Origin: Pseudomonas hefeiensis
GTDB lineage: Bacteria; Pseudomonadota; Gammaproteobacteria; Pseudomonadales; Pseudomonadaceae
Direction of reading: 5' to 3'
Length of the DNA: 64,000 bases
NCBI RefSeq assembly: GCF_030687835.1
Contig: NZ_CP117449.1
Location: forward strand, 3,472,001-3,536,000
Part shown: positions 1 through 64,000 of the stretch, piece by piece
How positions within the stretch are numbered: the stretch's first letter is position 1
Layout of the letters: each line of letters opens with the position of its first letter
The notes under the pieces: generated by a model
Told to the model about the DNA's origin: nothing
Database searches by the model: none
Seen by the model: only the letters and a program-made list of their open reading frames with translations
Program-made: the position numbers and the translations under genes

Positions 1-1
1 T

Positions 2-49
2 ATCCGCCAGCGGGACTCGACCTTCCTGACCACCGACTACATCTTCTGA
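2..49 (+). CDS. C-terminal end of an unidentified gene (cut by window edge)
   Basis: The first bases read in frame to a TGA at 47-49, giving a 15-residue tail ending TTDYIF. It converges on the exporter gene that ends at 68. Too short to assign a family, and it may not be coding. Confidence 0.3.
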   Translation: MRQRDSTFLTTDYIF

Positions 50-67
50 CCCGCGCCGGACAATGGA

Positions 68-961
68 TTATGGCAGGGCTGGACGGCGCTGTTTGATGCC
101 CCAGCCCTGTTGCATGCCGGCGGCCGCCAAGAGGATTGCCGCCACCCCCAGCCATTGCAGCGGTTCGAGGCGATGACCGAAGGCGAACCAGTCGACGAAA
201 ATCGCCGCGATCGGATAGATGAACGACAACGCACCGGTCACTGCGGTGGGCAGCCGTTGAATCGCGCTGTACAACAATACATACATCACACCGGTATGAA
301 CCATGCCCAAGGTTATCAGGCTAGCCCAGGCCTCGGGGTGCTGCGGCAACGCCGAGAAGTTAGCCCAGGGCGCCAACAGCAATACACCGGTGCTGACCTG
401 GATCAGCGCGATCAAGTGCGGCGGTGTTCCGGTCAGACGCTTGATGATCAACGCGGCAATGGCGTACAGCAACGCAGCCCCCAGCGCCAGAGCAATACCT
501 GTCAGATAGTCCCCGCCACCCTGCCCTTGCTCACCGTGGGCGCTGACGATTGCGAGCATGCCGAGAAACGACACCGCCAGCCAGCACAGCTTTTGTGCGG
601 TGATTCTTTCCCCCAGCAACAACGCCGCCAACCCCACCAACATGAACGGCTGAACGTTGTATACCGCCGTACCGATGGCAATCGAGGCGCGGGAGTAGGA
701 GGCAAACAGCAGCACCCAGTTGCCCACGATCGCCACGCCACTGAGGACCGCCAAAAGGAAAGTGGTGCGCGTCAGGATACCCGGGCGCAAGAACCCGAAA
801 CCGGCGCAAATCAACAGCAAAGTCGCGGCGCCGAACACGCAGCGCCAGAACACCACGTCCAGCACCGGCACGCCCGAAACCAGCACGAACCAGCCTATGG
901 TTCCGGAAATCAACATGGCGGCGGTCATTTCCAGCGAACCGCGACGTAAGGTCTTGTCCAT
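68..961 (-). CDS. EamA/DMT-superfamily membrane transporter
   Basis: The 297-residue protein is almost wholly hydrophobic with about ten predicted membrane helices in two repeated halves, as in EamA (drug/metabolite) exporters of the inner membrane. The substrate cannot be told. I chose the ATG at 961 because AAGGAG sits seven bases upstream; a GTG two codons earlier is possible. It is divergent from the Lrp-type regulator at 1096 with about 135 bp between them. That arrangement is common where the regulator controls the exporter (inference). Confidence 0.85.
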   Translation of the reverse strand: MDKTLRRGSLEMTAAMLISGTIGWFVLVSGVPVLDVVFWRCVFGAATLLLICAGFGFLRPGILTRTTFLLAVLSGVAIVGNWVLLFASYSRASIAIGTAVYNVQPFMLVGLAALLLGERITAQKLCWLAVSFLGMLAIVSAHGEQGQGGGDYLTGIALALGAALLYAIAALIIKRLTGTPPHLIALIQVSTGVLLLAPWANFSALPQHPEAWASLITLGMVHTGVMYVLLYSAIQRLPTAVTGALSFIYPIAAIFVDWFAFGHRLEPLQWLGVAAILLAAAGMQQGWGIKQRRPALP

Positions 962-1095
962 CTTCACGCTCCTTCAGCAAGTGGGCACAGTATGCCGAGC
1001 CGAAGTGGCGATCCTCCATGGCATGAAAAAGGCTAAACTGGCTTTCAACCTTTTTTATCAAGGCAATTTCGAGCATTGACCTAATGGAGTGGAAA

Positions 1096-1533
1096 ATGAC
1101 TGACGACATCGACCAGATTCTCATCAGCGCCCTGATGGAAGACTCCCGACTTTCCCTCAAGGCCCTGGCGAACCTGAGCGGCCTGTCCTCCCCCAGCGTC
1201 GCCGAGCGGCTTCGAAGGCTCGAAGAGCGTGGCGTGCTCAGGGCATATACCGTTGAAGTGGACCCCAAGTGTTTCGGCTACCAGCTCCAGGCAATTGTGC
1301 GTATCCGCCCGCTGCCCGGGCAGTTGCAGGAAGTGGAACGGCAGATCCAGGCCATCGCTGAATTTACCGAATGCGACAAGGTGACCGGCGATGACTGCTT
1401 CATCGCCCGCCTGCATGTGCGTTCAATGGAGCAACTGGACACCTTGCTGGACAAGCTCAATGTTCTGGCAGAAACCAACACCGCCATCGTCAAGAAGACA
1501 CCCGTCAAGCGGCGACTGCCGCCCATGGCCTGA
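1096..1533 (+). CDS. Lrp/AsnC-family transcriptional regulator
   Basis: This 145-residue protein has an N-terminal winged helix-turn-helix (a KALANLSGLSSPSVAERLRRL-type segment near residues 20-40) and a C-terminal RAM/AsnC ligand-sensing domain, the normal layout and length of the family. The ATG at 1096 is preferred over an in-frame ATG at 1084 because GGAG at 1086-1089 is six bases upstream. It probably responds to an amino acid and may control the divergent exporter; both points are inference. Confidence 0.87.
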   Translation: MTDDIDQILISALMEDSRLSLKALANLSGLSSPSVAERLRRLEERGVLRAYTVEVDPKCFGYQLQAIVRIRPLPGQLQEVERQIQAIAEFTECDKVTGDDCFIARLHVRSMEQLDTLLDKLNVLAETNTAIVKKTPVKRRLPPMA

Positions 1534-1539
1534 GCCTGA

Positions 1540-1567
1540 CCCGGCCTCGGTGTCATCCGAGGCCGGG
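1540..1567. terminator. Bidirectional hairpin terminator
   Basis: CCCGGCCTCGG (1540-1550) pairs perfectly with CCGAGGCCGGG (1557-1567) across a six-base loop. It lies between the convergent ends of the Lrp-type gene and the cytochrome-like gene. Confidence 0.7.
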
Positions 1568-1574
1568 ATTTAGG

Positions 1575-2924
1575 CTACTCGAGGTCTTCCAGCTCAGGAC
1601 TGCGCTGCACTTTTTGCACCTCATCCTGAGGCGCGTTGCTTGCCTTCATCAACTTCAGAGGCACGATTTTTTCGCAAGCATTCTTGCCGTCGGCATAGAC
1701 GCCACTGTGATTACATTTCCAGTCATAGAAGTTGGCCAAGGCTGCGGACAATTGCAGGCTGTAGTCCGTGCTTTGGGTACCCGGGGTAAAGGGTTGGCCG
1801 GCGGGGATGTTCTGGAACCATTTCATCCACTCTTCAGTACCCGGCGCTGGTGGGTTGGCCTGGAAGGTCGGGTTCATGATCGCCAGTTGCTGGTATTCAC
1901 CGGTCATGTGACAGCTCAGGCATGAAGCCTGGGGGTTGTCCACCGGACCATTGAGGCGTCCGTTCCACCCCAGGTGGGTCGGCGGCAACTCCTTGGCATT
2001 GGCATTGATTGCGCTCTGCTTCAACGCAGGGTTGATTTTGGTTTCTGTCGGGGTCGGATTGGTGAACTCGCTGCTGGTCACATCAGGGTCGTTCCCCCAC
2101 ATGATTCCGACCGGCACCAGGTTTTCCCAGTCGCCTTTGCTTTTATCGATGCCATTGTACTGAAAGGTCCCAAAGAGCCATCCGGTCTCGCTGATACGTG
2201 TGTCACGCACGGCAATGTCCATCTGGATCAATGCGACTTTTTTCACGACGCGATCAGTGGATGTGAACGTGACGGCGGTGTAGGCATCCAGCAGCAAGGG
2301 ATTGGCCAACGACGGCACCGAATTGACATCGATGTCAGCGTACAACGCCTTACACACCACGGTACCGTTGGAGAAGCTCTTGGGCTTTGAAGTGAAGCTC
2401 GGGTCAGGGTTCTGCGGATCCTTCCAGACCTGGCCGATGGTATAGGCACCGATATCGTTATAGATCCCCACCGCATAAGTCTGACCGGACTCCAACTGCG
2501 TGTGGGCGAGCTGTTTAGGTTGAATGGGCGCCTCTCGGGTCAGCCCGTGGATGCCTTCACGCCCGCCCGGCCCGTAATGCTGCCAGGGCATGTGATACCA
2601 CTGGCGGACAGTGTTTTTCTGCACATTCCAGTTGGTCTCGGCGTTACCCTCCAGACAATACTGTTTGACACCCTCCATGTAGGCCCGCCAGGTTTCAAAA
2701 TCGTTGCTGCGCGTTGTCGGCAGAATCTTGAAGAACGCCGGCATCGAAGCGGCGCCAGGGGCTGTGGTGGGATAACTCTGGCTGAGCTGGAACGCAGGGC
2801 CGGAATATTCACTCTTGGGAGGGGCGAAGCCGAAATCAGGGAAGGCGCCGGCATGGGCATTGGCCATGGACAACCCGCCTGCCAAGGCCATGAGTGCAAC
2901 GATCTTTGCGTGGGACTGAATCAT
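1575..2924 (-). CDS. Secreted protein with one cytochrome c-type haem motif
   Basis: The 449-residue product starts with a clear Sec signal peptide ending near AHA/GAF, so it is periplasmic. One CLSCH motif (CxxCH) near residue 335 is the covalent haem c attachment motif. A Met or other distal ligand could not be fixed. The start at 2924 is chosen because AAGGAG precedes it and the signal peptide begins there; the open frame extends 40 codons further but would bury the signal. Possibly an electron-transfer or redox protein; no specific family recognised. Confidence 0.7.
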   Translation of the reverse strand: MIQSHAKIVALMALAGGLSMANAHAGAFPDFGFAPPKSEYSGPAFQLSQSYPTTAPGAASMPAFFKILPTTRSNDFETWRAYMEGVKQYCLEGNAETNWNVQKNTVRQWYHMPWQHYGPGGREGIHGLTREAPIQPKQLAHTQLESGQTYAVGIYNDIGAYTIGQVWKDPQNPDPSFTSKPKSFSNGTVVCKALYADIDVNSVPSLANPLLLDAYTAVTFTSTDRVVKKVALIQMDIAVRDTRISETGWLFGTFQYNGIDKSKGDWENLVPVGIMWGNDPDVTSSEFTNPTPTETKINPALKQSAINANAKELPPTHLGWNGRLNGPVDNPQASCLSCHMTGEYQQLAIMNPTFQANPPAPGTEEWMKWFQNIPAGQPFTPGTQSTDYSLQLSAALANFYDWKCNHSGVYADGKNACEKIVPLKLMKASNAPQDEVQKVQRSPELEDLE

Positions 2925-3224
2925 CGGTATCTCCTTATAGGGACAACGCCTGCGAAAATCATCGATCTCCTGATTGATGCGCAGGGCTTCCTTTGTTATT
3001 GGGCCAAGGCGCGTTGCCCCGGCCGGCTTACGGATAACGCTCATTGATGTGTCCTACACCTCCTTTTGCGCCTGAAAAACGGGCGCAGTCAGACCTGGCT
3101 CTGATAGCCGAATGCGAACGATATCGGGGGGAACGTGGCGAAGATTTCGCGCGGTGGTTGACCGGTTTACCTCATGCCGCCCCTGGCAATGCAATCCCTT
3201 GTCATAGTTGTAGATCAATTATTC

Positions 3225-3252
3225 AAAGCCGCCATCATGATTCGGCTTTTTT
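3225..3252 (+). terminator. Terminator-like hairpin with T-run
   Basis: AAAGCCG (3225-3231) pairs with CGGCTTT (3243-3249), followed by a run of T. No rightward gene ends here. The stretch 2925-3284 otherwise shows nothing except the likely promoter of the gene starting at 2924. Confidence 0.4.
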
Positions 3253-3284
3253 GCGGGCCATTGGCCATAACGGAAAACTACAGA

Positions 3285-3310
3285 CGAAAAACAGCCCGCC
3301 GAAGCGGGCT
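3285..3310 (-). terminator. Terminator of the YccA-like gene
   Basis: AGCCCGC and GCGGGCT pair around a CGAA loop (3293-3310). On the minus strand a T-rich tail follows, directly after the stop of the Bax-inhibitor gene. Confidence 0.75.
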
Positions 3311-3329
3311 TTCCATATTACGCATGCAA

Positions 3330-4001
3330 TCAGTCGTCGCGACCCATCAGGCCGAACAGTTGCAACAGGCTGATGAACAGGTTGTAGATCGATACATACA
3401 GGCTGATGGTCGCCATGATGTAGTTGCGCTCGCCGCCGTGGATGATGGCGCTGGTCTGGTACAGGATGCAGACCGACGAGAACAGCACGAAGCCGGCGCT
3501 GATTGCCAGTTGCAAGCCGCTGATCTGGAAGAAGAAGCTGGCAACTACCGCACCGAGCAACACGAAGAAACCGGCGGTGATGAAACCGCTCAGGAAGCTC
3601 ATGTCCTTGCGGGAGATCAGTACGTAGGCCGACAGACCACCGAACACCAGCGCGGTCATGGCGAATGCCGAGCTGACCACTTCAGCGCCGCCCTGCATGC
3701 CCAGGTAACGGTTGAGGATCGGGCCGAGCAAAAAGCCCATGAAGCCGGTCAGGGCGAAGGCCGAAACCAGGCCCCAGGCCGAATCACGGAGTTTGTTGGT
3801 GAGGAAGAAAAGGCCGTAGAAACCGATCAGCACCACGAAGATGTTCGGGTAGCCGACACGCATCTGTTGTGCAACGAAGGCCATCACACCGCTGAAAGCC
3901 AGCGTGAGTGCCAGCAGGCCATAAGTGTTGCGCAGGACGCGGCTAACCTCTAGCTGCTCAACCTGCACGCTGTTGTTCACTGCGTAATCCTGTTCGCGCA
4001 T
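3330..4001 (-). CDS. Bax inhibitor-1/YccA-family membrane protein
   Basis: A 223-residue inner-membrane protein with about seven hydrophobic helices. The N-terminal RVLRNTYGLLALTL segment is characteristic of YccA/BI-1 proteins; YccA modulates FtsH proteolysis in E. coli. Length matches the family. The ATG at 4001 is used because GGAGGAG lies just upstream; the frame is open to 4028. Single gene with its own terminator. Confidence 0.9.
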   Translation of the reverse strand: MREQDYAVNNSVQVEQLEVSRVLRNTYGLLALTLAFSGVMAFVAQQMRVGYPNIFVVLIGFYGLFFLTNKLRDSAWGLVSAFALTGFMGFLLGPILNRYLGMQGGAEVVSSAFAMTALVFGGLSAYVLISRKDMSFLSGFITAGFFVLLGAVVASFFFQISGLQLAISAGFVLFSSVCILYQTSAIIHGGERNYIMATISLYVSIYNLFISLLQLFGLMGRDD

Positions 4002-4125
4002 GGCGACACTCCTCCGGTTTTGAAACATTCAGTGGCAAGGATGATAACAGACGCTCTGTAACAAGCTACGTAGAGAGTTTGACAGTGTGTTTCATTCGGG
4101 TATTATGGCGCCCGCAACGCAATAC

Positions 4126-4213
4126 GGAGGTGTGGCCGAGTGGTTTAAGGCAACGGTCTTGAAAACCGTCGACTGTAACAGGTCCATGAGTTCGAATCCC
4201 ATCGCCTCCGCCA
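4126..4213 (+). tRNA. tRNA-Ser (anticodon UGA)
   Basis: An 88-base class II tRNA. GGAGGTG at the 5' end pairs with CGCCTCC, discriminator G and encoded CCA follow, the anticodon loop reads CTTGAAA with TGA, there is a long variable arm and a TTCGAATC T-loop. Confidence 0.96.
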
Positions 4214-4220
4214 TCTTTAT

Positions 4221-4257
4221 ACGACAAAGCCCTGATTATTCAGGGCTTTGTCGTTTC
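4221..4257 (+). terminator. Terminator after tRNA-Ser
   Basis: A perfect 15-bp stem (4221-4235 with 4240-4254) with a TTAT loop, followed by T residues, eight bases after the tRNA CCA. Confidence 0.85.
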
Positions 4258-4324
4258 TGGCGCATGCAGTTTCTGTTGCGCCGCCATGGTTCTCCCGGCA
4301 AAAAACTACGCGCCTGAGTTGGCG

Positions 4325-5242
4325 CTATCGGTTATCCAATCGATCAGGCGCGAGGATCTCCTCGAGAAAATCAATGAACACATTGATCCGGCTGGAACCC
4401 CGGTGATTGGGTAAATACAGGGCATTGATACAACTGCTCGCGCTGCCGGGATTAACTTCATAATGCTCCAGCAACCGTATCAGCCGGCCGGCGGCGACGT
4501 CGTCACGTACCAGCCAGTCGGCCAACAGGGCCACTCCGCCGCCGGCGATCGCCGCTTCACGCAGGATATCGGCGTTGTTGCTTTGCAGGCGACCGTGGAC
4601 GTTGAGCGGGATGGTTTCTTCCTCGCCCTGGAACGTCCAGTGGTGGTGCGAACCACCGTAATCGAAGCGCAGGCATTGTAGCTCCAGCAAGTCACGGGGA
4701 TGAGACGGCGCCGCGTGACGACTCAGATAGTCCGGGCTGGCCACCACCCAGCGCTGGAAGGCCCCTACCCGTTTGCTGACGATATCCTCACTGACCACCG
4801 ACGATCCGAGACGCACCGACACATCGATCTGTTCGCTCAGCAGGTCGCTGACCTGATCGCTCAACGACATGCTGATTTCCAGTCCTGGATGACGAGCAAG
4901 CAATCGGCCCAGGTGCGGCGCGATGATTCGTCGACCAAACTCCACCGGGACGCTGATCCGCAGGCGTCCCTGGGCCTCGATGCCACGGTCGGCGACTACG
5001 GCATCGGCTTGATCAATGGCGTCGAGAATCGCGACGGCCTTCTCGAAATAGGTTTGCCCGGCGACGGTCACGCTGGTGTTGCGAGTCGTACGGTTAAGGA
5101 GACTGGCGCCCAATTCATTTTCAAGCCCTGCCACCTGGCGTGTCACCGAAGATGTCGAGATGCCGAGTTTGCGTGCCGCGGAGGAATAACCACCGCAACG
5201 CACGGTTTCAACAAACATCTTCAATGCCAGCAGCTTGTCCAT
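4325..5242 (-). CDS. LysR-family transcriptional regulator
   Basis: The 305-residue protein starts MDKLLALKMFVETVRCGGYSS, an N-terminal winged helix-turn-helix of the LysR family, followed by the substrate-binding domain. Start at 5242 fits family alignments; upstream codons are not LysR-like. It lies downstream of the MFS gene on the same strand, so it may control that exporter or the lost oxidoreductase gene nearby (inference). Confidence 0.9.
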   Translation of the reverse strand: MDKLLALKMFVETVRCGGYSSAARKLGISTSSVTRQVAGLENELGASLLNRTTRNTSVTVAGQTYFEKAVAILDAIDQADAVVADRGIEAQGRLRISVPVEFGRRIIAPHLGRLLARHPGLEISMSLSDQVSDLLSEQIDVSVRLGSSVVSEDIVSKRVGAFQRWVVASPDYLSRHAAPSHPRDLLELQCLRFDYGGSHHHWTFQGEEETIPLNVHGRLQSNNADILREAAIAGGGVALLADWLVRDDVAAGRLIRLLEHYEVNPGSASSCINALYLPNHRGSSRINVFIDFLEEILAPDRLDNR

Positions 5243-5310
5243 AGGTGCAATCCGGTCGAAAAGGAACGCAGACGATTGTGCATCACTCGTCTCGCGCCGT
5301 CTTGTACGAT

Positions 5311-5352
5311 CACACCTCACACCTCACACCTCACACCTCACACCTCACACCT
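5311..5352. repeat. Six tandem copies of CACACCT
   Basis: The 7-bp unit CACACCT is repeated six times without mismatch between the LysR start and the MFS stop. A 7-bp unit can expand or contract by slippage. Confidence 0.95.
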
Positions 5353-5370
5353 CTCACCGACGCCTGGCGC

Positions 5371-6570
5371 TCAGGCATTTGCCTTGCGTCCCAGAAACAT
5401 GAGCAAAGCCAGAGCGGGCAACAATGCCACCGTCACGGCAGACAGGTTCCAGCCGAAGTGTTCATACAGCGGGCTCGCCACCAACGAGCCCAAGGCACCG
5501 CCCACGAAGATGCTGGTCATGTAAACCGCATTCAGGCGCGCGCGACTGTGCGGGTCGATGGCATACACCTCTCGTTGACCCAGCACCATGTTCAGTTGCA
5601 CGGCGAAATCCAGCAGCACTGCACACACCACCAGCCAGAGGTAGCTGCTGCCAGGCAGCGCCGCGATCAATAGCGAGACGGGAGCCAACAGCAGCGCGGC
5701 CAGCGTCCCGCGGCGGCCATGCCCAGCATCGGCCAAGCGCCCGGCAATCGGCGCTGCCACTGCACCAACGGCTCCGACCAGCGCAAAAATCGCGACCTGC
5801 GCCTGACTGAACGCGTGGTTACGCATCAGCTCGATGGGCGCAAGGGTCCAGAAGAGGCTGAAGCTGGCGAACAACAAGCCCTGATACAACGAACGTTGGC
5901 GCAGGACCGGATGGCGACGGGCAAGCGCAAACACCGAACCGATCAATGCCGGGTATGTGGCCTGATGAGTCGGTACACGACGCGGCAGCGCAGTCGCCAT
6001 AATCACGGCGATGACGGCCATCAGTGCCGCGGCGCTGAAAAACACCCCGCGCCAGCCGAACACTTCCACCAGCAGGCTCGACAGCGGACGTGACAGCAGA
6101 ATGCCCAGCAACAACCCGCTCATGATGTTGCCCACAACGCGCCCCCGCGTTGCTTCCGGCGCCAGATGCGCCGCCAGCGGCACAAGAATCTGCACCGCCA
6201 CTGAGGTCAGTCCGATCAGCAAGGACAATATGAGAAACATCGACGGCGAATGCGTCAGACCGGCACACAACAGGGTCACGCCCGCGGCGAGGGTAAAACC
6301 CACGACAAGGCGTCGGTTTTCCATCAGGTCGGCCAGTGGCACCAGCAGCAGCAAACCCAACGCATAACCAAATTGGGTGAGCGAAACAATCAGACTGGCA
6401 TTGGCGCTGGACAGGCCGATCTGCGGCGCGATCAGTTCAACAATTGGCTGAGCGTAGTAAAGGTTGGCAACGACCGCGCCGCAGCAAAACGCCAGGAACG
6501 CGACCATCAGGCCGGAGAGTGAAGCAGATTGTTCGGCCTTGGCCACTGCCGCCGGGCTACCCGTGAGCAT
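5371..6570 (-). CDS. MFS exporter (12-helix family)
   Basis: A 399-residue hydrophobic protein with the N-terminal AFCCGAVVANLYYAQPIV segment typical of bacterial MFS exporters of the AraJ/YnfM kind and about twelve helices. The start at 6570 follows a GAGGTG ribosome site; the frame is open much further but upstream codons are not membrane-like. It lies next to a LysR gene and a broken Old Yellow Enzyme fragment. Substrate unknown. Confidence 0.85.
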   Translation of the reverse strand: MLTGSPAAVAKAEQSASLSGLMVAFLAFCCGAVVANLYYAQPIVELIAPQIGLSSANASLIVSLTQFGYALGLLLLVPLADLMENRRLVVGFTLAAGVTLLCAGLTHSPSMFLILSLLIGLTSVAVQILVPLAAHLAPEATRGRVVGNIMSGLLLGILLSRPLSSLLVEVFGWRGVFFSAAALMAVIAVIMATALPRRVPTHQATYPALIGSVFALARRHPVLRQRSLYQGLLFASFSLFWTLAPIELMRNHAFSQAQVAIFALVGAVGAVAAPIAGRLADAGHGRRGTLAALLLAPVSLLIAALPGSSYLWLVVCAVLLDFAVQLNMVLGQREVYAIDPHSRARLNAVYMTSIFVGGALGSLVASPLYEHFGWNLSAVTVALLPALALLMFLGRKANA

Positions 6571-6699
6571 GATGACACCTCGTTGAGTTCGGGAAAGTGG
6601 TGTCAAGGCTAAAGGCAGCGGTCGCTCCGCAGAATCCACCCCATGAGCAATTGAGTGATGCGCCCTACGCAACGCGCACTCGCCTTGCGCTTGGCGCAA

Positions 6700-6870
6700 C
6701 AGGCTATTGCGCGATCCGATGAGGTCGGTGAAGAGCGCGTGGGTGTGCGTCTGACACCCATGGGGCGTTTCATGGGTATGGGCGATGAACCCCCTGAGGC
6801 TAAATTCGGCCATATCGTGCGTTCGCTGAACCACTGGAACCTGGCCTACCTGCACCTCGTCGAGCCGGCC
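6700..6870 (+). pseudogene. Remnant of an Old Yellow Enzyme (NADH:flavin oxidoreductase) gene
   Basis: A short frame here encodes EERVGVRLTPMGRF and, further on, LNHWNLAYLHLVEP, which match the TIM-barrel segment near the C-terminus of NemA/xenobiotic-reductase-type proteins. There is no N-terminal domain and the match stops abruptly. The rest of 6571-7093 shows no gene. Confidence 0.6.
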
Positions 6871-7093
6871 TCCAGCCGCCCACATCGCCCTGCCTCCTTA
6901 GCGCTACACTCACGTCATTGACGTACCACGCCACCGTTAGCAGGGAGCTCAACGTGCACCCAGGCAAAAGCAGACCCACGCCACCTATACAACACCAAAC
7001 GAACACTCCACCCATCGTCCCAAGCGCCGTAATCCTGCCTTATCTTGGCAACTCACCGATCTGCCCGATCAAGAGCCTTGACGGGAGGACCGT

Positions 7094-8890
7094 GTGACCA
7101 CTCTCATTAAAAAGTATAAATGGCCCGCCTTATTGGCTGTCGCGCTTGCTGTGTTTTCGGCCTTGATATTCTTTTTAGTCAAGTCCTACACCTACGACGC
7201 CTCCACCTATTTCGAATCCCGGGATTTCATCCGCCAACTCAAACAATCCGACGCCAACTGGAACGTCAAAATCCTGCGAAAAAAGATCGGTATCAATAAC
7301 AATTTGTCGCTGACCCCGCCACCGGAAGCGGCCAGTCGATGGGAGCAATTGGAACAGCTCAACAATAGCGGCCCGCTGGCGGCCCTTTGGGCGTCCAGGC
7401 GCCAGGGCTATGTGGATGCGGTGAATAACAAAAGCCTGCTGGTCGAGCAGTTCCAGCAACACAACACCCGCCTCCGCAACGCTCTGGATGCGCTGCCGCT
7501 GACCGAGGACGAGATCCAGACACAGCTCAAAGAGACCGACGCCGAAAGTCCGATGGATCGCCTGGCGATTGCTTCCAGTATCCTTGATCTGACATTGACA
7601 ACGCTTGAATACGCACTTTATGTCACTTCGGACAAGGCCCAGGAAGTACAGAGTCAGCTCGATGCACTGGAGCAATACATTGATCGGTTGCCTGTCTCCT
7701 ACCAGACGTCTTTCATCGCCCTGGCACAACATGTCGAAGTCATCATCCAGGAACAACCGATCGTCAATGACTTCCTCGATCGAATCAGCGTTATCCCGGT
7801 CGCCCAGGAACTGGACAGTATCAATGAGCTGTTGAACGAAACCCAACGCAGGACAGCCGCGACAGATCGCCAATACCATATTTACCTGGCCGTGTGCGCC
7901 GGCCTCATGGCCACTTTGATGATCTACCTTGCCGCGCGGTTGGTTCGCAGTTCCGCGCTCATCACCCAGATTAACCATGAACTGCAATCCTCCAACGAAC
8001 GGCTGGAGGAGCGGGTGGAAGATCGCACTCGCGAGTTGATACAGGCCGAGCGCGAGTTGGTGGAGGCGGCGCGAATGGCCGGCATGGCCGAGATCGCCAC
8101 AAACGTGTTGCATAACGTGGGGAACGTTCTCAACAGCGTGAACATTTCGGCGGACCTGGTGACCCGCAAGTTGAAAAACAGCAAGACGCTCGGCCTCGGG
8201 AAGGCGGTAAAGATGATGAATGAGCATGCCGAGGACCTCGGCCAGTTCATCACCCTTGATGAAAAAGGAAAACTGCTGCCCCGTTATTTCAATGAACTGG
8301 TCGAATCCATCAGTGCCGAACAAGGGCTGCTCATTGAAGAGTTGGCGCAACTGACCAGAAGCATTGATCACATCAAGGAAATCGTCACCACCCAACAAAC
8401 CTATGCCGGAGCCGCAAGATTGATTGAGCCGCTCAACGTCAGTGACCTGTTTGAAGATGCATTACGTATGAACTCGGGCGCGCTGAGCCGGCATCATGTC
8501 ACGGTCATCAAGGATTTTCAGGACGTCCCCATGATCCTGGGAGACAAGCACAGGTTGCTGCTGATCCTGATCAACCTGATCAGCAACGCCAAATTTGCAA
8601 TGTCGAATGTTTCCGGGCATCCGCGGGAAATGACGCTGGGGATCCGGATTGTCGATCAGACGACGTTACGCATCAGCGTCAAGGATCGAGGCGAGGGCAT
8701 CGCGCCCGAGCATCAGGCTCGAATCTTCAATCATGGTTTTACAACCCGCAAGGACGGCCATGGATTTGGCTTGCACAGCTGTGCTCTGGCTGCGGTTGAA
8801 ATGAATGGCCGTCTCCACGCCCAGAGCGATGGGCCTGGTCAGGGAGCCCTGTTCACCTTGGAGATCCCATTGGAACTGGCCAATACCTGA
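7094..8890 (+). CDS. Membrane sensor histidine kinase
   Basis: The 598-residue protein has a membrane helix at about 12-32, a long helical periplasmic sensor region (resembling DAHL-type double four-helix domains) to about 260, a second helix at about 263-286, a coiled coil, a phosphoacceptor region with VLHNVGNVLNS (His about 340) and a C-terminal HATPase with N-box ILINLISNAKFAM and DRGEGIAP. The start is GTG with GGGAGG just upstream. No response regulator is adjacent, so the partner is unknown. Confidence 0.9.
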   Translation: MTTLIKKYKWPALLAVALAVFSALIFFLVKSYTYDASTYFESRDFIRQLKQSDANWNVKILRKKIGINNNLSLTPPPEAASRWEQLEQLNNSGPLAALWASRRQGYVDAVNNKSLLVEQFQQHNTRLRNALDALPLTEDEIQTQLKETDAESPMDRLAIASSILDLTLTTLEYALYVTSDKAQEVQSQLDALEQYIDRLPVSYQTSFIALAQHVEVIIQEQPIVNDFLDRISVIPVAQELDSINELLNETQRRTAATDRQYHIYLAVCAGLMATLMIYLAARLVRSSALITQINHELQSSNERLEERVEDRTRELIQAERELVEAARMAGMAEIATNVLHNVGNVLNSVNISADLVTRKLKNSKTLGLGKAVKMMNEHAEDLGQFITLDEKGKLLPRYFNELVESISAEQGLLIEELAQLTRSIDHIKEIVTTQQTYAGAARLIEPLNVSDLFEDALRMNSGALSRHHVTVIKDFQDVPMILGDKHRLLLILINLISNAKFAMSNVSGHPREMTLGIRIVDQTTLRISVKDRGEGIAPEHQARIFNHGFTTRKDGHGFGLHSCALAAVEMNGRLHAQSDGPGQGALFTLEIPLELANT

Positions 8891-8901
8891 ACCACTGCGG
8901 C

Positions 8902-8953
8902 GAGTTGGCTGCGTGCGCAGCATCTTTCTGGGTTACGCACGCGCAGCCAACTC
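8902..8953. terminator. Long inverted repeat after the kinase
   Basis: GAGTTGGCTGCG (8902-8913) is perfectly complementary to CGCAGCCAACTC (8942-8953). No T-run follows, so it may stop transcription weakly or stabilise mRNA. Confidence 0.5.
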
Positions 8954-8982
8954 TGCCCAGCGAACACGAGCTTCTGGCGGCG

Positions 8983-9174
8983 CTATTGGGTGTTCACAGG
9001 CCGTTCGCTTCGGTTCCTGCGCACCGGCAACGCCGCTGCGTAAGCCAGTGCTTCCTCACGGGAAGCAAAGGAGCCTAGCCGGTCCACCTGGGTGCAGACC
9101 CGCCATGGACCGCTGTTCACACTGAGTACGTCATAACCGTTGATGTGCACTTTCGTTAGCATCGCAGCACTCAT
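8983..9174 (-). CDS. Small DUF2188-like protein
   Basis: A 63-residue soluble protein with a WRVCTQVDRLGSFASREEAL pattern like the short DUF2188 fold. A strong AGGAGGT site precedes the ATG. Function unknown. Confidence 0.6.
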   Translation of the reverse strand: MSAAMLTKVHINGYDVLSVNSGPWRVCTQVDRLGSFASREEALAYAAALPVRRNRSERPVNTQ

Positions 9175-9277
9175 AGTTACCTCCTGCTAGATAAACCAAA
9201 GGTACGCCCTTACCTTACACTCAGTTGGCACCCGGGCAGCAACCGGGCGTCGCAATTTCCAGGGAGCGGCATGCCCG

Positions 9278-10177
9278 TCAGGGTGACCCCGGCCCCCACA
9301 GCCTGTCCCACAACCCAGGCAGTTGCACCGGTTCGGCGCTGTCCTTGACGGTGCGAGCCAGCGCTGCTCGCTCAAGCGCCTGACGGTCGTCATAAAATGG
9401 CTTGGTGTCGGTCTTCACCCCGGTAGCCTGAGCAGCCTCGATCAGAATCTGCAGGTACTCCCGGGCGTGTCGGGCGGTGTAGCGATTGAGGTCATGAAAG
9501 GTCACCACCACGGGGATGACCCCGTCAACGGCAGGTATCTGCCCGACGGCGATACGTTCGCGCACTTCGCTGAGCTGACGTATAAGGTTTATTCGCCGTC
9601 TCGGACTGGCCGTGATGCCCCAGACTTTGCCGTCGTTGGCGCTCAGATCGGTGAGCAACATGTGCAGGCCATGGCGCCGGTAGGCCGTGAAGGTGCGGGT
9701 GTCGAAGCTCCAGAACGGCGGCCTCACCAGGCTGGGAGCTGCCCCCGTGATGGTCGCAATGTCGGCGCGCCCCTTGAGCAGCGACTGCTCCAGGTCATCA
9801 GGACTGAGGAACCGGTGGTTGCTGTGGCCGGAGGTCGCGGTATGAAAGCCCAGCACATGCCCTTCCTGCTGTTCACGACGCATCACCGAACGCCCGATAT
9901 CGCTGCCACCGGCCCGCGACGCTCGAGTCTGCACGAAAAACACCGCCTTGATCCCCGGCTGCACCGGGTTCTGCGCCAGGGCGTCGAGCACGGCCATGCT
10001 CGGGTTCCAGAAAGATGATGCGCTGGGCCCGTCATCGAACGTCAGCAGAAAGCGGATCGGCGGTTGCGTGCGAAGGCGTTGTTCGGTCTGCGCAGTCAGT
10101 TCGATGGGCGCGCCAATGCACCCCAGCAAACCGCTGGCAAGGGCTACGAGAGACAGCACCCTGGCGATAATTTTCAT
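9278..10177 (-). CDS. Lipoprotein polysaccharide deacetylase (NodB domain)
   Basis: The 299-residue protein has a lipoprotein signal peptide with LLGC lipobox near residues 17-20, then a NodB/carbohydrate esterase 4 domain. TFDDGPS holds the catalytic and metal-binding aspartates, FHTATSGHSNH the histidine pair, and RPPFW a later family motif. It should remove acetyl groups from a cell-surface polysaccharide while anchored to a membrane. Substrate unknown. Monocistronic. Confidence 0.85.
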   Translation of the reverse strand: MKIIARVLSLVALASGLLGCIGAPIELTAQTEQRLRTQPPIRFLLTFDDGPSASSFWNPSMAVLDALAQNPVQPGIKAVFFVQTRASRAGGSDIGRSVMRREQQEGHVLGFHTATSGHSNHRFLSPDDLEQSLLKGRADIATITGAAPSLVRPPFWSFDTRTFTAYRRHGLHMLLTDLSANDGKVWGITASPRRRINLIRQLSEVRERIAVGQIPAVDGVIPVVVTFHDLNRYTARHAREYLQILIEAAQATGVKTDTKPFYDDRQALERAALARTVKDSAEPVQLPGLWDRLWGPGSP

Positions 10178-10382
10178 TGTGTGCCTTTTATGGTTATCGC
10201 ACTGACTCGCCTACGATCCATGGCCCTTGGTGCCCAAGCCCAGCTTGGAGAAGGTTAACCGGGTTTGGTTCCCGGCCGCGAGCCTCGCCGCTGCCTCCCT
10301 GATTTTTTGACCGTCTGGAGATCCGATGGAATTTTCCGCACGCCCCTGCATCCATCCGTATAGAACTAATTAGGGAGGATTT

Positions 10383-10637
10383 ATGGGCGGGCCATCGCTT
10401 TACATCATCGAATACACGCTCCATGGCGAGCCCAAGTCATTCATCATTCGTGCCGAAGTGATGAACAACTCCGAAGCCTGGCATTGGGCCAGTTGCGACG
10501 CGGGTGTCGGGCGCATCCCTAAATTCGGGAGGGAAAAGGTCAAGCGGGTGTCAAAGCCTCTTGCAGAAAAATACGGTATTACCGATGTGCGCTGGCGAGC
10601 CAGCGTCGCGCCGGCCTGGGTAAAGGAGTCGGGCTGA
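10383..10637 (+). CDS. Small DUF6555-like protein
   Basis: An 84-residue protein beginning with a YIIEYTLHGEPKSF segment like the DUF6555 family known from pseudomonads. AGGGAGGA precedes the ATG. Function unknown. Confidence 0.65.
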   Translation: MGGPSLYIIEYTLHGEPKSFIIRAEVMNNSEAWHWASCDAGVGRIPKFGREKVKRVSKPLAEKYGITDVRWRASVAPAWVKESG

Positions 10638-10788
10638 GTCAGGAAAATCATCCTTGGGCGTACCGGCCGTCCGGCCGGGCGCCGCATTCTTCGTCTAATC
10701 CGAAATAACTCAACTACGCTTAACTATCGGTATGACCCGCTTCTGGCGGGCTTTATGCTGCCTCATCCACCCTGAATGGAGGTGTGAC

Positions 10789-11019
10789 ATGTCTGAAAAA
10801 GAGTCCATCACCACTGTGCTTACTTTGCTGGAATCGCGTCAGGCGCGATTGGCGGCAGCCTGCAAGGAAATCGCTGACTGGGTCGACCACCAGGGCGGGC
10901 ACCCCACCGCCGTGCGGATCCGGGACCGCCTCAACGACATCGAAAAAGACGCCCCCTCTATCCAGAGCGCGTTGACGTCTCTCAAGCCCGACGAGCGGCC
11001 ATTGCCCAAGTTCCGCTAA
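10789..11019 (+). CDS. Small helical protein, paralogue of the gene at 13156
   Basis: A 76-residue, probably all-helical protein. GGAGGT sets the ATG at 10789; the frame is open upstream to 10732. It shares length and pattern (IADWVDHQG then an Asp/Ile-rich helix) with the 69-residue protein at 13156 (LSGWVEQRG), so the two are probably one family on either side of the attachment site. Function unknown. Confidence 0.65.
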   Translation: MSEKESITTVLTLLESRQARLAAACKEIADWVDHQGGHPTAVRIRDRLNDIEKDAPSIQSALTSLKPDERPLPKFR

Positions 11020-11142
11020 CGCAATGCGCTGCACAGGTTCTTCCCCAAAGCTCTACCGGTTGGAAAACCGATGGAACGCCAGCGTTCTTTGCACCTCGAT
11101 ATTGATATGTATCGGAGTAAAGCCGCCATAGGGAGAACCGCC

Positions 11143-11568
11143 ATGTACGCCAGAATCCTGCTGCTGATTGCCTGTGCCAGCCCTGCTGCCGCCCTGGCGC
11201 AAGGCTGCGATGTGATAACTCAGTCCCAGAGCCAAGCGATACCGAAGGTCGAAACCCATAGTTGTTACGAATACAAAGGCGTGCCAGCCGAAGCGATTGG
11301 CTGGTCGTGCAGCAACGAAAGCAAAGGTGCACTGAGCACTGAAAAGAACCGGGTCGAACGTTGCGCCCAAGGTTATGTAGCGACATGCCAGGCCCGACTG
11401 ACTCAGGAAGCACTGGCCAATCCGCACTCAACCAGCAAGGACCGCAGCGGCGAGTCAGCCAACATCCCTGACAATGCGCAAGTCACCTGGTACTACTACA
11501 ACGCTGACCAATTGACGCAAGCACAGAAAGACTGCGAAACCACCGGTGGGCGCTGGAAAAACCAGTGA
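11143..11568 (+). CDS. Small secreted cysteine-containing protein
   Basis: A 141-residue protein with a signal peptide cleaved near ALAQ/GC, so probably periplasmic, with at least six later cysteines suggesting disulfides. AGGGAG precedes the ATG at 11143. No family recognised. Confidence 0.7.
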   Translation: MYARILLLIACASPAAALAQGCDVITQSQSQAIPKVETHSCYEYKGVPAEAIGWSCSNESKGALSTEKNRVERCAQGYVATCQARLTQEALANPHSTSKDRSGESANIPDNAQVTWYYYNADQLTQAQKDCETTGGRWKNQ

Positions 11569-11585
11569 ATGATCAAGGCCCTGCC

Positions 11586-11813
11586 CTAGCCTTTGCTGTG
11601 CTCTGGCGACGACGGGCCTTCCTTCACACCGCGAGGGCCGGCCACGCCCCAGATGACCAGGCCTACCACAGGCAAGATGATTAACAGCAGCGCCCAGCCT
11701 GCCTTGGTCCCGACCGTCTTGTCACTGCGAAAGACACTGATGATCGCCCACAAATCCACAAGCAGCAGAAGCACCACAACGCCGATCCAGAAATAACTGA
11801 CTAATTCAGACAT
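11586..11813 (-). CDS. PLDc_N-type two-helix membrane protein
   Basis: A 75-residue protein with two membrane helices and the DLWAIISVFRSDKTVGTKAGW segment found in phospholipase D N-terminal (PLDc_N) domain proteins. The nuclease domain itself is absent, as usual for stand-alone members. Confidence 0.8.
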   Translation of the reverse strand: MSELVSYFWIGVVVLLLLVDLWAIISVFRSDKTVGTKAGWALLLIILPVVGLVIWGVAGPRGVKEGPSSPEHSKG

Positions 11814-11905
11814 GGCCCAATCCTCTTAAGGTCTATGGTTTAGGCACCCCCCCTGACGGTGCGTTCAAAGAATCTGCCATCGCTCCCCCACGCCCGGTAT
11901 TTGGT

Positions 11906-12091
11906 CTAGCCCCGCTCATTCAGATAGGCCACCCACTGTTCGTAAGCGTCATGCTGGCGCTGCACAGCCTGCTCCCAAATCACCCCGCTCGTTTGATGTG
12001 CGTCGATGAGCGCCATCATTTCTGACGTGGCCGCGTCCAGTTCCACGAGCAGCTCGTGGGATTTGATTTTGAAGTCTTCAACCGTGGTCAT
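11906..12091 (-). CDS. Small hypothetical protein
   Basis: A 61-residue acidic helical protein with a plausible ribosome site. No family recognised. The stretch 12092-12349 shows no supported gene. Confidence 0.5.
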   Translation of the reverse strand: MTTVEDFKIKSHELLVELDAATSEMMALIDAHQTSGVIWEQAVQRQHDAYEQWVAYLNERG

Positions 12092-12361
12092 GTTTTCTCA
12101 CTTCCCCTCTAGCCGAGGTTGGCTATCCACCCAACATGGATACGTTTTTTCCAAGCTGATTCAGCCGAGGCGATGATCGGTCCAATGCCCAGGCCTGACA
12201 GATAGCGAGTGCGGAGTTGAAATGAAGTTCAGTCTTTCGCCGATTACGGCGGTCGTACAGAGAGGCCCCCGGTAGATCTGTGTAGACAGTCCGTGCTGAC
12301 ATCGGGCCTGAATATTGCATTTATATTTCAGATTAATGACAGCCGCTGATTGAGCAAGTCC

Positions 12362-12724
12362 ATGAGAGTTCGAGCAACCGTCATCTGCGAGGAAGATCGC
12401 CACATCTTGCTCGTGCGCAAGCCCAACAGCCGATGGGCACTGCCTGGAGGCACAGTGGAGCGCGGCGAAACCCATGCCGGGGCGGCACTACGCGAGTTGG
12501 CCGAAGAGACCGGGCTGGACGCGCATAACCTGCTTTATCTGATGCGCATCAGCGACGGCGAAACCGAACACCACGTATTCGAAGCCTCGGTCACGGATTC
12601 AGAGACGGCCAGGCCACAGAACGAAATCAGCGACTGCCTCTGGCATCCGCTGGACGCTATCGCGCAACTGCAAATGAAAAAGGGAACCCGGGAAATTCTC
12701 GAGGCATTTCGGCGCAGGTTGTGA
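12362..12724 (+). CDS. NUDIX hydrolase
   Basis: A 120-residue protein whose Nudix box reads GGTVERGETHAGAALRELAE followed by ETGL, with the RELxEE metal-binding glutamates intact. It should hydrolyse a nucleoside diphosphate derivative. An in-frame TTG at 12350 could be the start; neither has a clear ribosome site. It is the last clear chromosomal gene before the prophage scar. Confidence 0.88.
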   Translation: MRVRATVICEEDRHILLVRKPNSRWALPGGTVERGETHAGAALRELAEETGLDAHNLLYLMRISDGETEHHVFEASVTDSETARPQNEISDCLWHPLDAIAQLQMKKGTREILEAFRRRL

Positions 12725-12808
12725 GCGCAGCTTGGATAACGTGGTTTCACGGAGCAGAAACGAACAAGGGTTTGCATCAGCTTTCGCTCGCAAACCCTTG
12801 ATTTTAGA

Positions 12809-12867
12809 TGGTGCCCGAAGCCGGAATCGAACCGGCACGCCCTTACGAGCGGGGGATTTTAAGTCCC
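12809..12867 (-). other. tRNA-Leu(UAA) 3' fragment: prophage left attachment site
   Basis: Read leftward this is the anticodon loop (CTTAAAA), long variable arm, T-arm (TTCGATT) and 3' end with CCA of a tRNA-Leu. The 5' half (acceptor strand and D-arm) is missing and is replaced by unrelated sequence. Tyrosine integrases often recombine within a tRNA and leave such a 3' duplicate. The intact tRNA should lie at the other prophage end, beyond this window. Confidence 0.8.
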
Positions 12868-12901
12868 GAGTGGAAATCAATCAGGCCGCGCCTTCCAATA
12901 G

Positions 12902-12986
12902 GTTTTCTGGTCCGCAATCACTCGCAAAACGCTGCCATGCAGCCCAATGTTTCCGAATGCCTCGAAGTGATTGCGGTCCGGAAAAC
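12902..12986. repeat. Imperfect 24-bp inverted repeat next to the attachment scar
   Basis: GTTTTCTGGTCCGCAATCAC (12902 onward) is mirrored by GTGATTGCGGTCCGGAAAAC (ending 12986), with two mismatches, a one-base indel and a 38-bp gap. It could be integrase arm or excisionase sites (inference). No gene is supported between 12868 and 13155. Confidence 0.7.
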
Positions 12987-13155
12987 TTGCACAAATTCAA
13001 TGCGGATACGCCCAGTTGTTCCGATTATCGCTTCCGACATTATGCCGATACAGCATATCTTAGACTTGCGTATAGCAGTCATCTCCGGCGTCCTGCCGAC
13101 CGATCACCCTCTCCTTCAAACTGCTACGCTGATTTCTTCTAACAAGGAATCGTCT

Positions 13156-13365
13156 ATGCCCAATTCAGACCTGCTCCCTTCCCTGCTCTACAAAATCAAC
13201 GAAAACCAGCTTGCCCTCGAGGCGGCCATTCTCGAGCTGTCCGGCTGGGTCGAACAGCGCGGCGCGGCCGACGTCGCCGACAACGTGCGGGGCGCTCTGG
13301 ACACGATCGATAAGAACGAGGAGTTCATCAAGATGGCGCTTGCGGTCCTGATGACACCTGAGTGA
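13156..13365 (+). CDS. Small helical protein, paralogue of the gene at 10789
   Basis: A 69-residue protein similar in pattern to the chromosomal gene at 10789. The start at 13156 follows AAGGA. It is the first gene inside the prophage boundary. Function unknown. Confidence 0.6.
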   Translation: MPNSDLLPSLLYKINENQLALEAAILELSGWVEQRGAADVADNVRGALDTIDKNEEFIKMALAVLMTPE

Positions 13366-13576
13366 CCTGCTCATGGTTATCAACCGCCGGCTTTACATCG
13401 TCCAGCGCCACCCATGGTTGGATGTTTGCACCGAACAGGGTGCACGTTGGGGAATGAGGGAATTGCATTGATCTATCTACCTCTTGCTGCACTCCGCCGC
13501 AGCGCTTGCACCTGACGGTTCCATTCAAAATGGACCAGTTCTGATGCCAGGCAAGGATCTTATCCAGGGGCGTCAT
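13328..13576 (-). CDS. Small protein with paired cysteines (possible zinc binding)
   Basis: An 82-residue product with VRCKRCGG and a later FPHSPTC, suggesting a small metal site. It overlaps the end of the opposite-strand gene by 38 bp. The start is uncertain. Two TGTACA palindromes lie just upstream. Unrecognised. Confidence 0.45.
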   Translation of the reverse strand: MTPLDKILAWHQNWSILNGTVRCKRCGGVQQEVDRSMQFPHSPTCTLFGANIQPWVALDDVKPAVDNHEQVTQVSSGPQAPS

Positions 13577-13789
13577 GCTGCTGATACCTGTACAAAATAT
13601 GTACAAAACATACTAACCCCAAGTATTTTTGCCTTCAAGACGAGGTTGAAGATGACAGCGGGCAGAGCCTCCAGCGCCGGGCTTTTCGTATGTGCCCGCC
13701 AATTTGGCGAGGCATTAATAAGCCATCATTTACACTCGGCTGTCAGGGTCTATGCTTAGGCTCCTCCCTCCCTGCCTGCAGGACACCGA

Positions 13790-14038
13790 ATGGACGTCCT
13801 AAGCAAGCTCGATCTTGAACGCCTTCTTTCTGATCGGCTTCCGCAGTGCATTGTCACGTGCTCGATTAACGAAGACGGATGCTTATCGATTAACGTGGCT
13901 GGCCCAGGCACAAACCAGTTCACGATCTCACAGATAGAGCGCAGCCATTATCACGGAGAAGAGGGAATCCATAGACTTGTCCGCGAGATCCTGGAAGAGA
14001 TGGTGATGTCACGACAAGATACTCATCTGCTCGACTAG
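13790..14038 (+). CDS. DUF1652-like small protein
   Basis: An 82-residue protein with the LERLLSDRLPQCIVTCSINE and IHRLVREILEEM pattern of DUF1652, a Pseudomonas family of unknown role. It has its own terminator at 14042 and reads against the late operon, so it behaves like a moron. Confidence 0.65.
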   Translation: MDVLSKLDLERLLSDRLPQCIVTCSINEDGCLSINVAGPGTNQFTISQIERSHYHGEEGIHRLVREILEEMVMSRQDTHLLD

Positions 14039-14041
14039 TGT

Positions 14042-14065
14042 GCCCGGCCCAGCGCCGGGCTTTTT
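14042..14065 (+). terminator. Terminator of the DUF1652-like gene
   Basis: GCCCGGC and GCCGGGC pair around CCAGC (14042-14060), followed by TTTTT. Confidence 0.85.
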
Positions 14066-14099
14066 ATTATGTGCAACCAGGGTGCGGAGCTGATCAGGC

Positions 14100-14615
14100 C
14101 TATCGCTGATTCACTTCTCTGACGTACGCCTGGCACGCCTTCAGCGCGATCAACCCCCGGTCGCCGTCGTCGGTGATTCCGATAATTCTTTGAGCATGCG
14201 CTGGGTCAAGTTCGGCTCTTGCTCTTCCATGAACCATGCCGACGGCGCCGGCGGTGGCAGGCACTCCGTTGCAACTGGCTGGATCCTCGGCAAGGAGGAC
14301 TGACAGCCGCAAATCAGCAGTGGCAAGGCGATCACGCAGGCGAGTCTGATTCGTTTGAGCATCGCTCAGTTCCTTGTGGTGGGTTTGGTCATTGGCGGCC
14401 AGCCGCTGTTCCAGGGCCAGGCGTTTGCCCTGCTCCGCCTGAACCTGGGCTGAGGCCACGCTGCCGATTTTGTCCAGGTCTGATTGATGCAGGCCAGCCT
14501 GCTCAGCCAGCTTCATCCCGTAGCGCCAGTCCTGAACCTTCCATATCGCGCTCATGGCCAGGATCAGCGCCACCGCCACACCGGCGATCAGCAGCTTCAG
14601 CGTGGCGGGACTCAT
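14100..14615 (-). CDS. Rz-like i-spanin
   Basis: The 171-residue product begins with an N-terminal membrane helix (LLIAGVAVALILAMSAIW) followed by a long charged coiled coil, as in inner-membrane Rz spanins. A smaller lipoprotein frame (Rz1) is nested inside it, which is diagnostic. It starts by a 4-bp overlap with the endolysin stop. With Rz1 it should fuse inner and outer membranes at lysis. Confidence 0.85.
   Translation of the reverse strand: MSPATLKLLIAGVAVALILAMSAIWKVQDWRYGMKLAEQAGLHQSDLDKIGSVASAQVQAEQGKRLALEQRLAANDQTHHKELSDAQTNQTRLRDRLATADLRLSVLLAEDPASCNGVPATAGAVGMVHGRARAELDPAHAQRIIGITDDGDRGLIALKACQAYVREVNQR
14150..14362 (-). CDS. Rz1-like o-spanin lipoprotein, nested in Rz
   Basis: A 70-residue frame wholly inside the Rz gene in another frame. 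It has a lipoprotein signal with LICGC lipobox near residues 16-20 and a proline-rich tail, the normal form of Rz1. Confidence 0.8.
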   Translation of the reverse strand: MLKRIRLACVIALPLLICGCQSSLPRIQPVATECLPPPAPSAWFMEEQEPNLTQRMLKELSESPTTATGG

Positions 14616-15037
14616 GGGACGTCCTTGAAGAAGATGTGGTTGCCCAGGCGGAAGGTCTGGGTTGCGTCCTTCGACCAGTCCGGCGGCTTCGGCATGGTGG
14701 TGGCGTAGTAGTGGGTCGCACCTTTGGTAATGTCGGCCTCGGCACCGGAGATCACCAAATCCGCCGCCCGTTGGGCCTGGGCGAACTGCTTCGGCGGGAT
14801 AGGCTTTGCGCCGCTGAGGTAGGGATAGTTCGGGTCGTTCTTGTTCCAGCAGCTGAACTGGTACGGCTTCAGGCAGACGACGGCGTAGCCTTCGCCCCAC
14901 CAGGACTTGGCTTTACCGTCGTTCACACGGTTGCGGATCACGCAGGCCACGGCCACCTGGCCAGCGAAACTCTCACCACGAGCCTCCCCCCACAGCGTGC
15001 GCGCGAGGATGTCGCGGTCCCTTTCGGTTGCGGTCAT
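14612..15037 (-). CDS. Endolysin, SleB-type cell wall hydrolase
   Basis: A 141-residue protein with LARTLWGEARGE and VACVIRNRV, the catalytic-region pattern of SleB/Hydrolase_2 proteins. The glutamate in WGEARGE is the likely catalytic residue. The start at 15037 follows GGAG. It precedes the spanin pair in a lysis cassette, while the holins lie 26 kb upstream in the same late unit. Confidence 0.85.
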   Translation of the reverse strand: MTATERDRDILARTLWGEARGESFAGQVAVACVIRNRVNDGKAKSWWGEGYAVVCLKPYQFSCWNKNDPNYPYLSGAKPIPPKQFAQAQRAADLVISGAEADITKGATHYYATTMPKPPDWSKDATQTFRLGNHIFFKDVP

Positions 15038-15052
15038 AACTTTTCTCCAGGC

Positions 15053-15077
15053 AAAAAAAATCCCGCTCGATGGCGGG
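15053..15077 (-). terminator. Leftward terminator-like hairpin
   Basis: CCCGC (15062-15066) pairs with GCGGG (15073-15077); on the minus strand eight T follow. It sits between the fibre chaperone and the endolysin. Confidence 0.65.
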
Positions 15078-15096
15078 TTGCGACACTCGATTCGGG

Positions 15097-15807
15097 TCAG
15101 ATGGTTTCGGATCTGAGGAGCATCGGCGACGCGATGATTTGAGGAATGGGCGGCTCGGCCGGCCAGACCGGCGACTCGAACCACCCGGGCTGCGTGGTCA
15201 CCTTGCCGAGAGCGTACTTGTAGACCTTCCAGGCTTTCAGCGGTGCGGCCAGGGCGGCCTGCTCTGCCTCCTCCTCAGGAGTCGCCTCGCCAATCTCGAT
15301 GCCGTAGCCCAGGGTATCGATGCGGTCCTGAATGCGGGAGATTTGCGTGGCGGCACGAGCGTTACGCTCAGCCAGGTCAGACTTCATGGCAGCGAGTTGA
15401 GCGGCCAGAATAGCCGCCGCCTTCATTTCTTTTGTGATCAGCCTGGACCAGTCGACCACGCCGTCGGTTATCGGAGTGGCAGGGTCCGGTTGAGGAGGAA
15501 CGTAGTCCGCCTGTTCTGGCCCAGGGAAAACCACCACGCCATCGGGCACATTCAGCAGTGGCGATGGAAAGGCCTGCGCCTGGCTGTAGTTGCTGGGGTT
15601 GGGAAACAGCAGCGTGAGGGTCAGCTCACCGTTCACCCGTTCGATGTTGCCGGGCAGCCACTGGGAATGAATCGCATCGTAGGGCAGGGTGTCGCCCTCC
15701 CCAATCAGCGAAAGGTCGAACCGCACGGAGTTCAGCGTCAGGACGTCGCCCGACTTAACTGCAATCAGGGTGTCATCACGGCGCTGAGGGCTGAGAATAA
15801 TTTTCAT
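15097..15807 (-). CDS. Tail fibre assembly-like protein
   Basis: A 236-residue protein with a proline-rich middle (GPEQADYVPPQPDP) and a helical Ala/Glu-rich C-terminal half, as in tail fibre assembly chaperones. It overlaps the fibre stop by 4 bp, and GGGAGGTGG precedes its ATG at 15807. It probably folds or attaches the fibre encoded just upstream. Confidence 0.65.
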   Translation of the reverse strand: MKIILSPQRRDDTLIAVKSGDVLTLNSVRFDLSLIGEGDTLPYDAIHSQWLPGNIERVNGELTLTLLFPNPSNYSQAQAFPSPLLNVPDGVVVFPGPEQADYVPPQPDPATPITDGVVDWSRLITKEMKAAAILAAQLAAMKSDLAERNARAATQISRIQDRIDTLGYGIEIGEATPEEEAEQAALAAPLKAWKVYKYALGKVTTQPGWFESPVWPAEPPIPQIIASPMLLRSETI

Positions 15808-16910
15808 GCAAACCACCTCCCCACAGCTATGGCAGAAATGTAAGTTGAGGTTCCGCTCGCCCTGGTGAAGCAATCCCAGCCTCGCAGCGAACAACCGGAA
15901 GTTGAAGCAGCAGCACTACCCCCGCCCCAGCTGGCAGCACTACCCCACTTGAAGGCTCCGCATGTAACGACCGGTGCCGCGATAAAAGCCATGGGAAACA
16001 CCCAGGAGCGCGATCCCTGGAAGACTGATCCATACGCATCGCTGATGCTCTGGTCAGTCACAGTGATGGACAGCGTGCATATCATCGTCCCGTCGGCGAA
16101 CTTCACGTAGGCACCGTTCGGATTGCTCCCCGACTCGATGACCGCCCCCGTCGGCACCCCGCCCACCTGAGAGACCGGGCCAAGGAGATTCCCGGTGTCA
16201 TAGACCTTGCGCCATGGCGCCCAGGTGCTGATATCGGTTTTCAGCCGAAAGCCCAAGGCGCCTTGCGCTCCCCACCCCATGACGAGCTGAGATTCAACGT
16301 TGCTCGATCTGTGCAGATGGAAGCCCATCGGATAGGAGCCCAGCAGCGACTGGTTGTGCCCAGGCGGGGCGGCGATGGACGAAGTGAACATCTGGTTGGC
16401 TGTGAAAAACGAGTCCATGCTGGTGGCGCCATCGTAGCTTGAGCCGGTGGAGCCGAGCCCAAAACCTGCCACCTGCAGCAATCGACCAACCGTGGTGTCA
16501 AATACAGAGGTCGTCTTGACCAGGCCCAGCGCCGTCTGGGCCTCCGCCTGAGTTGTGCCACCCGTGCCCCCCTTGCTCACCGGCAGAACGTCATAGTTAC
16601 CGGTTGTCTTCAGGGCCGCGAGCTGGGCGCCGTAGGTGTTGACGATGGCCCGCAGTGCATCAGCCGAATCCTTCACGTAGCCCTGCATTGGCGCCAGCGC
16701 GTAGCTGCCACCAGATGCAGTCGAACCGATATACGGGGGGTCGATGGAAATCGCGGTATTGCTCGCCACGTTTGTGACTTCATACCAACGGCCATCCGGA
16801 CCACGAAACGCATCACCAACACGGGCATTCACGATGAACGCCGTACCGGCTCCTGTTACCGCATTGGAATTCAGGGTGACGGAAACCGTCCCCGACTTGT
16901 ACCAGGGCAT
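15804..16910 (-). CDS. Tail fibre protein
   Basis: The 368-residue protein begins MPWYKSGTVSVTLNSNAVTG, a common phage fibre N-terminus, has a VSKGGTGGTT fibre hinge in the middle and a C-terminal domain ending in AVGRWFA, probably receptor-binding. ATG at 16910 is chosen over the longer frame. No variable repeat of the DGR is present here. Confidence 0.8.
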   Translation of the reverse strand: MPWYKSGTVSVTLNSNAVTGAGTAFIVNARVGDAFRGPDGRWYEVTNVASNTAISIDPPYIGSTASGGSYALAPMQGYVKDSADALRAIVNTYGAQLAALKTTGNYDVLPVSKGGTGGTTQAEAQTALGLVKTTSVFDTTVGRLLQVAGFGLGSTGSSYDGATSMDSFFTANQMFTSSIAAPPGHNQSLLGSYPMGFHLHRSSNVESQLVMGWGAQGALGFRLKTDISTWAPWRKVYDTGNLLGPVSQVGGVPTGAVIESGSNPNGAYVKFADGTMICTLSITVTDQSISDAYGSVFQGSRSWVFPMAFIAAPVVTCGAFKWGSAASWGGGSAAASTSGCSLRGWDCFTRASGTSTYISAIAVGRWFA

Positions 16911-16923
16911 AGGAAGTTGTCCT

Positions 16924-17598
16924 TTATAGTTTTGCGAATACGGCAGGAAGGAAGAAAGCGAATGGATTGCCGGAGCCAACTGTCAGTGCGTACAGATTCC
17001 CGCCGGAAAAATCCCACCAACAATATAAAGCTCTATTAAAAGGAGAGTCGTTAAGCATTGGCATGCTGAACGTGTTTATCAGCATGTACTCACCAGCCGG
17101 AAAGTTGAAATTAACTCGATAATAATTCCGGGGCTGTCCTTGGGCCGCAGTGTCTGTTTTTACGTAGGTCCAGTTTTGGAACGAGCGAGTGAACCTCGCA
17201 TAGGGTGTATCGCTATCGAATAACAGCTTCGAGCTACCGTCCCATATCCGCATTCCATAATCGGCAAGTGCCGTGGCTGCGAATCCGCACGCAAAATATG
17301 CCCCATTGGGCTGCAGCGTGTTCTCGTCATAGGCACGAACGTAGAAGCCGGTCCAAGCGCCTGGCGACCCAATAACGCGCATCCAGCACAACCCAGCAAT
17401 TCCAGTGCTACCAGCCGGACGGATAAAGACTAGCGGAGGTTCCTGGCTGGTGATCGTTCGTGGAAACGTGGTTACCGACCCAAGCCCCGACTCTTGTGTC
17501 GGCTGGTAGGTCCCTTTTGCCAGCACGACGAGCCGAGTAAATTCGGAATCAACTGTTACGACATTGCTGTCGTTTGTGAACTCTAGTCCATATGCCAT
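16924..17598 (-). CDS. Tail-tip-associated protein of unknown fold
   Basis: A 224-residue protein starting MAYGLEFTNDSNVVTVDSEF. The same MxYGLEx N-terminus occurs in the next protein upstream, so both probably share a docking domain. It lies between gpJ and the fibre. Probably a virion tip component. Confidence 0.6.
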   Translation of the reverse strand: MAYGLEFTNDSNVVTVDSEFTRLVVLAKGTYQPTQESGLGSVTTFPRTITSQEPPLVFIRPAGSTGIAGLCWMRVIGSPGAWTGFYVRAYDENTLQPNGAYFACGFAATALADYGMRIWDGSSKLLFDSDTPYARFTRSFQNWTYVKTDTAAQGQPRNYYRVNFNFPAGEYMLINTFSMPMLNDSPFNRALYCWWDFSGGNLYALTVGSGNPFAFFLPAVFAKL

Positions 17599-17921
17599 CA
17601 GGAGAACCTTATTACAATTAGGCGCATCGTTGAGCTGGTCGTGCTGCTGTACTGAGCCCGACCTCGAATGAAGCTATAGACTCTGACTGCACCGCTGATA
17701 ACTTCAGTCTCCAACTGCATATCGACGCTAACGTTATAGTTTCCAATCGGCACAACAAACGCAGCGCTATTGGTTGTTGTGATTCCGGGAACTGATATTG
17801 TTTGGAAATTAGCGGAGTTGCTTCCCGTAACGACTCCGCTATATACAACCCGCATTGTGAACGACGACGGATCGAGGGTGACGTTTCCATTCTCATCCCG
17901 GATTTCTAGTCCATAGCTCAT
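17598..17921 (-). CDS. Small tail-tip-associated protein
   Basis: A 107-residue protein starting MSYGLEIRDENGNVTLDPSS, related at the N-terminus to its downstream neighbour. It overlaps gpJ by 4 bp at one end and abuts the neighbour at the other, so the three are translationally coupled. Confidence 0.65.
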   Translation of the reverse strand: MSYGLEIRDENGNVTLDPSSFTMRVVYSGVVTGSNSANFQTISVPGITTTNSAAFVVPIGNYNVSVDMQLETEVISGAVRVYSFIRGRAQYSSTTSSTMRLIVIRFS

Positions 17922-20900
17922 GCGGTCAGGTCCCCGAGTTGCACCCGTTTAATACCGTTCTCGTCGTAGACCTTGATAGCTCGGTTGGTCATGGTCAGCC
18001 GGCCACCACCAGGGGCGGGACCGTTGAACTCTAGATTCCCGGCTTTATCCAGACGCCAGCCCTGCACACCGGCAACATAGTTGTCCGACTGCAAGGCCTG
18101 GCCGATCTTCAGCATCGTGATACTGCCGTCCTGGATGAAGGCGGAGTTCATGAACACCTGGCCGCCCTGGACCGCGAACGGCACAGAGATAGCGCCGCCG
18201 GCGATGGTGTTGACGATCGCGAAACGGTCAGCACTGACCAGGAACTGGCTTTGCAGCGTCCCGCCAACGTTTTCAATCCCAAGGCCAATGCCGGCCGCGA
18301 CATACTGCCCATTCGCGTTTACCTGCATCTTCACCGACCACATGGTGTTCAGCTTTCCGCTGGTATCCGCATAGGCTTCCGACGTTTGCTGGATGGCCGC
18401 TGAGTTTGCGCCCACCTTCACGCTCAACTGATCGATCTTGGTCGCCGTCGACGACTCGCTGGTGACCACCACCTGCGACAGCTCGGTGATGTTCGCCTCG
18501 CTGCTGCCGAGCTTTGCGTCCAGGGTGACCAACTGTCTGGCGAAAGCCTCGTCCTCCGAGGCCCTGACGCTACGCTCAGCCGCAATGGAAGCCGTGCTGT
18601 TCCAGCCGTCGATGGCGTCGTTGAGATCACCCTCCCCGTTGTCATCGCGATACGACGCACGCAGCGCTTCGAAGGCCGTGGCCTGGGCTGTGACAACCCC
18701 GTCAATTTCGGTGATATCAGCGGTGTTAGTGGCCACCTGCTGCGCCAGACCGTTTGCCGTCTCGACCGACTGGCCGACATCAATCCAGTAGGCGGCGTTC
18801 GGTGGTGGCGTATCGATCGGAACCTGGACTTTCGCCTGATAGATGCGGCCATCTCCGACAACCATTTCCCCTGGCTCATACACTTCATCCGGCTTGTAGG
18901 CCGACAACCCATCAAGCGCATCGATCTGGTCCTGAAGACCGGGAATCTTGTTGATCTCGTCCAGGATGTCCTGACCTAGTTCTGTCTCACCTATTTGACC
19001 GGCGATCATGTCGAGGATAGGACCTGCTTCCGAGCTCGACTGCCCCTGGACCCCAATCCCAACCGGATACCATGGTCCAATGTTGCCGATCCGGTCCACC
19101 AGGCGAGCCCAGAAATAGAAAGTCACCCCAGCGGCCAGGCCCAACAGGGAAAAGTCGCTTTGTGGGTATGCCAGATCAGTGAGCTTGGTCGATGCCTCCT
19201 GATCAGTGGTTGGGCCGTACCAAATCTCTGTCCGCTGGGTATCGCTCGATCCGTCGGGAAAGCCCCACTTGAGGTAAATACCAAACAGCAAGGGTGTGGC
19301 CGTCAGGAACGACACGGCCGGTGGTAGGCCATCCTTGCCGGCAAGTTCGGTCAGCACAGAGTTGCGCCAGATCGAGGAGATATCGAACGCACTCACGGCA
19401 CGGACCCGGGCAACGTAAGCACCCGCATAGATGCCCACCACGTCTACGTTGGTCGAGCCGGTGCGCTGCACCTTGATCCAGTTACCGCTGTCCTTGCGCC
19501 ATTCGATGTCATAGGCAACGGCCCCCTCAACCGCTGGCCAGCTGATTGTCATTGTGGCCACTGCCAACCCCTGAACAACAGAGGAGACCGAGGCGACTGT
19601 GACGCTCGCAGGCGCCGGGACCACGGTGATGGGGATCACGCTGATTGGCCGATCCTCGAGGCGTGCGCCGGTGTCGATGTGCGCAAACTTGCTCGGCTCG
19701 TACTGCAGAGCACTGATTTCAAAGTCGCCCTCGGTGGTGCGCTTGGTCCTCAGCACGCGATAGAGCGGAATCGCCAGGTCATCGGCATCGAGCGCCCACT
19801 GAAGCTGTGCCCGCGGCGCCTCGCTGTAGGCGACGGTAACGGTCACGGCGCGGCCGGCAACGCTCTGCACGGTGCGCCCTTCGGCGCGTCCGCCTGGCAG
19901 GTTGATAATCAGCCGATCGCCCGCCTTTGCTAGGGTGTCGCGGTCCAGGGTTACAACGCGACCGGCCACAGCCGAAATGCGCCCACCAATCTCCCGTCCA
20001 GCCAGCAGCGAGTCAGCCACTGGGATGATGTGGCCCGGGAGCGGGATCACGCCTTCCATGCCGGTCTTGAAGGTGACAGTGCGGTCCAGGTTGTTGCTCA
20101 GGATCGCCCACTTGCCCCGGCGCTGGGCCTCGGATGCGCGGGTGCAACCGATGGCGCTCAGCTCGGTTGGCCGGTCCCCGTAGCGGCGCTGGAGGTCCAG
20201 GTCCGAAAACGGAATGACGTCAGTGTCGTAGTTGTTCGACGGGTTGTCGTAGCTGACCAGGGCCCGGGTGTACCGGGTCTTCGCCGAAGCGCTGCCATAC
20301 GAGAATTTCCCCTCGATGACGTTTGCCCGGGTGAAGACGTAGTCGAAGTCCTGCGCGCGCGGCATGTCGGCCTGCATGATCAGCTGACCCTGGGCCCAGT
20401 AGGTCATCCCGCGGTAAATGCCGGAGATATCCCGCAGCAGCGTCCAGGCGTCGGCCTTGCCTTGCAGGTTCATGTCGCACAGGAAGCGTGGCTCGGTTCC
20501 GCCAAGGCCATCGGGCACAAGCTGGTCGCAGTACTGGGCAATCCGGTACAGCTCCCACTTGTCGACCATGAACGTCTTGATGCGCTTGCCCAGGCCGAAA
20601 CGGTCCTCGGTGCAAATGCCGTACGTGATCCAGGCCGGATTATTGGTCCAGGCCAGCTTCATGCTGCCATCCCAGGTGCCGGTGTAGGTGCGGCTGATCG
20701 GATCGTAGTTACTTGGAACCTGCCATTTCCTGGCCTTGCTCTTCACGGTGACGGCCGGAATGTTGGTGAACTGCTCGGCGTCGAACTCGATGTACAGCAG
20801 CGCGGTGTTCGGGTAGCGCAGCTTAGCGTCGATCACCTCAGTGAAGCCGGCGATCAGCATGGTGTCTGCGATCTTGTTGCTATTCTGGTTCGGCGTAATG

Positions 20901-21484
20901 CGGCGGACACGGATCTGCCAGCCGGTGGTTGCCTCGGGCAGGTCAACACGCTTGGAGCGCTCGTAACGGGTGGTGGTCTTGCCATCCACAGCATCGGTCA
21001 GAACTTGCTGATAGGCACCGCCGTCGGTAGCCACGTCGATGGCGTACTCGATCCGGTAGCCGCCAATGTTGCCTTGATCGTCCTGGCGCTGGAGCGCAGG
21101 CCAGGCAAAGCGGACGCGCACGGCCGAGAGCTGGGTGTTGGTGACCGAGCGGACCCATGGCGCATCACTGCGCAGCTCGATGTTCAGCGATGTCTCGTTC
21201 TCGACTGATGGAATGCCAGGGATATAGGTCTGATCGACAGACCCGGAGCGCCACTCCCACTTCACGTTCGGGAAGTTGACGTTGCCGCTGGCATCGTTGA
21301 TTGGCGTGTTGTCGAGAAAGATGTTGGCTGCAGTGGGAGCCTCCTCAAACTCGCCCTCGCCCACCGCGATCAACAGCTTGGCAATGTTCGTGGAGCGCAG
21401 GTTGTCGCTGGCCTCGGTCGGGGACTTAGGCTTCTTGTCTCCGCCTTTCGCGCCGTGAATATCGATCTTGCGTGCTGCGCCCAT
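17918..21484 (-). CDS. Tail tip host-specificity protein (gpJ-like)
   Basis: A 1,188-residue central tip protein. The N-terminal GAKGGDKKPKSPTEASDNL segment and later fibronectin-like repeats and coiled coil match lambda gpJ-type proteins, and the length is typical. It should form the distal tail tip and contact the receptor. It follows gpL, gpK and gpI homologues in lambda order. Confidence 0.92.
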   Translation of the reverse strand: MGAARKIDIHGAKGGDKKPKSPTEASDNLRSTNIAKLLIAVGEGEFEEAPTAANIFLDNTPINDASGNVNFPNVKWEWRSGSVDQTYIPGIPSVENETSLNIELRSDAPWVRSVTNTQLSAVRVRFAWPALQRQDDQGNIGGYRIEYAIDVATDGGAYQQVLTDAVDGKTTTRYERSKRVDLPEATTGWQIRVRRITPNQNSNKIADTMLIAGFTEVIDAKLRYPNTALLYIEFDAEQFTNIPAVTVKSKARKWQVPSNYDPISRTYTGTWDGSMKLAWTNNPAWITYGICTEDRFGLGKRIKTFMVDKWELYRIAQYCDQLVPDGLGGTEPRFLCDMNLQGKADAWTLLRDISGIYRGMTYWAQGQLIMQADMPRAQDFDYVFTRANVIEGKFSYGSASAKTRYTRALVSYDNPSNNYDTDVIPFSDLDLQRRYGDRPTELSAIGCTRASEAQRRGKWAILSNNLDRTVTFKTGMEGVIPLPGHIIPVADSLLAGREIGGRISAVAGRVVTLDRDTLAKAGDRLIINLPGGRAEGRTVQSVAGRAVTVTVAYSEAPRAQLQWALDADDLAIPLYRVLRTKRTTEGDFEISALQYEPSKFAHIDTGARLEDRPISVIPITVVPAPASVTVASVSSVVQGLAVATMTISWPAVEGAVAYDIEWRKDSGNWIKVQRTGSTNVDVVGIYAGAYVARVRAVSAFDISSIWRNSVLTELAGKDGLPPAVSFLTATPLLFGIYLKWGFPDGSSDTQRTEIWYGPTTDQEASTKLTDLAYPQSDFSLLGLAAGVTFYFWARLVDRIGNIGPWYPVGIGVQGQSSSEAGPILDMIAGQIGETELGQDILDEINKIPGLQDQIDALDGLSAYKPDEVYEPGEMVVGDGRIYQAKVQVPIDTPPPNAAYWIDVGQSVETANGLAQQVATNTADITEIDGVVTAQATAFEALRASYRDDNGEGDLNDAIDGWNSTASIAAERSVRASEDEAFARQLVTLDAKLGSSEANITELSQVVVTSESSTATKIDQLSVKVGANSAAIQQTSEAYADTSGKLNTMWSVKMQVNANGQYVAAGIGLGIENVGGTLQSQFLVSADRFAIVNTIAGGAISVPFAVQGGQVFMNSAFIQDGSITMLKIGQALQSDNYVAGVQGWRLDKAGNLEFNGPAPGGGRLTMTNRAIKVYDENGIKRVQLGDLTA

Positions 21485-21500
21485 ACATTCCTCCAGGCGT

Positions 21501-21522
21501 AAAAAAACCGCCTCATGGGCGG
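21501..21522 (-). terminator. Leftward terminator-like hairpin before gpJ
   Basis: CCGCC (21508-21512) pairs with GGCGG (21518-21522) and seven T follow on the minus strand. Confidence 0.6.
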
Positions 21523-21541
21523 CCTGCTTGCTGCGATATCG

Positions 21542-22132
21542 TTACTGTTTGTCTTCGGCGTAGATCGATGCGGAAATGATCATCCCGCCCCACCGGCGTT
21601 CGCCGATGCAGATCGGTACGGGGTTACCGCTGGCCGTGGTGTTCTTGGCACTGCCGAAGGCATAGGACGGTGCGTTCTCGGGGGAAGCGCTGGTCTTGAG
21701 GCCAGAGGCTTGGGGGCTGAGCATCTGGATTACACCACCGGCGACGAGAGCAATACCGACTGGCGCCAGCGCCTGGAAGCCAGGGATAAACGACGCGGCA
21801 ATTAATACTGCGCCGATGATGGTCTGGAGAAGCCCGGCGCGCTTGCTGCCAGAAATCACAGGGACAATCCTGATTTCTTCGGTACCGCCCAGCGCGAACT
21901 CTTTCTCGGCCACGTTCTTCCGATTGCGGAAAATGGCAAACCGCATTCCTCTCCGCTCAAGATCCTTGATGGCCGTCTCGAAGCCTTCAATTGTGCATTT
22001 CAGCGCCTTGAAGGCCTCACCTACCGATTTACTACCAAGCTCGCGCCGGTGAACCCTGCCAAACAATTTGATCAGCGGCCCCGACAGCAGGATTGTCGTC
22101 ATTGCGTGAGAGGTAGCATTTATGGCAGCCAT
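21542..22132 (-). CDS. Tail assembly protein (gpI-like)
   Basis: A 196-residue protein with the hydrophobic Gly/Ala-rich middle (FIPGFQALAPVGIALVAGGV) and C-terminal GNPVPICIGERRWGG typical of lambda gpI. GGAG precedes the ATG at 22132. It is separated from gpK by the moron island. Confidence 0.85.
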   Translation of the reverse strand: MAAINATSHAMTTILLSGPLIKLFGRVHRRELGSKSVGEAFKALKCTIEGFETAIKDLERRGMRFAIFRNRKNVAEKEFALGGTEEIRIVPVISGSKRAGLLQTIIGAVLIAASFIPGFQALAPVGIALVAGGVIQMLSPQASGLKTSASPENAPSYAFGSAKNTTASGNPVPICIGERRWGGMIISASIYAEDKQ

Positions 22133-22147
22133 GATTTCTCCGGGCAT

Positions 22148-22170
22148 AAAAAAGCCGCCCTGAGGCGGCT
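22148..22170 (-). terminator. Leftward terminator after the lipoprotein moron
   Basis: AGCCGCC and GGCGGCT pair around CTGA (22153-22170), with six T following on the minus strand. Confidence 0.75.
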
Positions 22171-22187
22171 TGATGTTGTTGTTCGCT

Positions 22188-22532
22188 TTACAGGCAGCTT
22201 CTCACCGCCTGCTCCATATCGCTTCGCCCATAACCTGGCGCCCAGGCCATGCGCTGGTACAGCTTTACAGCGCTGCCCTTAGACGTCTTGCGGATACTCA
22301 ACAGTTCGTCGGTCATGTTGTTGGTCGCGGCGATCAGCCGATAGCCATGCTCCGTTTCGGACAGGGTCACGTCGCTGCGCGCGTCCTGCCATCTCGGGAG
22401 AACGCAAAGCGCGTACCGCTTCGGGTCCTTCCCCGTACTGGCCGAAATGCTGGGATCCTTCGACTCCAGTTCGCCAGGGGAAACACACCCCGCCAGCAAA
22501 GCAATAGCTACCGCGCCTACGAACAATCTCAT
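22188..22532 (-). CDS. Small lipoprotein in the tail operon
   Basis: A 114-residue protein with a lipoprotein signal peptide and LLAGC lipobox near residues 12-16. The start at 22532 follows AGGAG. It is not a tail component of lambda-type phages. Prophage lipoproteins at such places can block superinfection (inference only). Confidence 0.65.
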   Translation of the reverse strand: MRLFVGAVAIALLAGCVSPGELESKDPSISASTGKDPKRYALCVLPRWQDARSDVTLSETEHGYRLIAATNNMTDELLSIRKTSKGSAVKLYQRMAWAPGYGRSDMEQAVRSCL

Positions 22533-22572
22533 GGGGTCACTCCTGTGGAAGATGGCCACAAGGTATCAGAAA

Positions 22573-22599
22573 TGAAAAAGCCCAGCGGGTGGGCTGGGC
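22573..22599 (-). terminator. Leftward terminator in the moron island
   Basis: GCCCAGC (22580-22586) pairs with GCTGGGC (22593-22599), with a T-rich tail on the minus strand after the proline-rich small gene. Confidence 0.7.
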
Positions 22600-22606
22600 T
22601 TGATGT

Positions 22607-22753
22607 TCAATCCTTTTTAGGGGTCGGCGCCGGAGGTGGAGCCTTAGGGGGCTGAGGCGGTAATACGCTTCTAGTCCGATCAGGATTAACGTTCATTCCA
22701 TCATTAACGTGCTTGCGCTCCAAGATCATTGGACGCCCATTTTGATCATTCAT
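22607..22753 (-). CDS. Small proline-rich protein
   Basis: A 48-residue protein ending in a proline-rich stretch (PPQPPKAPPPAPTP). It is coupled by a 4-bp overlap to the membrane protein upstream. Unrecognised. Confidence 0.5.
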   Translation of the reverse strand: MNDQNGRPMILERKHVNDGMNVNPDRTRSVLPPQPPKAPPPAPTPKKD

Positions 22754-23352
22754 TTCGGTTTCCCCTGCGGCTCTAGAAATTCGACCCATTGAACATCAGT
22801 ATTTGCAACCATGAGGAACGATACTCCGTCCTGAGGCTTAGCATCCTCACCAACGATCCATGTTGGGTACTGCATAACAAAATGTCCATTTTCTGGCTCT
22901 GCAGGCCATGCGTATGGATACCCCATGAGCCTACGTCCATCTTTGAGATTCAGCACAATTCCGCGATCGGAAAATCGTAGGAAGGCGAACCTCCATTCGC
23001 CAACAGATGCCCTCGAGGTAAGGCCAACCCGTCGAGCTAATTTATAGAGCAAGTCATGCTGGGAAAGATAGGCCAACGAGAGGCCAAGGATTATTGCCAG
23101 CGCGAGTGACCATGTGGTGGCGACATTTGTTGTCCAGGCACCGAACGAATGCCACTGTCCCGCCCACAGAGCGACTCCAGCAATCACGTCGACAATGAAT
23201 TTGATCGACGCAGTACAAATCAAGGCCTGAATCACCTGCTCAAACTGTGCGGGTTTTTTCGCATCTGCCAACCAATAGAAAACGACTGTCGCCAGAAATC
23301 CGGGCAAAAGCGCCTGTAAGACCGGTAATAGCTTTCCTGCAACGTCTTCCAT
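22750..23352 (-). CDS. DUF6338-like membrane protein (moron)
   Basis: A 200-residue protein with N-terminal membrane helices (LLPGFLATVVFYWLAD), a central membrane pair and a C-terminal soluble part, resembling DUF6338. It pairs with the small gene at 22607. Lambda-like phages have no such gene between gpK and gpI, so this is probably an inserted accessory gene. Confidence 0.65.
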   Translation of the reverse strand: MEDVAGKLLPVLQALLPGFLATVVFYWLADAKKPAQFEQVIQALICTASIKFIVDVIAGVALWAGQWHSFGAWTTNVATTWSLALAIILGLSLAYLSQHDLLYKLARRVGLTSRASVGEWRFAFLRFSDRGIVLNLKDGRRLMGYPYAWPAEPENGHFVMQYPTWIVGEDAKPQDGVSFLMVANTDVQWVEFLEPQGKPK

Positions 23353-23488
23353 ACTGGCGATCTCTGAGTGAGTCCCTCGAGCATAGCGTCAGGCTGTTGG
23401 GATATCCAGCATGGACGAAAGCCCAGTAACTGGATTGGATCCCATCGTAGTAGCGTTGTGCCTCCAAACCAAACGAGGCGGTACCGCT

Positions 23489-23743
23489 ATGGCGCGAGTA
23501 ATCGAAGAAACAGTCCAGTACCTGAAAAAGACACCAAAGACCGTCCTGGGTGGCGCCGTCTGGGACACGCTTTACCAGATATCAAGCACTGTTCCGGTAT
23601 CAGGAATCTATCGTTGCGAAGGATGTGGTGATGAGATCACCTCGAACAAGGATGACCGCTTCCCCCCTCAAAACAAACATCAGCACACCAACACAAAAAA
23701 AGTTGAGTGGCGCCTGATCGTCGAAACCCAAACCAAAGGTTAA
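23489..23743 (+). CDS. Small CxxC-containing protein (moron, opposite strand)
   Basis: An 84-residue protein with GIYRCEGCGDE followed by an HQH segment, a possible zinc site. It reads against the late operon, so it can be expressed from the prophage. The start is uncertain; the frame is open to 23411. Unrecognised. Confidence 0.55.
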   Translation: MARVIEETVQYLKKTPKTVLGGAVWDTLYQISSTVPVSGIYRCEGCGDEITSNKDDRFPPQNKHQHTNTKKVEWRLIVETQTKG

Positions 23744-23824
23744 AGGATTTCCCCAGTCCTTCGCCTGCAAGCCCAAGGACTGGGATTGCGCCAATTTCGG
23801 CGCGTTTATGACCTGGAGGTCAAT

Positions 23825-24070
23825 GTGGCATACCAAGTAAAACCTTTCGAACAAGGCGTCCTGATGGCTCTGGCATCTTTAACCTATGCTCTCAAAAAAT
23901 CCCCGGGCTTTGATGGAGCGGCCCTTGATGCCGCCGCTAAATTTTTCACAGAAGTGCCTGCCAGCGGATGCGCTGAAGGAGAAGCGTTTGATGCTTATGA
24001 GTGGCCGCTGAGCGTTGTCCAAAAAAGCGCAGCGGACATCGAAAAACTGCTGGAGAACAAAGGGAATTAA
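23825..24070 (+). CDS. Small hypothetical protein (moron, GTG start)
   Basis: An 81-residue protein. GGAGG five bases before the GTG at 23825 decides the start. It follows the CxxC protein and ends at a rightward terminator, so the two form a small expression unit. Unrecognised. Confidence 0.6.
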   Translation: MAYQVKPFEQGVLMALASLTYALKKSPGFDGAALDAAAKFFTEVPASGCAEGEAFDAYEWPLSVVQKSAADIEKLLENKGN

Positions 24071-24081
24071 CCCTTGGTTAG

Positions 24082-24112
24082 CCGCCAGACCGGTTCGCCG
24101 CTGGCGGTTTTT
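24082..24112 (+). terminator. Rightward terminator of the moron pair
   Basis: CCGCCAG (24082-24088) pairs with CTGGCGG (24101-24107), followed by TTTTT. Confidence 0.8.
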
Positions 24113-24165
24113 GCTTCTGATTCGATCACGCCTTTCATATATTTGTCCCGTGCGGCCATGCCGCT

Positions 24166-24930
24166 TCATGTGGTTGGTTGTGCATCTTTGTGCCTGAGAA
24201 TCAGGCGCGTTCGGTCGAGCCATGGCCCGCCAAAAACGATGATCTCGCCCGGGCGGCCGTACAGGTGGTGCAGCAGGAACGGCCCGGGGCCGAAGGTCTC
24301 GGAATCCTCGCCGGGCAACCCCGGGTCTGAACCAAGGAATATCCCGGCATGGTTTGGGTAAACCGTCCGGCCAACCTCCATCACGATCATATCGCCGCGC
24401 TGTGGCTGGTCGACCCGGTAGAAGCCGGCGGCCTCATAGTTCGCCTCGTAAAGACTGGTGTTGTCCTTGCTCTCCCACCAGCCGTCGGCACGCTTGAAGG
24501 CTTCGAACTCAAGCCCCCACTCGCGCTTGTACCAGTCGGCGCAGACTTGCCAGCAGTCCCAGGCTCCGTGGACGAAGGGTCGCTTCAGCAGCGGCGTCTC
24601 ACCGGTGGGCACCACCGTCCGCAGGTCGCCTTCCGGCCAGCTCAGGATGTGCCAGGGCATTGCTGTGGCTTCGCACATCGCCAGGTCTCGCGGTGACGGC
24701 CGGCTGGTGGCGTCCGGGTGAGAGTGAACGATCCCGATCACCTCGCCCAAGTCCTCCGCCGCGGCGTAATCCTCTGGAGCGATGCAAAACTCCTCGTTCG
24801 GCTCGGTCGCGATGTTCTTGCAGGGGAAGTACTGCTGCTTTCGGCCCAGGGCCAGCAGAAGACCGCAGCACTCTTTCGGGTACTCGGCCGCTGCATGAGT
24901 CTGGATCGCGGTCAAGATGTGTTTGCGCAT
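24166..24930 (-). CDS. Tail tip assembly protein (gpK-like, JAB + NlpC/P60)
   Basis: The 254-residue protein has an N-terminal JAB/MPN metalloprotease-like domain (Glu20, VHSHPD with His69 and His71, SPRD) and a C-terminal NlpC/P60 domain with GAWDCWQVCADWY (catalytic Cys) and NHAGIFLG (His). This two-domain layout is that of lambda gpK. ATG at 24930 fits; it follows gpL by two bases. Confidence 0.9.
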   Translation of the reverse strand: MRKHILTAIQTHAAAEYPKECCGLLLALGRKQQYFPCKNIATEPNEEFCIAPEDYAAAEDLGEVIGIVHSHPDATSRPSPRDLAMCEATAMPWHILSWPEGDLRTVVPTGETPLLKRPFVHGAWDCWQVCADWYKREWGLEFEAFKRADGWWESKDNTSLYEANYEAAGFYRVDQPQRGDMIVMEVGRTVYPNHAGIFLGSDPGLPGEDSETFGPGPFLLHHLYGRPGEIIVFGGPWLDRTRLILRHKDAQPTT

Positions 24931-24932
24931 GG

Positions 24933-25682
24933 TCAGCTCCGGGCGATCAGGGAAACGGCAGGGAATCCACCGAAGGGCAAGGCGTTGCCTTCGCCGAAGC
25001 GCGGGATGCAGCCGCGACCCAGCGTGGCGTCGCACTCATCCAACTCAGGGTTATCCGTGACCGCACCGTCTTTCGTCACGTAGGGTCCGGTGTAGCCGCA
25101 ATTTGGGCCGCGATAGCCCCCAGTGAGGCACCAATGACAAAGCGTTGTGGCCTGTCGCCCGATGGACTCACCGCCCACGTCGCCCGGGCTGGCAAGCTCC
25201 CAGGTAACCGTCTCCCCGTCCTCGTTCGTTTTCTGGTCGATGTACCAGACCTCGATCGTCTCCTGAGTTGGGTCTGCCTGCGGATTGCCGCCGGGGAAGT
25301 TCTCAGCATCCAGGTAAGTGCCCAGCGTGTGCCGCATGGTCAGTTTGAACTCGAGCAGGTCGTCGAAGGCCAGGCACAAGGCTGTGATCCGGCCATTGAC
25401 GTTGCCCACCGACAGCGTTGGGCGAACCGCCGTGCCGTCGCCGTTGGATTCGATACCGTCAATCTGCATCGGCCAGGCGCTGTACTCGTTGCCCTGCCAG
25501 TAGATCGGCTTGGCCGGCAGCTCATCGGCGGCGGCGCCGGCGGCGATCAGCTCGGCCTCGGTGTGCGGGATAGCGTGCCCATGGAAGCGCAGGATGTCCG
25601 CACCGTAGTCGGAGCCGTCCAATTCGAAGAGCAGCACTTCGCTGCCAGGTTCGAGAACCTGGATGTCACTGATCAGCGGCAT
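24933..25682 (-). CDS. Minor tail protein L (gpL-like)
   Basis: A 249-residue tail tip protein with four cysteines in a C-terminal cluster (CHWCLTGGYRGPNCGY and CDATLGRGC), which in lambda gpL bind an iron-sulfur cluster. It sits between gpM and gpK homologues. Confidence 0.9.
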   Translation of the reverse strand: MPLISDIQVLEPGSEVLLFELDGSDYGADILRFHGHAIPHTEAELIAAGAAADELPAKPIYWQGNEYSAWPMQIDGIESNGDGTAVRPTLSVGNVNGRITALCLAFDDLLEFKLTMRHTLGTYLDAENFPGGNPQADPTQETIEVWYIDQKTNEDGETVTWELASPGDVGGESIGRQATTLCHWCLTGGYRGPNCGYTGPYVTKDGAVTDNPELDECDATLGRGCIPRFGEGNALPFGGFPAVSLIARS

Positions 25683-25691
25683 GGTTGCCCC

Positions 25692-26030
25692 TTATGGTTG
25701 GAAGGCCCGGTTGAATGTGGCCGTAAGCTTGAAGACCCCTCCCCCGACGGGGGTTGGAGTAGGGTTCACGCAGGAAAACAGGCCAAGCTGACCCAGCGGC
25801 GTCGTCCAGAGAAAAGCCTTGGCGCCGGCATGGCGGTCGAGAAAGTCCATGATCTCCTGCACCCTGGCGCGAGACCCGGTGTAGGTGATCGGATAGGAGT
25901 CTTCTTTGTTGTTCGGCCCGTCGCCGGCGATCTGCTTGTAGCCGTCGCCGAACTGCGCGGTGCGCACCCGATAGGTGATATCGGGTGCGTCTCCGTGCTG
26001 GGTGGGCCAGGTGAACGTTTCGATAGCCAT
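25692..26030 (-). CDS. Minor tail protein M (gpM-like)
   Basis: A 112-residue protein starting MAIETFTWPTQHGDAPDITY, typical of gpM/distal-tail proteins, and adjoining the tape measure stop at 26030. It should link the tape measure to the tail tip. Confidence 0.85.
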   Translation of the reverse strand: MAIETFTWPTQHGDAPDITYRVRTAQFGDGYKQIAGDGPNNKEDSYPITYTGSRARVQEIMDFLDRHAGAKAFLWTTPLGQLGLFSCVNPTPTPVGGGVFKLTATFNRAFQP

Positions 26031-29000
26031 CAGCCCCTCCCGTTGATAACGCGCCAGATGGCGCCGCCTGGCTGCAAGCCCCTGGAGATAGCCGTTTCGG
26101 CTTCGACCTTGGCTGCCTGCTGGATACCCTTGCCCAGTTGCGTGGTATCTTCCGCTGTGGTCGCGCCACCGTCACCGGCGGTCTGCACGGAAACTGCCAC
26201 GGGGAAGTTGTAAACGTTCCCCCCGCCACTGCTGCCACCACTGATAGCCCGCACACCCAACTGACCGCCGGCCGTGCGGGTCAGTGGCATGATCGCCTCA
26301 TCCCCTGCTTCGCCCATTACCCCGATCCCGCCGCCAGCCATACCGAAAGCTGTCGGCTTGCTCACGATGGAGTTCGTGAAGGCGCCGCCGTTGGCGAACA
26401 TCTGCACGCCGCCCAACCAAGCGCCGCCCTTGGCCTGCACGCTGCCCGGGGTGAAACCTGATAGGTCGCCGGAATACCCGGCCTGGGTTGAGCCGGCAGA
26501 TGTGGCCCCTCCACCGAAATACGAGCCGGCGGCAGATGCGGCAAGACCGAAGAGCGCACTCATCGCATGGGAGCTGGCCTGCCGAACCGCAATGCGCGCC
26601 ATATCCGCGAGAATCGACTTGGTGAAATCAGCAAACGACAGCTTCCCTGTCATGGCGAAGTTGACGATCGCATCCTCCATTGAGCTGAAGGCGTTGGTGA
26701 ACAGGCTTTTGGTCTGCCCGGCCACGTCCCGCGCCGATTCCAGGTAGTTCTGCCATGCCGACGATGCGCCTGCGCTCCAGCTACCCTGGGCAGCAGTCAT
26801 GTCGTCATAGTTGGCCTGGACGGTGTCGTGCAGATCCTGTTGCGTGGTTTTCAGTGCATTGAGCTTCTGCGTGTACTCGTCGAGGCTCATGCCTCGGGAG
26901 CCGTCGCCGTACTGATTTGCCAGTTCCAGGCGCTGCTGGTTGATGCGGTCGTCGATGCCGTTCTGCTGGTCCGTCAGCCCACGCTGGCGATCACCTTGGC
27001 CGAGACCAGATGCAGCACGAATACCTTGCTGCCGAAGCGTTTCCACTTGCCGCTGTAGCGCCCCGGTGTATGTGCTAACTGCCAGGGTCTGCTTGCGCAG
27101 CCGGCCTTCCTCATTGGTTGCAATGATCGAGAGTTGGCTGTCCGTTTCCTGCTGGGCCTTGACCATCGCGGAGCGTGCATCGCTGATCTTCTGGTCGATC
27201 TGGATGATGTGCGAGGCAGTCGTTCCCTTTTTGGTCTTCGCTGCCTCCAATGCAGAGATTTCTGCCTCGTAACCCTGGGCAACCTCAACCGCTTCCTGTT
27301 TCAGCAGACTGACCCGCTGTTCGGTGTAGCTCGCCTGGCTGATGACCCCGGCGCGCTGCGAAGCCTCCAGCTCTTTGTCGGCGTTTTTGTAATAGGCCAG
27401 GGTTTCGGCCAGGAGGTTTTTCGCGTTGTTAAAGCCGGTCAGGTCGACGCTGCCTGTGGCCCCCTTCGGATCCTTGAACTTGTCGTTGATGTTGGAGATG
27501 TTCTTGTCGATTGCCGCCTGGTCGAGCCGAGCATCCTTTGGGTCAACCTTGCGGATATCGTCGAGCTGCTTCTTGTAATCCTTGATCGCGTCGGCGCGCT
27601 TCTGCTCATTGGTCAGTGACGACTTGGTGAGCGCGTCGATTTTCGACATGGCGGACACGGCGCTCATCTGTGCCTTGGCCTGCTCGCCCTGCCACTTCGC
27701 AATATCGGCCTCGGCCACCTGCTGATCCTCCAGCATGTTCAGCCGATTGGTGTAGAGGTCGATCATCTCCTGCTTGTTCTGAAACAACCCGACATCGCCG
27801 GACTGCGCAGCGGCCAGGTTGCTCCGGGCCTGCTCAATGTCCGAGCCGATGTCCTGGCGACCCAGGTTCTTCAACTGATCAGCAGCCCGGGCGACTGCGT
27901 TGTATCCCTTCTCCCAGAAGCTCAGGTTTTCGAGGATCTTCGGCGTGCGCTCGTTGATGGCGTCGGCATATTGCTCGGTCGCGAGCTTCACAGCGCCAGC
28001 ATGGTCGCCCTGCTCTTCCAGAGCGGCGATCTGCGAATAGACCGAAGCTGTCAGGTAGTGATACTGCTCGTTGAGCGCGGCGGAGGCCTTGACTGGGTCA
28101 TCTGCAAGCTTTTTGAACTCTGCGACAGTGTCGCCGACAGCCTTGCCCGTGGCTTCCTGCATCGAAATGGCAGCCTGGGCGATGCCTACGAAACTTTCAC
28201 CAGCGATCTTGCCGCTGCCTGCCAATGAGGCCAGAACATCGGCAGCCGCACCGGTTGTGCCTATGGTGGCGCTCACCTGGCGAGCCATGTCGCCAAGTTG
28301 CCCGGCACTCACGCCTGCATAGTTGCCGGTCAGGGTCAGTGATTCGTTGAAGTCGTCCTGCTCTTTACCGCCCTTGTAAAAGGCAACCCCAAGCGCGCCG
28401 ACGGCTGCCGTTGCCAGCGCGATAGGAGCAAGAATTGCGAGCAGTCCAGCAGCCGATGCGCCAGCACCAGCCCCCAACTGCGCGACGGCCCGCACACCGC
28501 TGCCCCAGTCTCCCGAGGACAGAGCGTTGCCGAGCTGAACGACGTTCTCCTGGGCCTGGCGTGAGCCGAGCCGCAGCTTGTCGAATCCGCTAGAGGTCTT
28601 TTCGAGCTTCGCGTAATCCTTGTCGATTTTGCTCAAGGACGTGTTGAACTGGTCCTGACTGATCCGGCCGGCGTCCAGGTGCTTACCCAGATCCTCGACC
28701 TGCTTGTCCAGCTTCGCCATTGCCGCGCGGGCTGGATCAATTGCACCCAGCAGGCTGTTGAGTGCCCTCTGCTCGTCCATGGTGGACTTGGCCAGGGCTA
28801 CCTGTTGCTTGTCGAGTTGGGCGGTGATCTTGGTGAACTCAGCCTCGCCATAGGCGCCGGTCTTGGTCAGCTTGGCCAGAGCGTCCCGCTGCTTCGCCAG
28901 GTCCTGGGTGGTTTTGGCGCCGGTGGACAGCGACTTCTCCAGAGCCTGCATTTCATTCATCAGCGAAACGGCGGACTGCTCGGCCCGACCGCCAGCCTTC

Positions 29001-29077
29001 GCCATTTCATCCAGGCTGGTTTTCGCCTGAATTGCATCGGCCGAGTCGATCTTGACGCCGAGTTCTGCAATGTTCAT
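26030..29077 (-). CDS. Tail tape measure protein (gpH-like)
   Basis: A 1,015-residue protein with long coiled coils, a hydrophobic stretch near residues 210-235 and a C-terminal Gly/Ala-rich region containing GMAGGGIGVMGEAGDEAIMP, typical of lambda-type tape measures. Its length sets tail length. Confidence 0.93.
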   Translation of the reverse strand: MNIAELGVKIDSADAIQAKTSLDEMAKAGGRAEQSAVSLMNEMQALEKSLSTGAKTTQDLAKQRDALAKLTKTGAYGEAEFTKITAQLDKQQVALAKSTMDEQRALNSLLGAIDPARAAMAKLDKQVEDLGKHLDAGRISQDQFNTSLSKIDKDYAKLEKTSSGFDKLRLGSRQAQENVVQLGNALSSGDWGSGVRAVAQLGAGAGASAAGLLAILAPIALATAAVGALGVAFYKGGKEQDDFNESLTLTGNYAGVSAGQLGDMARQVSATIGTTGAAADVLASLAGSGKIAGESFVGIAQAAISMQEATGKAVGDTVAEFKKLADDPVKASAALNEQYHYLTASVYSQIAALEEQGDHAGAVKLATEQYADAINERTPKILENLSFWEKGYNAVARAADQLKNLGRQDIGSDIEQARSNLAAAQSGDVGLFQNKQEMIDLYTNRLNMLEDQQVAEADIAKWQGEQAKAQMSAVSAMSKIDALTKSSLTNEQKRADAIKDYKKQLDDIRKVDPKDARLDQAAIDKNISNINDKFKDPKGATGSVDLTGFNNAKNLLAETLAYYKNADKELEASQRAGVISQASYTEQRVSLLKQEAVEVAQGYEAEISALEAAKTKKGTTASHIIQIDQKISDARSAMVKAQQETDSQLSIIATNEEGRLRKQTLAVSTYTGALQRQVETLRQQGIRAASGLGQGDRQRGLTDQQNGIDDRINQQRLELANQYGDGSRGMSLDEYTQKLNALKTTQQDLHDTVQANYDDMTAAQGSWSAGASSAWQNYLESARDVAGQTKSLFTNAFSSMEDAIVNFAMTGKLSFADFTKSILADMARIAVRQASSHAMSALFGLAASAAGSYFGGGATSAGSTQAGYSGDLSGFTPGSVQAKGGAWLGGVQMFANGGAFTNSIVSKPTAFGMAGGGIGVMGEAGDEAIMPLTRTAGGQLGVRAISGGSSGGGNVYNFPVAVSVQTAGDGGATTAEDTTQLGKGIQQAAKVEAETAISRGLQPGGAIWRVINGRG

Positions 29078-29104
29078 CGACTCACCTTGAATAAGTGCCC
29101 GTTG

Positions 29105-29434
29105 TTACGGGCGGTTGTCACGCATGTCAGCCATAACCGCGATAGCTTCCGATTCCATCACGCGGAGATCCTGAAAAACTGTCTGCCGCTGGTTCGCCGG
29201 CACTCCAACCAGGCGCATCACACTGGGGAGCACGCCGTAATCAAGGCCGGTTGCGCCGCACGCGCCGGTGCGCCACTGCGTTCCCATGGCGTCCATGACG
29301 AGGAACGAATGCCAGGCGTCCGGCCAGACCTCGAACGTCTCGTCATAGTCTTCAGGGGAGAATCCGAATACCGCTAGTTGTTCGGCGGTAGCGGCTGGCT
29401 CGTAGAGCGCCCGGGCAGCGGCCGTTAGTTTCCC
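29105..29434 (-). CDS. GT frameshift extension of the tail chaperone (DUF1799-like)
   Basis: A frame without a usable start, open through VFGFSPEDYDETFEVWPDAW and MGTQWRTGACGATGLDYGV, the DUF1799 pattern. It is entered by -1 frameshifting from the upstream chaperone gene at GGGAAAC. The fused product would be about 234 residues, like lambda gpGT, and should bind the tape measure and tail tube subunits during assembly. Confidence 0.8.
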   Translation of the reverse strand, partial: GKLTAAARALYEPAATAEQLAVFGFSPEDYDETFEVWPDAWHSFLVMDAMGTQWRTGACGATGLDYGVLPSVMRLVGVPANQRQTVFQDLRVMESEAIAVMADMRDNRP

Positions 29435-29808
29435 AGGCGAGCCTTGCCGAAAGCGTCGCTGTAGGCCTTTACCACCGCATCCGAAACACCGATGCAGCTC
29501 TTCACCAGGGCGGTGATGGATTCGTCGTTGAGCTTGTCGCTGAAGCCCCAGGCAACAACCAGATCCCGGATCTGATCAACACCTTGCTCGACTTCTGCTT
29601 CGGTGATCTGCGAAATGGTGGGCTCAGTGCCCTTGAAGCTCTCGTTGAGGGTTTCGGCTTTCGCGCTCCAGGCGTCGAACAGCTCTGCCAGGGCGGTTCG
29701 ATCTCGGTACTGGAAGGTGAACGGCACCATCACTGGCTTGCCGCCCACCTGGGGAATCGCTACATCAACCGTGAAGGTCGGCTTTGGCGCGATAGAGAAC
29801 TTTGCCAT
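29425..29808 (-). CDS. Tail assembly chaperone (gpG-like)
   Basis: A 127-residue protein between the tube protein and the tape measure, starting MAKFSIAPKPTFTVDVAIPQ. Its last codons read GGA AAC TAA, which form the slippery sequence leading to the GT product. Non-virion assembly factor by analogy with lambda. Confidence 0.85.
   Translation of the reverse strand: MAKFSIAPKPTFTVDVAIPQVGGKPVMVPFTFQYRDRTALAELFDAWSAKAETLNESFKGTEPTISQITEAEVEQGVDQIRDLVVAWGFSDKLNDESITALVKSCIGVSDAVVKAYSDAFGKARLGN
29428..29434 (-). other. Programmed -1 frameshift site GGGAAAC
   Basis: In the zero frame the chaperone ends G-GGA-AAC-TAA, a canonical X-XXY-YYZ heptamer. Slipping by -1 gives GGG AAA CTA and opens the DUF1799-like frame. 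Lambda uses GGGAAAG at the same place in its G/T genes. Confidence 0.85.
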
Positions 29809-29817
29809 AAGGCCTCC

Positions 29818-30465
29818 TTAGGCGTTGTAGCGGGTCGGGCGGGATGCGAACGACAGCGTGATAGTCCGAGTCATGATGTTGTTTCGGTTCATAGTCGGGG
29901 TCGCGGTGATCGACACGTAGGCGTAGTAGAGAATGGTCGAGCCCGAAGGAAGGTTCGCGCGGATCAAGCGCGGCTCCTTATCCTCATCAGCAGCTTCAAC
30001 GACCGCGACGAATGCCTGGTTCGGGTCATCCGCCACCGGTAGCGTCATGCTGCTGGCCGACTTGGTGGTCGGGAGCTGGCGGTCATCGTCATCTTCCAGG
30101 AAGCCGTAGGTGAGGAACTGCTGATCGCCACCATTTGCCGCTGGCTCAGTGATCTGCGAAATCTGAACCCAGCCAGAAGCCGCACGAACAGAGCCAGCCC
30201 CGGAGCCCGCTGGGTAGGCCTTCACGTTGGTGGTGTTGATACCTTCTGCCGCGAAGTCGCCGACGTCCGAGTCGATAACCCGCGCGGGACGACCGTTCAG
30301 CTTCGCCCAGCCCGAGTCAACAACGATGGTGTCGCCATCGGCCAGGCCATGGGCCGCGGCTGTCAGCAGCGCCGGGTTGGCGTTGGAGATGGCGGTGAAC
30401 GGCTTCGCAAGGCTCATCACACTCGCGATTTCAAAAGTAGTGCCGTTGGGAATAGAAACGCTCAT
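29818..30465 (-). CDS. Major tail tube protein
   Basis: A 215-residue protein starting MSVSIPNGTTFEIASVMS, with a short Ig-like or tube-domain pattern, located just before the chaperone as in siphophages. GAGG precedes the ATG at 30465. Confidence 0.8.
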   Translation of the reverse strand: MSVSIPNGTTFEIASVMSLAKPFTAISNANPALLTAAAHGLADGDTIVVDSGWAKLNGRPARVIDSDVGDFAAEGINTTNVKAYPAGSGAGSVRAASGWVQISQITEPAANGGDQQFLTYGFLEDDDDRQLPTTKSASSMTLPVADDPNQAFVAVVEAADEDKEPRLIRANLPSGSTILYYAYVSITATPTMNRNNIMTRTITLSFASRPTRYNA

Positions 30466-30490
30466 GGGTTTTCCTCTGTGCAGAAATGAC

Positions 30491-30512
30491 AAAACCCGCT
30501 CAATGGCGGGTT
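30491..30512 (-). terminator. Leftward terminator-like hairpin before the tail tube gene
   Basis: AACCCGC (30493-30499) pairs with GCGGGTT (30506-30512), with a short T-run on the minus strand. Confidence 0.55.
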
Positions 30513-30534
30513 CCGGGGTTGCCCAACGGGCGGA

Positions 30535-30951
30535 TTAAGTCGTGTCGGCTCGGTACTGGAAGGACACCGGCAACGTGAAGGCGGTGTCTTCGGTCTGTTC
30601 AGGACCGGGTTCAACTGGAGTCATGATCAGAGCCGTGAGCCCATCACGGACAAGGCGATCGTTCAGCGGGTACAGCGCGGCGAGCTCATCGGCGATCGTC
30701 TCGGCGCCGGCGGGACCATTGCCCGCCGGCGTCACGATGGTGATTTGAAACAGCCCGCTGTAGAGCCGGTGCGCGCCGGCCAGGTCGTTGCTGTCGGTCC
30801 CGGCGGGAAGCAGGAACGCCCGCAGGTGCGTCTCATCAATGTTCGGGGTGAATGGCACGTTCTGGTAGGCGATGCGCAACGTCGGTGTTCTGGCGGCGGC
30901 CCAGGCCTTGAGGCGCGATTCCAGCAACGAGCGGATTATCTTGTGGCTCAT
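30535..30951 (-). CDS. Tail terminator-like protein (DUF4128)
   Basis: A 138-residue protein with the NVPFTPNIDETHLRAFLLPA pattern of DUF4128/gpU-like terminators. It overlaps the gene upstream by 4 bp. It should cap the tail tube and join it to the head. Confidence 0.75.
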   Translation of the reverse strand: MSHKIIRSLLESRLKAWAAARTPTLRIAYQNVPFTPNIDETHLRAFLLPAGTDSNDLAGAHRLYSGLFQITIVTPAGNGPAGAETIADELAALYPLNDRLVRDGLTALIMTPVEPGPEQTEDTAFTLPVSFQYRADTT

Positions 30952-31544
30952 ACCTGGTTGTTCCTAATGGCCTCCAGCACGATCTGCTGGAAGCGGGCCA
31001 CGGTGATACGAACCATGCCGCCGGGGGCTTGGGTCGAATGCCCGAACTCGAGCGGGACGGCATACGGCAAGTTGTTGATGATGTAGGCCATTTGGCCGGC
31101 GGTGAAGTCGTTCATCGCGGCCACTAGAGCAGCAGTGGTGTCAGCACCGCTCGGGTCGACGTCATCAAAAGTGACGTTCTCGACCACACCGAGCGATATG
31201 TGCCAGTTCGCACGGAAGCGACCGCCGACATATCCCTCGGGCGCCTTGACGTCCATGCCATCGTTGAGTTTGCGGCCTTTCTTGAGCAGGTCACCCTTCG
31301 TGAGATTGTCCGGGTCGCTGCGCAGTTCGGCGTTGTGGTCGTCGACAGCCTTGTTGTACTGGGTCGCCACTGCGTTCTGGGCCCATATCTCCGGGTTACC
31401 CACGGGAGACATACGGATCAGGCTGCTACCAACCTCGATGATGATCTCGCGCACACTGGCGTCGATGGCTTCACCGGTTTGGGCAGCGAATTCCGCCAGA
31501 CTCAGGGCGAAGCTGCCGGACTGGCCTGTTCCGCGATTTGCCAT
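30948..31544 (-). CDS. HK97 gp10-like structural protein
   Basis: A 198-residue protein with SPVGNPEIW near residue 46 and a C-terminal LEFGHSTQAPGGMVRITVARF, a pattern seen in gp10-like head-tail joining proteins. Lies in the connector block. Confidence 0.7.
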   Translation of the reverse strand: MANRGTGQSGSFALSLAEFAAQTGEAIDASVREIIIEVGSSLIRMSPVGNPEIWAQNAVATQYNKAVDDHNAELRSDPDNLTKGDLLKKGRKLNDGMDVKAPEGYVGGRFRANWHISLGVVENVTFDDVDPSGADTTAALVAAMNDFTAGQMAYIINNLPYAVPLEFGHSTQAPGGMVRITVARFQQIVLEAIRNNQV

Positions 31545-31545
31545 A

Positions 31546-31935
31546 TCAAACCCTCAACTGAACGGTCCAGGTTGCGCCCGCGGGATCCTGGCTAACGTTC
31601 AGGGCTCGCTTGCCACCGATGACATCGCCAATTTCAGGCGTCGCCACGGTGGCGGTCGGAACGCTAAGCAGCGTGATGAATAATTCGTTCTGCAGGATGG
31701 TGAGCTTCTGGTCGGTCGTCTGGATCAACGTTCCGTCGATTTCCTTGCTGAGGTAGCTGCCGAAAATGCCACGCCCTGCATAGCTTGTGATGACTTCAGG
31801 GATGGTTCCGGTTTCAGGGTCATATTCGCCCTGGACTTTCCGAACCCCGACTACAGGCTTCACGGCATCGGCCAGACCATCCGGGTCGTCAAACGCCTCG
31901 GCCAGTTCCGCCTGGATCTCTTCGCGCATCCCCAT
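31546..31935 (-). CDS. Head-tail connector-region protein
   Basis: A 129-residue protein; start MGMREEIQAELAEAFDDPDG is chosen at 31935. Position two genes after the capsid suggests a head-completion or stopper protein. Relatives are sometimes misnamed glutamate 5-kinase; no kinase motif is seen. Confidence 0.6.
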   Translation of the reverse strand: MGMREEIQAELAEAFDDPDGLADAVKPVVGVRKVQGEYDPETGTIPEVITSYAGRGIFGSYLSKEIDGTLIQTTDQKLTILQNELFITLLSVPTATVATPEIGDVIGGKRALNVSQDPAGATWTVQLRV

Positions 31936-31937
31936 GG

Positions 31938-32315
31938 TTAGGTCCTTTTCAGCATCATCACGCCTGAGCGCTTGATCCAAGGCGCCAGAAGCGCCAGGGC
32001 GAAGTTCACGCCCGCCGACTGATCGGTAGAGCCGGCCACGTAGGTTTTGCTGACCGAGGTGCCAGACTGAGCCGATACTGTCTTGCTCTGCACTTCTTTC
32101 TGCGTGGACGTGTACAACTTGCCCGCCGCCGCTTCTTTCGCGACCTGAGCTCCAGCAAGCTTGATGGCTTCAGGGGTCGGATCGGCAACAGGTCGATTAA
32201 TCTTGGCCGTGAGCCAGGCGTTGGCCATAGCCACAGCAAGGACCGGATCACCAGTGCCGGCCCAGCCAGGACCCAACAGGGCGTCAACATCGGCAACGGT
32301 GATGAAGTCGGTCAT
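31938..32315 (-). CDS. Head-tail connector-like protein
   Basis: A 125-residue protein starting MTDFITVADVDALLGPGWAG, resembling gp6-type adaptor proteins that bind the portal. Two bases separate it from the next gene. Confidence 0.6.
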   Translation of the reverse strand: MTDFITVADVDALLGPGWAGTGDPVLAVAMANAWLTAKINRPVADPTPEAIKLAGAQVAKEAAAGKLYTSTQKEVQSKTVSAQSGTSVSKTYVAGSTDQSAGVNFALALLAPWIKRSGVMMLKRT

Positions 32316-32325
32316 TTGCCTGTCC

Positions 32326-32763
32326 TTATTCCTTCGGCACCAGGGCCTGGAGATCTTCTTTCAGCGCGGTGGATTCGAAGGCGATGCCCTTGCGGGTGAG
32401 CCACTCTTTCAGCTCCGGGACCTTCATTTTCAGAGGGTCGGTTTCGGGCGGATCCTGCTCAGCCTTCAACGCTTCCGCGATTTCCTCGGGAGTGCTGCGC
32501 GAGGCATAGCCTTCGGGTGGATAGGCGCTCGCCTTGTGGCCGGCGGCGATGAACTCGGCAACCGTTGGGCCGTCTTCACGCAAGAGCGGGGCCTTGCCGT
32601 CAGTTACGATGATCCCGGCGCGCTTGTAAGCCTCGATGATGTTCGGCTTGTCACCGTCAACCACCACCTCTTTGGCTCCACCAATGACGCCGAAGAACTG
32701 GTCGAGCAGGCGATAACAGACCCCGGACTCGTTGCCCGGCTTGTCGGTGTAGATAATCTTCAT
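32326..32763 (-). CDS. Capsid-region protein with a C-terminal SAP/HeH helix
   Basis: A 145-residue protein whose end (LKMKVPELKEWLTRKGI) looks like an SAP/HeH nucleic-acid-binding helix-extension-helix. It lies directly after the capsid gene. Role in the head unknown. Confidence 0.55.
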   Translation of the reverse strand: MKIIYTDKPGNESGVCYRLLDQFFGVIGGAKEVVVDGDKPNIIEAYKRAGIIVTDGKAPLLREDGPTVAEFIAAGHKASAYPPEGYASRSTPEEIAEALKAEQDPPETDPLKMKVPELKEWLTRKGIAFESTALKEDLQALVPKE

Positions 32764-32814
32764 GACTCTCTCCAGATCGGTCAGGGCGCAATCAAGCGCC
32801 CTGCCGAGGCTGAG

Positions 32815-33792
32815 TTATGGGGTGACGGTGCCGCTGATCACAGCGGCGAAAGGGACTTGCTTGCGGTCGAAGACCCGCTCCCAGTTGGCTGCGGCCGCGT
32901 ACTGGGTCGCCGTTGGGCTGAGGTTCTGGCTGTTCGCACCAACCCAACTGAAGCCGGCAGGCTGGAGGATGTAGGTTTTCCGCTCCCACAGGACCTCGGC
33001 ACCGCCGCCATTGCCGCCATCAGGCTTGCGCTGCATCTCTTCCGGCTTGTTCGGCTTGCCTACGCCGTAGCCGAATGCGCCCTCACCGAAGAACACCGAA
33101 AGGTACTGGCCGGGACCGTAGATGAGGCTGTCATCCATGAAGACTGGTTTGCCCAAGTAGGTGGCCAGGATGATTTTGCCAGTGGAGTCGCGCAGGTACT
33201 CGATCAGGTCCTGCTTGACCATCTGGTTCATGACAACCGAGTGAACACCAATGGCGGAGAACACGTCAGCAGCATCACCCGCAGTGAACGCAGCATCCTG
33301 GAACGCGCCCGCACTGATGGTCGCGCCAGCATCGACGACCATGTCACCGCCATCGTTGAGGATGTTCGAAGCGATCACACCCCGAGCCGCGCCCAGCAGG
33401 TAACGCTGCCACTGACGGTTCCAATAGGTACCGAAGCGGTTGCGAATGTGCTGCATCGGCTCACTGTTTGCCAGCTCGGCGGTCAAGTCAGACACGCCAT
33501 AACCTTTGTTTAGGTACAGCACGCGAGCACGCATGCTTTCCTGCTCCGCCTTGCCGACCTCGCCAAGGTCGTCCGGGTCATCGTTGCTGATGTTCGGCGC
33601 CTCATCCGGATCGAGGTCTTGCCAGTAGCTGACCTCGGCGGTGCCCTGGCTGCCGGAGGCGATTTCATCCAGCACTGGAGAACGGGTGACGATGCCGGAT
33701 TCGTATACGGCGGTTTTTTCCGGGCTGTTTACCGGGTCGAGGGACGCGTAGTACTCGCCGACGAAGATGTCGGACAGTTGGGTCGAAGCCAT
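32815..33792 (-). CDS. Major capsid protein
   Basis: A 325-residue protein following the scaffold, with an HK97-fold-like pattern (RYLLGAARGVIASNILN, then a structured C-terminal half). Length and position fit a P22/HK97-type coat protein. Probably the most abundant virion protein. Confidence 0.85.
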   Translation of the reverse strand: MASTQLSDIFVGEYYASLDPVNSPEKTAVYESGIVTRSPVLDEIASGSQGTAEVSYWQDLDPDEAPNISNDDPDDLGEVGKAEQESMRARVLYLNKGYGVSDLTAELANSEPMQHIRNRFGTYWNRQWQRYLLGAARGVIASNILNDGGDMVVDAGATISAGAFQDAAFTAGDAADVFSAIGVHSVVMNQMVKQDLIEYLRDSTGKIILATYLGKPVFMDDSLIYGPGQYLSVFFGEGAFGYGVGKPNKPEEMQRKPDGGNGGGAEVLWERKTYILQPAGFSWVGANSQNLSPTATQYAAAANWERVFDRKQVPFAAVISGTVTP

Positions 33793-33795
33793 GGG

Positions 33796-34533
33796 TTAGG
33801 TTCCTTTGGTGGCCTGAAGTTTTTTGAATGCTTCGGGGTTGGACGCGGCCAGCGCAGCGCGCTCTGTTTCCGTGTATTCGCCCCATTTCTTCGTGGCCTT
33901 GCCACCGTTGTCGCCGGTCTGCCCGGCGCCCTGAGCCCTTGGCCACAGGTGTGTTGCTGTTTCACGCAGCGATTCCGCCCATTCGAGCGGCGACAGAGGC
34001 GTTTTGCCGTCCTTGCCGTAGATGACCTCGCCATCACGGTCGGTGGCGATCGCCTCCCCGTCTTCACTGAGTTTGAAAGTGCCCCGGGCGCGCAGGATGA
34101 TGTCCTCGGCAGCCTCAGGGAGCGCACCGGCCTTGATGGCGGCTGCGCGGATTGAGTCGGCCAGGACTTTGTCGCTGTACTTGGCCGCGAAGGCCTCGGC
34201 CTTGTCAGCCCGCTCTTTCTGTGCGGCCAACTGCTTGTCATAGTCGGTGCGCAGGCGCTCGGTGCGACGGGTGATGACCTCGTCGAGCTTGCCCTCAGCG
34301 ATGAGTTTGGTTTCCTCATCCTGGCCGACTTTGGTCAGCAGGCCCTTCACCGCATCGATGTCCAGGCCTTCGAACTGGGTTTTGAAGCCGTCCAGTTCGG
34401 TCTTGGTCGTTTTGAGCGAGCCAAGCAGCTCGGTGTTTTTGTTCTTGAGGCCTTGAGTCGCTGCTTCCACCGCTGCTGCGATGGCCGATTTCACTGCCGG
34501 GTCTTCAAGATCAATCTGGTTTTCGTCTGCCAC
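33796..34533 (-). CDS. Capsid scaffold protein (GTG start)
   Basis: A 245-residue acidic coiled-coil protein directly before the capsid gene, typical of scaffolds. I place the start at the GTG at 34533 (MADENQIDLEDPAVKSA) because AAGGGG precedes it and upstream codons are poor. Confidence 0.75.
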   Translation of the reverse strand: MADENQIDLEDPAVKSAIAAAVEAATQGLKNKNTELLGSLKTTKTELDGFKTQFEGLDIDAVKGLLTKVGQDEETKLIAEGKLDEVITRRTERLRTDYDKQLAAQKERADKAEAFAAKYSDKVLADSIRAAAIKAGALPEAAEDIILRARGTFKLSEDGEAIATDRDGEVIYGKDGKTPLSPLEWAESLRETATHLWPRAQGAGQTGDNGGKATKKWGEYTETERAALAASNPEAFKKLQATKGT

Positions 34534-34575
34534 TTGGTGCACCCCTTGGGTTTGGTCGGCCCGCTTCGCAGGCAT

Positions 34576-34600
34576 AAAAAAACCCCGGCATGGCCGAGGT
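34576..34600 (-). terminator. Leftward terminator-like hairpin before the scaffold
   Basis: An imperfect GC stem (CCCCGGC against GCCGAGG) with seven T on the minus strand, inside the late operon. Confidence 0.6.
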
Positions 34601-34619
34601 CTGTATTTGATTTGCGAAT

Positions 34620-34886
34620 CTATCGGATGACTTTGAAATGCATAAGCCAGCCGCCTGAGTTGATGCCCATCTGATCTGGGAGAATGGCTGAGGCCCAGGG
34701 ATAAGCTTTCTGAAGCCTGGGAATTGCCAGGGCAATAATTTCATTCTTCATGCCGAGGGTCACATCTCCAGGTTCGATCTCCTGAAAATCGAGTATCGCA
34801 AAGATGTATGGGGAGCCCGTATCCCGCTCGGATTCGGGCTTTTCAGAAAGCTGTGTATCAAGGTATTCCTTTGCTGTTTTAGGCAC
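34620..34886 (-). CDS. Small hypothetical protein inside the head operon
   Basis: An 88-residue protein with a GTG start; GGAG is eight bases upstream. It is less GC-rich than its neighbours and ends just before a terminator, so it may be an inserted gene. Unrecognised. Confidence 0.55.
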   Translation of the reverse strand: MPKTAKEYLDTQLSEKPESERDTGSPYIFAILDFQEIEPGDVTLGMKNEIIALAIPRLQKAYPWASAILPDQMGINSGGWLMHFKVIR

Positions 34887-34962
34887 GTCTCAAGCTCCAT
34901 TTACGGGAGCTCGACTGTGCCATCCGCCACCTTAAGGCGGTACTTAAATGTGACGAACCACC

Positions 34963-35451
34963 CTAATTAGGCACAACAAGCAATCCACGCATTACCAGGT
35001 AATCGGCAAACTGCGTCCTGCTCGGTGCATACGGTGGAGGTCGAAGCATGGCGCCAGGGCTGCTGCGCAGCAATGCCACGCGCTCCCCGTCTTTCTCGGT
35101 GCCGAAGGCAGGCTCAGGAATGCCGAACCCGTTATCCGCTGCGTACAGCTCTACTGCCAGCCTGAGCTGACCCCATTCAATTTCGAACGGGACAAATGTT
35201 TCAGACAGGGTTTCCAAGCCAACCCTGCACTGCCGCCGGGGCCAGGCCATCGCCTGCGTGTCTCGCGTCTTGGCGCCCTTCCATTCCATGGCGTTCATGT
35301 CGGCAGCAGCGCGCAATAGCAGGGCCTTCTGCTCGTTTTCAGTAGCAGGAAGCGGGAAGCCGTAGTAGTTGCGGTAGAAGACCAGCTTCTCCAACGGCAC
35401 AAAGCTATTGGCGTCTGGCCGTCCTGTTCCATCCTCGACAATGATTAGCAT
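34963..35451 (-). CDS. DnaT-like/head connector protein
   Basis: A 162-residue protein starting MLIIVEDGTGRPDANSFVPL, the N-terminal pattern of phage DnaT-like putative connector proteins. Despite that family name its place between head morphogenesis and capsid genes argues for a structural role. Confidence 0.6.
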   Translation of the reverse strand: MLIIVEDGTGRPDANSFVPLEKLVFYRNYYGFPLPATENEQKALLLRAAADMNAMEWKGAKTRDTQAMAWPRRQCRVGLETLSETFVPFEIEWGQLRLAVELYAADNGFGIPEPAFGTEKDGERVALLRSSPGAMLRPPPYAPSRTQFADYLVMRGLLVVPN

Positions 35452-35458
35452 AAGGGGC

Positions 35459-36571
35459 TCAGCCTGGTTGAGCGCCGAGTGTAACGCCTGCTCGGGTGAA
35501 CATGTCAGGCTCGAGCTCTTTGAGTTGGGCCAAGGTCAGCGGCTTGAACGATTTGTCCAGCTGCAGCTTGGCGAACTTCTCCGGCGTCAGGCCGCCATTG
35601 CGGAACAGCTTACCCCGGACCGGCCCGAGCGCGTGATCCTGGAAGCTCGCCGGCTGAGTCGCCAGCCATTCGTAATAATTCAGGCTGGCGTCCACCTGGG
35701 CCCCGCCGTTGTCGCCCACCGAGGCGCGCGTGGCGTCCTTGGTGAACATCTCCGACAGCCTGGTGGTCGGCACCGTGGTGGAGCGGCAGTTGATGTGCGC
35801 CGGTGGCAGCGGGCCTTTGCCTAGGTCGAAGCGCATCCCGTCCAGGCCCTTGCATTGCTGCGAGGTCTTGCGGTCTAGCGTCGACACCCAGCGATAACCC
35901 AGCACCACGTCGCTGTTGGCCTTCAGCGTCTCCATTCGTGCCGTCGTGGCCACATGCTGGATTGCCGTCTGCACCACAGCAGCCGCGTTGCGGTTGCTCA
36001 CCGCCAGGACGCCATCCGTGAAGTTCTGCGCTGCGGTACCGCGAATCGCCTGGATAATCTGGGCGTTTGTCTGCCCCTGGCCGAAGCCGAGCCTGATGGT
36101 GTTGGTGACGCGCATAGTTTCGGTTCGGGTCCAGCCGCTCAGGAAGCTTTTCAGCAGCTTGCCACCGTCGATCCCCTTCACCTGCAGCGGATAGGAGAAC
36201 ACCGCCGCGCGGATCACCGTGTTTGTCGGCACCACCGCGTCGATGGAGAGCGCATTGCTCAGGCTTCTGGCTTCAAAACTCGACTCGTACAACGCGATGT
36301 CAACCAAATCGGCTTGCACCAGGTCGCCGTAGGCCTTGTAGATGTCCAGCAGCTTGCCGTCCACGCGGGCGAGGAACTGCTCAAGGCGGTCCCGGCTGTA
36401 GGTGGTCAGTTCCTTGCGGGTCAACTGCTCCCGCACCAGCTTGTCGATCTGGCGCAGGTACTTCTCGAACTTTTTGACCTCGCCGGCCTTAAGCCGCTCG
36501 ATCATCACCGAGTGGCGGGTCGTCTGTTCTATTAGCTGGCTGTCCGCCTGCGCCAGGTTTGTCGTCGGCAT
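35459..36571 (-). CDS. Phage head morphogenesis protein (Mu gpF-like)
   Basis: About 370 residues, with KGLDGMRFDLGKGPLPPAH and INCRS, the conserved end of the Mu F/minor head protein family. The start is uncertain because it overlaps the portal gene; ATG 36571 gives an 83-bp overlap, GTG 36604 is possible. Minor head protein near the portal. Confidence 0.82.
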   Translation of the reverse strand: MPTTNLAQADSQLIEQTTRHSVMIERLKAGEVKKFEKYLRQIDKLVREQLTRKELTTYSRDRLEQFLARVDGKLLDIYKAYGDLVQADLVDIALYESSFEARSLSNALSIDAVVPTNTVIRAAVFSYPLQVKGIDGGKLLKSFLSGWTRTETMRVTNTIRLGFGQGQTNAQIIQAIRGTAAQNFTDGVLAVSNRNAAAVVQTAIQHVATTARMETLKANSDVVLGYRWVSTLDRKTSQQCKGLDGMRFDLGKGPLPPAHINCRSTTVPTTRLSEMFTKDATRASVGDNGGAQVDASLNYYEWLATQPASFQDHALGPVRGKLFRNGGLTPEKFAKLQLDKSFKPLTLAQLKELEPDMFTRAGVTLGAQPG

Positions 36572-37949
36572 CGTCTTTGTCCAAGTTGATGCCGGCTGAC
36601 TCACGCTCTTCGCTGATCAGATCGGCTTCTTCGTCGTATGGGCGCTCCGGCAGCTTGCCGGTGGTGAGGTACTGCCAGTAGGTGTCGGCGCTGATCGTGC
36701 CCGCCATCACCCCCTTGTGCAGTTCGGCGAGCACCTGGGCATCTACTTCAGGCATCACAAACTCTGGCGTGACCTTGAACGCGACCTGCTCCGGGTCGTA
36801 ACCCTTCCACTCGGCGGCGTACCGCAATGCCTGCTCCACCGCTTCTGCCACCGTGATGACAATGCTGTGCAGCGTGGCGTGCTGGTCGTTCTGGCGAGTT
36901 TTACGAGCCTCCCCTGACTCAGTGCCGCCCACGTCCATGACCTTCGCGCCAGCTTCAAGAGCGGCATTCTTCTGGTCGTCCATGGCCGTGCGAACCGCTT
37001 CAATGCCAGCCCCCTGGAACTCCAAATAGCCGCACTTGCCATTTAGGCCTAGATCCCATGCTGCCGATGGGCCGGTTACGCTCAGCTCTACCGAATCATC
37101 AAGCCCGGAAACCCATGGTTGTGGGTGACTGGTCTGGTGCAGCGCGGTGAAGTAGTCAGCGCTGAGTTGGTAGGACTTCAAGGCGGCCCGCGCCATGGTC
37201 AGTAGCGGCACCTCGTCCACTTCAGGCGAGTTGTCTGTCGAGCCGCAATAGATCACCGGCAAGTAATACAGCCCCTTGATCAGGCGGGCATCAGCACCAG
37301 TGGTGCCAAGCGGCCTCAGGTCTTCGATAGTCGCGCCATCTTCCCCCAGTACTTCGCTGTGGCAGACGTTATCTATCATCTTGAAGACGCGATAAACCAT
37401 CTTGCTGTCGTGGTCGTACTCATCCTCGTTGTTGTCGCGGAACTCGCGAAACACGGAGAGGATCAGGTCCTGCCGGCCGCCCTGGCTGCCTACCTTCCAG
37501 TTGATGGCGTTGCGAGTGGCATAAGTCGAGAAGTACGGCTCGCCACCCTCATCGATATTGACTACCAGCGGCACCCGGCCATGGGAAATAGCCTGGCGAA
37601 CCATTCGAAAGAACAGTTGCTTGAGGCCGAAGCCGTCAGAGGTGGCGTTTTCCTCCAGCCCCTGCATGCCAGATGGAAGCATGATCTCGGGAATCAACCT
37701 CGAAACCAATCCCATCATCGAACGCAACGCATCGCGGACCCAGTGTTCGTACTGAGCCCTGGCCGTGTAGTTCTCATACAGGTATTTGTTGCCGTCGCCG
37801 TCCTGCTTTTCAGCCTCTACCATGCCGCTGGGCTTGGGTAGATTGCGCTGGTTGCGCTTGACGGCGCATTCGCCCTCGAGCGCATCGTCCATCATTTTCC
37901 ACTCGGCGATGTGCGCGTCGTAGTCGGGGTTTGTCGATTGCACTGGCAT
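36489..37949 (-). CDS. Portal protein (DUF4055-like)
   Basis: A 486-residue protein directly after the terminase, starting MPVQSTNPDYDAHIAEWKMM. Length and order (terminase, portal, gpF) fit a portal. It should form the dodecameric ring for DNA entry. Confidence 0.82.
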   Translation of the reverse strand: MPVQSTNPDYDAHIAEWKMMDDALEGECAVKRNQRNLPKPSGMVEAEKQDGDGNKYLYENYTARAQYEHWVRDALRSMMGLVSRLIPEIMLPSGMQGLEENATSDGFGLKQLFFRMVRQAISHGRVPLVVNIDEGGEPYFSTYATRNAINWKVGSQGGRQDLILSVFREFRDNNEDEYDHDSKMVYRVFKMIDNVCHSEVLGEDGATIEDLRPLGTTGADARLIKGLYYLPVIYCGSTDNSPEVDEVPLLTMARAALKSYQLSADYFTALHQTSHPQPWVSGLDDSVELSVTGPSAAWDLGLNGKCGYLEFQGAGIEAVRTAMDDQKNAALEAGAKVMDVGGTESGEARKTRQNDQHATLHSIVITVAEAVEQALRYAAEWKGYDPEQVAFKVTPEFVMPEVDAQVLAELHKGVMAGTISADTYWQYLTTGKLPERPYDEEADLISEERESAGINLDKDDADDKPGAGGQPANRTDDPPLGDDRAA

Positions 37950-39268
37950 CAGGCCAAGCCTCCAATTCGGCGTGTTCCGCCTGTGCGTGTTTTGATCGGG
38001 TAGCGTTTGGCAATGAAGTAGCCGGGCGCATCCACCAGGTGGTCATATCCGGCCTTCTTGTCGGGCTCGCCCTTATCCGTGTAGATCTGACGTTCCAGGC
38101 ACTGCGTGTATTTCGGGCACTGGTCTACGTTCACCAGGTAGCGATGCTCTCCATAGGTATTGGCAAACATCGCGCACATGGCGTTGACCCGGTCCTTCAC
38201 CGCCGGATTGGTCGAATCCACAATTACGGTGAAGCCAGCCTTCTTGAGCAAAGACAAGTCCGACTCGCTTGCACTCTTGCTGCTTGTGTTCTGGCCGCTG
38301 GCGTCCGGATAGATCGCAATGCTGTGGTCAGGGAAGCGAAGCTTGATCTTGTCGATCATCTCTGGCGTATCCCGCACCTCGGAAAACTCACTAAGGGCCA
38401 GCGGTAGGTCGTCACGTATGACATGCACCACAGCCGCCATCTTCATGACGTTGAAGTCCATGCCGATGTGCAGCGCCTCGCCGCGCTTAATCGTCTCGCT
38501 GGTGCGGTTCGCCTCACGGTTGAACGTGTAGTAGACGACGCCCTGGTAGTTCTCAAAGCTGGCCTCATACTCTTGCCGGAACGTCCGGGGATCCATCTTG
38601 CGACGGGCAGCCTCGATTTCTTCCGGCGGAACGTTGCCACCATCGAGTGACGTGTAAAGCCAGCTACGGTGGTCAGGCTCATGTCCTGGCTTACCGTCTT
38701 GAAACGTGTCGTAGCAGTGGTTGAATCCTTTTGGTGTGCCAATGCGCAGTGCATGACCGCCCTTTCGAACCTCGCCGTTCGGGAGCGTGTAGGTGCAGGT
38801 CGAGAGCATCGGCCGGATGACTTCTTCCCAAGCCGCGTATTTGCAGTCGGCCCATTCGTCCACAAGGATGAAGAACAGACCTGAACCACGCAGATCGTCG
38901 TAGTTCTCCAGACCGACACACCGGAGTAAGTGACCGCTCTTCAGCGTGATCAACATGTCCGTTTCGTTCGGCTTGGTCGCCAGCCAAGATTTCGGGATGG
39001 CCTGCTTCAGCCTGCGCCAGAAAACCCGACGGGCCTGCTTCTGCGTCGGCGCGGCGTACCAGATTTCATCCTCGACGCTGACGTTCCAGGCAGCAGCGAG
39101 CTTTGCGGCCCGGCGCATCTCAGCCTTGCCGAGGAAAGTCTTACCGAACCGGCGACCGCACACCGCATCGCGAAAGCGCGCCTCAGGCTGGAAGCCCCAG
39201 CAGTAAATGTTCGCCTGTTTCGGCGTCAGCGCGACCAGCCCATCAGAGATACGGGCTGGTAGGGACAT
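37949..39268 (-). CDS. Terminase large subunit
   Basis: A 439-residue packaging motor. Walker A is CGRRFGKT (Lys43), Walker B FILVDE (Asp137-Glu138), and the C-terminal nuclease begins near IGMDFNVMKMA with a metal-binding Asp, followed by later acidic residues (IYPDASG). All core motifs are intact. It overlaps the small subunit by 26 bp. Confidence 0.92.
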   Translation of the reverse strand: MSLPARISDGLVALTPKQANIYCWGFQPEARFRDAVCGRRFGKTFLGKAEMRRAAKLAAAWNVSVEDEIWYAAPTQKQARRVFWRRLKQAIPKSWLATKPNETDMLITLKSGHLLRCVGLENYDDLRGSGLFFILVDEWADCKYAAWEEVIRPMLSTCTYTLPNGEVRKGGHALRIGTPKGFNHCYDTFQDGKPGHEPDHRSWLYTSLDGGNVPPEEIEAARRKMDPRTFRQEYEASFENYQGVVYYTFNREANRTSETIKRGEALHIGMDFNVMKMAAVVHVIRDDLPLALSEFSEVRDTPEMIDKIKLRFPDHSIAIYPDASGQNTSSKSASESDLSLLKKAGFTVIVDSTNPAVKDRVNAMCAMFANTYGEHRYLVNVDQCPKYTQCLERQIYTDKGEPDKKAGYDHLVDAPGYFIAKRYPIKTRTGGTRRIGGLA

Positions 39269-39718
39269 CTTCGTCAGGCCTCAACACATATTCAGCGGCA
39301 GGTTCGGCACCCGCCTCTGATCCAGGGGGTTTGATTGGTTCAAGGCGGCGATTCACGAAGACGTCACCCACCTCCTTGGCGGCCTGCTCCAGCAGCTGGG
39401 CAGTCAGCGCCATGTTCTTCATGTTCTCGGCCTTTTCGGCCATGCGCCCAAGCGTGCGGAGGCGAAACGCACGGTTGGCAATCGGTATGTCCGCGGTCTC
39501 TTCGCGGAAACGCTTTCGGGCAGCATGGAATAGCTCTACCCACTTCGCGCCAAGCCCCTGCCCTGCATACTTAGTCGGGTCGTGCGATTCACACTGCTGA
39601 CGACTGATCTCTATGCCGAATTCCGTCTTTGACCGCTGCCACCACCTGAGATGGCGTATCAAAAGCAGGCAAGTGCCTGAACAATGAAGGCTTTGACCTC
39701 GCTTCGTAGTACTGCCAT
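39243..39718 (-). CDS. Terminase small subunit (DUF2280-like), frameshifted N-terminus
   Basis: The intact frame (TTG at 39662 to 39243) encodes FGIEISRQQC, KWVELFHAARKRF and DIPIANRAFRLR, the DUF2280 pattern. Upstream, in another frame from ATG 39718, the expected family start MAVLRSEVKAFIVQALACF is present, but a fourth T and then an extra G break the frame twice. Either the gene is damaged, or the assembly has two one-base errors, or translation starts internally. Confidence 0.75.
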
Positions 39719-39750
39719 ATGGGGTTCATCCGTCAAAACCTGTCACAGAA

Positions 39751-40374
39751 TCAGGCCAACTTGAGCAGACAGGTTCCGCAGGCCCTCGATATGTTCAATT
39801 TCCCCACCTCAGCAGGACTGTTTGCAGCATCCACCAACGCCTGAACGTCATGGCTTGCACCGTAGCGGCGGACCACTCCGACGAACTCTTCAACGTCGTG
39901 CCCGCGCATCTCAAGCTTGGGTAGGCCTTCCTGGGTGAACTTGGGCTGGCCGTACCCGTCACGCGCTTGGGCGATGTGGTACAGCTCATGCTCAACCAGG
40001 GCACAGAAGTCGGCGTCGCTGCACTGGGCGCAGTAGTCAGCGGCAAGGGTGATGATGAAAGCCGGCACCTCGCCGAACCAGTCACGCATCTGCTGTTCCA
40101 TCCGGGCTTTCTGCCAACCACCTGCGCGGAATGCTACCTGTTCAGCCTGGCCCAGGACCGTGCGGCCTTGCTTGTTGAAGCTCGACGATGCCCACATGAC
40201 CCGGATGTCCGCATCCAGTAGGTGGGCATGGTCTACGTTGTGAATGCTCCCGGTGTCGGCAAGGATCTCGGTCTGGAGCCAATCCCACACTTCCGGCGCT
40301 GGTGTAAGGCGTATACCGAAGTCGGATAGCTCCGACAGCTCAAGCAGTGACGATGGAGGGAGTGGCCTATCCAT
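39751..40374 (-). CDS. Putative metallopeptidase
   Basis: A 207-residue protein with a zinc-protease signature VEHELYHIAQ (HExxH) near the middle, as in the phage putative metallopeptidase family often placed before the terminase. Substrate unknown. Confidence 0.75.
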   Translation of the reverse strand: MDRPLPPSSLLELSELSDFGIRLTPAPEVWDWLQTEILADTGSIHNVDHAHLLDADIRVMWASSSFNKQGRTVLGQAEQVAFRAGGWQKARMEQQMRDWFGEVPAFIITLAADYCAQCSDADFCALVEHELYHIAQARDGYGQPKFTQEGLPKLEMRGHDVEEFVGVVRRYGASHDVQALVDAANSPAEVGKLNISRACGTCLLKLA

Positions 40375-40447
40375 GGTTCACCTTGAGCTTGAAATAGTGG
40401 CTGGTTGCCGGTATTGGTGCAGTTCAACTCAACGGAAGGAAAACAAC

Positions 40448-40651
40448 ATGTCCGAAATCGCTAAGAACGTCCTTGAAGCATCACCAGACTAGACCTCTGA
40501 GGAAATCCTTCGGAAGTATGCTGTCGCTGCAGCGCTGGAAGTTATCGCGGCGCGCGCACCAGCAATGACGTCAACAGGTCAGCTTGAACACGAAATGAGT
40601 AGGCTTTCCAAGTACGCCGACCAGATCCAAGAAGCACTGAAAGCGAAGTGA
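40448..40651 (+). pseudogene. Small helical gene interrupted by an in-frame TAG
   Basis: The frame starts MSEIAKNVLEASPD after a good GGAAGG site, meets TAG at 40490-40492 and continues in the same frame for 52 more codons (EEILRKYAVAAALEVIAA onward) to TGA at 40651. Codon use stays coding-like past the stop, so a 67-residue gene has one nonsense mutation or is read through. Confidence 0.6.
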
Positions 40652-40682
40652 TCCACCCGTGCCGCACTCACCTGCGGCACAC

Positions 40683-40937
40683 CTACCCTTCCCCGTTATC
40701 CAGCAGCACATCAATCAGCTTCTGCTCGCCCAGGCGCATGGCGCCCAGGCATTGCAGGTCGTCGCACTTGGGGCCGAGGCCGAACACGGTCACTTCGCCC
40801 TTCGCACCGATCAGGGTCAGGGCTCCTACAGTGCATTCCGGGTGGACACCAGCATCAAGGTCTTCGGCGATCTTTCGCAGGGTCTTGGCGGCGTCTCTCC
40901 ATCCCTCGCGCTTGAAATCGATCAGCTTGGCGGTCAT
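40683..40937 (-). CDS. Small phage protein
   Basis: An 84-residue protein starting MTAKLIDFKREGWRDAAKTL, coupled by a 4-bp overlap to the gene upstream. Unrecognised. Confidence 0.6.
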   Translation of the reverse strand: MTAKLIDFKREGWRDAAKTLRKIAEDLDAGVHPECTVGALTLIGAKGEVTVFGLGPKCDDLQCLGAMRLGEQKLIDVLLDNGEG

Positions 40938-41125
40938 TTGCTCACCATGATGTGGGTCTGCGCGTGGGCGTGCCCTTGCAGCTCTGCGACGATCAGGCCC
41001 TGGGGCAGCCCGGCGGCCTTGGCTGCATCTACCGCCTTGGCGATCGCCAAATCCAGATCGGTCAGCGCCTTGTTGATGTCCTGGCCCATAGGGAGAGCGT
41101 GGCGCAGGCGGGTTACGTTGGTCAT
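40934..41125 (-). CDS. Small phage protein
   Basis: A 63-residue Ala-rich helical protein, overlapping its neighbours by 4 bp on both sides. Unrecognised. Confidence 0.6.
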   Translation of the reverse strand: MTNVTRLRHALPMGQDINKALTDLDLAIAKAVDAAKAAGLPQGLIVAELQGHAHAQTHIMVSK

Positions 41126-41343
41126 ACACCCTCCAGCGGAACCACGTTGATCTCACCCCACACAGGGCGGTAGTCGATGTGCTTGCCGTCAGTGCAACGC
41201 AGCGGCATTTCCGCAACCACAGCGATGCCGACCTTCGTGTCGCAGTAGGTCACGCAATCAATGCGCTCACCGTCGAGGAAGACCTCACGCTGCCCACGAC
41301 CATCGTCGGCCCAATGAACGTGCTCGCCTGATTGATCGGCCAT
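41122..41343 (-). CDS. Small phage protein
   Basis: A 73-residue protein starting MADQSGEHVHWADDGRGQRE, first of a coupled trio. Unrecognised. Confidence 0.6.
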   Translation of the reverse strand: MADQSGEHVHWADDGRGQREVFLDGERIDCVTYCDTKVGIAVVAEMPLRCTDGKHIDYRPVWGEINVVPLEGV

Positions 41344-41354
41344 AACTCTCTCCA

Positions 41355-41394
41355 GTGTCGCGACACAATTTGCTGATGCGCGAAACGTGTCGCG
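41355..41394. repeat. Palindromic GTGTCGCGACAC and related AAACGTGTCGCG
   Basis: A perfect 12-bp palindrome (41355-41366) followed by AAACGTGTCGCG (41383-41394), between the holin pair and the small-gene trio. The second element recurs at 47762 near the rha gene, with an inverted copy at 47738. Operator or other binding site (inference). Confidence 0.55.
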
Positions 41395-41396
41395 CT

Positions 41397-41717
41397 CTAC
41401 CGCTTCTTCTCGCAGCCCATGCAGCGCTCACAGTTCAGGTGCCGACACAGCCAGGCTTTCACCCGCTGCCAGTACGTGACCATGAACAGATGGCGGATAC
41501 CGGCCAGGGCCAGGGCGATGTGCAGCGTCAGCCCCGCTACAGTCGGACCGAACAGGAAGCTGTTGTGCCCGGTGGTGACCACATAGGCGCTGATGGCGAT
41601 GGCCGAGTAGATCAGCTTCCCAAGGATGCCGTCCCTCACCTTCCCGCTCACCACGCACCAGAACGCCCACAAGGCGATCAGGCCGCAGGCGATGGAGTTG
41701 ATCAGTTCAAGCTTCAT
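41397..41717 (-). CDS. Holin-like membrane protein
   Basis: A 106-residue protein with three hydrophobic helices and a charged, cysteine-rich tail (NCERCMGCEKKR). It is coupled to a second holin-like gene by a 4-bp overlap. A holin or antiholin role is likely from topology and pairing. Confidence 0.65.
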   Translation of the reverse strand: MKLELINSIACGLIALWAFWCVVSGKVRDGILGKLIYSAIAISAYVVTTGHNSFLFGPTVAGLTLHIALALAGIRHLFMVTYWQRVKAWLCRHLNCERCMGCEKKR

Positions 41718-42043
41718 GGTGGATTGCCTCCCCCGAACCGCTGGCGGATGAACGCCCAGAGGTCAGCGGCTTTGATGGCCCGGGTAATGGCGGCAATGAG
41801 CGATCCGCCGAAGGTGCCCAGTAGGAAACCAACACCGGCAACACTGCGCGGCTCGACCACTCCGAAATAGGAACTGATCAGGCCCGTCAGGTAATGGGCG
41901 CAGACCGCACCCGAGAAAATGAAGATGGCCCAGGCCTTTCGGTCTACCAGGTCATCGCGGTGCCAGAAGCTGGCAGCGATCGCGCCAATCAGTCCGGCAA
42001 ATGCCCAGTCGAGCTTATCGAACAGGCGCTGTAGAAACTCCAT
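41714..42043 (-). CDS. Holin-like membrane protein
   Basis: A 109-residue protein with about three membrane helices and a charged C-terminus, typical of class I holins. Start MEFLQRLFDKLDWAFAG at 42043. With its partner it should release the endolysin encoded 27 kb downstream in the same unit. Confidence 0.7.
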   Translation of the reverse strand: MEFLQRLFDKLDWAFAGLIGAIAASFWHRDDLVDRKAWAIFIFSGAVCAHYLTGLISSYFGVVEPRSVAGVGFLLGTFGGSLIAAITRAIKAADLWAFIRQRFGGGNPP

Positions 42044-42409
42044 GCCTTCGACTCCGACTGTGCATGATTGAAGAAAATAGGCCTGCGACGGCCTGGGCAT
42101 TGCCCGAAAACGAAAAAGCCCCGATCAATGTCGAGGCCCTAAATAGGGTCGCTGTCTTTCCAGCAGTCAGCCAAAGACCATCACAGCGTCAACGCCCCAT
42201 TGCATCGATCTCGCTGATCCTGTCTCGCGCCACTCTGGAAGTCAGGTGTGAACAGAGCGCGCGGGCTGCCGGTGTTCTTTCGTGACGCGTGACTTCCGGC
42301 GATACCGCGTCCAGGGAGTCCCGAGGGCTGTCCTGGCTACAGGTGAAATCGGAGCAATAAAAAACCCGGCGCTTGGCCGGGTTCAGGGTTTCGTGTGCAT
42401 TCGCTGGGC
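42044..42409. other. Gene-free stretch with leftward hairpins
   Basis: No supported gene. It holds a leftward terminator-like hairpin near 42112-42140 and another at 42357-42383. Confidence 0.5.
42357..42383 (-). terminator. Leftward terminator
   Basis: AACCCGGC (42363-42370) pairs with GCCGGGTT (42376-42383), with a T-run on the minus strand after the small Pro/Gly-rich gene. Confidence 0.75.
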
Positions 42410-42625
42410 CTACTTCGCGCCGCCGTTCCCGCGATCCGTCTGAGCGTCCTGACCAGACCCAGGATTGCCGGGCGGCGGATCCCAATCTACAGGCCTTTCG
42501 CCAGTGCCTTGCTTGGGCTCAGACTCAGCCTGATCAAGCCCGGAACCATGACCTTCGCCTGTATCAGGCGCTTCGTCGTCTGGCCCAGGGTATGGCGCTT
42601 CCGGACCGTTGTTGTCATCCACCAT
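42410..42625 (-). CDS. Small disordered Pro/Gly/Asp-rich protein
   Basis: A 71-residue low-complexity acidic protein. GGAG precedes the ATG at 42625, and terminators lie on both sides. Unrecognised. Confidence 0.5.
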   Translation of the reverse strand: MVDDNNGPEAPYPGPDDEAPDTGEGHGSGLDQAESEPKQGTGERPVDWDPPPGNPGSGQDAQTDRGNGGAK

Positions 42626-42716
42626 GGCGTGTCTCCTCAATGGAGCGCAGGATCTGCGCATAATTTTGAGAGGATCTGATCAGGCGGAAAGTGCAACGGC
42701 GGCGACGAGCGGAAAA

Positions 42717-42741
42717 CAAAAAACCCGGCACAGTGGCCGGG
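42717..42741 (-). terminator. Leftward terminator
   Basis: CCCGGC (42724-42729) pairs with GCCGGG (42736-42741) with a T-rich minus-strand tail, downstream of the gene ending at 42827. Confidence 0.75.
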
Positions 42742-42826
42742 CTTCTATGTGTCAATCCCTAACGCGCAAGATCGACAGGATGGGTGAATCCTCTCTCACT
42801 TTCTCACTCATTGCAATGGCTTTTTG

Positions 42827-43372
42827 CTACGCCGCGCAAGTTTCGATCAAGCCCTCTGTATCCAACAACTCTTGGGCGGCGGTCAGCGCTTCGTTGACCT
42901 GGTCATCCAACGCCTTACGGATGTTCGATCGCCACCGGTACCGGGTCGATTCTGGCTTGCCGTCGTTGTCCCAGTTGGTGATGTCGTACCAGGCTGCTGG
43001 CAGGACGGTCGCAGACCGTTTGCCCTCGGCACCGCCCACCTGGGGAATCGCCCAAGTCAGAATCGCGCATTCTCGGAACCGCTGCGGCGCCGGCGACTTC
43101 ACTGAGTTTAGCAGCTCAAGGATTGCACCATGCTTGCGCTCGTCGTGGGTCGAGTACTTCGCAACCAATGCCCGCCAGTGCGCCGCCGACAGCGACTTAT
43201 GCAGCCGGCCGAACACCCAGCAGTCGGTCAGGAAGGCAGCCTCCTTACCGACGATCTCCCCCTTCTGCTTGGCGCACTGCACCTTGGGCTCGAAGTCGCA
43301 GCCGCCGGCGGAGTTGATGGTCTCGGCGGCCAAGGCCCGAACCACTGCTGAAACAATGTTGCGATAGGTCAT
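42827..43372 (-). CDS. Phage protein at the antiterminator position
   Basis: A 181-residue protein starting MTYRNIVSAVVRALAAETIN. It is the last gene of the ninB/ninG block before the late genes, where lambdoid phages carry antiterminator Q. Several downstream terminators need such a factor. No Q family motif is recognised, so the role is inference from position. Confidence 0.6.
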   Translation of the reverse strand: MTYRNIVSAVVRALAAETINSAGGCDFEPKVQCAKQKGEIVGKEAAFLTDCWVFGRLHKSLSAAHWRALVAKYSTHDERKHGAILELLNSVKSPAPQRFRECAILTWAIPQVGGAEGKRSATVLPAAWYDITNWDNDGKPESTRYRWRSNIRKALDDQVNEALTAAQELLDTEGLIETCAA

Positions 43373-43713
43373 GCTGCAGCCCTCGGCCAGATGTTCAAAC
43401 CTTCTTTTTCGCCACCGTCGTAGCAACTGCGCGCCCGGTTGTGTCGGTCGTTCCAGCGCTCAATCGCGATCCGCATCACGTCAGCCACCTCGAGGTCGTA
43501 GATATGCTCGAATGTGCCGAGGGAGCACGTGTTGATGTTTGGGCCCTGGGCGCCACAGTCATGACACCAGACATGCGCCTCGTACGACTCGTCGAAGTCT
43601 TCGTTCTGCTTGTGCTCCTCGAACACCTCCTCCCTGGTGATCCAGTTGTGCGCAATGATGCATGGCGGCCCTTCGCAGAATGGACATGGGTTCATCTTGA
43701 TTGGCTCGATCAT
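43369..43713 (-). CDS. Lar-like zinc-ribbon protein
   Basis: A 114-residue protein with NPCPFCEG, VWCHDCGAQGP and a C-terminal AIERWNDR, the pattern of Lar-type restriction-alleviation proteins that bind zinc. Coupled to both neighbours. Whether it counters type I restriction is unknown. Confidence 0.65.
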   Translation of the reverse strand: MIEPIKMNPCPFCEGPPCIIAHNWITREEVFEEHKQNEDFDESYEAHVWCHDCGAQGPNINTCSLGTFEHIYDLEVADVMRIAIERWNDRHNRARSCYDGGEKEGLNIWPRAAA

Positions 43714-44354
43714 GCTGCGTACCCCTTCTTCAGTTCGCGAGTCTTGGCCCGGTATTCGGCGGTGATGACTTTCAATTCTTCGACGGTGTACTTGCGCGGC
43801 TCGTGGTCGGACTCCAGGGCCTCGACCGCCTCCAGGCCGATCCGGGCAATGAGGCCGGTGCGGAATCCTTGGGAAACGGTGTACCCCTTCCGGGCGTGCA
43901 TGTAGGAGCCCGAGTTACAGGCTTTGCATTGGAGCCAGATGTTGGTAGGAGTCAGCCTCAACTCTGGCCGGGCGCCCTTGCCCATGAAGTGGCCGGCATC
44001 GAACGCGCCGCCAACCTTCCAGCCCTGCGCTGCGCGGATCTCTTCCTGGCTCAGACCGCAGCTGATACAGCCACTCCCGATGCTCAGTTCGTAGTTGCGG
44101 CGGTAGTCGCGCAAGGCCTTCTCCGCATCCTTGAGGTGATCCGCCCTGCTCTTCAGCTTCTCCTTGCGAACCTTGATCTCCCGGCGTTCGACTTGGGCCA
44201 GCTCCTTGCGCTTCTTCTCCTGCTTTGTCCGGGCGATCACTACCCCGCAGTCCGGTGAACACCAAGACTGGAAGCTTGCCTTGGGGACGAATGAGGCCCT
44301 GCACGTTGTGACGGCGCATTTTTTCGGGCGGGGCTGCTTTGCTGTGAGGCTCAT
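43710..44354 (-). CDS. ninG: Recombination protein NinG
   Basis: The 214-residue protein has an N-terminal cysteine region (KKCAVTTCRASF, WCSPDCG), a charged coiled coil and an HNH-like part with CISCG, FDAGHFMGKG and WLQCKACN. This is the layout of NinG/Rap, a branched-DNA recombination nuclease. It follows NinB with a 4-bp overlap. Confidence 0.88.
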   Translation of the reverse strand: MSLTAKQPRPKKCAVTTCRASFVPKASFQSWCSPDCGVVIARTKQEKKRKELAQVERREIKVRKEKLKSRADHLKDAEKALRDYRRNYELSIGSGCISCGLSQEEIRAAQGWKVGGAFDAGHFMGKGARPELRLTPTNIWLQCKACNSGSYMHARKGYTVSQGFRTGLIARIGLEAVEALESDHEPRKYTVEELKVITAEYRAKTRELKKGYAA

Positions 44355-44821
44355 GCAGCCACCTCGCCTAGCAGATCGGTGAACACCACTCCATGGCCGG
44401 TGAAGTACGCGGCCATGCGATCGGTGTACTGGATGCCTTGGGCGCGATTGAACAGGCTGGTCACCGGGAAGCCATCGGGGCCGAAGAGCTTGTGCTCGCC
44501 CATCAAGGCCAGCTTCTCCTCGTAGGGCAGATGGCGCATGACCCGGTACCAAGCAGCCTGGAATCCCGAATCCTCGTTCAGCAGGATCTGCACACCAAAG
44601 TGGAGTTTGCAGTAACGCCTGGCGTCGGCCGGGTCGCCGATCTGGGTCATCTCGGATATACGCTTGTACATCGCGAACCACAGTGCGTTCTGGTCGAGCG
44701 TGCGGTCCTTGCCTGGCCGCAGAGAGACCACCACGAACTTCTTCGCCTTGTACATGGCAGTTAGGCTGGTGATGGCCTCGGATAGCTTGGCCTGGCAGTT
44801 GACGGAGATTTTGTCGGTCAT
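44351..44821 (-). CDS. ninB: NinB-like recombination protein
   Basis: A 156-residue protein with RTLDQNALWFAMYKRISE, a pattern of NinB/Orf-type mediators, followed directly by NinG as in lambdoid nin regions. The alternative DUF1367 family has a similar motif, so the exact family is moderate. Confidence 0.68.
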   Translation of the reverse strand: MTDKISVNCQAKLSEAITSLTAMYKAKKFVVVSLRPGKDRTLDQNALWFAMYKRISEMTQIGDPADARRYCKLHFGVQILLNEDSGFQAAWYRVMRHLPYEEKLALMGEHKLFGPDGFPVTSLFNRAQGIQYTDRMAAYFTGHGVVFTDLLGEVAA

Positions 44822-45090
44822 GACTGAGCCCTCCGAGTGCCAGAGGCTTTTATCCAGCGACGGACATGCAGCTCGCAGCCACTCGTCAAGCAAACACCGT
44901 TCGCCATGCCAAGATGCGTTTTCGGAGTTCCGCAGCCACAACCGCACTTCGACTTTCGCCCTGGGCGCTTTGGTCGCAGCTCCATGTACCGGATATGCTC
45001 AGGCAAGCCGCCGACTTGCCCCCAGCCAGCAGTGCCGCCGCGCATCGCAGCAGAGCGGGCAGCCGGAGAAAGCTGATTCAAGTCAGTCAT
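44818..45090 (-). CDS. Small cysteine-rich phage protein
   Basis: A 90-residue protein with KCGCGCG and later cysteines, possibly zinc binding. Overlaps NinB by 4 bp. Unrecognised. Confidence 0.6.
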   Translation of the reverse strand: MTDLNQLSPAARSAAMRGGTAGWGQVGGLPEHIRYMELRPKRPGRKSKCGCGCGTPKTHLGMANGVCLTSGCELHVRRWIKASGTRRAQS

Positions 45091-45323
45091 AGGCACCCCG
45101 CAAAATCTTCGAGCAGGCCCTGCTTGTCCTCGGCCAGCTTGTCGCGCTCTTTGCGAAGCGCCTCATTCTCGACCAGCAGTTCCAGCGCTACTTCCTCCAT
45201 TGTCTGCTTGCCCAAGAACTCTTCCAGGGCCTGCGTGACGGCCGGCCAGTCAGGAGCTGACACGCTCCAAGCGGCAACCTCGGCCCAAAGCAGATCCTTG
45301 AGTTTTTGTTTGTCGATGGTCAT
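45087..45323 (-). CDS. Small coiled-coil phage protein
   Basis: A 78-residue protein with a C-terminal coiled coil (NEALRKERDKLAEDKQGL). Coupled to its neighbours. Unrecognised. Confidence 0.6.
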   Translation of the reverse strand: MTIDKQKLKDLLWAEVAAWSVSAPDWPAVTQALEEFLGKQTMEEVALELLVENEALRKERDKLAEDKQGLLEDFAGCL

Positions 45324-46108
45324 GTCCGTTGCTCCAATTCCTGGGCCTGCCGGATAAGCAGCGCCCGGCGATCTGCCAACTCGTTGGCCGCTTCGATCCG
45401 CATTTCTGTTTTCCTTTCGGCGCTGGCCATCCGCATTTCCAGCATCAAGTTCTTCACGTTCTCAAGTTTTTCGCGAAGCGCTGGAGCTGGACGGGTTACC
45501 GTTCCCGTGAGCAGGCCGGCAATGGCACGGCCGTCTTCACTGATCGGTTCTACGCTCAGGTCCGCCAAGTACTTCTGGCCGTGTTCGCGAGGGATGCGCT
45601 TCAATTCCATCGCCTTGGTGACAGCCTGGATGCGGCTGTTGGTGTCGAAACCCACCGAGACATGCCAGTTGACCGGTTTGGTTTCTTCCCGGGCCTGGGA
45701 AACGAACCGCTCGTAAGCGCTGATGAACGCCATCCGGGCACCAACCCTGTCGCCGGCGTCGAGGACAGGTTTCGCAGCGGCCAGGGCCAGCTGGATCTCG
45801 TCAGTCAGCACCACGGTTTCGAATTCATCGTTCGTAGTCATGGCGATTGCCCAGGCCTCGTCCTTGCCTGGGCGGCCGTCGGATGACTGGACGCGCTGCA
45901 GGATGTCGGCCATAGCCAGCTTGCCCTTCACTTCGAAGCGGCACGCCTTCAACGCGGCTTTGACGACAGGAACCGAGTAGGCGCAGAGGTCTTCGGCCAT
46001 CATCGCCGCGGTGCCTGGGTTCATTTCCTGACCCATTGCCTCGGCGGTGGCGCAGATGGCCGCAGCTAGGCCAGCGACCTGCTGGTCGTTCATTTCAAAG
46101 GTATTCAT
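45320..46108 (-). CDS. Probable replication accessory protein
   Basis: A 262-residue mostly helical protein with KGKLAMADILQRVQSSDGRP and a C-terminal coiled coil. It directly follows the O-like initiator and overlaps its end, the place of a helicase loader (P-like). No AAA+ Walker motif is seen, so the assignment rests on position. Confidence 0.55.
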   Translation of the reverse strand: MNTFEMNDQQVAGLAAAICATAEAMGQEMNPGTAAMMAEDLCAYSVPVVKAALKACRFEVKGKLAMADILQRVQSSDGRPGKDEAWAIAMTTNDEFETVVLTDEIQLALAAAKPVLDAGDRVGARMAFISAYERFVSQAREETKPVNWHVSVGFDTNSRIQAVTKAMELKRIPREHGQKYLADLSVEPISEDGRAIAGLLTGTVTRPAPALREKLENVKNLMLEMRMASAERKTEMRIEAANELADRRALLIRQAQELEQRT

Positions 46109-47006
46109 TGCGCTCCCCCGCTTGGCGCTTGGCCAAGACCATTTGCGCAGCCTGCTCGGCAGCGGAGACGTTCGCCTCGGTGCGCTCCATCTGGCGGGCG
46201 GTTGTACCGTTGACGCGCTGCCCGGTCACCCACTGGGTGTGGTAGCTCTCGGCGTTGGCCAGCAGTTCGTTGAGGCTGTGGCATTTGCGAAGGACTGCTG
46301 CATCGCTGGTTTTCAGGAAATGGGCGGCGACGTGATGGGCAACGTCGGCGCCGAGGCGGTCAACCAGCAGCGCCATCTGCTTCCCAGTCTTGGCGTTCCA
46401 CACCGGCCAGGCGTTGTAGCGCTTGCGGTAGGCCATGGCGTAGTTGGCCCAGACTTTGAAGGTCTTGCAGGCCTGATCCTTCGGCCCCGGCATGTCGGCG
46501 GGAATCTCGACTCGTGGTTGCTGTTGAACGAATGGCACGACCTGTCCCGTCACGACCTTGGCGGTAGCCTGGGGCGTAATTGGTTCAATGACCGGTTCCA
46601 TGACTGGTTCAAGAGAGTTACTGATTCTGGGTGCAACTGCTGCACTCCCCCCTAGTGCAGGAGATTCACCAGGGGATGAACCTGCTGCACTACCCTGGTG
46701 AATCTGCTGCACTACCCCTGGTGCAGGAGGTGCACCACCATCGAGGGTGAGGAAGTAAACGTTTGACGAATTCCCTTTGGGGCCACCCTTCCGGATTTCC
46801 TTACGCAGCAGTCCCGCCTCACACAGGGCGGTGATGTGGTTCATGACAGAGCGCTTGCTGATCTCGCACTGGTCAGCAATATGCTGATAGGACGGCCAGC
46901 ATTCACCGACATCGCTGGCGTTGTCTGCGAGCTTGATCAGTACCAGCTTGCGGAGAGGATTGCCGACGCGAAGTTTCATCGCGGCGACCATAAGGCCCAT
47001 GCTCAT
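46095..47006 (-). CDS. Helix-turn-helix replication initiator (O-like)
   Basis: A 303-residue protein with an N-terminal winged helix (WPSYQHIADQCEISKRSVMN, residues about 38-57), a low-complexity linker and a distinct C-terminal domain. The repeated CTGCTGCACT units inside its linker resemble an origin. GGAAGG sets the ATG at 47006. It should bind the origin and recruit replication proteins. Confidence 0.75.
   Translation of the reverse strand: MSMGLMVAAMKLRVGNPLRKLVLIKLADNASDVGECWPSYQHIADQCEISKRSVMNHITALCEAGLLRKEIRKGGPKGNSSNVYFLTLDGGAPPAPGVVQQIHQGSAAGSSPGESPALGGSAAVAPRISNSLEPVMEPVIEPITPQATAKVVTGQVVPFVQQQPRVEIPADMPGPKDQACKTFKVWANYAMAYRKRYNAWPVWNAKTGKQMALLVDRLGADVAHHVAAHFLKTSDAAVLRKCHSLNELLANAESYHTQWVTGQRVNGTTARQMERTEANVSAAEQAAQMVLAKRQAGERNEYL
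46637..46735. repeat. Iteron-like cluster inside the initiator gene (possible origin)
   Basis: Three exact copies of CTGCTGCACT at 46637, 46682 and 46704, with related GTGCAGG elements in inverse orientation and two copies of a GATTCACCAGGG-like element. Lambda-type phages place their origin as iterons within the initiator gene. Confidence 0.6.
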
Positions 47007-47007
47007 A

Positions 47008-47811
47008 TCAAGCCTTCCCGACCTTTGCGGCCAATTCAAGGAAACGATCGACGTACCAGTGAGGCTGCGTCTCGCGTGGGGATTGGGGGCTGGTGAGGTT
47101 CTTGCCGTACTGCAGTCCCTTTTCAGTCACGGACCAGAAGTCACGCATCTCACCTTTGGAGTCTTTGCGCTGGAGTTGCTTGAGAAATCCGAGAGAAGCC
47201 AGGGCGCGGTTGAAAGCCGCCGGCGCGTAACGGATGCCATTGTCCTTCAGCAACGCCGTGGCCGACTTGGTGGGCATCGAGGAGCCGCCGGCAGCATCTG
47301 GCGCGGCGTCGATTGCGTAGCCAGGCAGGAAGCTCGACTCCAGGCCATTGTTCTTGGCAATTTGGGCAAGCATCAGCACCTGGCTAGAAGGCGCGGGCTT
47401 CAGTAGACGCGTGAAACATTCCAAGATTGCCAGCTCACCCACCACCTTTGTGCCGTTGGCGATCACGGACTGGCGGGCACCGTCTTGCTTTTCCAGTTCG
47501 CGCCAGCGGCGAATCACCTTCATCCGCATTGGCGCGCTGTATCCGGTGAGCAAGCAGTCGGTGTGTTCGCGGTCGAGCAGGTACTGGACCTGCTCACGGT
47601 TGCGGCCGTCCAGATAGATGCCCTCAAATTTGAGGGGATCGACTTTCAGCTCTTTCAGCATCGCAACGATGTCGCGCTTCACGTTGTCGTGGCGCTTACC
47701 GGTGACGTTGGCGATTTCACGGGAGGACATTGTGGTGCGCGACACGTTTTCAGAATCACGGAAACGTGTCGCGACATTGGTTGGGGTATTGATATGTGGC
47801 TGGGCTTGCAT
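47008..47811 (-). CDS. Rha-family regulatory protein
   Basis: A 267-residue protein with TMSSREIANVTGKRHDNVKR, the hallmark of Rha, and a C-terminal winged-helix/KilAC-like domain. Starts at 47811 (MQAQPHIN) or possibly at 47730 (MSSREIAN); in the second case the inverted repeat at 47738-47773 would lie in its leader. Rha proteins interfere with growth in some hosts and are early lytic genes. Confidence 0.8.
   Translation of the reverse strand: MQAQPHINTPTNVATRFRDSENVSRTTMSSREIANVTGKRHDNVKRDIVAMLKELKVDPLKFEGIYLDGRNREQVQYLLDREHTDCLLTGYSAPMRMKVIRRWRELEKQDGARQSVIANGTKVVGELAILECFTRLLKPAPSSQVLMLAQIAKNNGLESSFLPGYAIDAAPDAAGGSSMPTKSATALLKDNGIRYAPAAFNRALASLGFLKQLQRKDSKGEMRDFWSVTEKGLQYGKNLTSPQSPRETQPHWYVDRFLELAAKVGKA
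47738..47773. repeat. 12-bp inverted repeat CGCGACACGTTT / AAACGTGTCGCG
   Basis: Perfect arms at 47738-47749 and 47762-47773, at the 5' end of rha. The same 12-mer occurs at 41383. Possible operator. Confidence 0.6.
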
Positions 47812-47841
47812 ATAATCGGCCTCACAAAGTGTTATCGAATT

Positions 47842-47867
47842 AGCCACCCTCGACCGGTGGCTTTTTT
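47842..47867 (+). terminator. Rightward terminator within the leftward early operon
   Basis: AGCCACC (47842-47848) pairs with GGTGGCT (47856-47862), followed by TTTTTT. It faces against the early operon, so it would end an antisense transcript. No rightward gene is seen. Confidence 0.6.
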
Positions 47868-47941
47868 GTGCCTCGGTTTCAGGTCCGCTTAACTGATAGT
47901 GCGAACCCACTGGGCACCGATCCGCGCATGCGCGGAAAAAA

Positions 47942-48559
47942 TTAAGCGATAGATTTCAAATTTGGCCGGGGCGACGCGAGCAACTGCTCAGCCTTGCGCC
48001 CCAATTCCCCCGCCTTCGCTTCAACCTGACGGCACTGCTTGGCGAATGCCGGTAAGTGCTGAAGGTCCTGCTCGCACATCACCTGGTCGTCAAACACTTC
48101 GCTGCCGGTATCAATTACGTCGCCCAGCGCGCGGATCAGCGCACCGAAGCTCTTGTTCGCGCACTGGTCGCTGTTCATCTGGCGGGCGCCGGTCAAGCCG
48201 TGGCGGCCGGCCAACTCATTCACGCAGTGGTCGCGGAATTCAGGCTCAAGAGCGTTGACCCATGACTCTTCCAGCCAGGACGGCATTTCCTGATCCCCGG
48301 ACAACCAGCGCTGAACACGCTTGAGCCAGCGGCCGGTCGCCTTCACGAACTCAGCTACGTCGTTCTGGGTAGTCAGCGCCGCGAAGTCCGGAACCTCTTT
48401 AGCGATTGCCTTTTCGGGGCACGACAGGTGCAGTTCACGGCTCAGCGACTGGGCGAAGTCGTCCTGGCTCAGACTGGTGCGCGCGATCTGGTTTGCAGCA
48501 TGGGCGACCAGCACCTGATCACGGGTTTGTACGTTGTGTCTGGAACTGGACGTTTGCAT
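47942..48559 (-). CDS. YdaT/CII-like early regulator
   Basis: A 205-residue protein encoded second in the leftward early operon, after the YdaS-like gene. Position matches CII/YdaT proteins; sequence identity to a family is not clear. Probably an early regulator. Confidence 0.5.
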   Translation of the reverse strand: MQTSSSRHNVQTRDQVLVAHAANQIARTSLSQDDFAQSLSRELHLSCPEKAIAKEVPDFAALTTQNDVAEFVKATGRWLKRVQRWLSGDQEMPSWLEESWVNALEPEFRDHCVNELAGRHGLTGARQMNSDQCANKSFGALIRALGDVIDTGSEVFDDQVMCEQDLQHLPAFAKQCRQVEAKAGELGRKAEQLLASPRPNLKSIA

Positions 48560-48609
48560 GGGGACTGCCCTCTTCTAATCTGGCTTCAATGGAGCGGCGG
48601 ACAGGGATG

Positions 48610-48846
48610 TCAGGCGGCGCCGCGTAGGACTTTGTGTGCAAGGTCGAGAAGATCCGGGCGCAGACCCGCTATGGTGATCTCGCCACCTGATGCGTCCTGA
48701 AGGCGGCCTGCCAGGTCAGCCGAAGCTTTTCGGTGCCCGCCTGCCAGCTGCCACAGGTGCCCAACCGTCGTCTTGGCAGCGGCAGCCACTGACTGGCGCC
48801 GTTCGTTTGAAGCGCTGGCGAGCCAGTCACGCAGATGGTCAATCAT
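48610..48846 (-). CDS. YdaS/Cro-like DNA-binding protein
   Basis: A 78-residue helix-turn-helix protein (VAAAAKTTVGHLWQLAGGHR) divergent from the repressor gene. It is the first gene of the leftward operon, the Cro position. It should bind the TTTAGC operators. Confidence 0.72.
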   Translation of the reverse strand: MIDHLRDWLASASNERRQSVAAAAKTTVGHLWQLAGGHRKASADLAGRLQDASGGEITIAGLRPDLLDLAHKVLRGAA

Positions 48847-48871
48847 GGGATCTCTCCTTAAACATGGAGGA

Positions 48872-48900
48872 AATTTAGCTTATGGCTAATATCGTAGCAA
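48872..48900 (-). promoter_or_regulatory. Leftward early promoter (PR-like)
   Basis: On the minus strand TTGCTA, a 17-bp spacer and TAAATT, the last inside operator 1. It would drive the YdaS-like operon. Confidence 0.6.
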
Positions 48901-48939
48901 GGAATATTTAGCTTTGAGCACATTTAGCATTGAGCTAAA
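48874..48939. promoter_or_regulatory. Three repressor operators (OR-like)
   Basis: 17-bp sites at 48874, 48907 and 48923 share TTTAGC and a partly symmetrical GCTAAA half, near consensus TTTAGCTTNGNGCTAAA. They lie between the divergent cI-like and cro-like genes. Confidence 0.72.
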
Positions 48940-48958
48940 CGCTGGCATTCTTGCCCGC

Positions 48959-49795
48959 ATGGATATTTATGCGATTCGTAAACAGCAACTGATCAGCCTC
49001 ATAGGCAGCCAGCGAAAAGGCGCGTGCGCCGAGCGCTGGGGAATGGCGCCTGCGCATCTGAGTCAGATTTTGTCGGACAAGACTGCGAAAAATTTGGGAG
49101 ACGACGTAGCTCGGAGAATCGAGGCGATCGAGGGACTGCCTAGAGGTTGGTTTGACTCCATATCGCCAGGTGAGTCGATGAATCCAGGCGACGAGCTTGC
49201 TTCGGGCGAACACTTAGGTGAGGCATCCGTACAGACCGCGGCGGACCAGATAAAGCAGATGCTTTCGAAGGTCAAAGGGTTAACAAGCACCGCTCGTGAC
49301 AGGATCATTGCGGCTGCTGACGAGACGAGCAACGTCATAACCGTCGACTTCTCTCGCCCCGGCCAGGTTGGTGATGAGGTATGGATCGCGCATTACGACG
49401 TTCGCGCTGCGATGGGCGGCGGGCAGATCCCGCACGAGTACCCGGAAATGCTTCAGGACATTAGGGTCAGTCCCAAACATCTGCGCGAGATGGGCGTCAC
49501 GTTCAAAGAACACTTCCACCTCAAGATGATCACCGGGTGGGGCCAGTCGATGGCCCCGACGATCAAGGATCGCGACCCGCTGCTCGTCGACATCACGATC
49601 CGGGAGTTCACAGGCGACGGCATCTACCTCTTCTCCCACGACGACATGCTGTACGTGAAGCGCCTGCAGAAGAAAGGCAAGGAGCGCTTCAAGATGATCT
49701 CGGACAACAAGCACCACGACCCAGAGGACATCCGGGTGGACGACACCCACATCCTGGCCCGGGTGCTTTATGTATGGAACGGACAACCGGTGTGA
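48959..49795 (+). CDS. CI-like repressor (XRE HTH + S24 peptidase)
   Basis: A 278-residue protein with an N-terminal helix-turn-helix (CAERWGMAPAHLSQILSDKT) and a C-terminal S24/LexA-like peptidase domain with ITGWGQSMAP (Ser) and LYVKRLQ (Lys). RecA-stimulated self-cleavage would induce the prophage. ATG 48959 fits homologues; a TTG at 48914 is in frame. It faces the YdaS-like gene across three operators. Confidence 0.9.
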   Translation: MDIYAIRKQQLISLIGSQRKGACAERWGMAPAHLSQILSDKTAKNLGDDVARRIEAIEGLPRGWFDSISPGESMNPGDELASGEHLGEASVQTAADQIKQMLSKVKGLTSTARDRIIAAADETSNVITVDFSRPGQVGDEVWIAHYDVRAAMGGGQIPHEYPEMLQDIRVSPKHLREMGVTFKEHFHLKMITGWGQSMAPTIKDRDPLLVDITIREFTGDGIYLFSHDDMLYVKRLQKKGKERFKMISDNKHHDPEDIRVDDTHILARVLYVWNGQPV

Positions 49796-49799
49796 CGCT

Positions 49800-50033
49800 A
49801 TGTCCCTGACCAAGCCAAACCAAGATCTCAAGCGCGACCTGCAAGGCATTGCCTCCGACCTCAAGTGGTCAGCCGTCGAGCTGATGCGGATTGCGGAGCG
49901 GCTGAGCCTGGCAGGGAATGAGGCGGACGCACAGGCCGTGCTAAAGATGTGCACGGTGTTTCATGCGGATGAGGATCGCCTGACAAGACATGCGGAAGAT
50001 GTGAAAGCGGGAAAGATTTTGCGTGATGCGTAA
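49800..50033 (+). CDS. Small protein co-transcribed with the repressor
   Basis: A 77-residue helical protein starting MSLTKPNQDLKRDLQGIASD four bases after the repressor stop. It should be made in lysogens. Unrecognised. Confidence 0.6.
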   Translation: MSLTKPNQDLKRDLQGIASDLKWSAVELMRIAERLSLAGNEADAQAVLKMCTVFHADEDRLTRHAEDVKAGKILRDA

Positions 50034-50136
50034 TGGGATCTACATCCAGACGCTGGTACTTCCGATGTAGAATGCACATTATATTTAAATGCTGAAATAC
50101 CTGCGCTAAACGGGCGCTAATACTGAGGATGATCAA

Positions 50137-52134
50137 TTGACCATGGATTTTGTCGCCCGAGACTTTTCTGGATCTAACACCATCACGCACAGTGGTATCA
50201 CTAAACATTTCAAGAATGTTGAGCCTTGGCAAGCACTCGCCGAACTTGTTTGGAACGGTCTAGACGCCGGAGCAACAACCGTCCAGATCGACATTGAAAG
50301 TACGGAAATAGGTGGTACTTTTTCCGTTACTATTTTGGATAATGGCACTGGCATTAATATTGATAAGCCAGACGAAAATTTTCGCAGATTCAACGACTCA
50401 TTAAAAAAAGATTCTTTCGACTCTCATGGGTCTCAGGGACGGGGTCGACTCGCCTTCCACAAAATATGTCATAGTGCGACATGGTATACTCGTTTTGAGG
50501 GAAACGATGCTCGAATTGTAGTGCTGAGTAGTAATCTCAGCGCAGTTGATGGCAGAACCATTCAGCAAGATGAGCAGCATTATCTGCTCTCGAATTTTAA
50601 GTCTGGCACATGCGTCACTCTGACAAGCTTTGAAAAAAATCTCCCAACCGACAGTTTTCTAATAAAAGAGTTTAGCAAAGAATTTGGACCGCATCTTGTG
50701 CTGATGCCGGAAAAAACAATCACTATAAATGGCATTAAAATTCTACCGCAATCGCACATAAAAACATCAATTTCCATAAAAACAAACTCTGCAATATTTG
50801 AAGTAGACTTGGTCCAGTGGAATGAGAGGCCGGGCACGGAAAAATCTTATCTGTACTTCATATCCAGCAAGCTGAAAACGATTTACAAGCAATACAGCAG
50901 CCTAAACAAGAAAAGAGACTATTACACTTCCGTCTTTATCAAATCTTCTTTTCTTGAGCGCTATGTCAAAGAAGATGACAGCTTATGCGAGCCGTTTAGC
51001 TCTTTCTTGACGTCCGAAGACTTCCGGATACTCATTAGAGACTTGAATGCATTCTTGAGGCACTGTTATGCAGAATTCCTCGTAGGTAAAGCACAAGAGC
51101 AAATTGACGCTTTTGAAAAAGCTGGTGACTTTCCAAGTTATGAGGGGCTTGACCATAGCGAGTCTACATGGCGCTTATCTCATGTTAAAGAGATCGTTAA
51201 AGCCGTACTAATTAGAGAGCCAAAATTATTCGTCGGCGGGAATAAAACCCAGCGCAGACTGATAATAAGATTATTAGACAGACTGTCAGTTTCAAACGAA
51301 AATAGTGGCATATTTGATGTACTCGAAAGCGTACTTAATCTGGATGCCGCAGCCATGACCCAGCTTGCAAGTCAGCTAAAGAAGACAAAACTCGACAACA
51401 TCATCCAAACAATTGAATTACTGCAGCATCGCGAGTCGGCAGTTAGCCAGCTTAAGGAAATCATGAACATTCATTACAAAGATATCCTTGAGACTCCTGA
51501 CTTACAAAAGGTTATTGAAAATAACACTTGGCTATTTGGCCCCGCATACGAAATACTTGGAGCGGAAGAGGATACATTCACAAACACGGCAAAAAATCTA
51601 CGATCTAAAATAAAAAATATCAATGAGGTTGCTATCGAGGATTTAGCCAGCGACGTAGAGATCGACGGAGCTAATAGACAAGTAGATTTACTTCTAATTC
51701 GAAAAAAATTACAACTCGATGCAAGGGGCCGTAAATTTTTCAGATGCGTGATAGTCGAGATCAAGCGACCAGGGGTATCACTGAACAACAAACATCTGCA
51801 GCAACTTGATGAATACGCATCAATTTTAAGTCACTACCCTGAATTTAATAGTGATCTTACGAGATTTGAATTAATTCTAGTAGGACGCAACATATCTAAA
51901 GAAGCCTATTCCATCCACAGCAGGCTGAAAACTTCGCAGTTGTACGGCGAGCCCGGCCTTGTAACAAGTGACGACAAAATAAAAACCTATATAAAAACTT
52001 GGCCAACCATTTTTGATGAGTTCGAAATCAGCAATGACTACTTACTAGACCAGCTGAAAACTCAGCGGGCCTCACTGTCATCCTCCTCGAAAGAAGAGCT
52101 TCTCGAAAGTCTTCAAAAAGAGACAGCACAATAG
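50137..52134 (+). CDS. GHKL ATPase fused to a Shedu-like PD-(D/E)XK nuclease (candidate defence gene)
   Basis: The 665-residue protein has an N-terminal Bergerat-fold ATPase: ELVWNGLDAGA (Glu36, Asn40, Asp43), DNGTGI (68-73) and GSQGRGRLAF (98-107), as in MutL/Hsp90/MORC-type GHKL enzymes. The C-terminal part has a DUF4263/Shedu-like nuclease with NNTWLFGP, VDLLLIRK (Asp517) and VIVEIKRPG (Glu541, Lys543). A TTG at 50137 fits GAGG eight bases before; ATG 50143 is alternative. The gene is strikingly AT-rich, lies between cI and the second operator cluster, and should be expressed in lysogens. Anti-phage defence is inferred from domains and place. Confidence 0.85.
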   Translation: MTMDFVARDFSGSNTITHSGITKHFKNVEPWQALAELVWNGLDAGATTVQIDIESTEIGGTFSVTILDNGTGINIDKPDENFRRFNDSLKKDSFDSHGSQGRGRLAFHKICHSATWYTRFEGNDARIVVLSSNLSAVDGRTIQQDEQHYLLSNFKSGTCVTLTSFEKNLPTDSFLIKEFSKEFGPHLVLMPEKTITINGIKILPQSHIKTSISIKTNSAIFEVDLVQWNERPGTEKSYLYFISSKLKTIYKQYSSLNKKRDYYTSVFIKSSFLERYVKEDDSLCEPFSSFLTSEDFRILIRDLNAFLRHCYAEFLVGKAQEQIDAFEKAGDFPSYEGLDHSESTWRLSHVKEIVKAVLIREPKLFVGGNKTQRRLIIRLLDRLSVSNENSGIFDVLESVLNLDAAAMTQLASQLKKTKLDNIIQTIELLQHRESAVSQLKEIMNIHYKDILETPDLQKVIENNTWLFGPAYEILGAEEDTFTNTAKNLRSKIKNINEVAIEDLASDVEIDGANRQVDLLLIRKKLQLDARGRKFFRCVIVEIKRPGVSLNNKHLQQLDEYASILSHYPEFNSDLTRFELILVGRNISKEAYSIHSRLKTSQLYGEPGLVTSDDKIKTYIKTWPTIFDEFEISNDYLLDQLKTQRASLSSSSKEELLESLQKETAQ

Positions 52135-52136
52135 TA

Positions 52137-52165
52137 GCCGAGCCCGCCGCCTCGGCGGGCTCGGC
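52137..52165. terminator. Bidirectional terminator hairpin
   Basis: GCCGAGCCCGCCG (52137-52149) pairs perfectly with CGGCGGGCTCGGC (52153-52165), between the converging ATPase-nuclease and DUF1654-like genes. Confidence 0.8.
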
Positions 52166-52173
52166 TTCGACTG

Positions 52174-52482
52174 TCAGAACGGCGCAACCTCCTCTTCCAG
52201 CTCATACTCTGGCTTGCCATTCTCCGCCATCTCGCCTTCTTGCTGCTCCCACCTCACCGTCACGCTGTCGTCGTCATTAAGCGTCAGCTCAAGCTCATCA
52301 GTATCAGCGATCACGCTCAGCACCTCTTCCCACTCCCGATCCCCGTCTGTGTCCAGGCGATGAATCGTCACCCAGCGCTGCGCCTGCGCTACCGGGTGAT
52401 TGATCATCGATGAGACGCGCAACTCCAGCCGCTCCATGCCGCTCATCTCTTGCCGTACTGCTTGATTCGCCGTCTTCGCCAC
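52174..52482 (-). CDS. DUF1654-like protein
   Basis: A 102-residue protein with MERLELRVSSMINHPVAQAQ and VTIHRLDTDGDREW, the pattern of DUF1654, a Pseudomonas family. A near-perfect LexA box lies 21 bp before the ATG, so it is probably damage-inducible. Biochemical role unknown. Confidence 0.75.
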   Translation of the reverse strand: MAKTANQAVRQEMSGMERLELRVSSMINHPVAQAQRWVTIHRLDTDGDREWEEVLSVIADTDELELTLNDDDSVTVRWEQQEGEMAENGKPEYELEEEVAPF

Positions 52483-52502
52483 GATTTACTCTCCCCAAAA
52501 TA

Positions 52503-52518
52503 CTGTACATACATACAG
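52503..52518 (-). promoter_or_regulatory. LexA (SOS) box
   Basis: CTGTACATACATACAG matches CTG-N10-CAG with the alternating TA core of LexA sites. It sits in the promoter of the DUF1654-like gene. Confidence 0.72.
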
Positions 52519-52629
52519 ATCAAGAAAAATCATAGCTCACTGGTAAGCGCCGCGTAAAGCGCCCAGGGGCTACTCGGCGGGCACATCGTCATTCAAAAGC
52601 TCAAGGTTAATTTCGCCCACAGCTAAATA

Positions 52630-52673
52630 TTTAGCTTGGAGCTATTGACGATATTTTAGCTTGGGGCTAAATT
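52630..52673 (+). promoter_or_regulatory. Rightward early promoter with two repressor operators (PL/OL-like)
   Basis: Operators at 52630-52646 and 52655-52671 match the TTTAGC...GCTAAA sites near cI. Between and over them lie TTGACG (52645-52650), a 17-bp spacer and TAAATT (52668-52673). This promoter should drive the rightward early operon including recombination genes and the DGR, and be shut by the repressor in lysogens. Confidence 0.72.
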
Positions 52674-52803
52674 ACATCCATCGCAGCGACACACTGATTG
52701 CGAAGGGCCTCAGCAGACCCGCAGCTCTTTAACAGCTCAGGATCCTCGCCATCGACTACCCCGGGTTTCATCCGGTAAGTGCGAGCAACAAATAGTCGAT
52801 GCC

Positions 52804-52896
52804 ATGCCAGCTCTGGAACTGGCCGTGCTCACCAGATGTGAGTACGCGAAACCACGCAAGCCGATCTGCGAAGAACACCGAACACGAAATGTGTGA
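52804..52896 (+). CDS. Possible leader peptide (30 residues)
   Basis: A short frame with CEYAKPRKPICEEH, ending just before the next short gene. Ribosome site weak. Otherwise 52674-52922 shows only early leader sequence. Confidence 0.25.
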   Translation: MPALELAVLTRCEYAKPRKPICEEHRTRNV

Positions 52897-52922
52897 CGCA
52901 GGTTAGCGAGAGGACTCCGGCG

Positions 52923-53015
52923 ATGCGCGTGGTGGAGACAACAGATTTTCTCGATGCGCTTGGAAGCAGGCGCATCCGGAAAATCAACCGCCCAGTAGGG
53001 CACAACAGCAGGTGA
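52923..53015 (+). CDS. Possible small early protein (30 residues)
   Basis: MRVVETTDFLDALGSRRIRK begins the frame after GAGAGGA; its TGA is five bases before the next ATG, suggesting coupling. Unrecognised. Confidence 0.4.
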   Translation: MRVVETTDFLDALGSRRIRKINRPVGHNSR

Positions 53016-53020
53016 CAGGA

Positions 53021-53593
53021 ATGGACATCAAGACCCTTGAGGCGCTGGGCGTGAGCGCAACTGACCTTACCGATCGTATCGTGGATCAAGCAGTACATGC
53101 CCTCCTCTACTCCACTAGTTACGGGGATGACGATGAGGAAAGCACGCAGGCATCCCGGTTCAAGCAGCAGATTGAAAAGCGCGTGAAGGATGCGGTCGAC
53201 CAGAAGATCGACGCGATGTTTGCTGAGCACGTTCTGCCGCGCGTTGGCGAAATCATCGAGTCGGCCGACATGCGCAAGACCAGTAACTACGGCGAGCCTA
53301 AGGGTGAGCCGATGACCTTCAAGGAGTACATCGCCAGCCGCGCAGAGGTGTACATGAGTGAGAAGGTCGATTTCAACGGCAAATCGAAAGGCGAGTCGGG
53401 CGACTACAACTGGCGCGAATCAGGCCCTCGCCTCACTGTTCTGATGAAGCTCTACATCAAGGACACGCTCGAAAAGAGCGCAAAGTCGGCGATCAACGAC
53501 GTGAACAAGGTCATCGCTAAAAACATCGAGCAGGCCGCCAAGGACGCGATCACGTCCTGCGCAGCATCACTCAAGGTCGCCGCGACCATCTGA
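53021..53593 (+). CDS. Early phage protein of unknown function
   Basis: A 190-residue, charged, helical protein (start MDIKTLEALGVSATDLTDRI; a GTG at 53012 is in frame). First large gene of the rightward early operon. Unrecognised. Confidence 0.65.
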   Translation: MDIKTLEALGVSATDLTDRIVDQAVHALLYSTSYGDDDEESTQASRFKQQIEKRVKDAVDQKIDAMFAEHVLPRVGEIIESADMRKTSNYGEPKGEPMTFKEYIASRAEVYMSEKVDFNGKSKGESGDYNWRESGPRLTVLMKLYIKDTLEKSAKSAINDVNKVIAKNIEQAAKDAITSCAASLKVAATI

Positions 53594-53646
53594 CAACCAG
53601 CGCCGAAGCCAGCCTGGCTATAACTGCCCGATCCTCTCGATGAGAG

Positions 53647-53728
53647 CGCATCGGGGTATGCCTTGCCCAGCCCATTGCCCCGATGAAAGCCTGGGGACGC
53701 AAGTGGCGACAGGGCATACCCCGATGCG
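53647..53728. repeat. 16-bp perfect inverted repeat in the leader of the first DGR target
   Basis: CGCATCGGGGTATGCC (53647-53662) is complementary to GGCATACCCCGATGCG (53713-53728), 50 bp apart and 30 bp before the target ATG. An mRNA stem-loop or attenuator is possible. Confidence 0.8.
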
Positions 53729-53757
53729 ACCCAACATCCCCGACAAGGAATACCCCC

Positions 53758-54339
53758 ATGCAAGCAACCCAACTGACCACCTACACCCGTGGCGACCTGA
53801 TGATTAGCAGCCCTGACGAAGCTGTTGTGCTGAAGCTGGCAACCCTGGCTCTCAGCGTCAATACAGCACCAACAGACATCGCAACCCCGAACATCGGCGA
53901 ATACTGGCCCGGCCAGGGCGGCGTGTATGTGGGAATCCGGCACTACCCGGACGGCCCTCACCACCTGATCGTCGGCACTGAAGATCTCGGAAGGTTCGCC
54001 TGGGGCGAATACGGAACCGAGACAGGCGCCACGAGCCGCACCCACGGCATCCTGAACACCACCACCCTCCTTGAGGCTGATGGCTCGTTTCCTGCTGCCG
54101 AGGCAGCGGCCAACTACACCGCCGACGGTCACCACGACTATGGGCTTCCTTCCATCGGTGAGCTCAACCAGGTGTGGCAGTGCGCGCCAGACCTGATCAC
54201 TGAAGGCGCCTACTGGTCGAGTTCGCAGCGCTCCGCCAACTACGCGTTCTTCATGGACTTCGATGATGGCGATCAGAGCATCAGCGGCAAGAGCCTCGAG
54301 CTCCGCGTCCGCCCCGTCCGCAGATTGCCTATTCATTGA
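53758..54339 (+). CDS. DGR target protein 1 (DUF1566/C-type-lectin-like variable protein)
   Basis: A 193-residue protein; AAGGA sets the ATG at 53758. The middle, GEYWPGQGGVYVGIRHYPDG, is shared with target 2. The last 35 codons are the variable repeat (54223-54326), with EGAYWSSSQRSA before and ELRVRPVRR after the hypervariable residues, the layout of lectin-fold DGR display proteins. No signal peptide or fibre motif. It lies 7.8 kb from the template, in the early operon. Ligand unknown. Confidence 0.88.
   Translation: MQATQLTTYTRGDLMISSPDEAVVLKLATLALSVNTAPTDIATPNIGEYWPGQGGVYVGIRHYPDGPHHLIVGTEDLGRFAWGEYGTETGATSRTHGILNTTTLLEADGSFPAAEAAANYTADGHHDYGLPSIGELNQVWQCAPDLITEGAYWSSSQRSANYAFFMDFDDGDQSISGKSLELRVRPVRRLPIH
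54223..54326 (+). repeat. DGR variable repeat 1 (VR1)
   Basis: Matches the template repeat except at 13 positions, all adenine in the template. The invariant 3' end CTCCGCGTCCGCCCCGTCCG is the GC-rich initiation-of-homing-like segment. Confidence 0.93.
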
Positions 54340-54541
54340 TCCATTTATTGCTTTTTATCGCAGGTGAATCGCGGTGCTGCTCAGGTACGAGTGGCAAGGC
54401 CTGATACATGCCGGGCAGTGCCGGCCACCTGCAACCCTCCCCCGACCAATCCCGCATGCACATGACACCGCGCCCAACGGCAACCAGCGGAAGGATCGTG
54501 TGCAGCCGGAATTTGTTGGATCAACCACAGAGGAAACCAGC

Positions 54542-54829
54542 ATGTGCAATTGCGCAACCGAAGTTGAAGCGGCAGCAAAAGAAAAGATTCGCGCCAAGCT
54601 GCCAGAAGGCTCCCGCGATTTCTCCGTCGAGCTGCAAGGGTTCGCCTGGCTTATGGGCGGCACCGTGAGCATGAAGAACAAGCTGAACCTGCACATTGAG
54701 TACGAGGTGCCCAAGAAGAAAGTCGATGGGTTCCAGCGCAAGAAGCAGGACATGTCGATGCTCGGCAGCTACTGCATGTTCTGCGGCGAGAAGTACGACA
54801 AAGACGAGCCGGAAGTGGAAGCCGCCTAA
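54542..54829 (+). CDS. Small protein with cysteine pairs
   Basis: A 95-residue protein with MCNC at the start and YCMFCGEKYD near the end, a possible zinc site. GAGGAAA precedes the ATG. Unrecognised. Confidence 0.6.
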   Translation: MCNCATEVEAAAKEKIRAKLPEGSRDFSVELQGFAWLMGGTVSMKNKLNLHIEYEVPKKKVDGFQRKKQDMSMLGSYCMFCGEKYDKDEPEVEAA

Positions 54830-54850
54830 CCCCAAACACTGGAGGCGACC

Positions 54851-55096
54851 ATGGCAACCAGCTATGCAGACAGCGCCCAGGCCAGGGCATGGGACCGACA
54901 CTTCGACGAAATGGGCCGTCCGCGCCCAACCCACAAAGACCTCTACCACGACTACGACGCCTTGCAGGCCCGGGCCAAGCTGACAGCCGAGCAGCGCGCT
55001 TTTGAAGTCGCTCACAGAAAGGAAATGGCGATTCGCATAAACGCGGCGGTCGATCAGATCGCTGAATTTTGGGGCCTGGAGGTAAAGAAATCGTGA
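54851..55096 (+). CDS. Small early phage protein
   Basis: An 81-residue charged helical protein, with GGAGG before the ATG. First of a tightly overlapping chain of small genes. Unrecognised. Confidence 0.6.
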   Translation: MATSYADSAQARAWDRHFDEMGRPRPTHKDLYHDYDALQARAKLTAEQRAFEVAHRKEMAIRINAAVDQIAEFWGLEVKKS

Positions 55097-55314
55097 GTGC
55101 TCACTCCATTGCAATTCACCGCATTGAGACGGAACCGTTTGCAATCCCAACCTCTTTACTGCCCGTGCTAACCGCAGACAGGGCGCGTATGGCGGCAATT
55201 CTCGCGGAAGAGCTTTCCGCGATTACCACCAGCGAGCGCGACTCCTATCTCAAGCAAATTGGCGCTGCTGAGCTAACCAGGTATGTCGAGCTTTTGCCAA
55301 GGGCTGCAGCATGA
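55093..55314 (+). CDS. Small early phage protein (GTG start)
   Basis: A 73-residue protein; GGAGGT sets the GTG, which overlaps the previous stop by 4 bp. Unrecognised. Confidence 0.6.
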   Translation: MSAHSIAIHRIETEPFAIPTSLLPVLTADRARMAAILAEELSAITTSERDSYLKQIGAAELTRYVELLPRAAA

Positions 55315-55502
55315 GCCCTCACATCCTGATCGACGAGGCGCTGGAAAGCCTGGAGCACCCCGACAGCCCTCCAGGTGCCGGAAAGGTTGTGCTGCACATG
55401 ATCACCAAAATGATGGAAGGCAGCGCCATCACAGTTGAAGAGTTCAACCACTACTGCAAGCGCCTCCTGAAAATCACCAGGCAGCGCAAGGAGGCGTCAT
55501 GA
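55311..55502 (+). CDS. Small early phage protein
   Basis: A 63-residue helical protein (MSPHILIDEALESLEHPDSP), overlapping both neighbours by 4 bp. Unrecognised. Confidence 0.6.
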   Translation: MSPHILIDEALESLEHPDSPPGAGKVVLHMITKMMEGSAITVEEFNHYCKRLLKITRQRKEAS

Positions 55503-55669
55503 GTACTGCACCGGTTAAAACGCTGCTGGATGAGCAGCTCGAAGAGATTGAGCGCAGCCTTGCGATAGTAGGCGCTGGCATTCCGCGTGAGCTGCCTGTT
55601 GTCGTGCTCCCGCCCAAGCTGGTAGCGGCGATCAAGTCGGGGCGTATCGCAGTGAGGGCCAAACAATGA
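55499..55669 (+). CDS. Small early phage protein (56 residues)
   Basis: Starts MSTAPVKTLLDEQLEEIERS after AAGGAGG and overlaps both neighbours by 4 bp. Unrecognised. Confidence 0.55.
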   Translation: MSTAPVKTLLDEQLEEIERSLAIVGAGIPRELPVVVLPPKLVAAIKSGRIAVRAKQ

Positions 55670-55785
55670 AGTGCCTCTACTGGATCCTCGGCGCCTCCAT
55701 CCTCATGACCATGCTCGCCTACACCGTGGTCAGCGAAAGGTCGGCATCCTGCAGCGTACCGCAACTGTCCCAGGTGCTGAGGTGA
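55666..55785 (+). CDS. Small membrane protein (39 residues)
   Basis: MKCLYWILGASILMTMLAYT forms one hydrophobic helix; a short polar tail follows. Coupled on both sides. Unrecognised. Confidence 0.5.
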   Translation: MKCLYWILGASILMTMLAYTVVSERSASCSVPQLSQVLR

Positions 55786-55898
55786 CTGCCCGTCAGCGGG
55801 CCCGGCGCTTGCTGATCTGGCGCGGGTCGTTCTCGGCCATCACCTTCTGCACTCTCATGATGCTGCTCAGCGCCCTCGCCGATCGCATCACCCAATAA
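55782..55898 (+). CDS. Small membrane protein (38 residues, GTG start)
   Basis: A basic N-terminus followed by one hydrophobic segment (FSAITFCTLMMLLSALAD). The GTG overlaps the preceding stop. Unrecognised. Confidence 0.45.
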   Translation: MTARQRARRLLIWRGSFSAITFCTLMMLLSALADRITQ

Positions 55899-55941
55899 AC
55901 AACACCACCAAAAGCTGCGCTCGGCGCGGCAAGGAATCGTC

Positions 55942-57072
55942 ATGTCCGCAAATGCCAAACAAGCCGCCGTATCGACCGAACTGGAAGCGAGTGAAACCGG
56001 CGACACAAAGAATGCTGTTGCTCCTGCAGTTGCCGTCACCGATATCGCCGAGTATCGACCACATGAAGAACAGATTGTCCGTCTGGAAACGACCTACGCG
56101 AACCTGGTTGTCGACTGCTCTACCAGTGAAGGCCTGGCGAATGCTAAGGAGGTTCGCGTTGATATTCGCGATGTCCGCTATGCCCTGGCCAATACCACGA
56201 AAACGGCGCTGATTCCCTATCAGCAGGCGGTTAAGGACGCCCAGGCTCGCGTCAACCAAGTGAAGGAATTCGGTGAAGCGCTGAAGGATCGCGTGCTGGC
56301 GATCGAGGCGCCTGTTGACGAAGCGATTAAGGCCGAAGAAAAGCGCGCCGCTGACGCCAAGGCCGAACGCGAGCGTGTCGAGGCTGAGCGTGTCGAAGCC
56401 ATCCGGGCAAAGATTACCCGATTCGGTTCAGTCGCTGCTGCATATGCAAGCCGAAGCGCTGCCGACGTCGAAAACGTCCTGAAAAACGTCAAGGAGTCGG
56501 TGATCCTGCCCCAGGAGTATGCCGAGTTCGAGGCTGAGGCGACCATCGCTCGCGACAACGCTATTGAGCAGCTTGAGACCCTCCACAAGGCTGCAATTGA
56601 TCGAGAAGATGCCGCCGCCAAGCTCGCCGCCCAGCAAAAAGAACTGGACGAACTGCGCGAGAAGCAACGTATTGCTGACGCCGAAGCCGAGGAATTGCGC
56701 AAGCAACGCGCCGAAGAAGACCGCCTGCGCTTGAAAAAACAGCAGGATGAACTCGACCAGCAGCGCCGCGATATGGAAGCGCAGCAGCGCCAGCAGCGCG
56801 AACGCGACGCACAGTATCAGCGTGACCAAGAGGAACTGGCCCGCCTGCGCGCACTGGCTGCTGCACCCGCTCCGGTGGCGAACGTCATCACGGCTCCGGT
56901 GGTTGCCGACGCAGCGCCAGCGGTAATGGCGGAAGTTGATACAGCACCACTGGCGGGCGCACTCGCTGACTCGAACATGCCGAGCGCCAGCGAAGTGGTC
57001 GAGGTCGTGGCCATGGCCTTCTGTGTCACCAATGACGAGGCTTCGGCCTGGCTGCGCACCCTATCGTTCTAA
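55942..57072 (+). CDS. Coiled-coil protein of the recombination operon
   Basis: A 376-residue protein dominated by Glu/Arg/Gln-rich coiled coil at residues about 125-300, with an Ala/Pro-rich linker and a short C-terminal domain. It precedes RecT and the exonuclease, so it probably works with them; DUF1351-like proteins occur in the same place. No catalytic motif. Confidence 0.65.
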   Translation: MSANAKQAAVSTELEASETGDTKNAVAPAVAVTDIAEYRPHEEQIVRLETTYANLVVDCSTSEGLANAKEVRVDIRDVRYALANTTKTALIPYQQAVKDAQARVNQVKEFGEALKDRVLAIEAPVDEAIKAEEKRAADAKAERERVEAERVEAIRAKITRFGSVAAAYASRSAADVENVLKNVKESVILPQEYAEFEAEATIARDNAIEQLETLHKAAIDREDAAAKLAAQQKELDELREKQRIADAEAEELRKQRAEEDRLRLKKQQDELDQQRRDMEAQQRQQRERDAQYQRDQEELARLRALAAAPAPVANVITAPVVADAAPAVMAEVDTAPLAGALADSNMPSASEVVEVVAMAFCVTNDEASAWLRTLSF

Positions 57073-57127
57073 AGAACCCTGAAATCACCCCGGAGGCCGA
57101 CCACAGTCGTCGGCTATGGAGTAAGTA

Positions 57128-58108
57128 ATGAACGCTCAAACCCAGGTTGCTACCGTACCAATGGACACCAGCCCAACAGGGCTGATCCTCAACCGCGACA
57201 GCATGCAGTCGATGACCGAACTCGCGGGCATCATGGCGGGCGGCAAAACCACTTTGCCGAAACACTTTCACGGAAACACGGCTGACTGCATGGCGGTGAT
57301 CATGCAGTCCATGCAGTGGGGCATGAACCCATTCCAGGTGGCGCAAAAGACATTCATCGTCAACGGTGGCCAGCTCAGCTATGAGGCCCAGTTGGTCAAT
57401 GCGGTTATCACCACACGAGCGCCGACCCTTGATCGAATCCATTACGACTGGTTTGGCGACTGGGACAAGATCATTGGCAACTTCCGTGAAATTGAAAGCA
57501 AAAAGCAAATGGATGACCACGGCCAGCCGAAGAAGTACCGCGTCCCAAACTGGAACATAAACGACGAGAAAGGGCTTGGCGTCCGCGTGTGGGCTACGTT
57601 CATAGGCGAGGACACCCCGCGCGAACTGATCACCTTGATGACTCAGGCGCGCACCCGGAACTCGACGCTATGGGCGGACGATCCAAAGCAGCAGATCGCG
57701 TACCTGGCCGTCAAAAAATGGGCTCGCCTGTATTGCCCTGACGTGATCTTGGGCGTGTACACACGCGACGAGCTGGACGACGGCTACGCGCTACCTGAAA
57801 CAGATGTTACCCCGAGATCTACCAACGAAAAGCCAGCAGACGTGGGCGCCGCGTCAGTTCCTCAGGGCGATACAGCCGACGCAACCACTGACCTATTCGA
57901 GCAGTTGAAAAAGATCGCTCAGGAACAGGGTATTGAGGGCTACGAAAAGGCCTGGAAGGCGCTGAAGCCTCAGCAGCGCGGCGCCATTGGCGTAACTCGT
58001 CACGGCGAACTGAAGACGATTGCACAGACCATTGATGCGGAGTTCACGACCGTCAACGAGAACGCAGACGTTGATTCTGAAAGCGATCAGCAAGGAGGCA
58101 ATCAATGA
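57128..58108 (+). CDS. RecT-family single-strand annealing protein
   Basis: A 326-residue protein with HFHGNTADCMAVIMQSMQWG, MNPFQVAQKTFIVNG and QLSYEAQLVNAVI, the conserved RecT/Bet region. The C-terminal third is linker-like. It overlaps the exonuclease start by 4 bp, forming the exo-bet-type pair for recombination of linear phage DNA. Confidence 0.9.
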   Translation: MNAQTQVATVPMDTSPTGLILNRDSMQSMTELAGIMAGGKTTLPKHFHGNTADCMAVIMQSMQWGMNPFQVAQKTFIVNGGQLSYEAQLVNAVITTRAPTLDRIHYDWFGDWDKIIGNFREIESKKQMDDHGQPKKYRVPNWNINDEKGLGVRVWATFIGEDTPRELITLMTQARTRNSTLWADDPKQQIAYLAVKKWARLYCPDVILGVYTRDELDDGYALPETDVTPRSTNEKPADVGAASVPQGDTADATTDLFEQLKKIAQEQGIEGYEKAWKALKPQQRGAIGVTRHGELKTIAQTIDAEFTTVNENADVDSESDQQGGNQ

Positions 58109-58773
58109 GCGCCGCCGTAGATCTTCAGCGCACGGAGCAGTGGCATCAGGACCGCAGCGGTCGCCTAACAGCAAGCAGGTTCAAGGATGTGATTGCGTGG
58201 GGGGATCGCGACAAGCATGGCAAGCGCAAACCACTTGCTGCCCGCACCACCTATATGCGCGAGCTGGCATTTGAACGGCTGGCTAACAGGTCGAAACATT
58301 CGGTCAGTAGCAAGTCGATGGCCTGGGGCACCGAGGTTGAGCAGTCGAGTCATGACTTTTACGAAATCCTGACCGGAAATAACGTCATCAAGTCGGGCTT
58401 TGTGGTTCACCCAAAGTACGACTGGCTAGGCTGTTCACCGGACGGCTTGATTGGTGAAGACGGGGGCATTGAGTCGAAGTGTCCATTCAATGAGGCCGTC
58501 CACGTTCGCACCTGGCTCGAAGGCATGCCCGAGGAACATAAGCCGCAGGTTCAGGGCTGCATGTTCGTCACGGGCCGGGAATGGTGGGATTTCCTGTCGT
58601 TCGATCCGCGCCAAGATGAAGACTGCCGCCTGTACATCGAAACCATTAAGCGAGATGACGAGTACATCGCGATGCTCCATCAAGAGCTGGTCCAGTTCAA
58701 TCTGGAGCTTGGCCGGATGGTTGATGAGGTCGCCGACAAAGCGCGGGCGCAGGCCCATAGATTAGGAGCTTGA
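58105..58773 (+). CDS. YqaJ/lambda-exonuclease-type nuclease
   Basis: A 222-residue PD-(D/E)XK nuclease with RLTASRFKDV, GTEVEQSSHDFYE, GCSPDGL (Asp113) and IESKCP (Glu123, Lys125). It should resect double-strand ends so that RecT can load. Confidence 0.92.
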   Translation: MSAAVDLQRTEQWHQDRSGRLTASRFKDVIAWGDRDKHGKRKPLAARTTYMRELAFERLANRSKHSVSSKSMAWGTEVEQSSHDFYEILTGNNVIKSGFVVHPKYDWLGCSPDGLIGEDGGIESKCPFNEAVHVRTWLEGMPEEHKPQVQGCMFVTGREWWDFLSFDPRQDEDCRLYIETIKRDDEYIAMLHQELVQFNLELGRMVDEVADKARAQAHRLGA

Positions 58774-58775
58774 TC

Positions 58776-59294
58776 ATGATCAGCCCAGAACTCAGCACCA
58801 TCCGCCAAAAGGATCTAGATCGCGACTGGATCGCCCGCGCCACGGCGGAATTTGAAAGCCGTGGCACCTTAGAAACACTACCTGTGCAGGCCCGCGACGC
58901 TGACTTCGGCGTGATGTTCAACGGCAAAGCCCGTGACGGCACACGGGCCGAACCCAACCCCTCCCTGGAATCCAAGGTTGCGGCAGCAGCACCAACCCTG
59001 ACTGTCACTGAGGCCATGAAGACGTTTCACCTCAGCGAGAGCGACTTGAAGCGCATGGCAACTCGCATGGGCTTCAAGTTCAAGCGCGGATACACCACCA
59101 ACCAGGGCCACAAGGCTACCGACGGCCCGATGGTTGAGCGGATCACTGCCTTGCGCGACGTAGGCCTGAGCCGGTCCAAGGTCATGAAGCAGATCGGCAT
59201 GAGCTACGAGAAATTCCACCGCCTGCTCAAGGACTACAGCATCGTTTTCCCGGCGCTGCCGTTCCACTTGCGCAACGGGAAGTTGAAGTCTTGA
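58776..59294 (+). CDS. Phage helix-turn-helix protein
   Basis: A 172-residue protein with two helix-turn-helix-like parts (MKTFHLSESDLKRMATRMGF; VGLSRSKVMKQIGMSYEKFH). GGAG sets the ATG at 58776. Possibly a regulator or nucleoid-binding protein. Unassigned. Confidence 0.6.
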   Translation: MISPELSTIRQKDLDRDWIARATAEFESRGTLETLPVQARDADFGVMFNGKARDGTRAEPNPSLESKVAAAAPTLTVTEAMKTFHLSESDLKRMATRMGFKFKRGYTTNQGHKATDGPMVERITALRDVGLSRSKVMKQIGMSYEKFHRLLKDYSIVFPALPFHLRNGKLKS

Positions 59295-59620
59295 AGCGAT
59301 CCGCATCTCGCACCCAACAACGCAAACGACAGACCTGGCTGGCACTGCCGGCCAGCGGAATCGAAGGAGCAGGCCATGGCCGAAACACAACAGCCAACTG
59401 CGGAAGCGCTCAAGCAGCGCCGAAAGCGCGAAAAGGCAGCGGCGAAGGTTGCCGCCCTGGGCATAGAGAAGCTCACGGTTTAGGTGGCCGGGGTGTTCAA
59501 GTCGGACCTCAAGCGGGTCATGGCAGCGCATGGCATCAACAATCAGCAGGACATTCACCAGCGGCTGCTGAAGAACCTGATCAGCGCCGACTTCGAAACG
59601 CAGGAGTGGATGCTGCGTAA
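59291..59620 (+). CDS. Possible coupled ORF with a QTWLALPA motif
   Basis: A TTG start overlaps the previous stop; the first 21 residues (RKRQTWLALPA) resemble those of the frame at 60127. Most of the remaining frame shadows the next gene, so only the N-terminal part is credible. Confidence 0.25.
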   Translation: MKRSASRTQQRKRQTWLALPASGIEGAGHGRNTTANCGSAQAAPKARKGSGEGCRPGHREAHGLGGRGVQVGPQAGHGSAWHQQSAGHSPAAAEEPDQRRLRNAGVDAA

Positions 59621-59735
59621 TGTCACGACACCTTATGAGCCAAGCGAAAAGGTGTCGCGAGCATTTTACGAGAAGAGCATGGCCGAGCTATCGGCGGATC
59701 CGGGGGGCGAGATAATCGCGCCGGATCGTCAATAG
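59376..59735 (+). pseudogene. Early phage gene interrupted by an in-frame TAG
   Basis: Starts MAETQQPTAEALKQRRKREK after GGAG, meets TAG at 59481-59483, and continues in frame as VAGVFKSDLKRVMAAHGIN to a TAG at 59735. The downstream part alone could start at GTG 59484. The upstream and downstream codons together look like one 119-residue protein with one nonsense codon. Confidence 0.6.
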
Positions 59736-59744
59736 TTCGCGAGC

Positions 59745-59891
59745 TCAGTCGGCTTCAACCGCGACCAACAAATCGCCTTCATCGTCAGTCAGGTCGAACT
59801 TATCTTCCGCAGCGATTTTTGCCTCCGACTCACTGTCGGCGACAACCGTACCCAGATTCTTTCCTTCGAGATAAATGCGCCACTCTTTCAT
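59745..59891 (-). CDS. Small acidic protein on the opposite strand
   Basis: A 48-residue protein starting MKEWRIYLEGKNLGTVVADS, with a strong GAGGAG site. The only leftward gene within this part of the early operon. Unrecognised. Confidence 0.55.
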   Translation of the reverse strand: MKEWRIYLEGKNLGTVVADSESEAKIAAEDKFDLTDDEGDLLVAVEAD

Positions 59892-59893
59892 TG

Positions 59894-60130
59894 ATGCTCC
59901 TCTACCCGGCCCCGTGCCGGTCACCCGTAATACCCCAACCCAAACCAAATTTCCACCACCGAGCACCACAGAAGCTCCGCGCCCAGCGCGACAAGATAGC
60001 GCCTCGGATGCGGGAGCTGGCAGAAGCCGGAAAAACAATAAGCCAGATAGCCGTCGCTCTAAAGATGGACATCAAGCGCGTACATCTGATTGGCTGGGAA
60101 AACGAATTCACTTTCGCCAAGTCGCCATGA
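59894..60130 (+). CDS. Small helix-turn-helix-like protein
   Basis: Up to 78 residues; the conserved-looking part is MRELAEAGKTISQIAVALKM (ATG 60009), a helix-turn-helix. The true start may be 60009. Its stop overlaps the next ATG. Confidence 0.5.
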   Translation: MLLYPAPCRSPVIPQPKPNFHHRAPQKLRAQRDKIAPRMRELAEAGKTISQIAVALKMDIKRVHLIGWENEFTFAKSP

Positions 60131-60372
60131 AGAGAATTAACAAGCAGGTGCACCAGCGGCGCCGGCAAACGTGGCTGGATCTGCCAGCTCAAACAATCCC
60201 GAGGGAAACCCATGAAGCCCGAAATGATTACCCTGAAGCACGGCGACGCCACGATCAAGATGCCGGCGTCTTCTCTAGCGAAGATCGCCATGGCCAGCAC
60301 GTTTGCCGTGGTGTTCCCGCAGGCGGCGAATGTTGCGCCAGCGGCGCCCACCACCATCCCTGCCCTGGGTGA
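60127..60372 (+). CDS. Possible coupled ORF with a QTWLDLPA motif
   Basis: The ATG overlaps the previous stop by 4 bp; MKRINKQVHQRRRQTWLDLP resembles the N-terminus at 59291. The rest overlaps target gene 2 in another frame and is probably not coding. Confidence 0.25.
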   Translation: MKRINKQVHQRRRQTWLDLPAQTIPRETHEARNDYPEARRRHDQDAGVFSSEDRHGQHVCRGVPAGGECCASGAHHHPCPG

Positions 60373-60805
60373 ATACTGGCCCGGCCAGGGTGGTGTGAAC
60401 GCCGGCTTCGTGTCGGCATGCGGCGATGTACCGGCCCACTACCTGATTATTGGCGACAAGGATCTGGGTGAATTCAAGTGGGGTCGGTACCGCGAGGAGT
60501 CAGAGGCAACCAGCAGGTGGGACGGCAAGCTCAACACCGACGCGCTGATCGCGGCTGGAGACCATCCAGCAGCCAAAGAGGCTCGGGCGTACACCGCTGA
60601 CGGACACGTGGACTTCGACCTGCCAGCAGCCGCTCAGCTGTACCAAGTCTGGGTGCATGGCCTGATCGCCGAGGGTGCCTACTGGTCGAGTTCGCAGCGC
60701 TCCGCCAACTACGCATTCTACATGTACTTCGTTGATGGCAATCAGTACAGCACCGTCAAGAGCTACGAGCTCCGCGTCCGCCCCGTCCGCAGATTCTTTA
60801 TTTAA
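60212..60805 (+). CDS. DGR target protein 2 (DUF1566/C-type-lectin-like variable protein)
   Basis: A 197-residue paralogue of target 1, sharing LGEYWPGQGGVNAGF, YTADGHVDFDLPAAAQLYQVW and EGAYWSSSQRSA. The last 35 codons are VR2 (60692-60796). Its N-terminal 50 residues differ from target 1. GAGGG precedes the ATG. Binding role inferred from the lectin-like variable domain. Confidence 0.88.
   Translation: MKPEMITLKHGDATIKMPASSLAKIAMASTFAVVFPQAANVAPAAPTTIPALGEYWPGQGGVNAGFVSACGDVPAHYLIIGDKDLGEFKWGRYREESEATSRWDGKLNTDALIAAGDHPAAKEARAYTADGHVDFDLPAAAQLYQVWVHGLIAEGAYWSSSQRSANYAFYMYFVDGNQYSTVKSYELRVRPVRRFFI
60692..60796 (+). repeat. DGR variable repeat 2 (VR2)
   Basis: Identical to the template repeat except at 10 positions, all adenine in the template; several AAC codons have become TAC or AGC. 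The match extends one base further than in VR1. Confidence 0.93.
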
Positions 60806-60838
60806 TCCTTCATTCATCCGTTCTTGATCCGGCACCGG

Positions 60839-60857
60839 GGCGCAGCAGCGCCTTTTT
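60839..60857 (+). terminator. Hairpin with T-run after target 2
   Basis: GGCGC and GCGCC pair around AGCA, followed by TTTTT. It may end transcription or be the cruciform often found after DGR targets. Confidence 0.65.
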
Positions 60858-60882
60858 GCTGCCTTCAAAAAGAGGAAAGACC

Positions 60883-61503
60883 ATGTCCGCAGTAGCTAAA
60901 GCAGCACCAGCAATAACCATCCCGGAAATCGGCCAACCCTTCGGCGGCGGGTTCTTCTCGGGCATCACCCGCGACCCGGCCACTGGCAGGCGCTATCTGA
61001 ACATCACCGCCGGTGCCGAGCATGAGCTGGTCGGCGCCTGGGGCAAGTACGGCGAAAAGATCGAGGGTGCCAACAGCTTCACCGACAGCCTGGCGAACAC
61101 TGAGGTCATGGCCGCCGCTGGCAGCGAACTGGCGCAAAAGGTCCTGACTCTGGATATCGGCGGCTTCACCGACTGGGCGATCCCGGCCCGCGACATGCAA
61201 GAGCTGCAGTATCGCCACTTCAAGCCGACCACCGAAGAGAACTGGCAGTACGGGCGCAGCGGTGACAACCCGAACAGCGAGCCGGTTGGCCTGCTGTACA
61301 CCGATGAGTCGCCAACCCAGACCGGCATCGAAGCTTTCCAGGAAGGTGGCCCTGAGGCGTTCCAGGATCGCGCCTACTGGTCGAGTTCGCAGCGCTCCGC
61401 CTACTTCGCATTCTACATGCTCTTCGGTGATGGCAGTCAGTACTACTACGGCAAGGACTTCGAGCTCCGCGTCCGCCCCGTCCGCAGTCAATTGATTGAT
61501 TAA
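60883..61503 (+). CDS. DGR target protein 3 (DUF1566/C-type-lectin-like variable protein)
   Basis: A 206-residue protein; GAGGAAA sets the ATG at 60883. Its N-terminal two thirds differ from targets 1 and 2 (TIPEIGQPFGGGFFSGITRD, GGFTDWAIPARDMQELQ), with a DUF1566/Lcl-like pattern, but it shares AYWSSSQRSA and the ELRVRPVR end. VR3 is at 61387-61487. It directly precedes avd. Confidence 0.88.
   Translation: MSAVAKAAPAITIPEIGQPFGGGFFSGITRDPATGRRYLNITAGAEHELVGAWGKYGEKIEGANSFTDSLANTEVMAAAGSELAQKVLTLDIGGFTDWAIPARDMQELQYRHFKPTTEENWQYGRSGDNPNSEPVGLLYTDESPTQTGIEAFQEGGPEAFQDRAYWSSSQRSAYFAFYMLFGDGSQYYYGKDFELRVRPVRSQLID
61387..61487 (+). repeat. DGR variable repeat 3 (VR3)
   Basis: Matches the template except at 15 positions, all adenine in the template. 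The most changed of the three. Homology ends at CGCAG, three to four bases shorter than the others. Confidence 0.93.
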
Positions 61504-61517
61504 TTTGCTTATTTAAT

Positions 61518-61535
61518 CCGGCCGCTTGCGGCCGG
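61518..61535. other. 8-bp GC hairpin after target 3
   Basis: CCGGCCGC and GCGGCCGG with a TT loop, 30 bp after VR3 and just before the avd ribosome site. A candidate for the cruciform that supports DGR homing in known systems. Confidence 0.6.
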
Positions 61536-61556
61536 CTGCCCAAGGAGGGCGCGCCG

Positions 61557-61913
61557 ATGGCGATGCATACGGAGTTGCAGATCTACAAGGTTTCGATGGG
61601 CCTACTCCAGATGGCCACGAACCTGACACGGAACATCCCCCGCGACCTGAAGCAGTCGCTTGGCAAGCGGGTGATTGATGAGTGCATCGACGTGCTGATG
61701 TTGATTGCTCGGGCCAACTCGACCCGGGACAAGCATCCACACCTGACCTCGCTGGTCGAGAAGGTCCAGGTGATCGAGTTCCTGATGCGGCTTTTCAAGG
61801 AAAGCCGATTCATCAGCATCCCGCAGCACGCCAAGGCCATCGAGGTCACCACCTCAATTGGCAAACAGGCCAACGCCTGGAAACGCTCCACCCCAACCGC
61901 GCCCGCCATCTGA
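61557..61913 (+). CDS. avd: DGR accessory variability determinant (Avd-like)
   Basis: A 118-residue, basic, all-helical protein with LKQSLGKRVIDECIDVLMLI and SLVEKVQVIEFLMRLFKESR, matching the Avd/four-helix-bundle family (also S23/IVP proteins). AAGGAGGG precedes the ATG. Avd pentamers bind the reverse transcriptase and template RNA. It lies between target 3 and the template repeat, the standard DGR order. Confidence 0.88.
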   Translation: MAMHTELQIYKVSMGLLQMATNLTRNIPRDLKQSLGKRVIDECIDVLMLIARANSTRDKHPHLTSLVEKVQVIEFLMRLFKESRFISIPQHAKAIEVTTSIGKQANAWKRSTPTAPAI

Positions 61914-62084
61914 GAGCCAAGGCTTTCAGGTCTGTGCGAATTGAATCTGGTCGTGCCGCTGACCTTCGGGTCACCGCCATGCGCACAAGAGATACCGCCG
62001 GTCTAAAGCGTCCGTGTAGGTCTCGCGCAGTTGTCTTGCTGATCGGCTTTGCCTTCGGCATGGCGACGTAGATAGCACGATAGG

Positions 62085-62189
62085 TCGCAGCGCTCCGCCA
62101 ACAACGCATTCAACATGAACTTCGATGATGGCAATCAGAACAACAACGACAAGAACAACGAGCTCCGCGTCCGCCCCGTCCGCAGATTC
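62085..62189 (+). repeat. DGR template repeat (TR)
   Basis: A 105-bp, AAC-rich repeat between avd and the reverse transcriptase. In its first 101 bp about 31 adenines occur. It aligns to three variable repeats, which differ from it only at adenines. The 5' flank 61914-62084 has no gene and is probably part of the template RNA. Confidence 0.93.
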
Positions 62190-63285
62190 GAACGTTGGTC
62201 CCTACCCGTTCAGCGATCTGGTCCAGGCCTATTACGACTGCCGACGCTCCAAGCGCAACAGCGACAGTGCGCTGGCCTTCGAAATGGACCTGGAGCGAAA
62301 CCTGATCGAGCTGCACAACGACCTGACCGCCGGCACTTACCGGCCAGGCCGCTCCATTTGCTTCGTGGTCACCCGACCAAAAGCCCGGGAAGTCTGGGCC
62401 GCAGCTTTTCGGGACCGCGTCGTCCACCACCTGTTGTACAACCATGTGGCCCCGCGCTTCTACGCCAGCTTCATAGCGGACAGTTGCGCATGCATCCCCG
62501 GGCGCGGAACGTTGTACGCCGCCCAGCGCATTGAATCGAAGATCCGCGGCGCCAGCAAGAACTGGTCGAGGCCGATCTTCTACCTCAAGTGCGACCTGGC
62601 GAACTTCTTCGTCGCCATCGACAAAGAGGTACTGCGCCAGCAGTTGGCCGCCAAGATCACCGAGCCCTGGTGGTTGTCCCTGGCCGAACAGATCCTGATG
62701 CACGACCCTCGCGAGGATTACGAGGTGCGCAGCCCTGCCCATCTGTTCAACCGCGTGCCGCAGCATAAGCGCCTGACCGCTCAGCCCGCGCGCCTCGGCC
62801 TGCCCATCGGCAACCTGTCCTCGCAGTTCTTCGCGAACGTGTACCTGAACGCCCTGGACCAGTTCGCCAAGCACCGGCTCGGCGCCAAGCACTACATCCG
62901 CTACGTCGATGACTTCGTGTTCCTGCATGAGTCGCCGCAGCAGCTCAGCGCCTGGCTGGCAGAGGTGGAGTCCTTCCTGCCCAGCCTGGGCGCGAAGCTG
63001 AACCCGAAGAAGACGATTCTTCAGCCCGTGGATCGAGGCGTCGACTTCGTCGGGCACGTCATCAAGCCCTGGCGGCGTACCACCCGCAAGCGGGCGCTGG
63101 GCCAGGCACTGAAGCGAACAGCCGCGGCGCCTGCCGAGGATCTACGCGAAACCGCCAACAGCTACTTCGGCCTGCTCAGCCAGGCAAGCCACAGTGAAAA
63201 AGACCGGGCCGCCCTGGCTCGCGTCGTGTTGAAGCGCGGCCATGTCGTCAACGGTGCGCTGACAAAGACCTATCCAAGGAAATGA
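62125..63285 (+). CDS. DGR reverse transcriptase
   Basis: Up to 386 residues. It has the retroelement RT fold with KCDLANFFVAID (motif A Asp), GLPIGNLSSQFFANVYLN (from residue 225; the SQ form typical of DGR enzymes), and RYVDDFVF (YVDD at 260-263). The only in-frame ATGs before the conserved PYPFSDLV lie inside the template repeat (62125, 62128), so the N-terminus may be read from TR. It copies TR RNA with adenine-specific errors. Confidence 0.92.
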   Translation: MMAIRTTTTRTTSSASAPSADSNVGPYPFSDLVQAYYDCRRSKRNSDSALAFEMDLERNLIELHNDLTAGTYRPGRSICFVVTRPKAREVWAAAFRDRVVHHLLYNHVAPRFYASFIADSCACIPGRGTLYAAQRIESKIRGASKNWSRPIFYLKCDLANFFVAIDKEVLRQQLAAKITEPWWLSLAEQILMHDPREDYEVRSPAHLFNRVPQHKRLTAQPARLGLPIGNLSSQFFANVYLNALDQFAKHRLGAKHYIRYVDDFVFLHESPQQLSAWLAEVESFLPSLGAKLNPKKTILQPVDRGVDFVGHVIKPWRRTTRKRALGQALKRTAAAPAEDLRETANSYFGLLSQASHSEKDRAALARVVLKRGHVVNGALTKTYPRK

Positions 63286-63296
63286 GGGTATCCGTG

Positions 63297-63854
63297 ATGA
63301 AAAAACTATTCTGGCGCCTAGTCGCGAGGCTACTTGCTCGCCCGGCGATTTCTGGCTGGCTCACCCGCCGCGCCTACCAAACCCCGTATCAACACATCAT
63401 GTCAGCCGATGGCCAGGAGATGTATATGGGTCGATGGTGGCTGTTCAATCCCTACTCCAGGACGACGCACAAACCAGCGCTTTGGTGGTGCCCTTGGTCG
63501 CTCAGGATCCACCACATCATGCGTCCGGACGCTGATCGTGACCTGCACGACCACCCCTGGAATGCCCGGACGATCATCTTGTGCGGCTGGTATACGGAGC
63601 AGCGATTGCTTTCTAGCGATGATCCAGCACTGGCCGGCCTCAACGTCCCATCAAACGCCCAAGCCACGGAGTACATCGACCGCCGCCCAGGCGACACCGC
63701 TCAACTTCGGCACGGCGAGTACCACCGCATCGACCAGGTATCCCCCGGCGGCGTCATCACCCTCTTCATCACCAGCAAGTGGCGCGGTGACTGGGGATTC
63801 CTCGTAAACGGCGTGAAGGTGCCATGGCGCACCTACACCAATTCGGATAGCTGA
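63297..63854 (+). CDS. Cupin-like hypothetical protein
   Basis: A 185-residue protein with RDLHDHPWNARTIILCGWY and LRHGEYHRIDQV, histidine-containing beta-strand segments like a cupin. A hydrophobic N-terminus (LFWRLVARLLARP) may be amphipathic. It begins 12 bases after the reverse transcriptase stop. Function unknown. Confidence 0.6.
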   Translation: MKKLFWRLVARLLARPAISGWLTRRAYQTPYQHIMSADGQEMYMGRWWLFNPYSRTTHKPALWWCPWSLRIHHIMRPDADRDLHDHPWNARTIILCGWYTEQRLLSSDDPALAGLNVPSNAQATEYIDRRPGDTAQLRHGEYHRIDQVSPGGVITLFITSKWRGDWGFLVNGVKVPWRTYTNSDS

Positions 63855-63868
63855 CGGGAGCGTGCAGG

Positions 63869-64000
63869 ATGAACAGTCAATGGAAACTAGTGCCGGTCGA
63901 GCCGACCGAAACGATGGTGATAAACGGTTTTGAATCGGAGCCAAACGAGTGCTTCACCGATGAGGCAGTCTGGGAGCAGTACCAGGAGATGAGCGGCTGT
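63869..64000 (+). CDS. Early phage protein, cut by window end
   Basis: Starts MNSQWKLVPVEPTETMVING and continues past 64,000. Unassigned small early protein. Confidence 0.55.
   Translation, partial: MNSQWKLVPVEPTETMVINGFESEPNECFTDEAVWEQYQEMSGC

Follow-up and report, generated by a model that had tools for sequence, protein, structure and literature searches.

RT-15 RNA lies 5' of the template repeat in a three-target diversity-generating retroelement of a Pseudomonas prophage

Introduction

To our knowledge, and within the literature examined, the priming of diversity-generating retroelements (DGRs) is known in detail only for BPP-1, where a structured RNA (RF03022) lies 3' of the template. 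In the BPP-1 DGR (mtd-avd-TR-Sp-brt), avd abuts the template repeat (TR), the reverse transcriptase (RT) begins 144 nt past it, and a single target is annotated, the tail protein gene mtd. DGRs with several variable repeats (VRs) per TR and with DUF1566 targets have also been published (PMC3521204; PMC6642488), including that of Pseudomonas fluorescens WH6, with two VRs (PMC3521204). The same two papers describe group 3 DGRs, in which the TR overlaps the RT open reading frame, and count Pseudomonas among the genera where DGRs are likelier to be found; the available portions of both give no RNA structure for these elements.

A window of 64,000 nt from Pseudomonas hefeiensis (contig NZ_CP117449.1, positions 3,472,001 to 3,536,000) was analysed here, in which an original prediction had proposed a prophage DGR whose single template serves three target genes. 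The locus resembles that of BPP-1 in its Avd protein, TR, adenine-specific change, RT and phage setting. In contrast, it has three targets, none of them a J-like fibre gene, avd is 172 nt away from the TR, the RT begins within the TR, and the structured RNA, RT-15, is found 5' of the TR instead of 3' (Table 1).

Table 1. Features of the DGR and its surroundings, with positions in the window
Feature	Position	Strand	Basis or remark
CI-like repressor	48914..49795	+	phrog_4, phrog_6201; prophage context, gene order lambda-like
Target gene 1, 193 aa, DUF1566/Lcl_C-like C-terminus	53758..54339	+	Open reading frame; VR1 within
VR1	54224..54326	+	13 mismatches vs TR, 13/13 at template A
RecT-like annealing protein and exonuclease	57128..58773	+ (DGR strand)	phrog_561, phrog_149
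Target gene 2, 197 aa, C-type-lectin-like C-terminal domain	60212..60805	+	
VR2	60693..60796	+	10 mismatches vs TR, 10/10 at template A
Target gene 3, 206 aa, Lcl_C-like, N-terminus unlike other targets	60883..61503	+	Open reading frame
VR3	61388..61487	+	15 mismatches vs TR, 15/15 at template A
avd, DGR accessory protein	61557..61913	+	PF22296 50.1 bits (cut-off 40); phrog_3206 110.4 bits
RT-15 RNA (RF03018)	61897..62087	+	175.7 bits vs gathering 82; covariation; 3' end on first bases of TR
Helix 5' strand, UGAAUCUG	61942..61949	+	Immediately 5' of RT-15 closing helix; covariation
TR	62086..62189	+	Program alignment; whole-genome DNA search; homology borders
DGR RT	62125..63285	+	Start codon 62125 or 62128, within TR
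Helix 3' strand, CAGAUUCG	62183..62190	+	TR 3' end; matches right border of TR-VR homology

Results and discussion

Template, variable repeats and protein components

The original prediction had reported one TR and VRs in three genes, with all mismatches at template adenines. When the alignment was recomputed by program over the common core, the mismatch counts were reproduced, 38 of 38 fell on TR adenines (log10 P = -22 by chance, with 31 A in the 100-nt core), and the predicted TR and VR coordinates were accurate to a base or two. The left end of the TR is 62085 if a shared T is included, and its homology with VR1, VR2 and VR3 extends over 103, 104 and 100 nt, respectively. At E 0.001, a DNA search across the complete genome (6.45 Mb) returned only four copies, the TR and the three VRs. 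In the relatives' loci with RT identity of at least 84% and ATGATGGC at the RT start, abrupt borders of the TR-VR homology were found at TR positions 1 and 100.

The predicted Avd-like protein and adjacent RT were both found in place, with YVDD present in the RT translation. The two families matched by the avd product correspond to bAvd (PF22296) and to the PHROG 'Avd protein of DGR' (phrog_3206), and its score with NCBIfam DivGenRetAVD was 51.6 bits, under the cut-off of 80. The profile matched by the RT (phrog_1423, E 1.7e-116) is labelled only 'Reverse transcriptase'. The best PDB sequence match of the RT was 8ub7 (E 1.4e-35), the BPP-1 RT, and a protein search recovered BPP-1 brt at 31.9% identity. 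Thus a DGR-type RT, an Avd protein and adenine-only TR/VR differences are all present. Retrons (msr-msd-RT) differ from this DGR in product, RT family and purpose, and the sole retron model listed for the RT, retron_St85, scored 43.6 bits, below its cut-off of 235.

Prophage setting and target genes

Repressor, replication, packaging, tail and integrase genes occur together, as in a lambda-like temperate phage: in addition to the genes in Table 1, O-like, terminase, portal, tape measure and J-like fibre genes were identified, and the integrase gene sits just beyond the window edge. The proposal of a prophage-borne DGR in which a single template serves three targets is supported, and the Pseudomonas setting is consistent with the named relatives.

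The VRs lie within C-type-lectin-like ligand-binding domains. Targets 1 and 3 scored 31.1 bits (curated cut-off 34.9) and 29.7 bits with Lcl_C, both under the cut-off, and a PDB sequence search with target 2 gave no match. The whole-genome repeat search found no VR in the J-like fibre gene. This, together with the place of the targets beside CI, argues against a putative tail-fibre role. The targets are three short DUF1566/lectin-like proteins encoded in the repressor-to-integrase operon, and not the tail fibre.

Repeat number and natural activity among relatives

Three targets had been regarded as distinctive. Among 119 non-redundant relatives with 9.9 kb of upstream sequence and RT identity of at least 55%, two VRs were found in 82 and three in 34, so that two or three VRs (116/119) are the norm of the clade; as multi-VR DGRs are also in the literature, the number of targets was rejected as a novelty.

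The original prediction also required VR differences between related strains. These were found in sister prophages with identical flanks, that is, in relatives only: 13-20 VR sites differed, nearly all of them adenines, and the VRs changed independently of one another. One sister pair (L190/L191) showed two non-A differences and none at A. In 256 non-redundant TR/VR pairs from loci with RT identity of at least 73%, A sites were changed in 3503 of 7511 cases (46.6%) and non-A sites in 165 of 15529 (1.06%), with zero non-A mismatches in 206 of the pairs. Judging from these sequences, the DGRs of close relatives are active, with continuing VR change and a stable TR; this was seen in the relatives rather than in this prophage.

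RT-15 RNA 5' of the template

The reading of the locus as a DGR stood, but the original prediction had overlooked the RT-15 RNA, the helix through which it reaches the 3' end of the TR, and the TR-internal start of the RT. RT-15, with avd on one side and the RT start on the other, scored above the gathering threshold and formed the consensus structure of the family. In Rfam, RF03018 is typed 'Gene; sRNA', whereas here it would be the 5' part of the DGR RNA, with a helix partner past the 3' end of the model. The RT motifs of the type after which RT-15 is named reportedly come from Weinberg 2017. A literature search on RT-15, Rfam and DGR RNA structure found no paper linking RT-15 with DGRs, although an earlier description is possible.

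The distribution of RT-15 follows that of the RT. It was above the cut-off in 30 of 398 genomes of the genus, all 30 within the 31 that carry this RT; weak matches of 26-29 bits, below the cut-off, occurred in three genomes without the RT. The full model (1-192) was matched in the window, in 35/35 above-cut-off matches in the genus and in 7/7 distant loci. The structure was further analysed in 67 sequences with RT identity of at least 60%, near-copies of those chosen being removed. In this set, 91.9% of cells of the RT-15 consensus structure were paired and covariation was present, and a de novo fold showed compensatory change in 30 of 42 pairs, all 5' of the TR. These data point to RT-15 as the 5' structured domain of the DGR RNA.

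A helix joining RT-15 to the 3' end of the template

In the minimum free energy (MFE) fold of the window sequence alone, 61943-61949 were paired with the TR 3' end. The 371-nt region did not reach a better MFE than its shuffles (z -0.22). RNAalifold's own fold of the 67 sequences did not include this helix. Of the cells of the helix, 91.8% were paired. Its covariation was 0.213 vs 0.088 in shuffles (0/500 reached 0.213), and did not exceed 0.090 on sliding. After merging of overlaps, the helix ranked 5th of 57,630 scored helices, and it came first among the 29,808 that join the region before the TR to the TR itself or to sequence past it.

The helix was also followed locus by locus, the 197 relatives' loci having been collapsed to 164 by removal of exact duplicates. 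As a regex search misplaced the 3' strand in some loci, giving fewer pairs, strands were placed by their relation to the end of the TR. This rule tends to put the strand in the right place but was devised knowing the helix; the alignment-based counts depend on neither the regex nor this rule. At least seven of the eight pairs were formed in 144 of 152 loci, the other 12 of the 164 being those in which no 5' motif was found. Two of these 12 (L174 and L138) do have UGAAUCUGG and were lost through the rule on the following sequence, four (L075, L129, L133 and L145) were negative in the TR scan, and six more have RT identities of 33-47%.

Two linked motifs changing together by descent could in principle mimic such covariation, as change is mostly at three outer pairs and is clustered by clade. 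The central pairs (UCUG/CAGA) hardly vary, and therefore the covariation is carried mainly by the outer pairs. However, one pair shows all four Watson-Crick types, and on the RT tree its two sides changed on the same branch four times, against about 0.4 expected (12 and 11 changes, 300 branches); the helix ranks first among 29,808 alternatives. Across the 152 loci, seven both-side changes on single branches were counted for the helix, the branch assignment being by parsimony and partly arbitrary. Pair 6 changed 7 and 15 times on its two sides with one branch in common, pair 8 changed 8 and 22 times with none, and pairs 3 and 4 changed 5 and 6 times on the 3' side, also with no common branch. 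In the window, the 5' strand lies past the avd stop and is non-coding, and therefore no protein constraint ties it to the TR. An artefact of relatedness is thus very improbable.

RT start and the region 3' of the template

The RT frame has a stop at 62116-62118, and no ATG, GTG or TTG other than the two possible start codons is found between this stop and about position 62234. RT translation therefore starts within the TR, and a BPP-1-type 3' spacer would be absent here. In relatives with RT identity below 73%, most RT frames (35/38) continue open above the TR, so that a start within the TR may not apply to them.

RT-15 could alternatively be only a leader or regulator that controls RT translation, the helix hiding or exposing the RT start, with cDNA primed elsewhere as in BPP-1. 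Its place between avd and the RT would suit such a role, as would an RT start codon located in the loop that the helix closes. Nevertheless, the 3' end of RT-15 falls on the TR and not on the RT start, and the 3' strand of the helix coincides with the right-hand limit of TR-VR homology. Moreover, the RT frame of many distant loci stays open well upstream (across the whole of RT-15 in L108, for example), so that RT-15 is no simple leader in such loci. We regard a purely regulatory RT-15 as unlikely.

Even less likely, in our view, is an ordinary BPP-1-like DGR with its 3' spacer concealed in the RT frame and RT-15 as an extra. A 3' spacer is what BPP-1 uses, according to PMC12875486, and a 144-nt gap is present in the BPP-1 genome (NC_005357). 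Such an element was looked for by RF03022, RNA folding and synonymous constraint, and it was not found. RF03022 did not match the window even at E values up to 1 and did not exceed its cut-off in seven distant and eight genus relatives, whereas BPP-1 scores 104.7 bits; and past the TR start the fold of the 67 sequences showed no consensus structure. In loci with RT identity of at least 73%, synonymous constraint in the RT frame was limited to the TR and about 10 codons beyond. The constraint at codons 22-31 past the TR was mild (ratio 1.66), which leaves room for a small 3' element; beyond codon 31 the ratios were 1.02-1.56.

Proposed organization of the DGR RNA

The reading that we consider likely is that of a DGR on a lambda-like prophage, within a naturally active clade, in which RT-15 acts from the 5' side as the BPP-1 spacer does from the 3' side. 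The RT-Avd complex would copy one template RNA with errors at adenines, and the cDNA would be swapped in for the variable end of any of the three lectin-like genes. RT-15, the TR and the beginning of the RT message would form a single RNA. Within it, one half of a continuous 14-nt strand (61943-61956) may pair with the TR 3' end and the other half with the sequence just before the TR, so that the TR would be a loop held by two stacked helices. The helix at the TR 3' end would fix the cDNA start and the closing helix of RT-15 the cDNA stop. As the RT start codon is within this loop, it is unlikely that the same RNA molecule acts simultaneously as message and as template.

From sequence comparison, RT-15 would stand in for the BPP-1 spacer on the 5' side, and it may prime as a retron does. 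A fuller reading, put forward tentatively, is that DGRs of one branch, found across Pseudomonas and beta-proteobacteria, initiate cDNA in the manner of retrons from the UGAAUCUG strand, not from a 3' spacer. This strand of RT-15 would anneal to the template 3' end in the orientation of a primer, and copying would proceed from a 2'-OH branch or a nick. With the template closed into a loop, the two helices would define where the transferred cDNA begins and ends, and translation of the RT from within the loop would compete with template use.

The new part is the RNA, that is, RT-15 and its helix to the TR 3' end, a three-target DGR being ordinary as a kind. If the proposal is true, a large clade whose structured RNA is 5' rather than 3' of the template would represent an independent solution to the priming problem, Rfam's RT-15 would gain a role, and DGRs and retrons would be linked by a mechanistic bridge. 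It would also provide a compact RNA (~300 nt) for targeted diversification.

Variation of the template repeat

In the loci with RT identity of at least 73%, at non-A bases where a relative's TR departs from that of the window, its own VRs matched it 1005 times, whereas they had the base of the window 19 times and another base 16 times. Self-mutation of the TR was dropped as a general feature because the listed TR haplotypes depart from the window TR both at A sites and elsewhere. One odd case regarding TR self-mutation was noted.

The retroelement and its targets

The diversity-generating retroelement (DGR) found here, with several targets, is real and of an ordinary kind; the arrangement of its RNA is the part that deserves further study. 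When program alignment of the template repeat (TR) with the three variable repeats (VR1, VR2 and VR3) was rerun over the shared core, it returned the 13, 10 and 15 mismatches of the original prediction and, as claimed there, all of them lay at TR adenines, with no non-adenine site (log10 P about -22 for all falling on A by chance, given 31 A among 100 nt). When the 6.45 Mb genome, a single contig, was searched at the DNA level, these four TR/VR copies were detected and no more. Each VR is the 3' end of a gene, the three genes having 193, 197 and 206 codons, and the genes for the accessory protein Avd and the reverse transcriptase (RT) are indeed adjacent on the same strand. A near-perfect 19-bp hairpin (fold z -6.85) lies immediately 5' of target gene 1; its sole match in Rfam was sub-threshold and at chance level.

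Positions of the features in the window or, for the last two rows, in other genomes
Feature	Position	Remark
CI-like repressor	48914	
665-aa protein	50137-52134	after the repressor
Hairpin	53647-53728	
VR1, VR2, VR3	54224, 60693, 61388	starts
Avd	61557-61913	+ strand
RT-15 RNA (RF03018)	61897-62087	full-length match, 175.7 bits
Clamp, 5' strand	61942-61949	UGAAUCUG, in RT-15
Clamp, 3' strand	62183-62190	CAGAUUCG, at TR end
Clamp in minimum-energy fold	61943-61949 with 62183-62189	
RT-15 closing helix	61950-61956 with 62075-62081	
TR	62086-62189	
Stop in RT frame	62116-62118	
Next ATG starts in RT frame	62125 and 62128	within TR
RT	62125-63285	+ strand
Cysteine-dioxygenase-like gene	63282-63854	directly 3' of RT
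Lone VR-like sequence	G139:C1:3589309-3589390	
Lone VR-like sequence	G326:C71:86352-86433	

With E 1e-40 or better, the RT was present at 36 loci in 31 of the genus's 398 genomes and at 79 loci in named genomes, chiefly Pseudomonas and beta-proteobacteria; viral contigs with the RT numbered 285, of which 80 were taken into the set. Examination of the sequence around each RT revealed two or three VRs in 174 of 197 loci, one in 8 and none in 15, in a redundant set that takes in the window and two phages. Among 119 non-redundant loci (at least 55% identity to the window's RT, at least 9.9 kb of upstream sequence), two VRs were found in 82, three in 34, one in 1 and none in 2, numbers that are lower bounds per locus, as more distant or further-downstream VRs would escape the count. 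The prophage DGR with several targets stands, but not as a novelty, the multi-target type being ordinary. Loci of the Pseudomonas type have two VRs close by, roughly at -700 and -1400 relative to the TR, and the farthest VR is 3.0 to 9.5 kb away in 29 non-redundant three-VR loci with RT identity of at least 73%. A TR-like pattern was detected in 20 of the 398 genomes, 18 of which have the RT; genomes G139 and G326 each hold a single VR-like copy and no RT match, and these copies are possibly relics, or targets rewritten in trans.

Rewriting of the VRs in relatives

Over 256 non-redundant pairs, TR and VR differed at 46.6% of A sites and at 1.06% of other bases. Non-A bases specific to one TR recurred in the VRs of the same element 1005 times and failed to do so 35 times; hence the source for rewriting a VR is the TR of its own element.

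Sister loci with an identical TR core and RTs at least 97% identical were then compared. Many pairs were duplicate records of one sequence, with zero difference. Informative pairs had no mismatch over the 400 nt 5' of the VR and RTs 99.2-100% identical, and in these close relatives the VRs differed nearly always at A beside mismatch-free flanks, in line with the original prediction. Locus L182 differed from L079 and L043 at 19 sites of the near VR, 19 at A, and at none of the far VR, whereas L079 and L043 differed from L183 at none of the near VR and at 13 sites of the far VR, all at A; between L182 and L183, judged from their record number to be two prophages within one isolate, 19/19 near and 13/13 far differences were at A. 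Since one VR was changed while the other was unchanged, with identical flanks, targets are rewritten singly, in nature, in these close relatives. Two prophages of another genome (L051 and L052) showed 18/20 and 16/16 VR differences at A, and L230 against L232 showed 14/14 and 17/18. L190 and L191 differed at 2 sites, 0 at A, and for L038 and L208 the flanks differed as well (96 and 11 mismatches in 400).

Across 162 TR/VR pairs, core adenines of the TR preceding G (positions 4, 52, 67, 76 and 99) were changed in 0-3%, and the remaining core adenines in 20-86%, except positions 16 (6%) and 66 (3%). Protein-level selection or sequence context could be the cause of the near-unchanged AG adenines. 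At L104 (P. resinovorans DSM 21078), a large part of the AAC tract is gone from the TR itself, which looks as though the cDNA had overwritten its own template.

A structured RNA 5' of the TR

The structured RNA RT-15 runs as far as the TR's first bases. It was above cut-off in 30 of the 398 genomes (35 hits), all with the RT; G193 is the one RT-bearing genome that lacks it, and there the RT match is truncated and the scan detected no TR. Three RT-less genomes gave matches of 26-29 bits, below the cut-off of 82. RT-15 was also present in each of seven distant loci scanned for it, whose RT identity is 63-69% (Rugamonas, Aquitalea, Paraburkholderia, Aidingimonas, Ralstonia, Curvibacter and one unnamed proteobacterium), and a rescan of eight genus loci with all of Rfam gave RT-15 alone above cut-off. 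De novo folding of 67 aligned, diverse sequences that reach from avd to where the RT begins gave 42 pairs, all 5' of the TR, with compensatory changes in 30. The Rfam structure showed double changes in 40 of 56 pairs. Its covariation score was 0.320, compared with 0.131 when shuffled and at most 0.084 when slid.

A segment of RT-15 is complementary to the TR end, and the outer pairs of this helix, the clamp, covary; one pair was GC in 46 of 67 sequences, AU in 8, UA in 6, CG in 3, GU and UG in 1 each, and unpaired in 2. Among the 152 of 164 non-redundant loci with both clamp motifs, 8 pairs formed in 95, 7 in 49, 6 in 7 and 5 in 1. Both sides of a pair had changed on seven branches of the RT tree, four at a single pair. 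As a guard against post hoc choice, all 57,630 seven-pair helices (columns below 30% gaps) were scored. With overlaps merged, the clamp ranked fifth, behind four helices within RT-15, and it ranked first of the 29,808 helices that pair a strand 5' of the TR with one inside the TR or past it, by a clear margin (1.06 versus 0.03). The clamp is also present, stacked on the RT-15 closing helix, in the minimum-energy fold computed from the window's sequence by itself; the overall stability of that fold was not above shuffles. As both helices share one continuous strand, the TR would form a loop between them. In the 162 pairs, TR/VR homology starts sharply at position 1 (62086); for near VRs it stops at position 100 (62185) and for the other VRs at up to about 103-104, borders close to both clamp feet. 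The 5' strand of the clamp has primer polarity, with the next template base within the TR, and is a putative primer.

In the window, the RT frame is closed by a stop inside the TR, before the next ATG codons. All 112 non-redundant loci that have a TR and reach 73% RT identity carry an in-frame ATG inside the TR, and 81 of them an in-frame stop there as well; more distant loci had the ATG in 23/38 and the stop in 3/38, so the RT start there may lie either within or outside the TR. Synonymous sites of the RT frame in 116 sequences were constrained over the TR (ratio to expectation 2.3-2.6), mildly so in the next ten codons (1.66), with 1.02-1.56 beyond, indicating that no long structured spacer lies 3' of the TR.

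This differs from the Bordetella phage BPP-1, in which avd abuts the TR, 144 nt separate the TR from the RT gene brt, and the Rfam Phage_DGR RNA spans most of this spacer (2750-2882); in the window, the structured RNA is 5' of the TR and the 3' spacer is absent. A 2026 paper (PMC12875486) describes the BPP-1 spacer as recruiting the RT-Avd complex, with an internal adenine priming cDNA at the TR 3' junction. By family cut-off, the window's RT does not count as a retron RT.

The prophage setting

The window carries a lambda-like prophage. Its left part has genes for a J-like fibre, tape measure, portal, terminase and O-like replication; the genome DNA search placed no VR in the J-like fibre gene. 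Rightwards of the CI-like repressor follow RecT with an exonuclease and then the DGR; an integrase gene lies beyond the window edge, 3.3 kb past the RT gene end (locus L005). Therefore, the three targets and the DGR lie on the repressor-to-integrase strand. The annotated relative, phage Cruim01, has a similar gene order and likewise three VRs. In phage D3, orf68, right after cI, encodes a related protein (33% identity over 125 columns), and D3 is not one of the 40 listed records out of the 127 that have an RT match. Genes similar in DNA to the VR3 region occur in PA5oct, D3, PMG1, Callisto and other phages; none of these four is among the same 40 listed.

The 665-aa protein has an HSP90-like ATPase domain (PF13589, 65.4 bits), and its C-terminus matched restriction/Shedu nuclease families only below threshold. 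PADLOC gave no match for it; it is possibly a prophage-borne defence gene. The gene directly 3' of the RT matched a cysteine-dioxygenase-like PHROG (phrog_4786, 160.4 bits).
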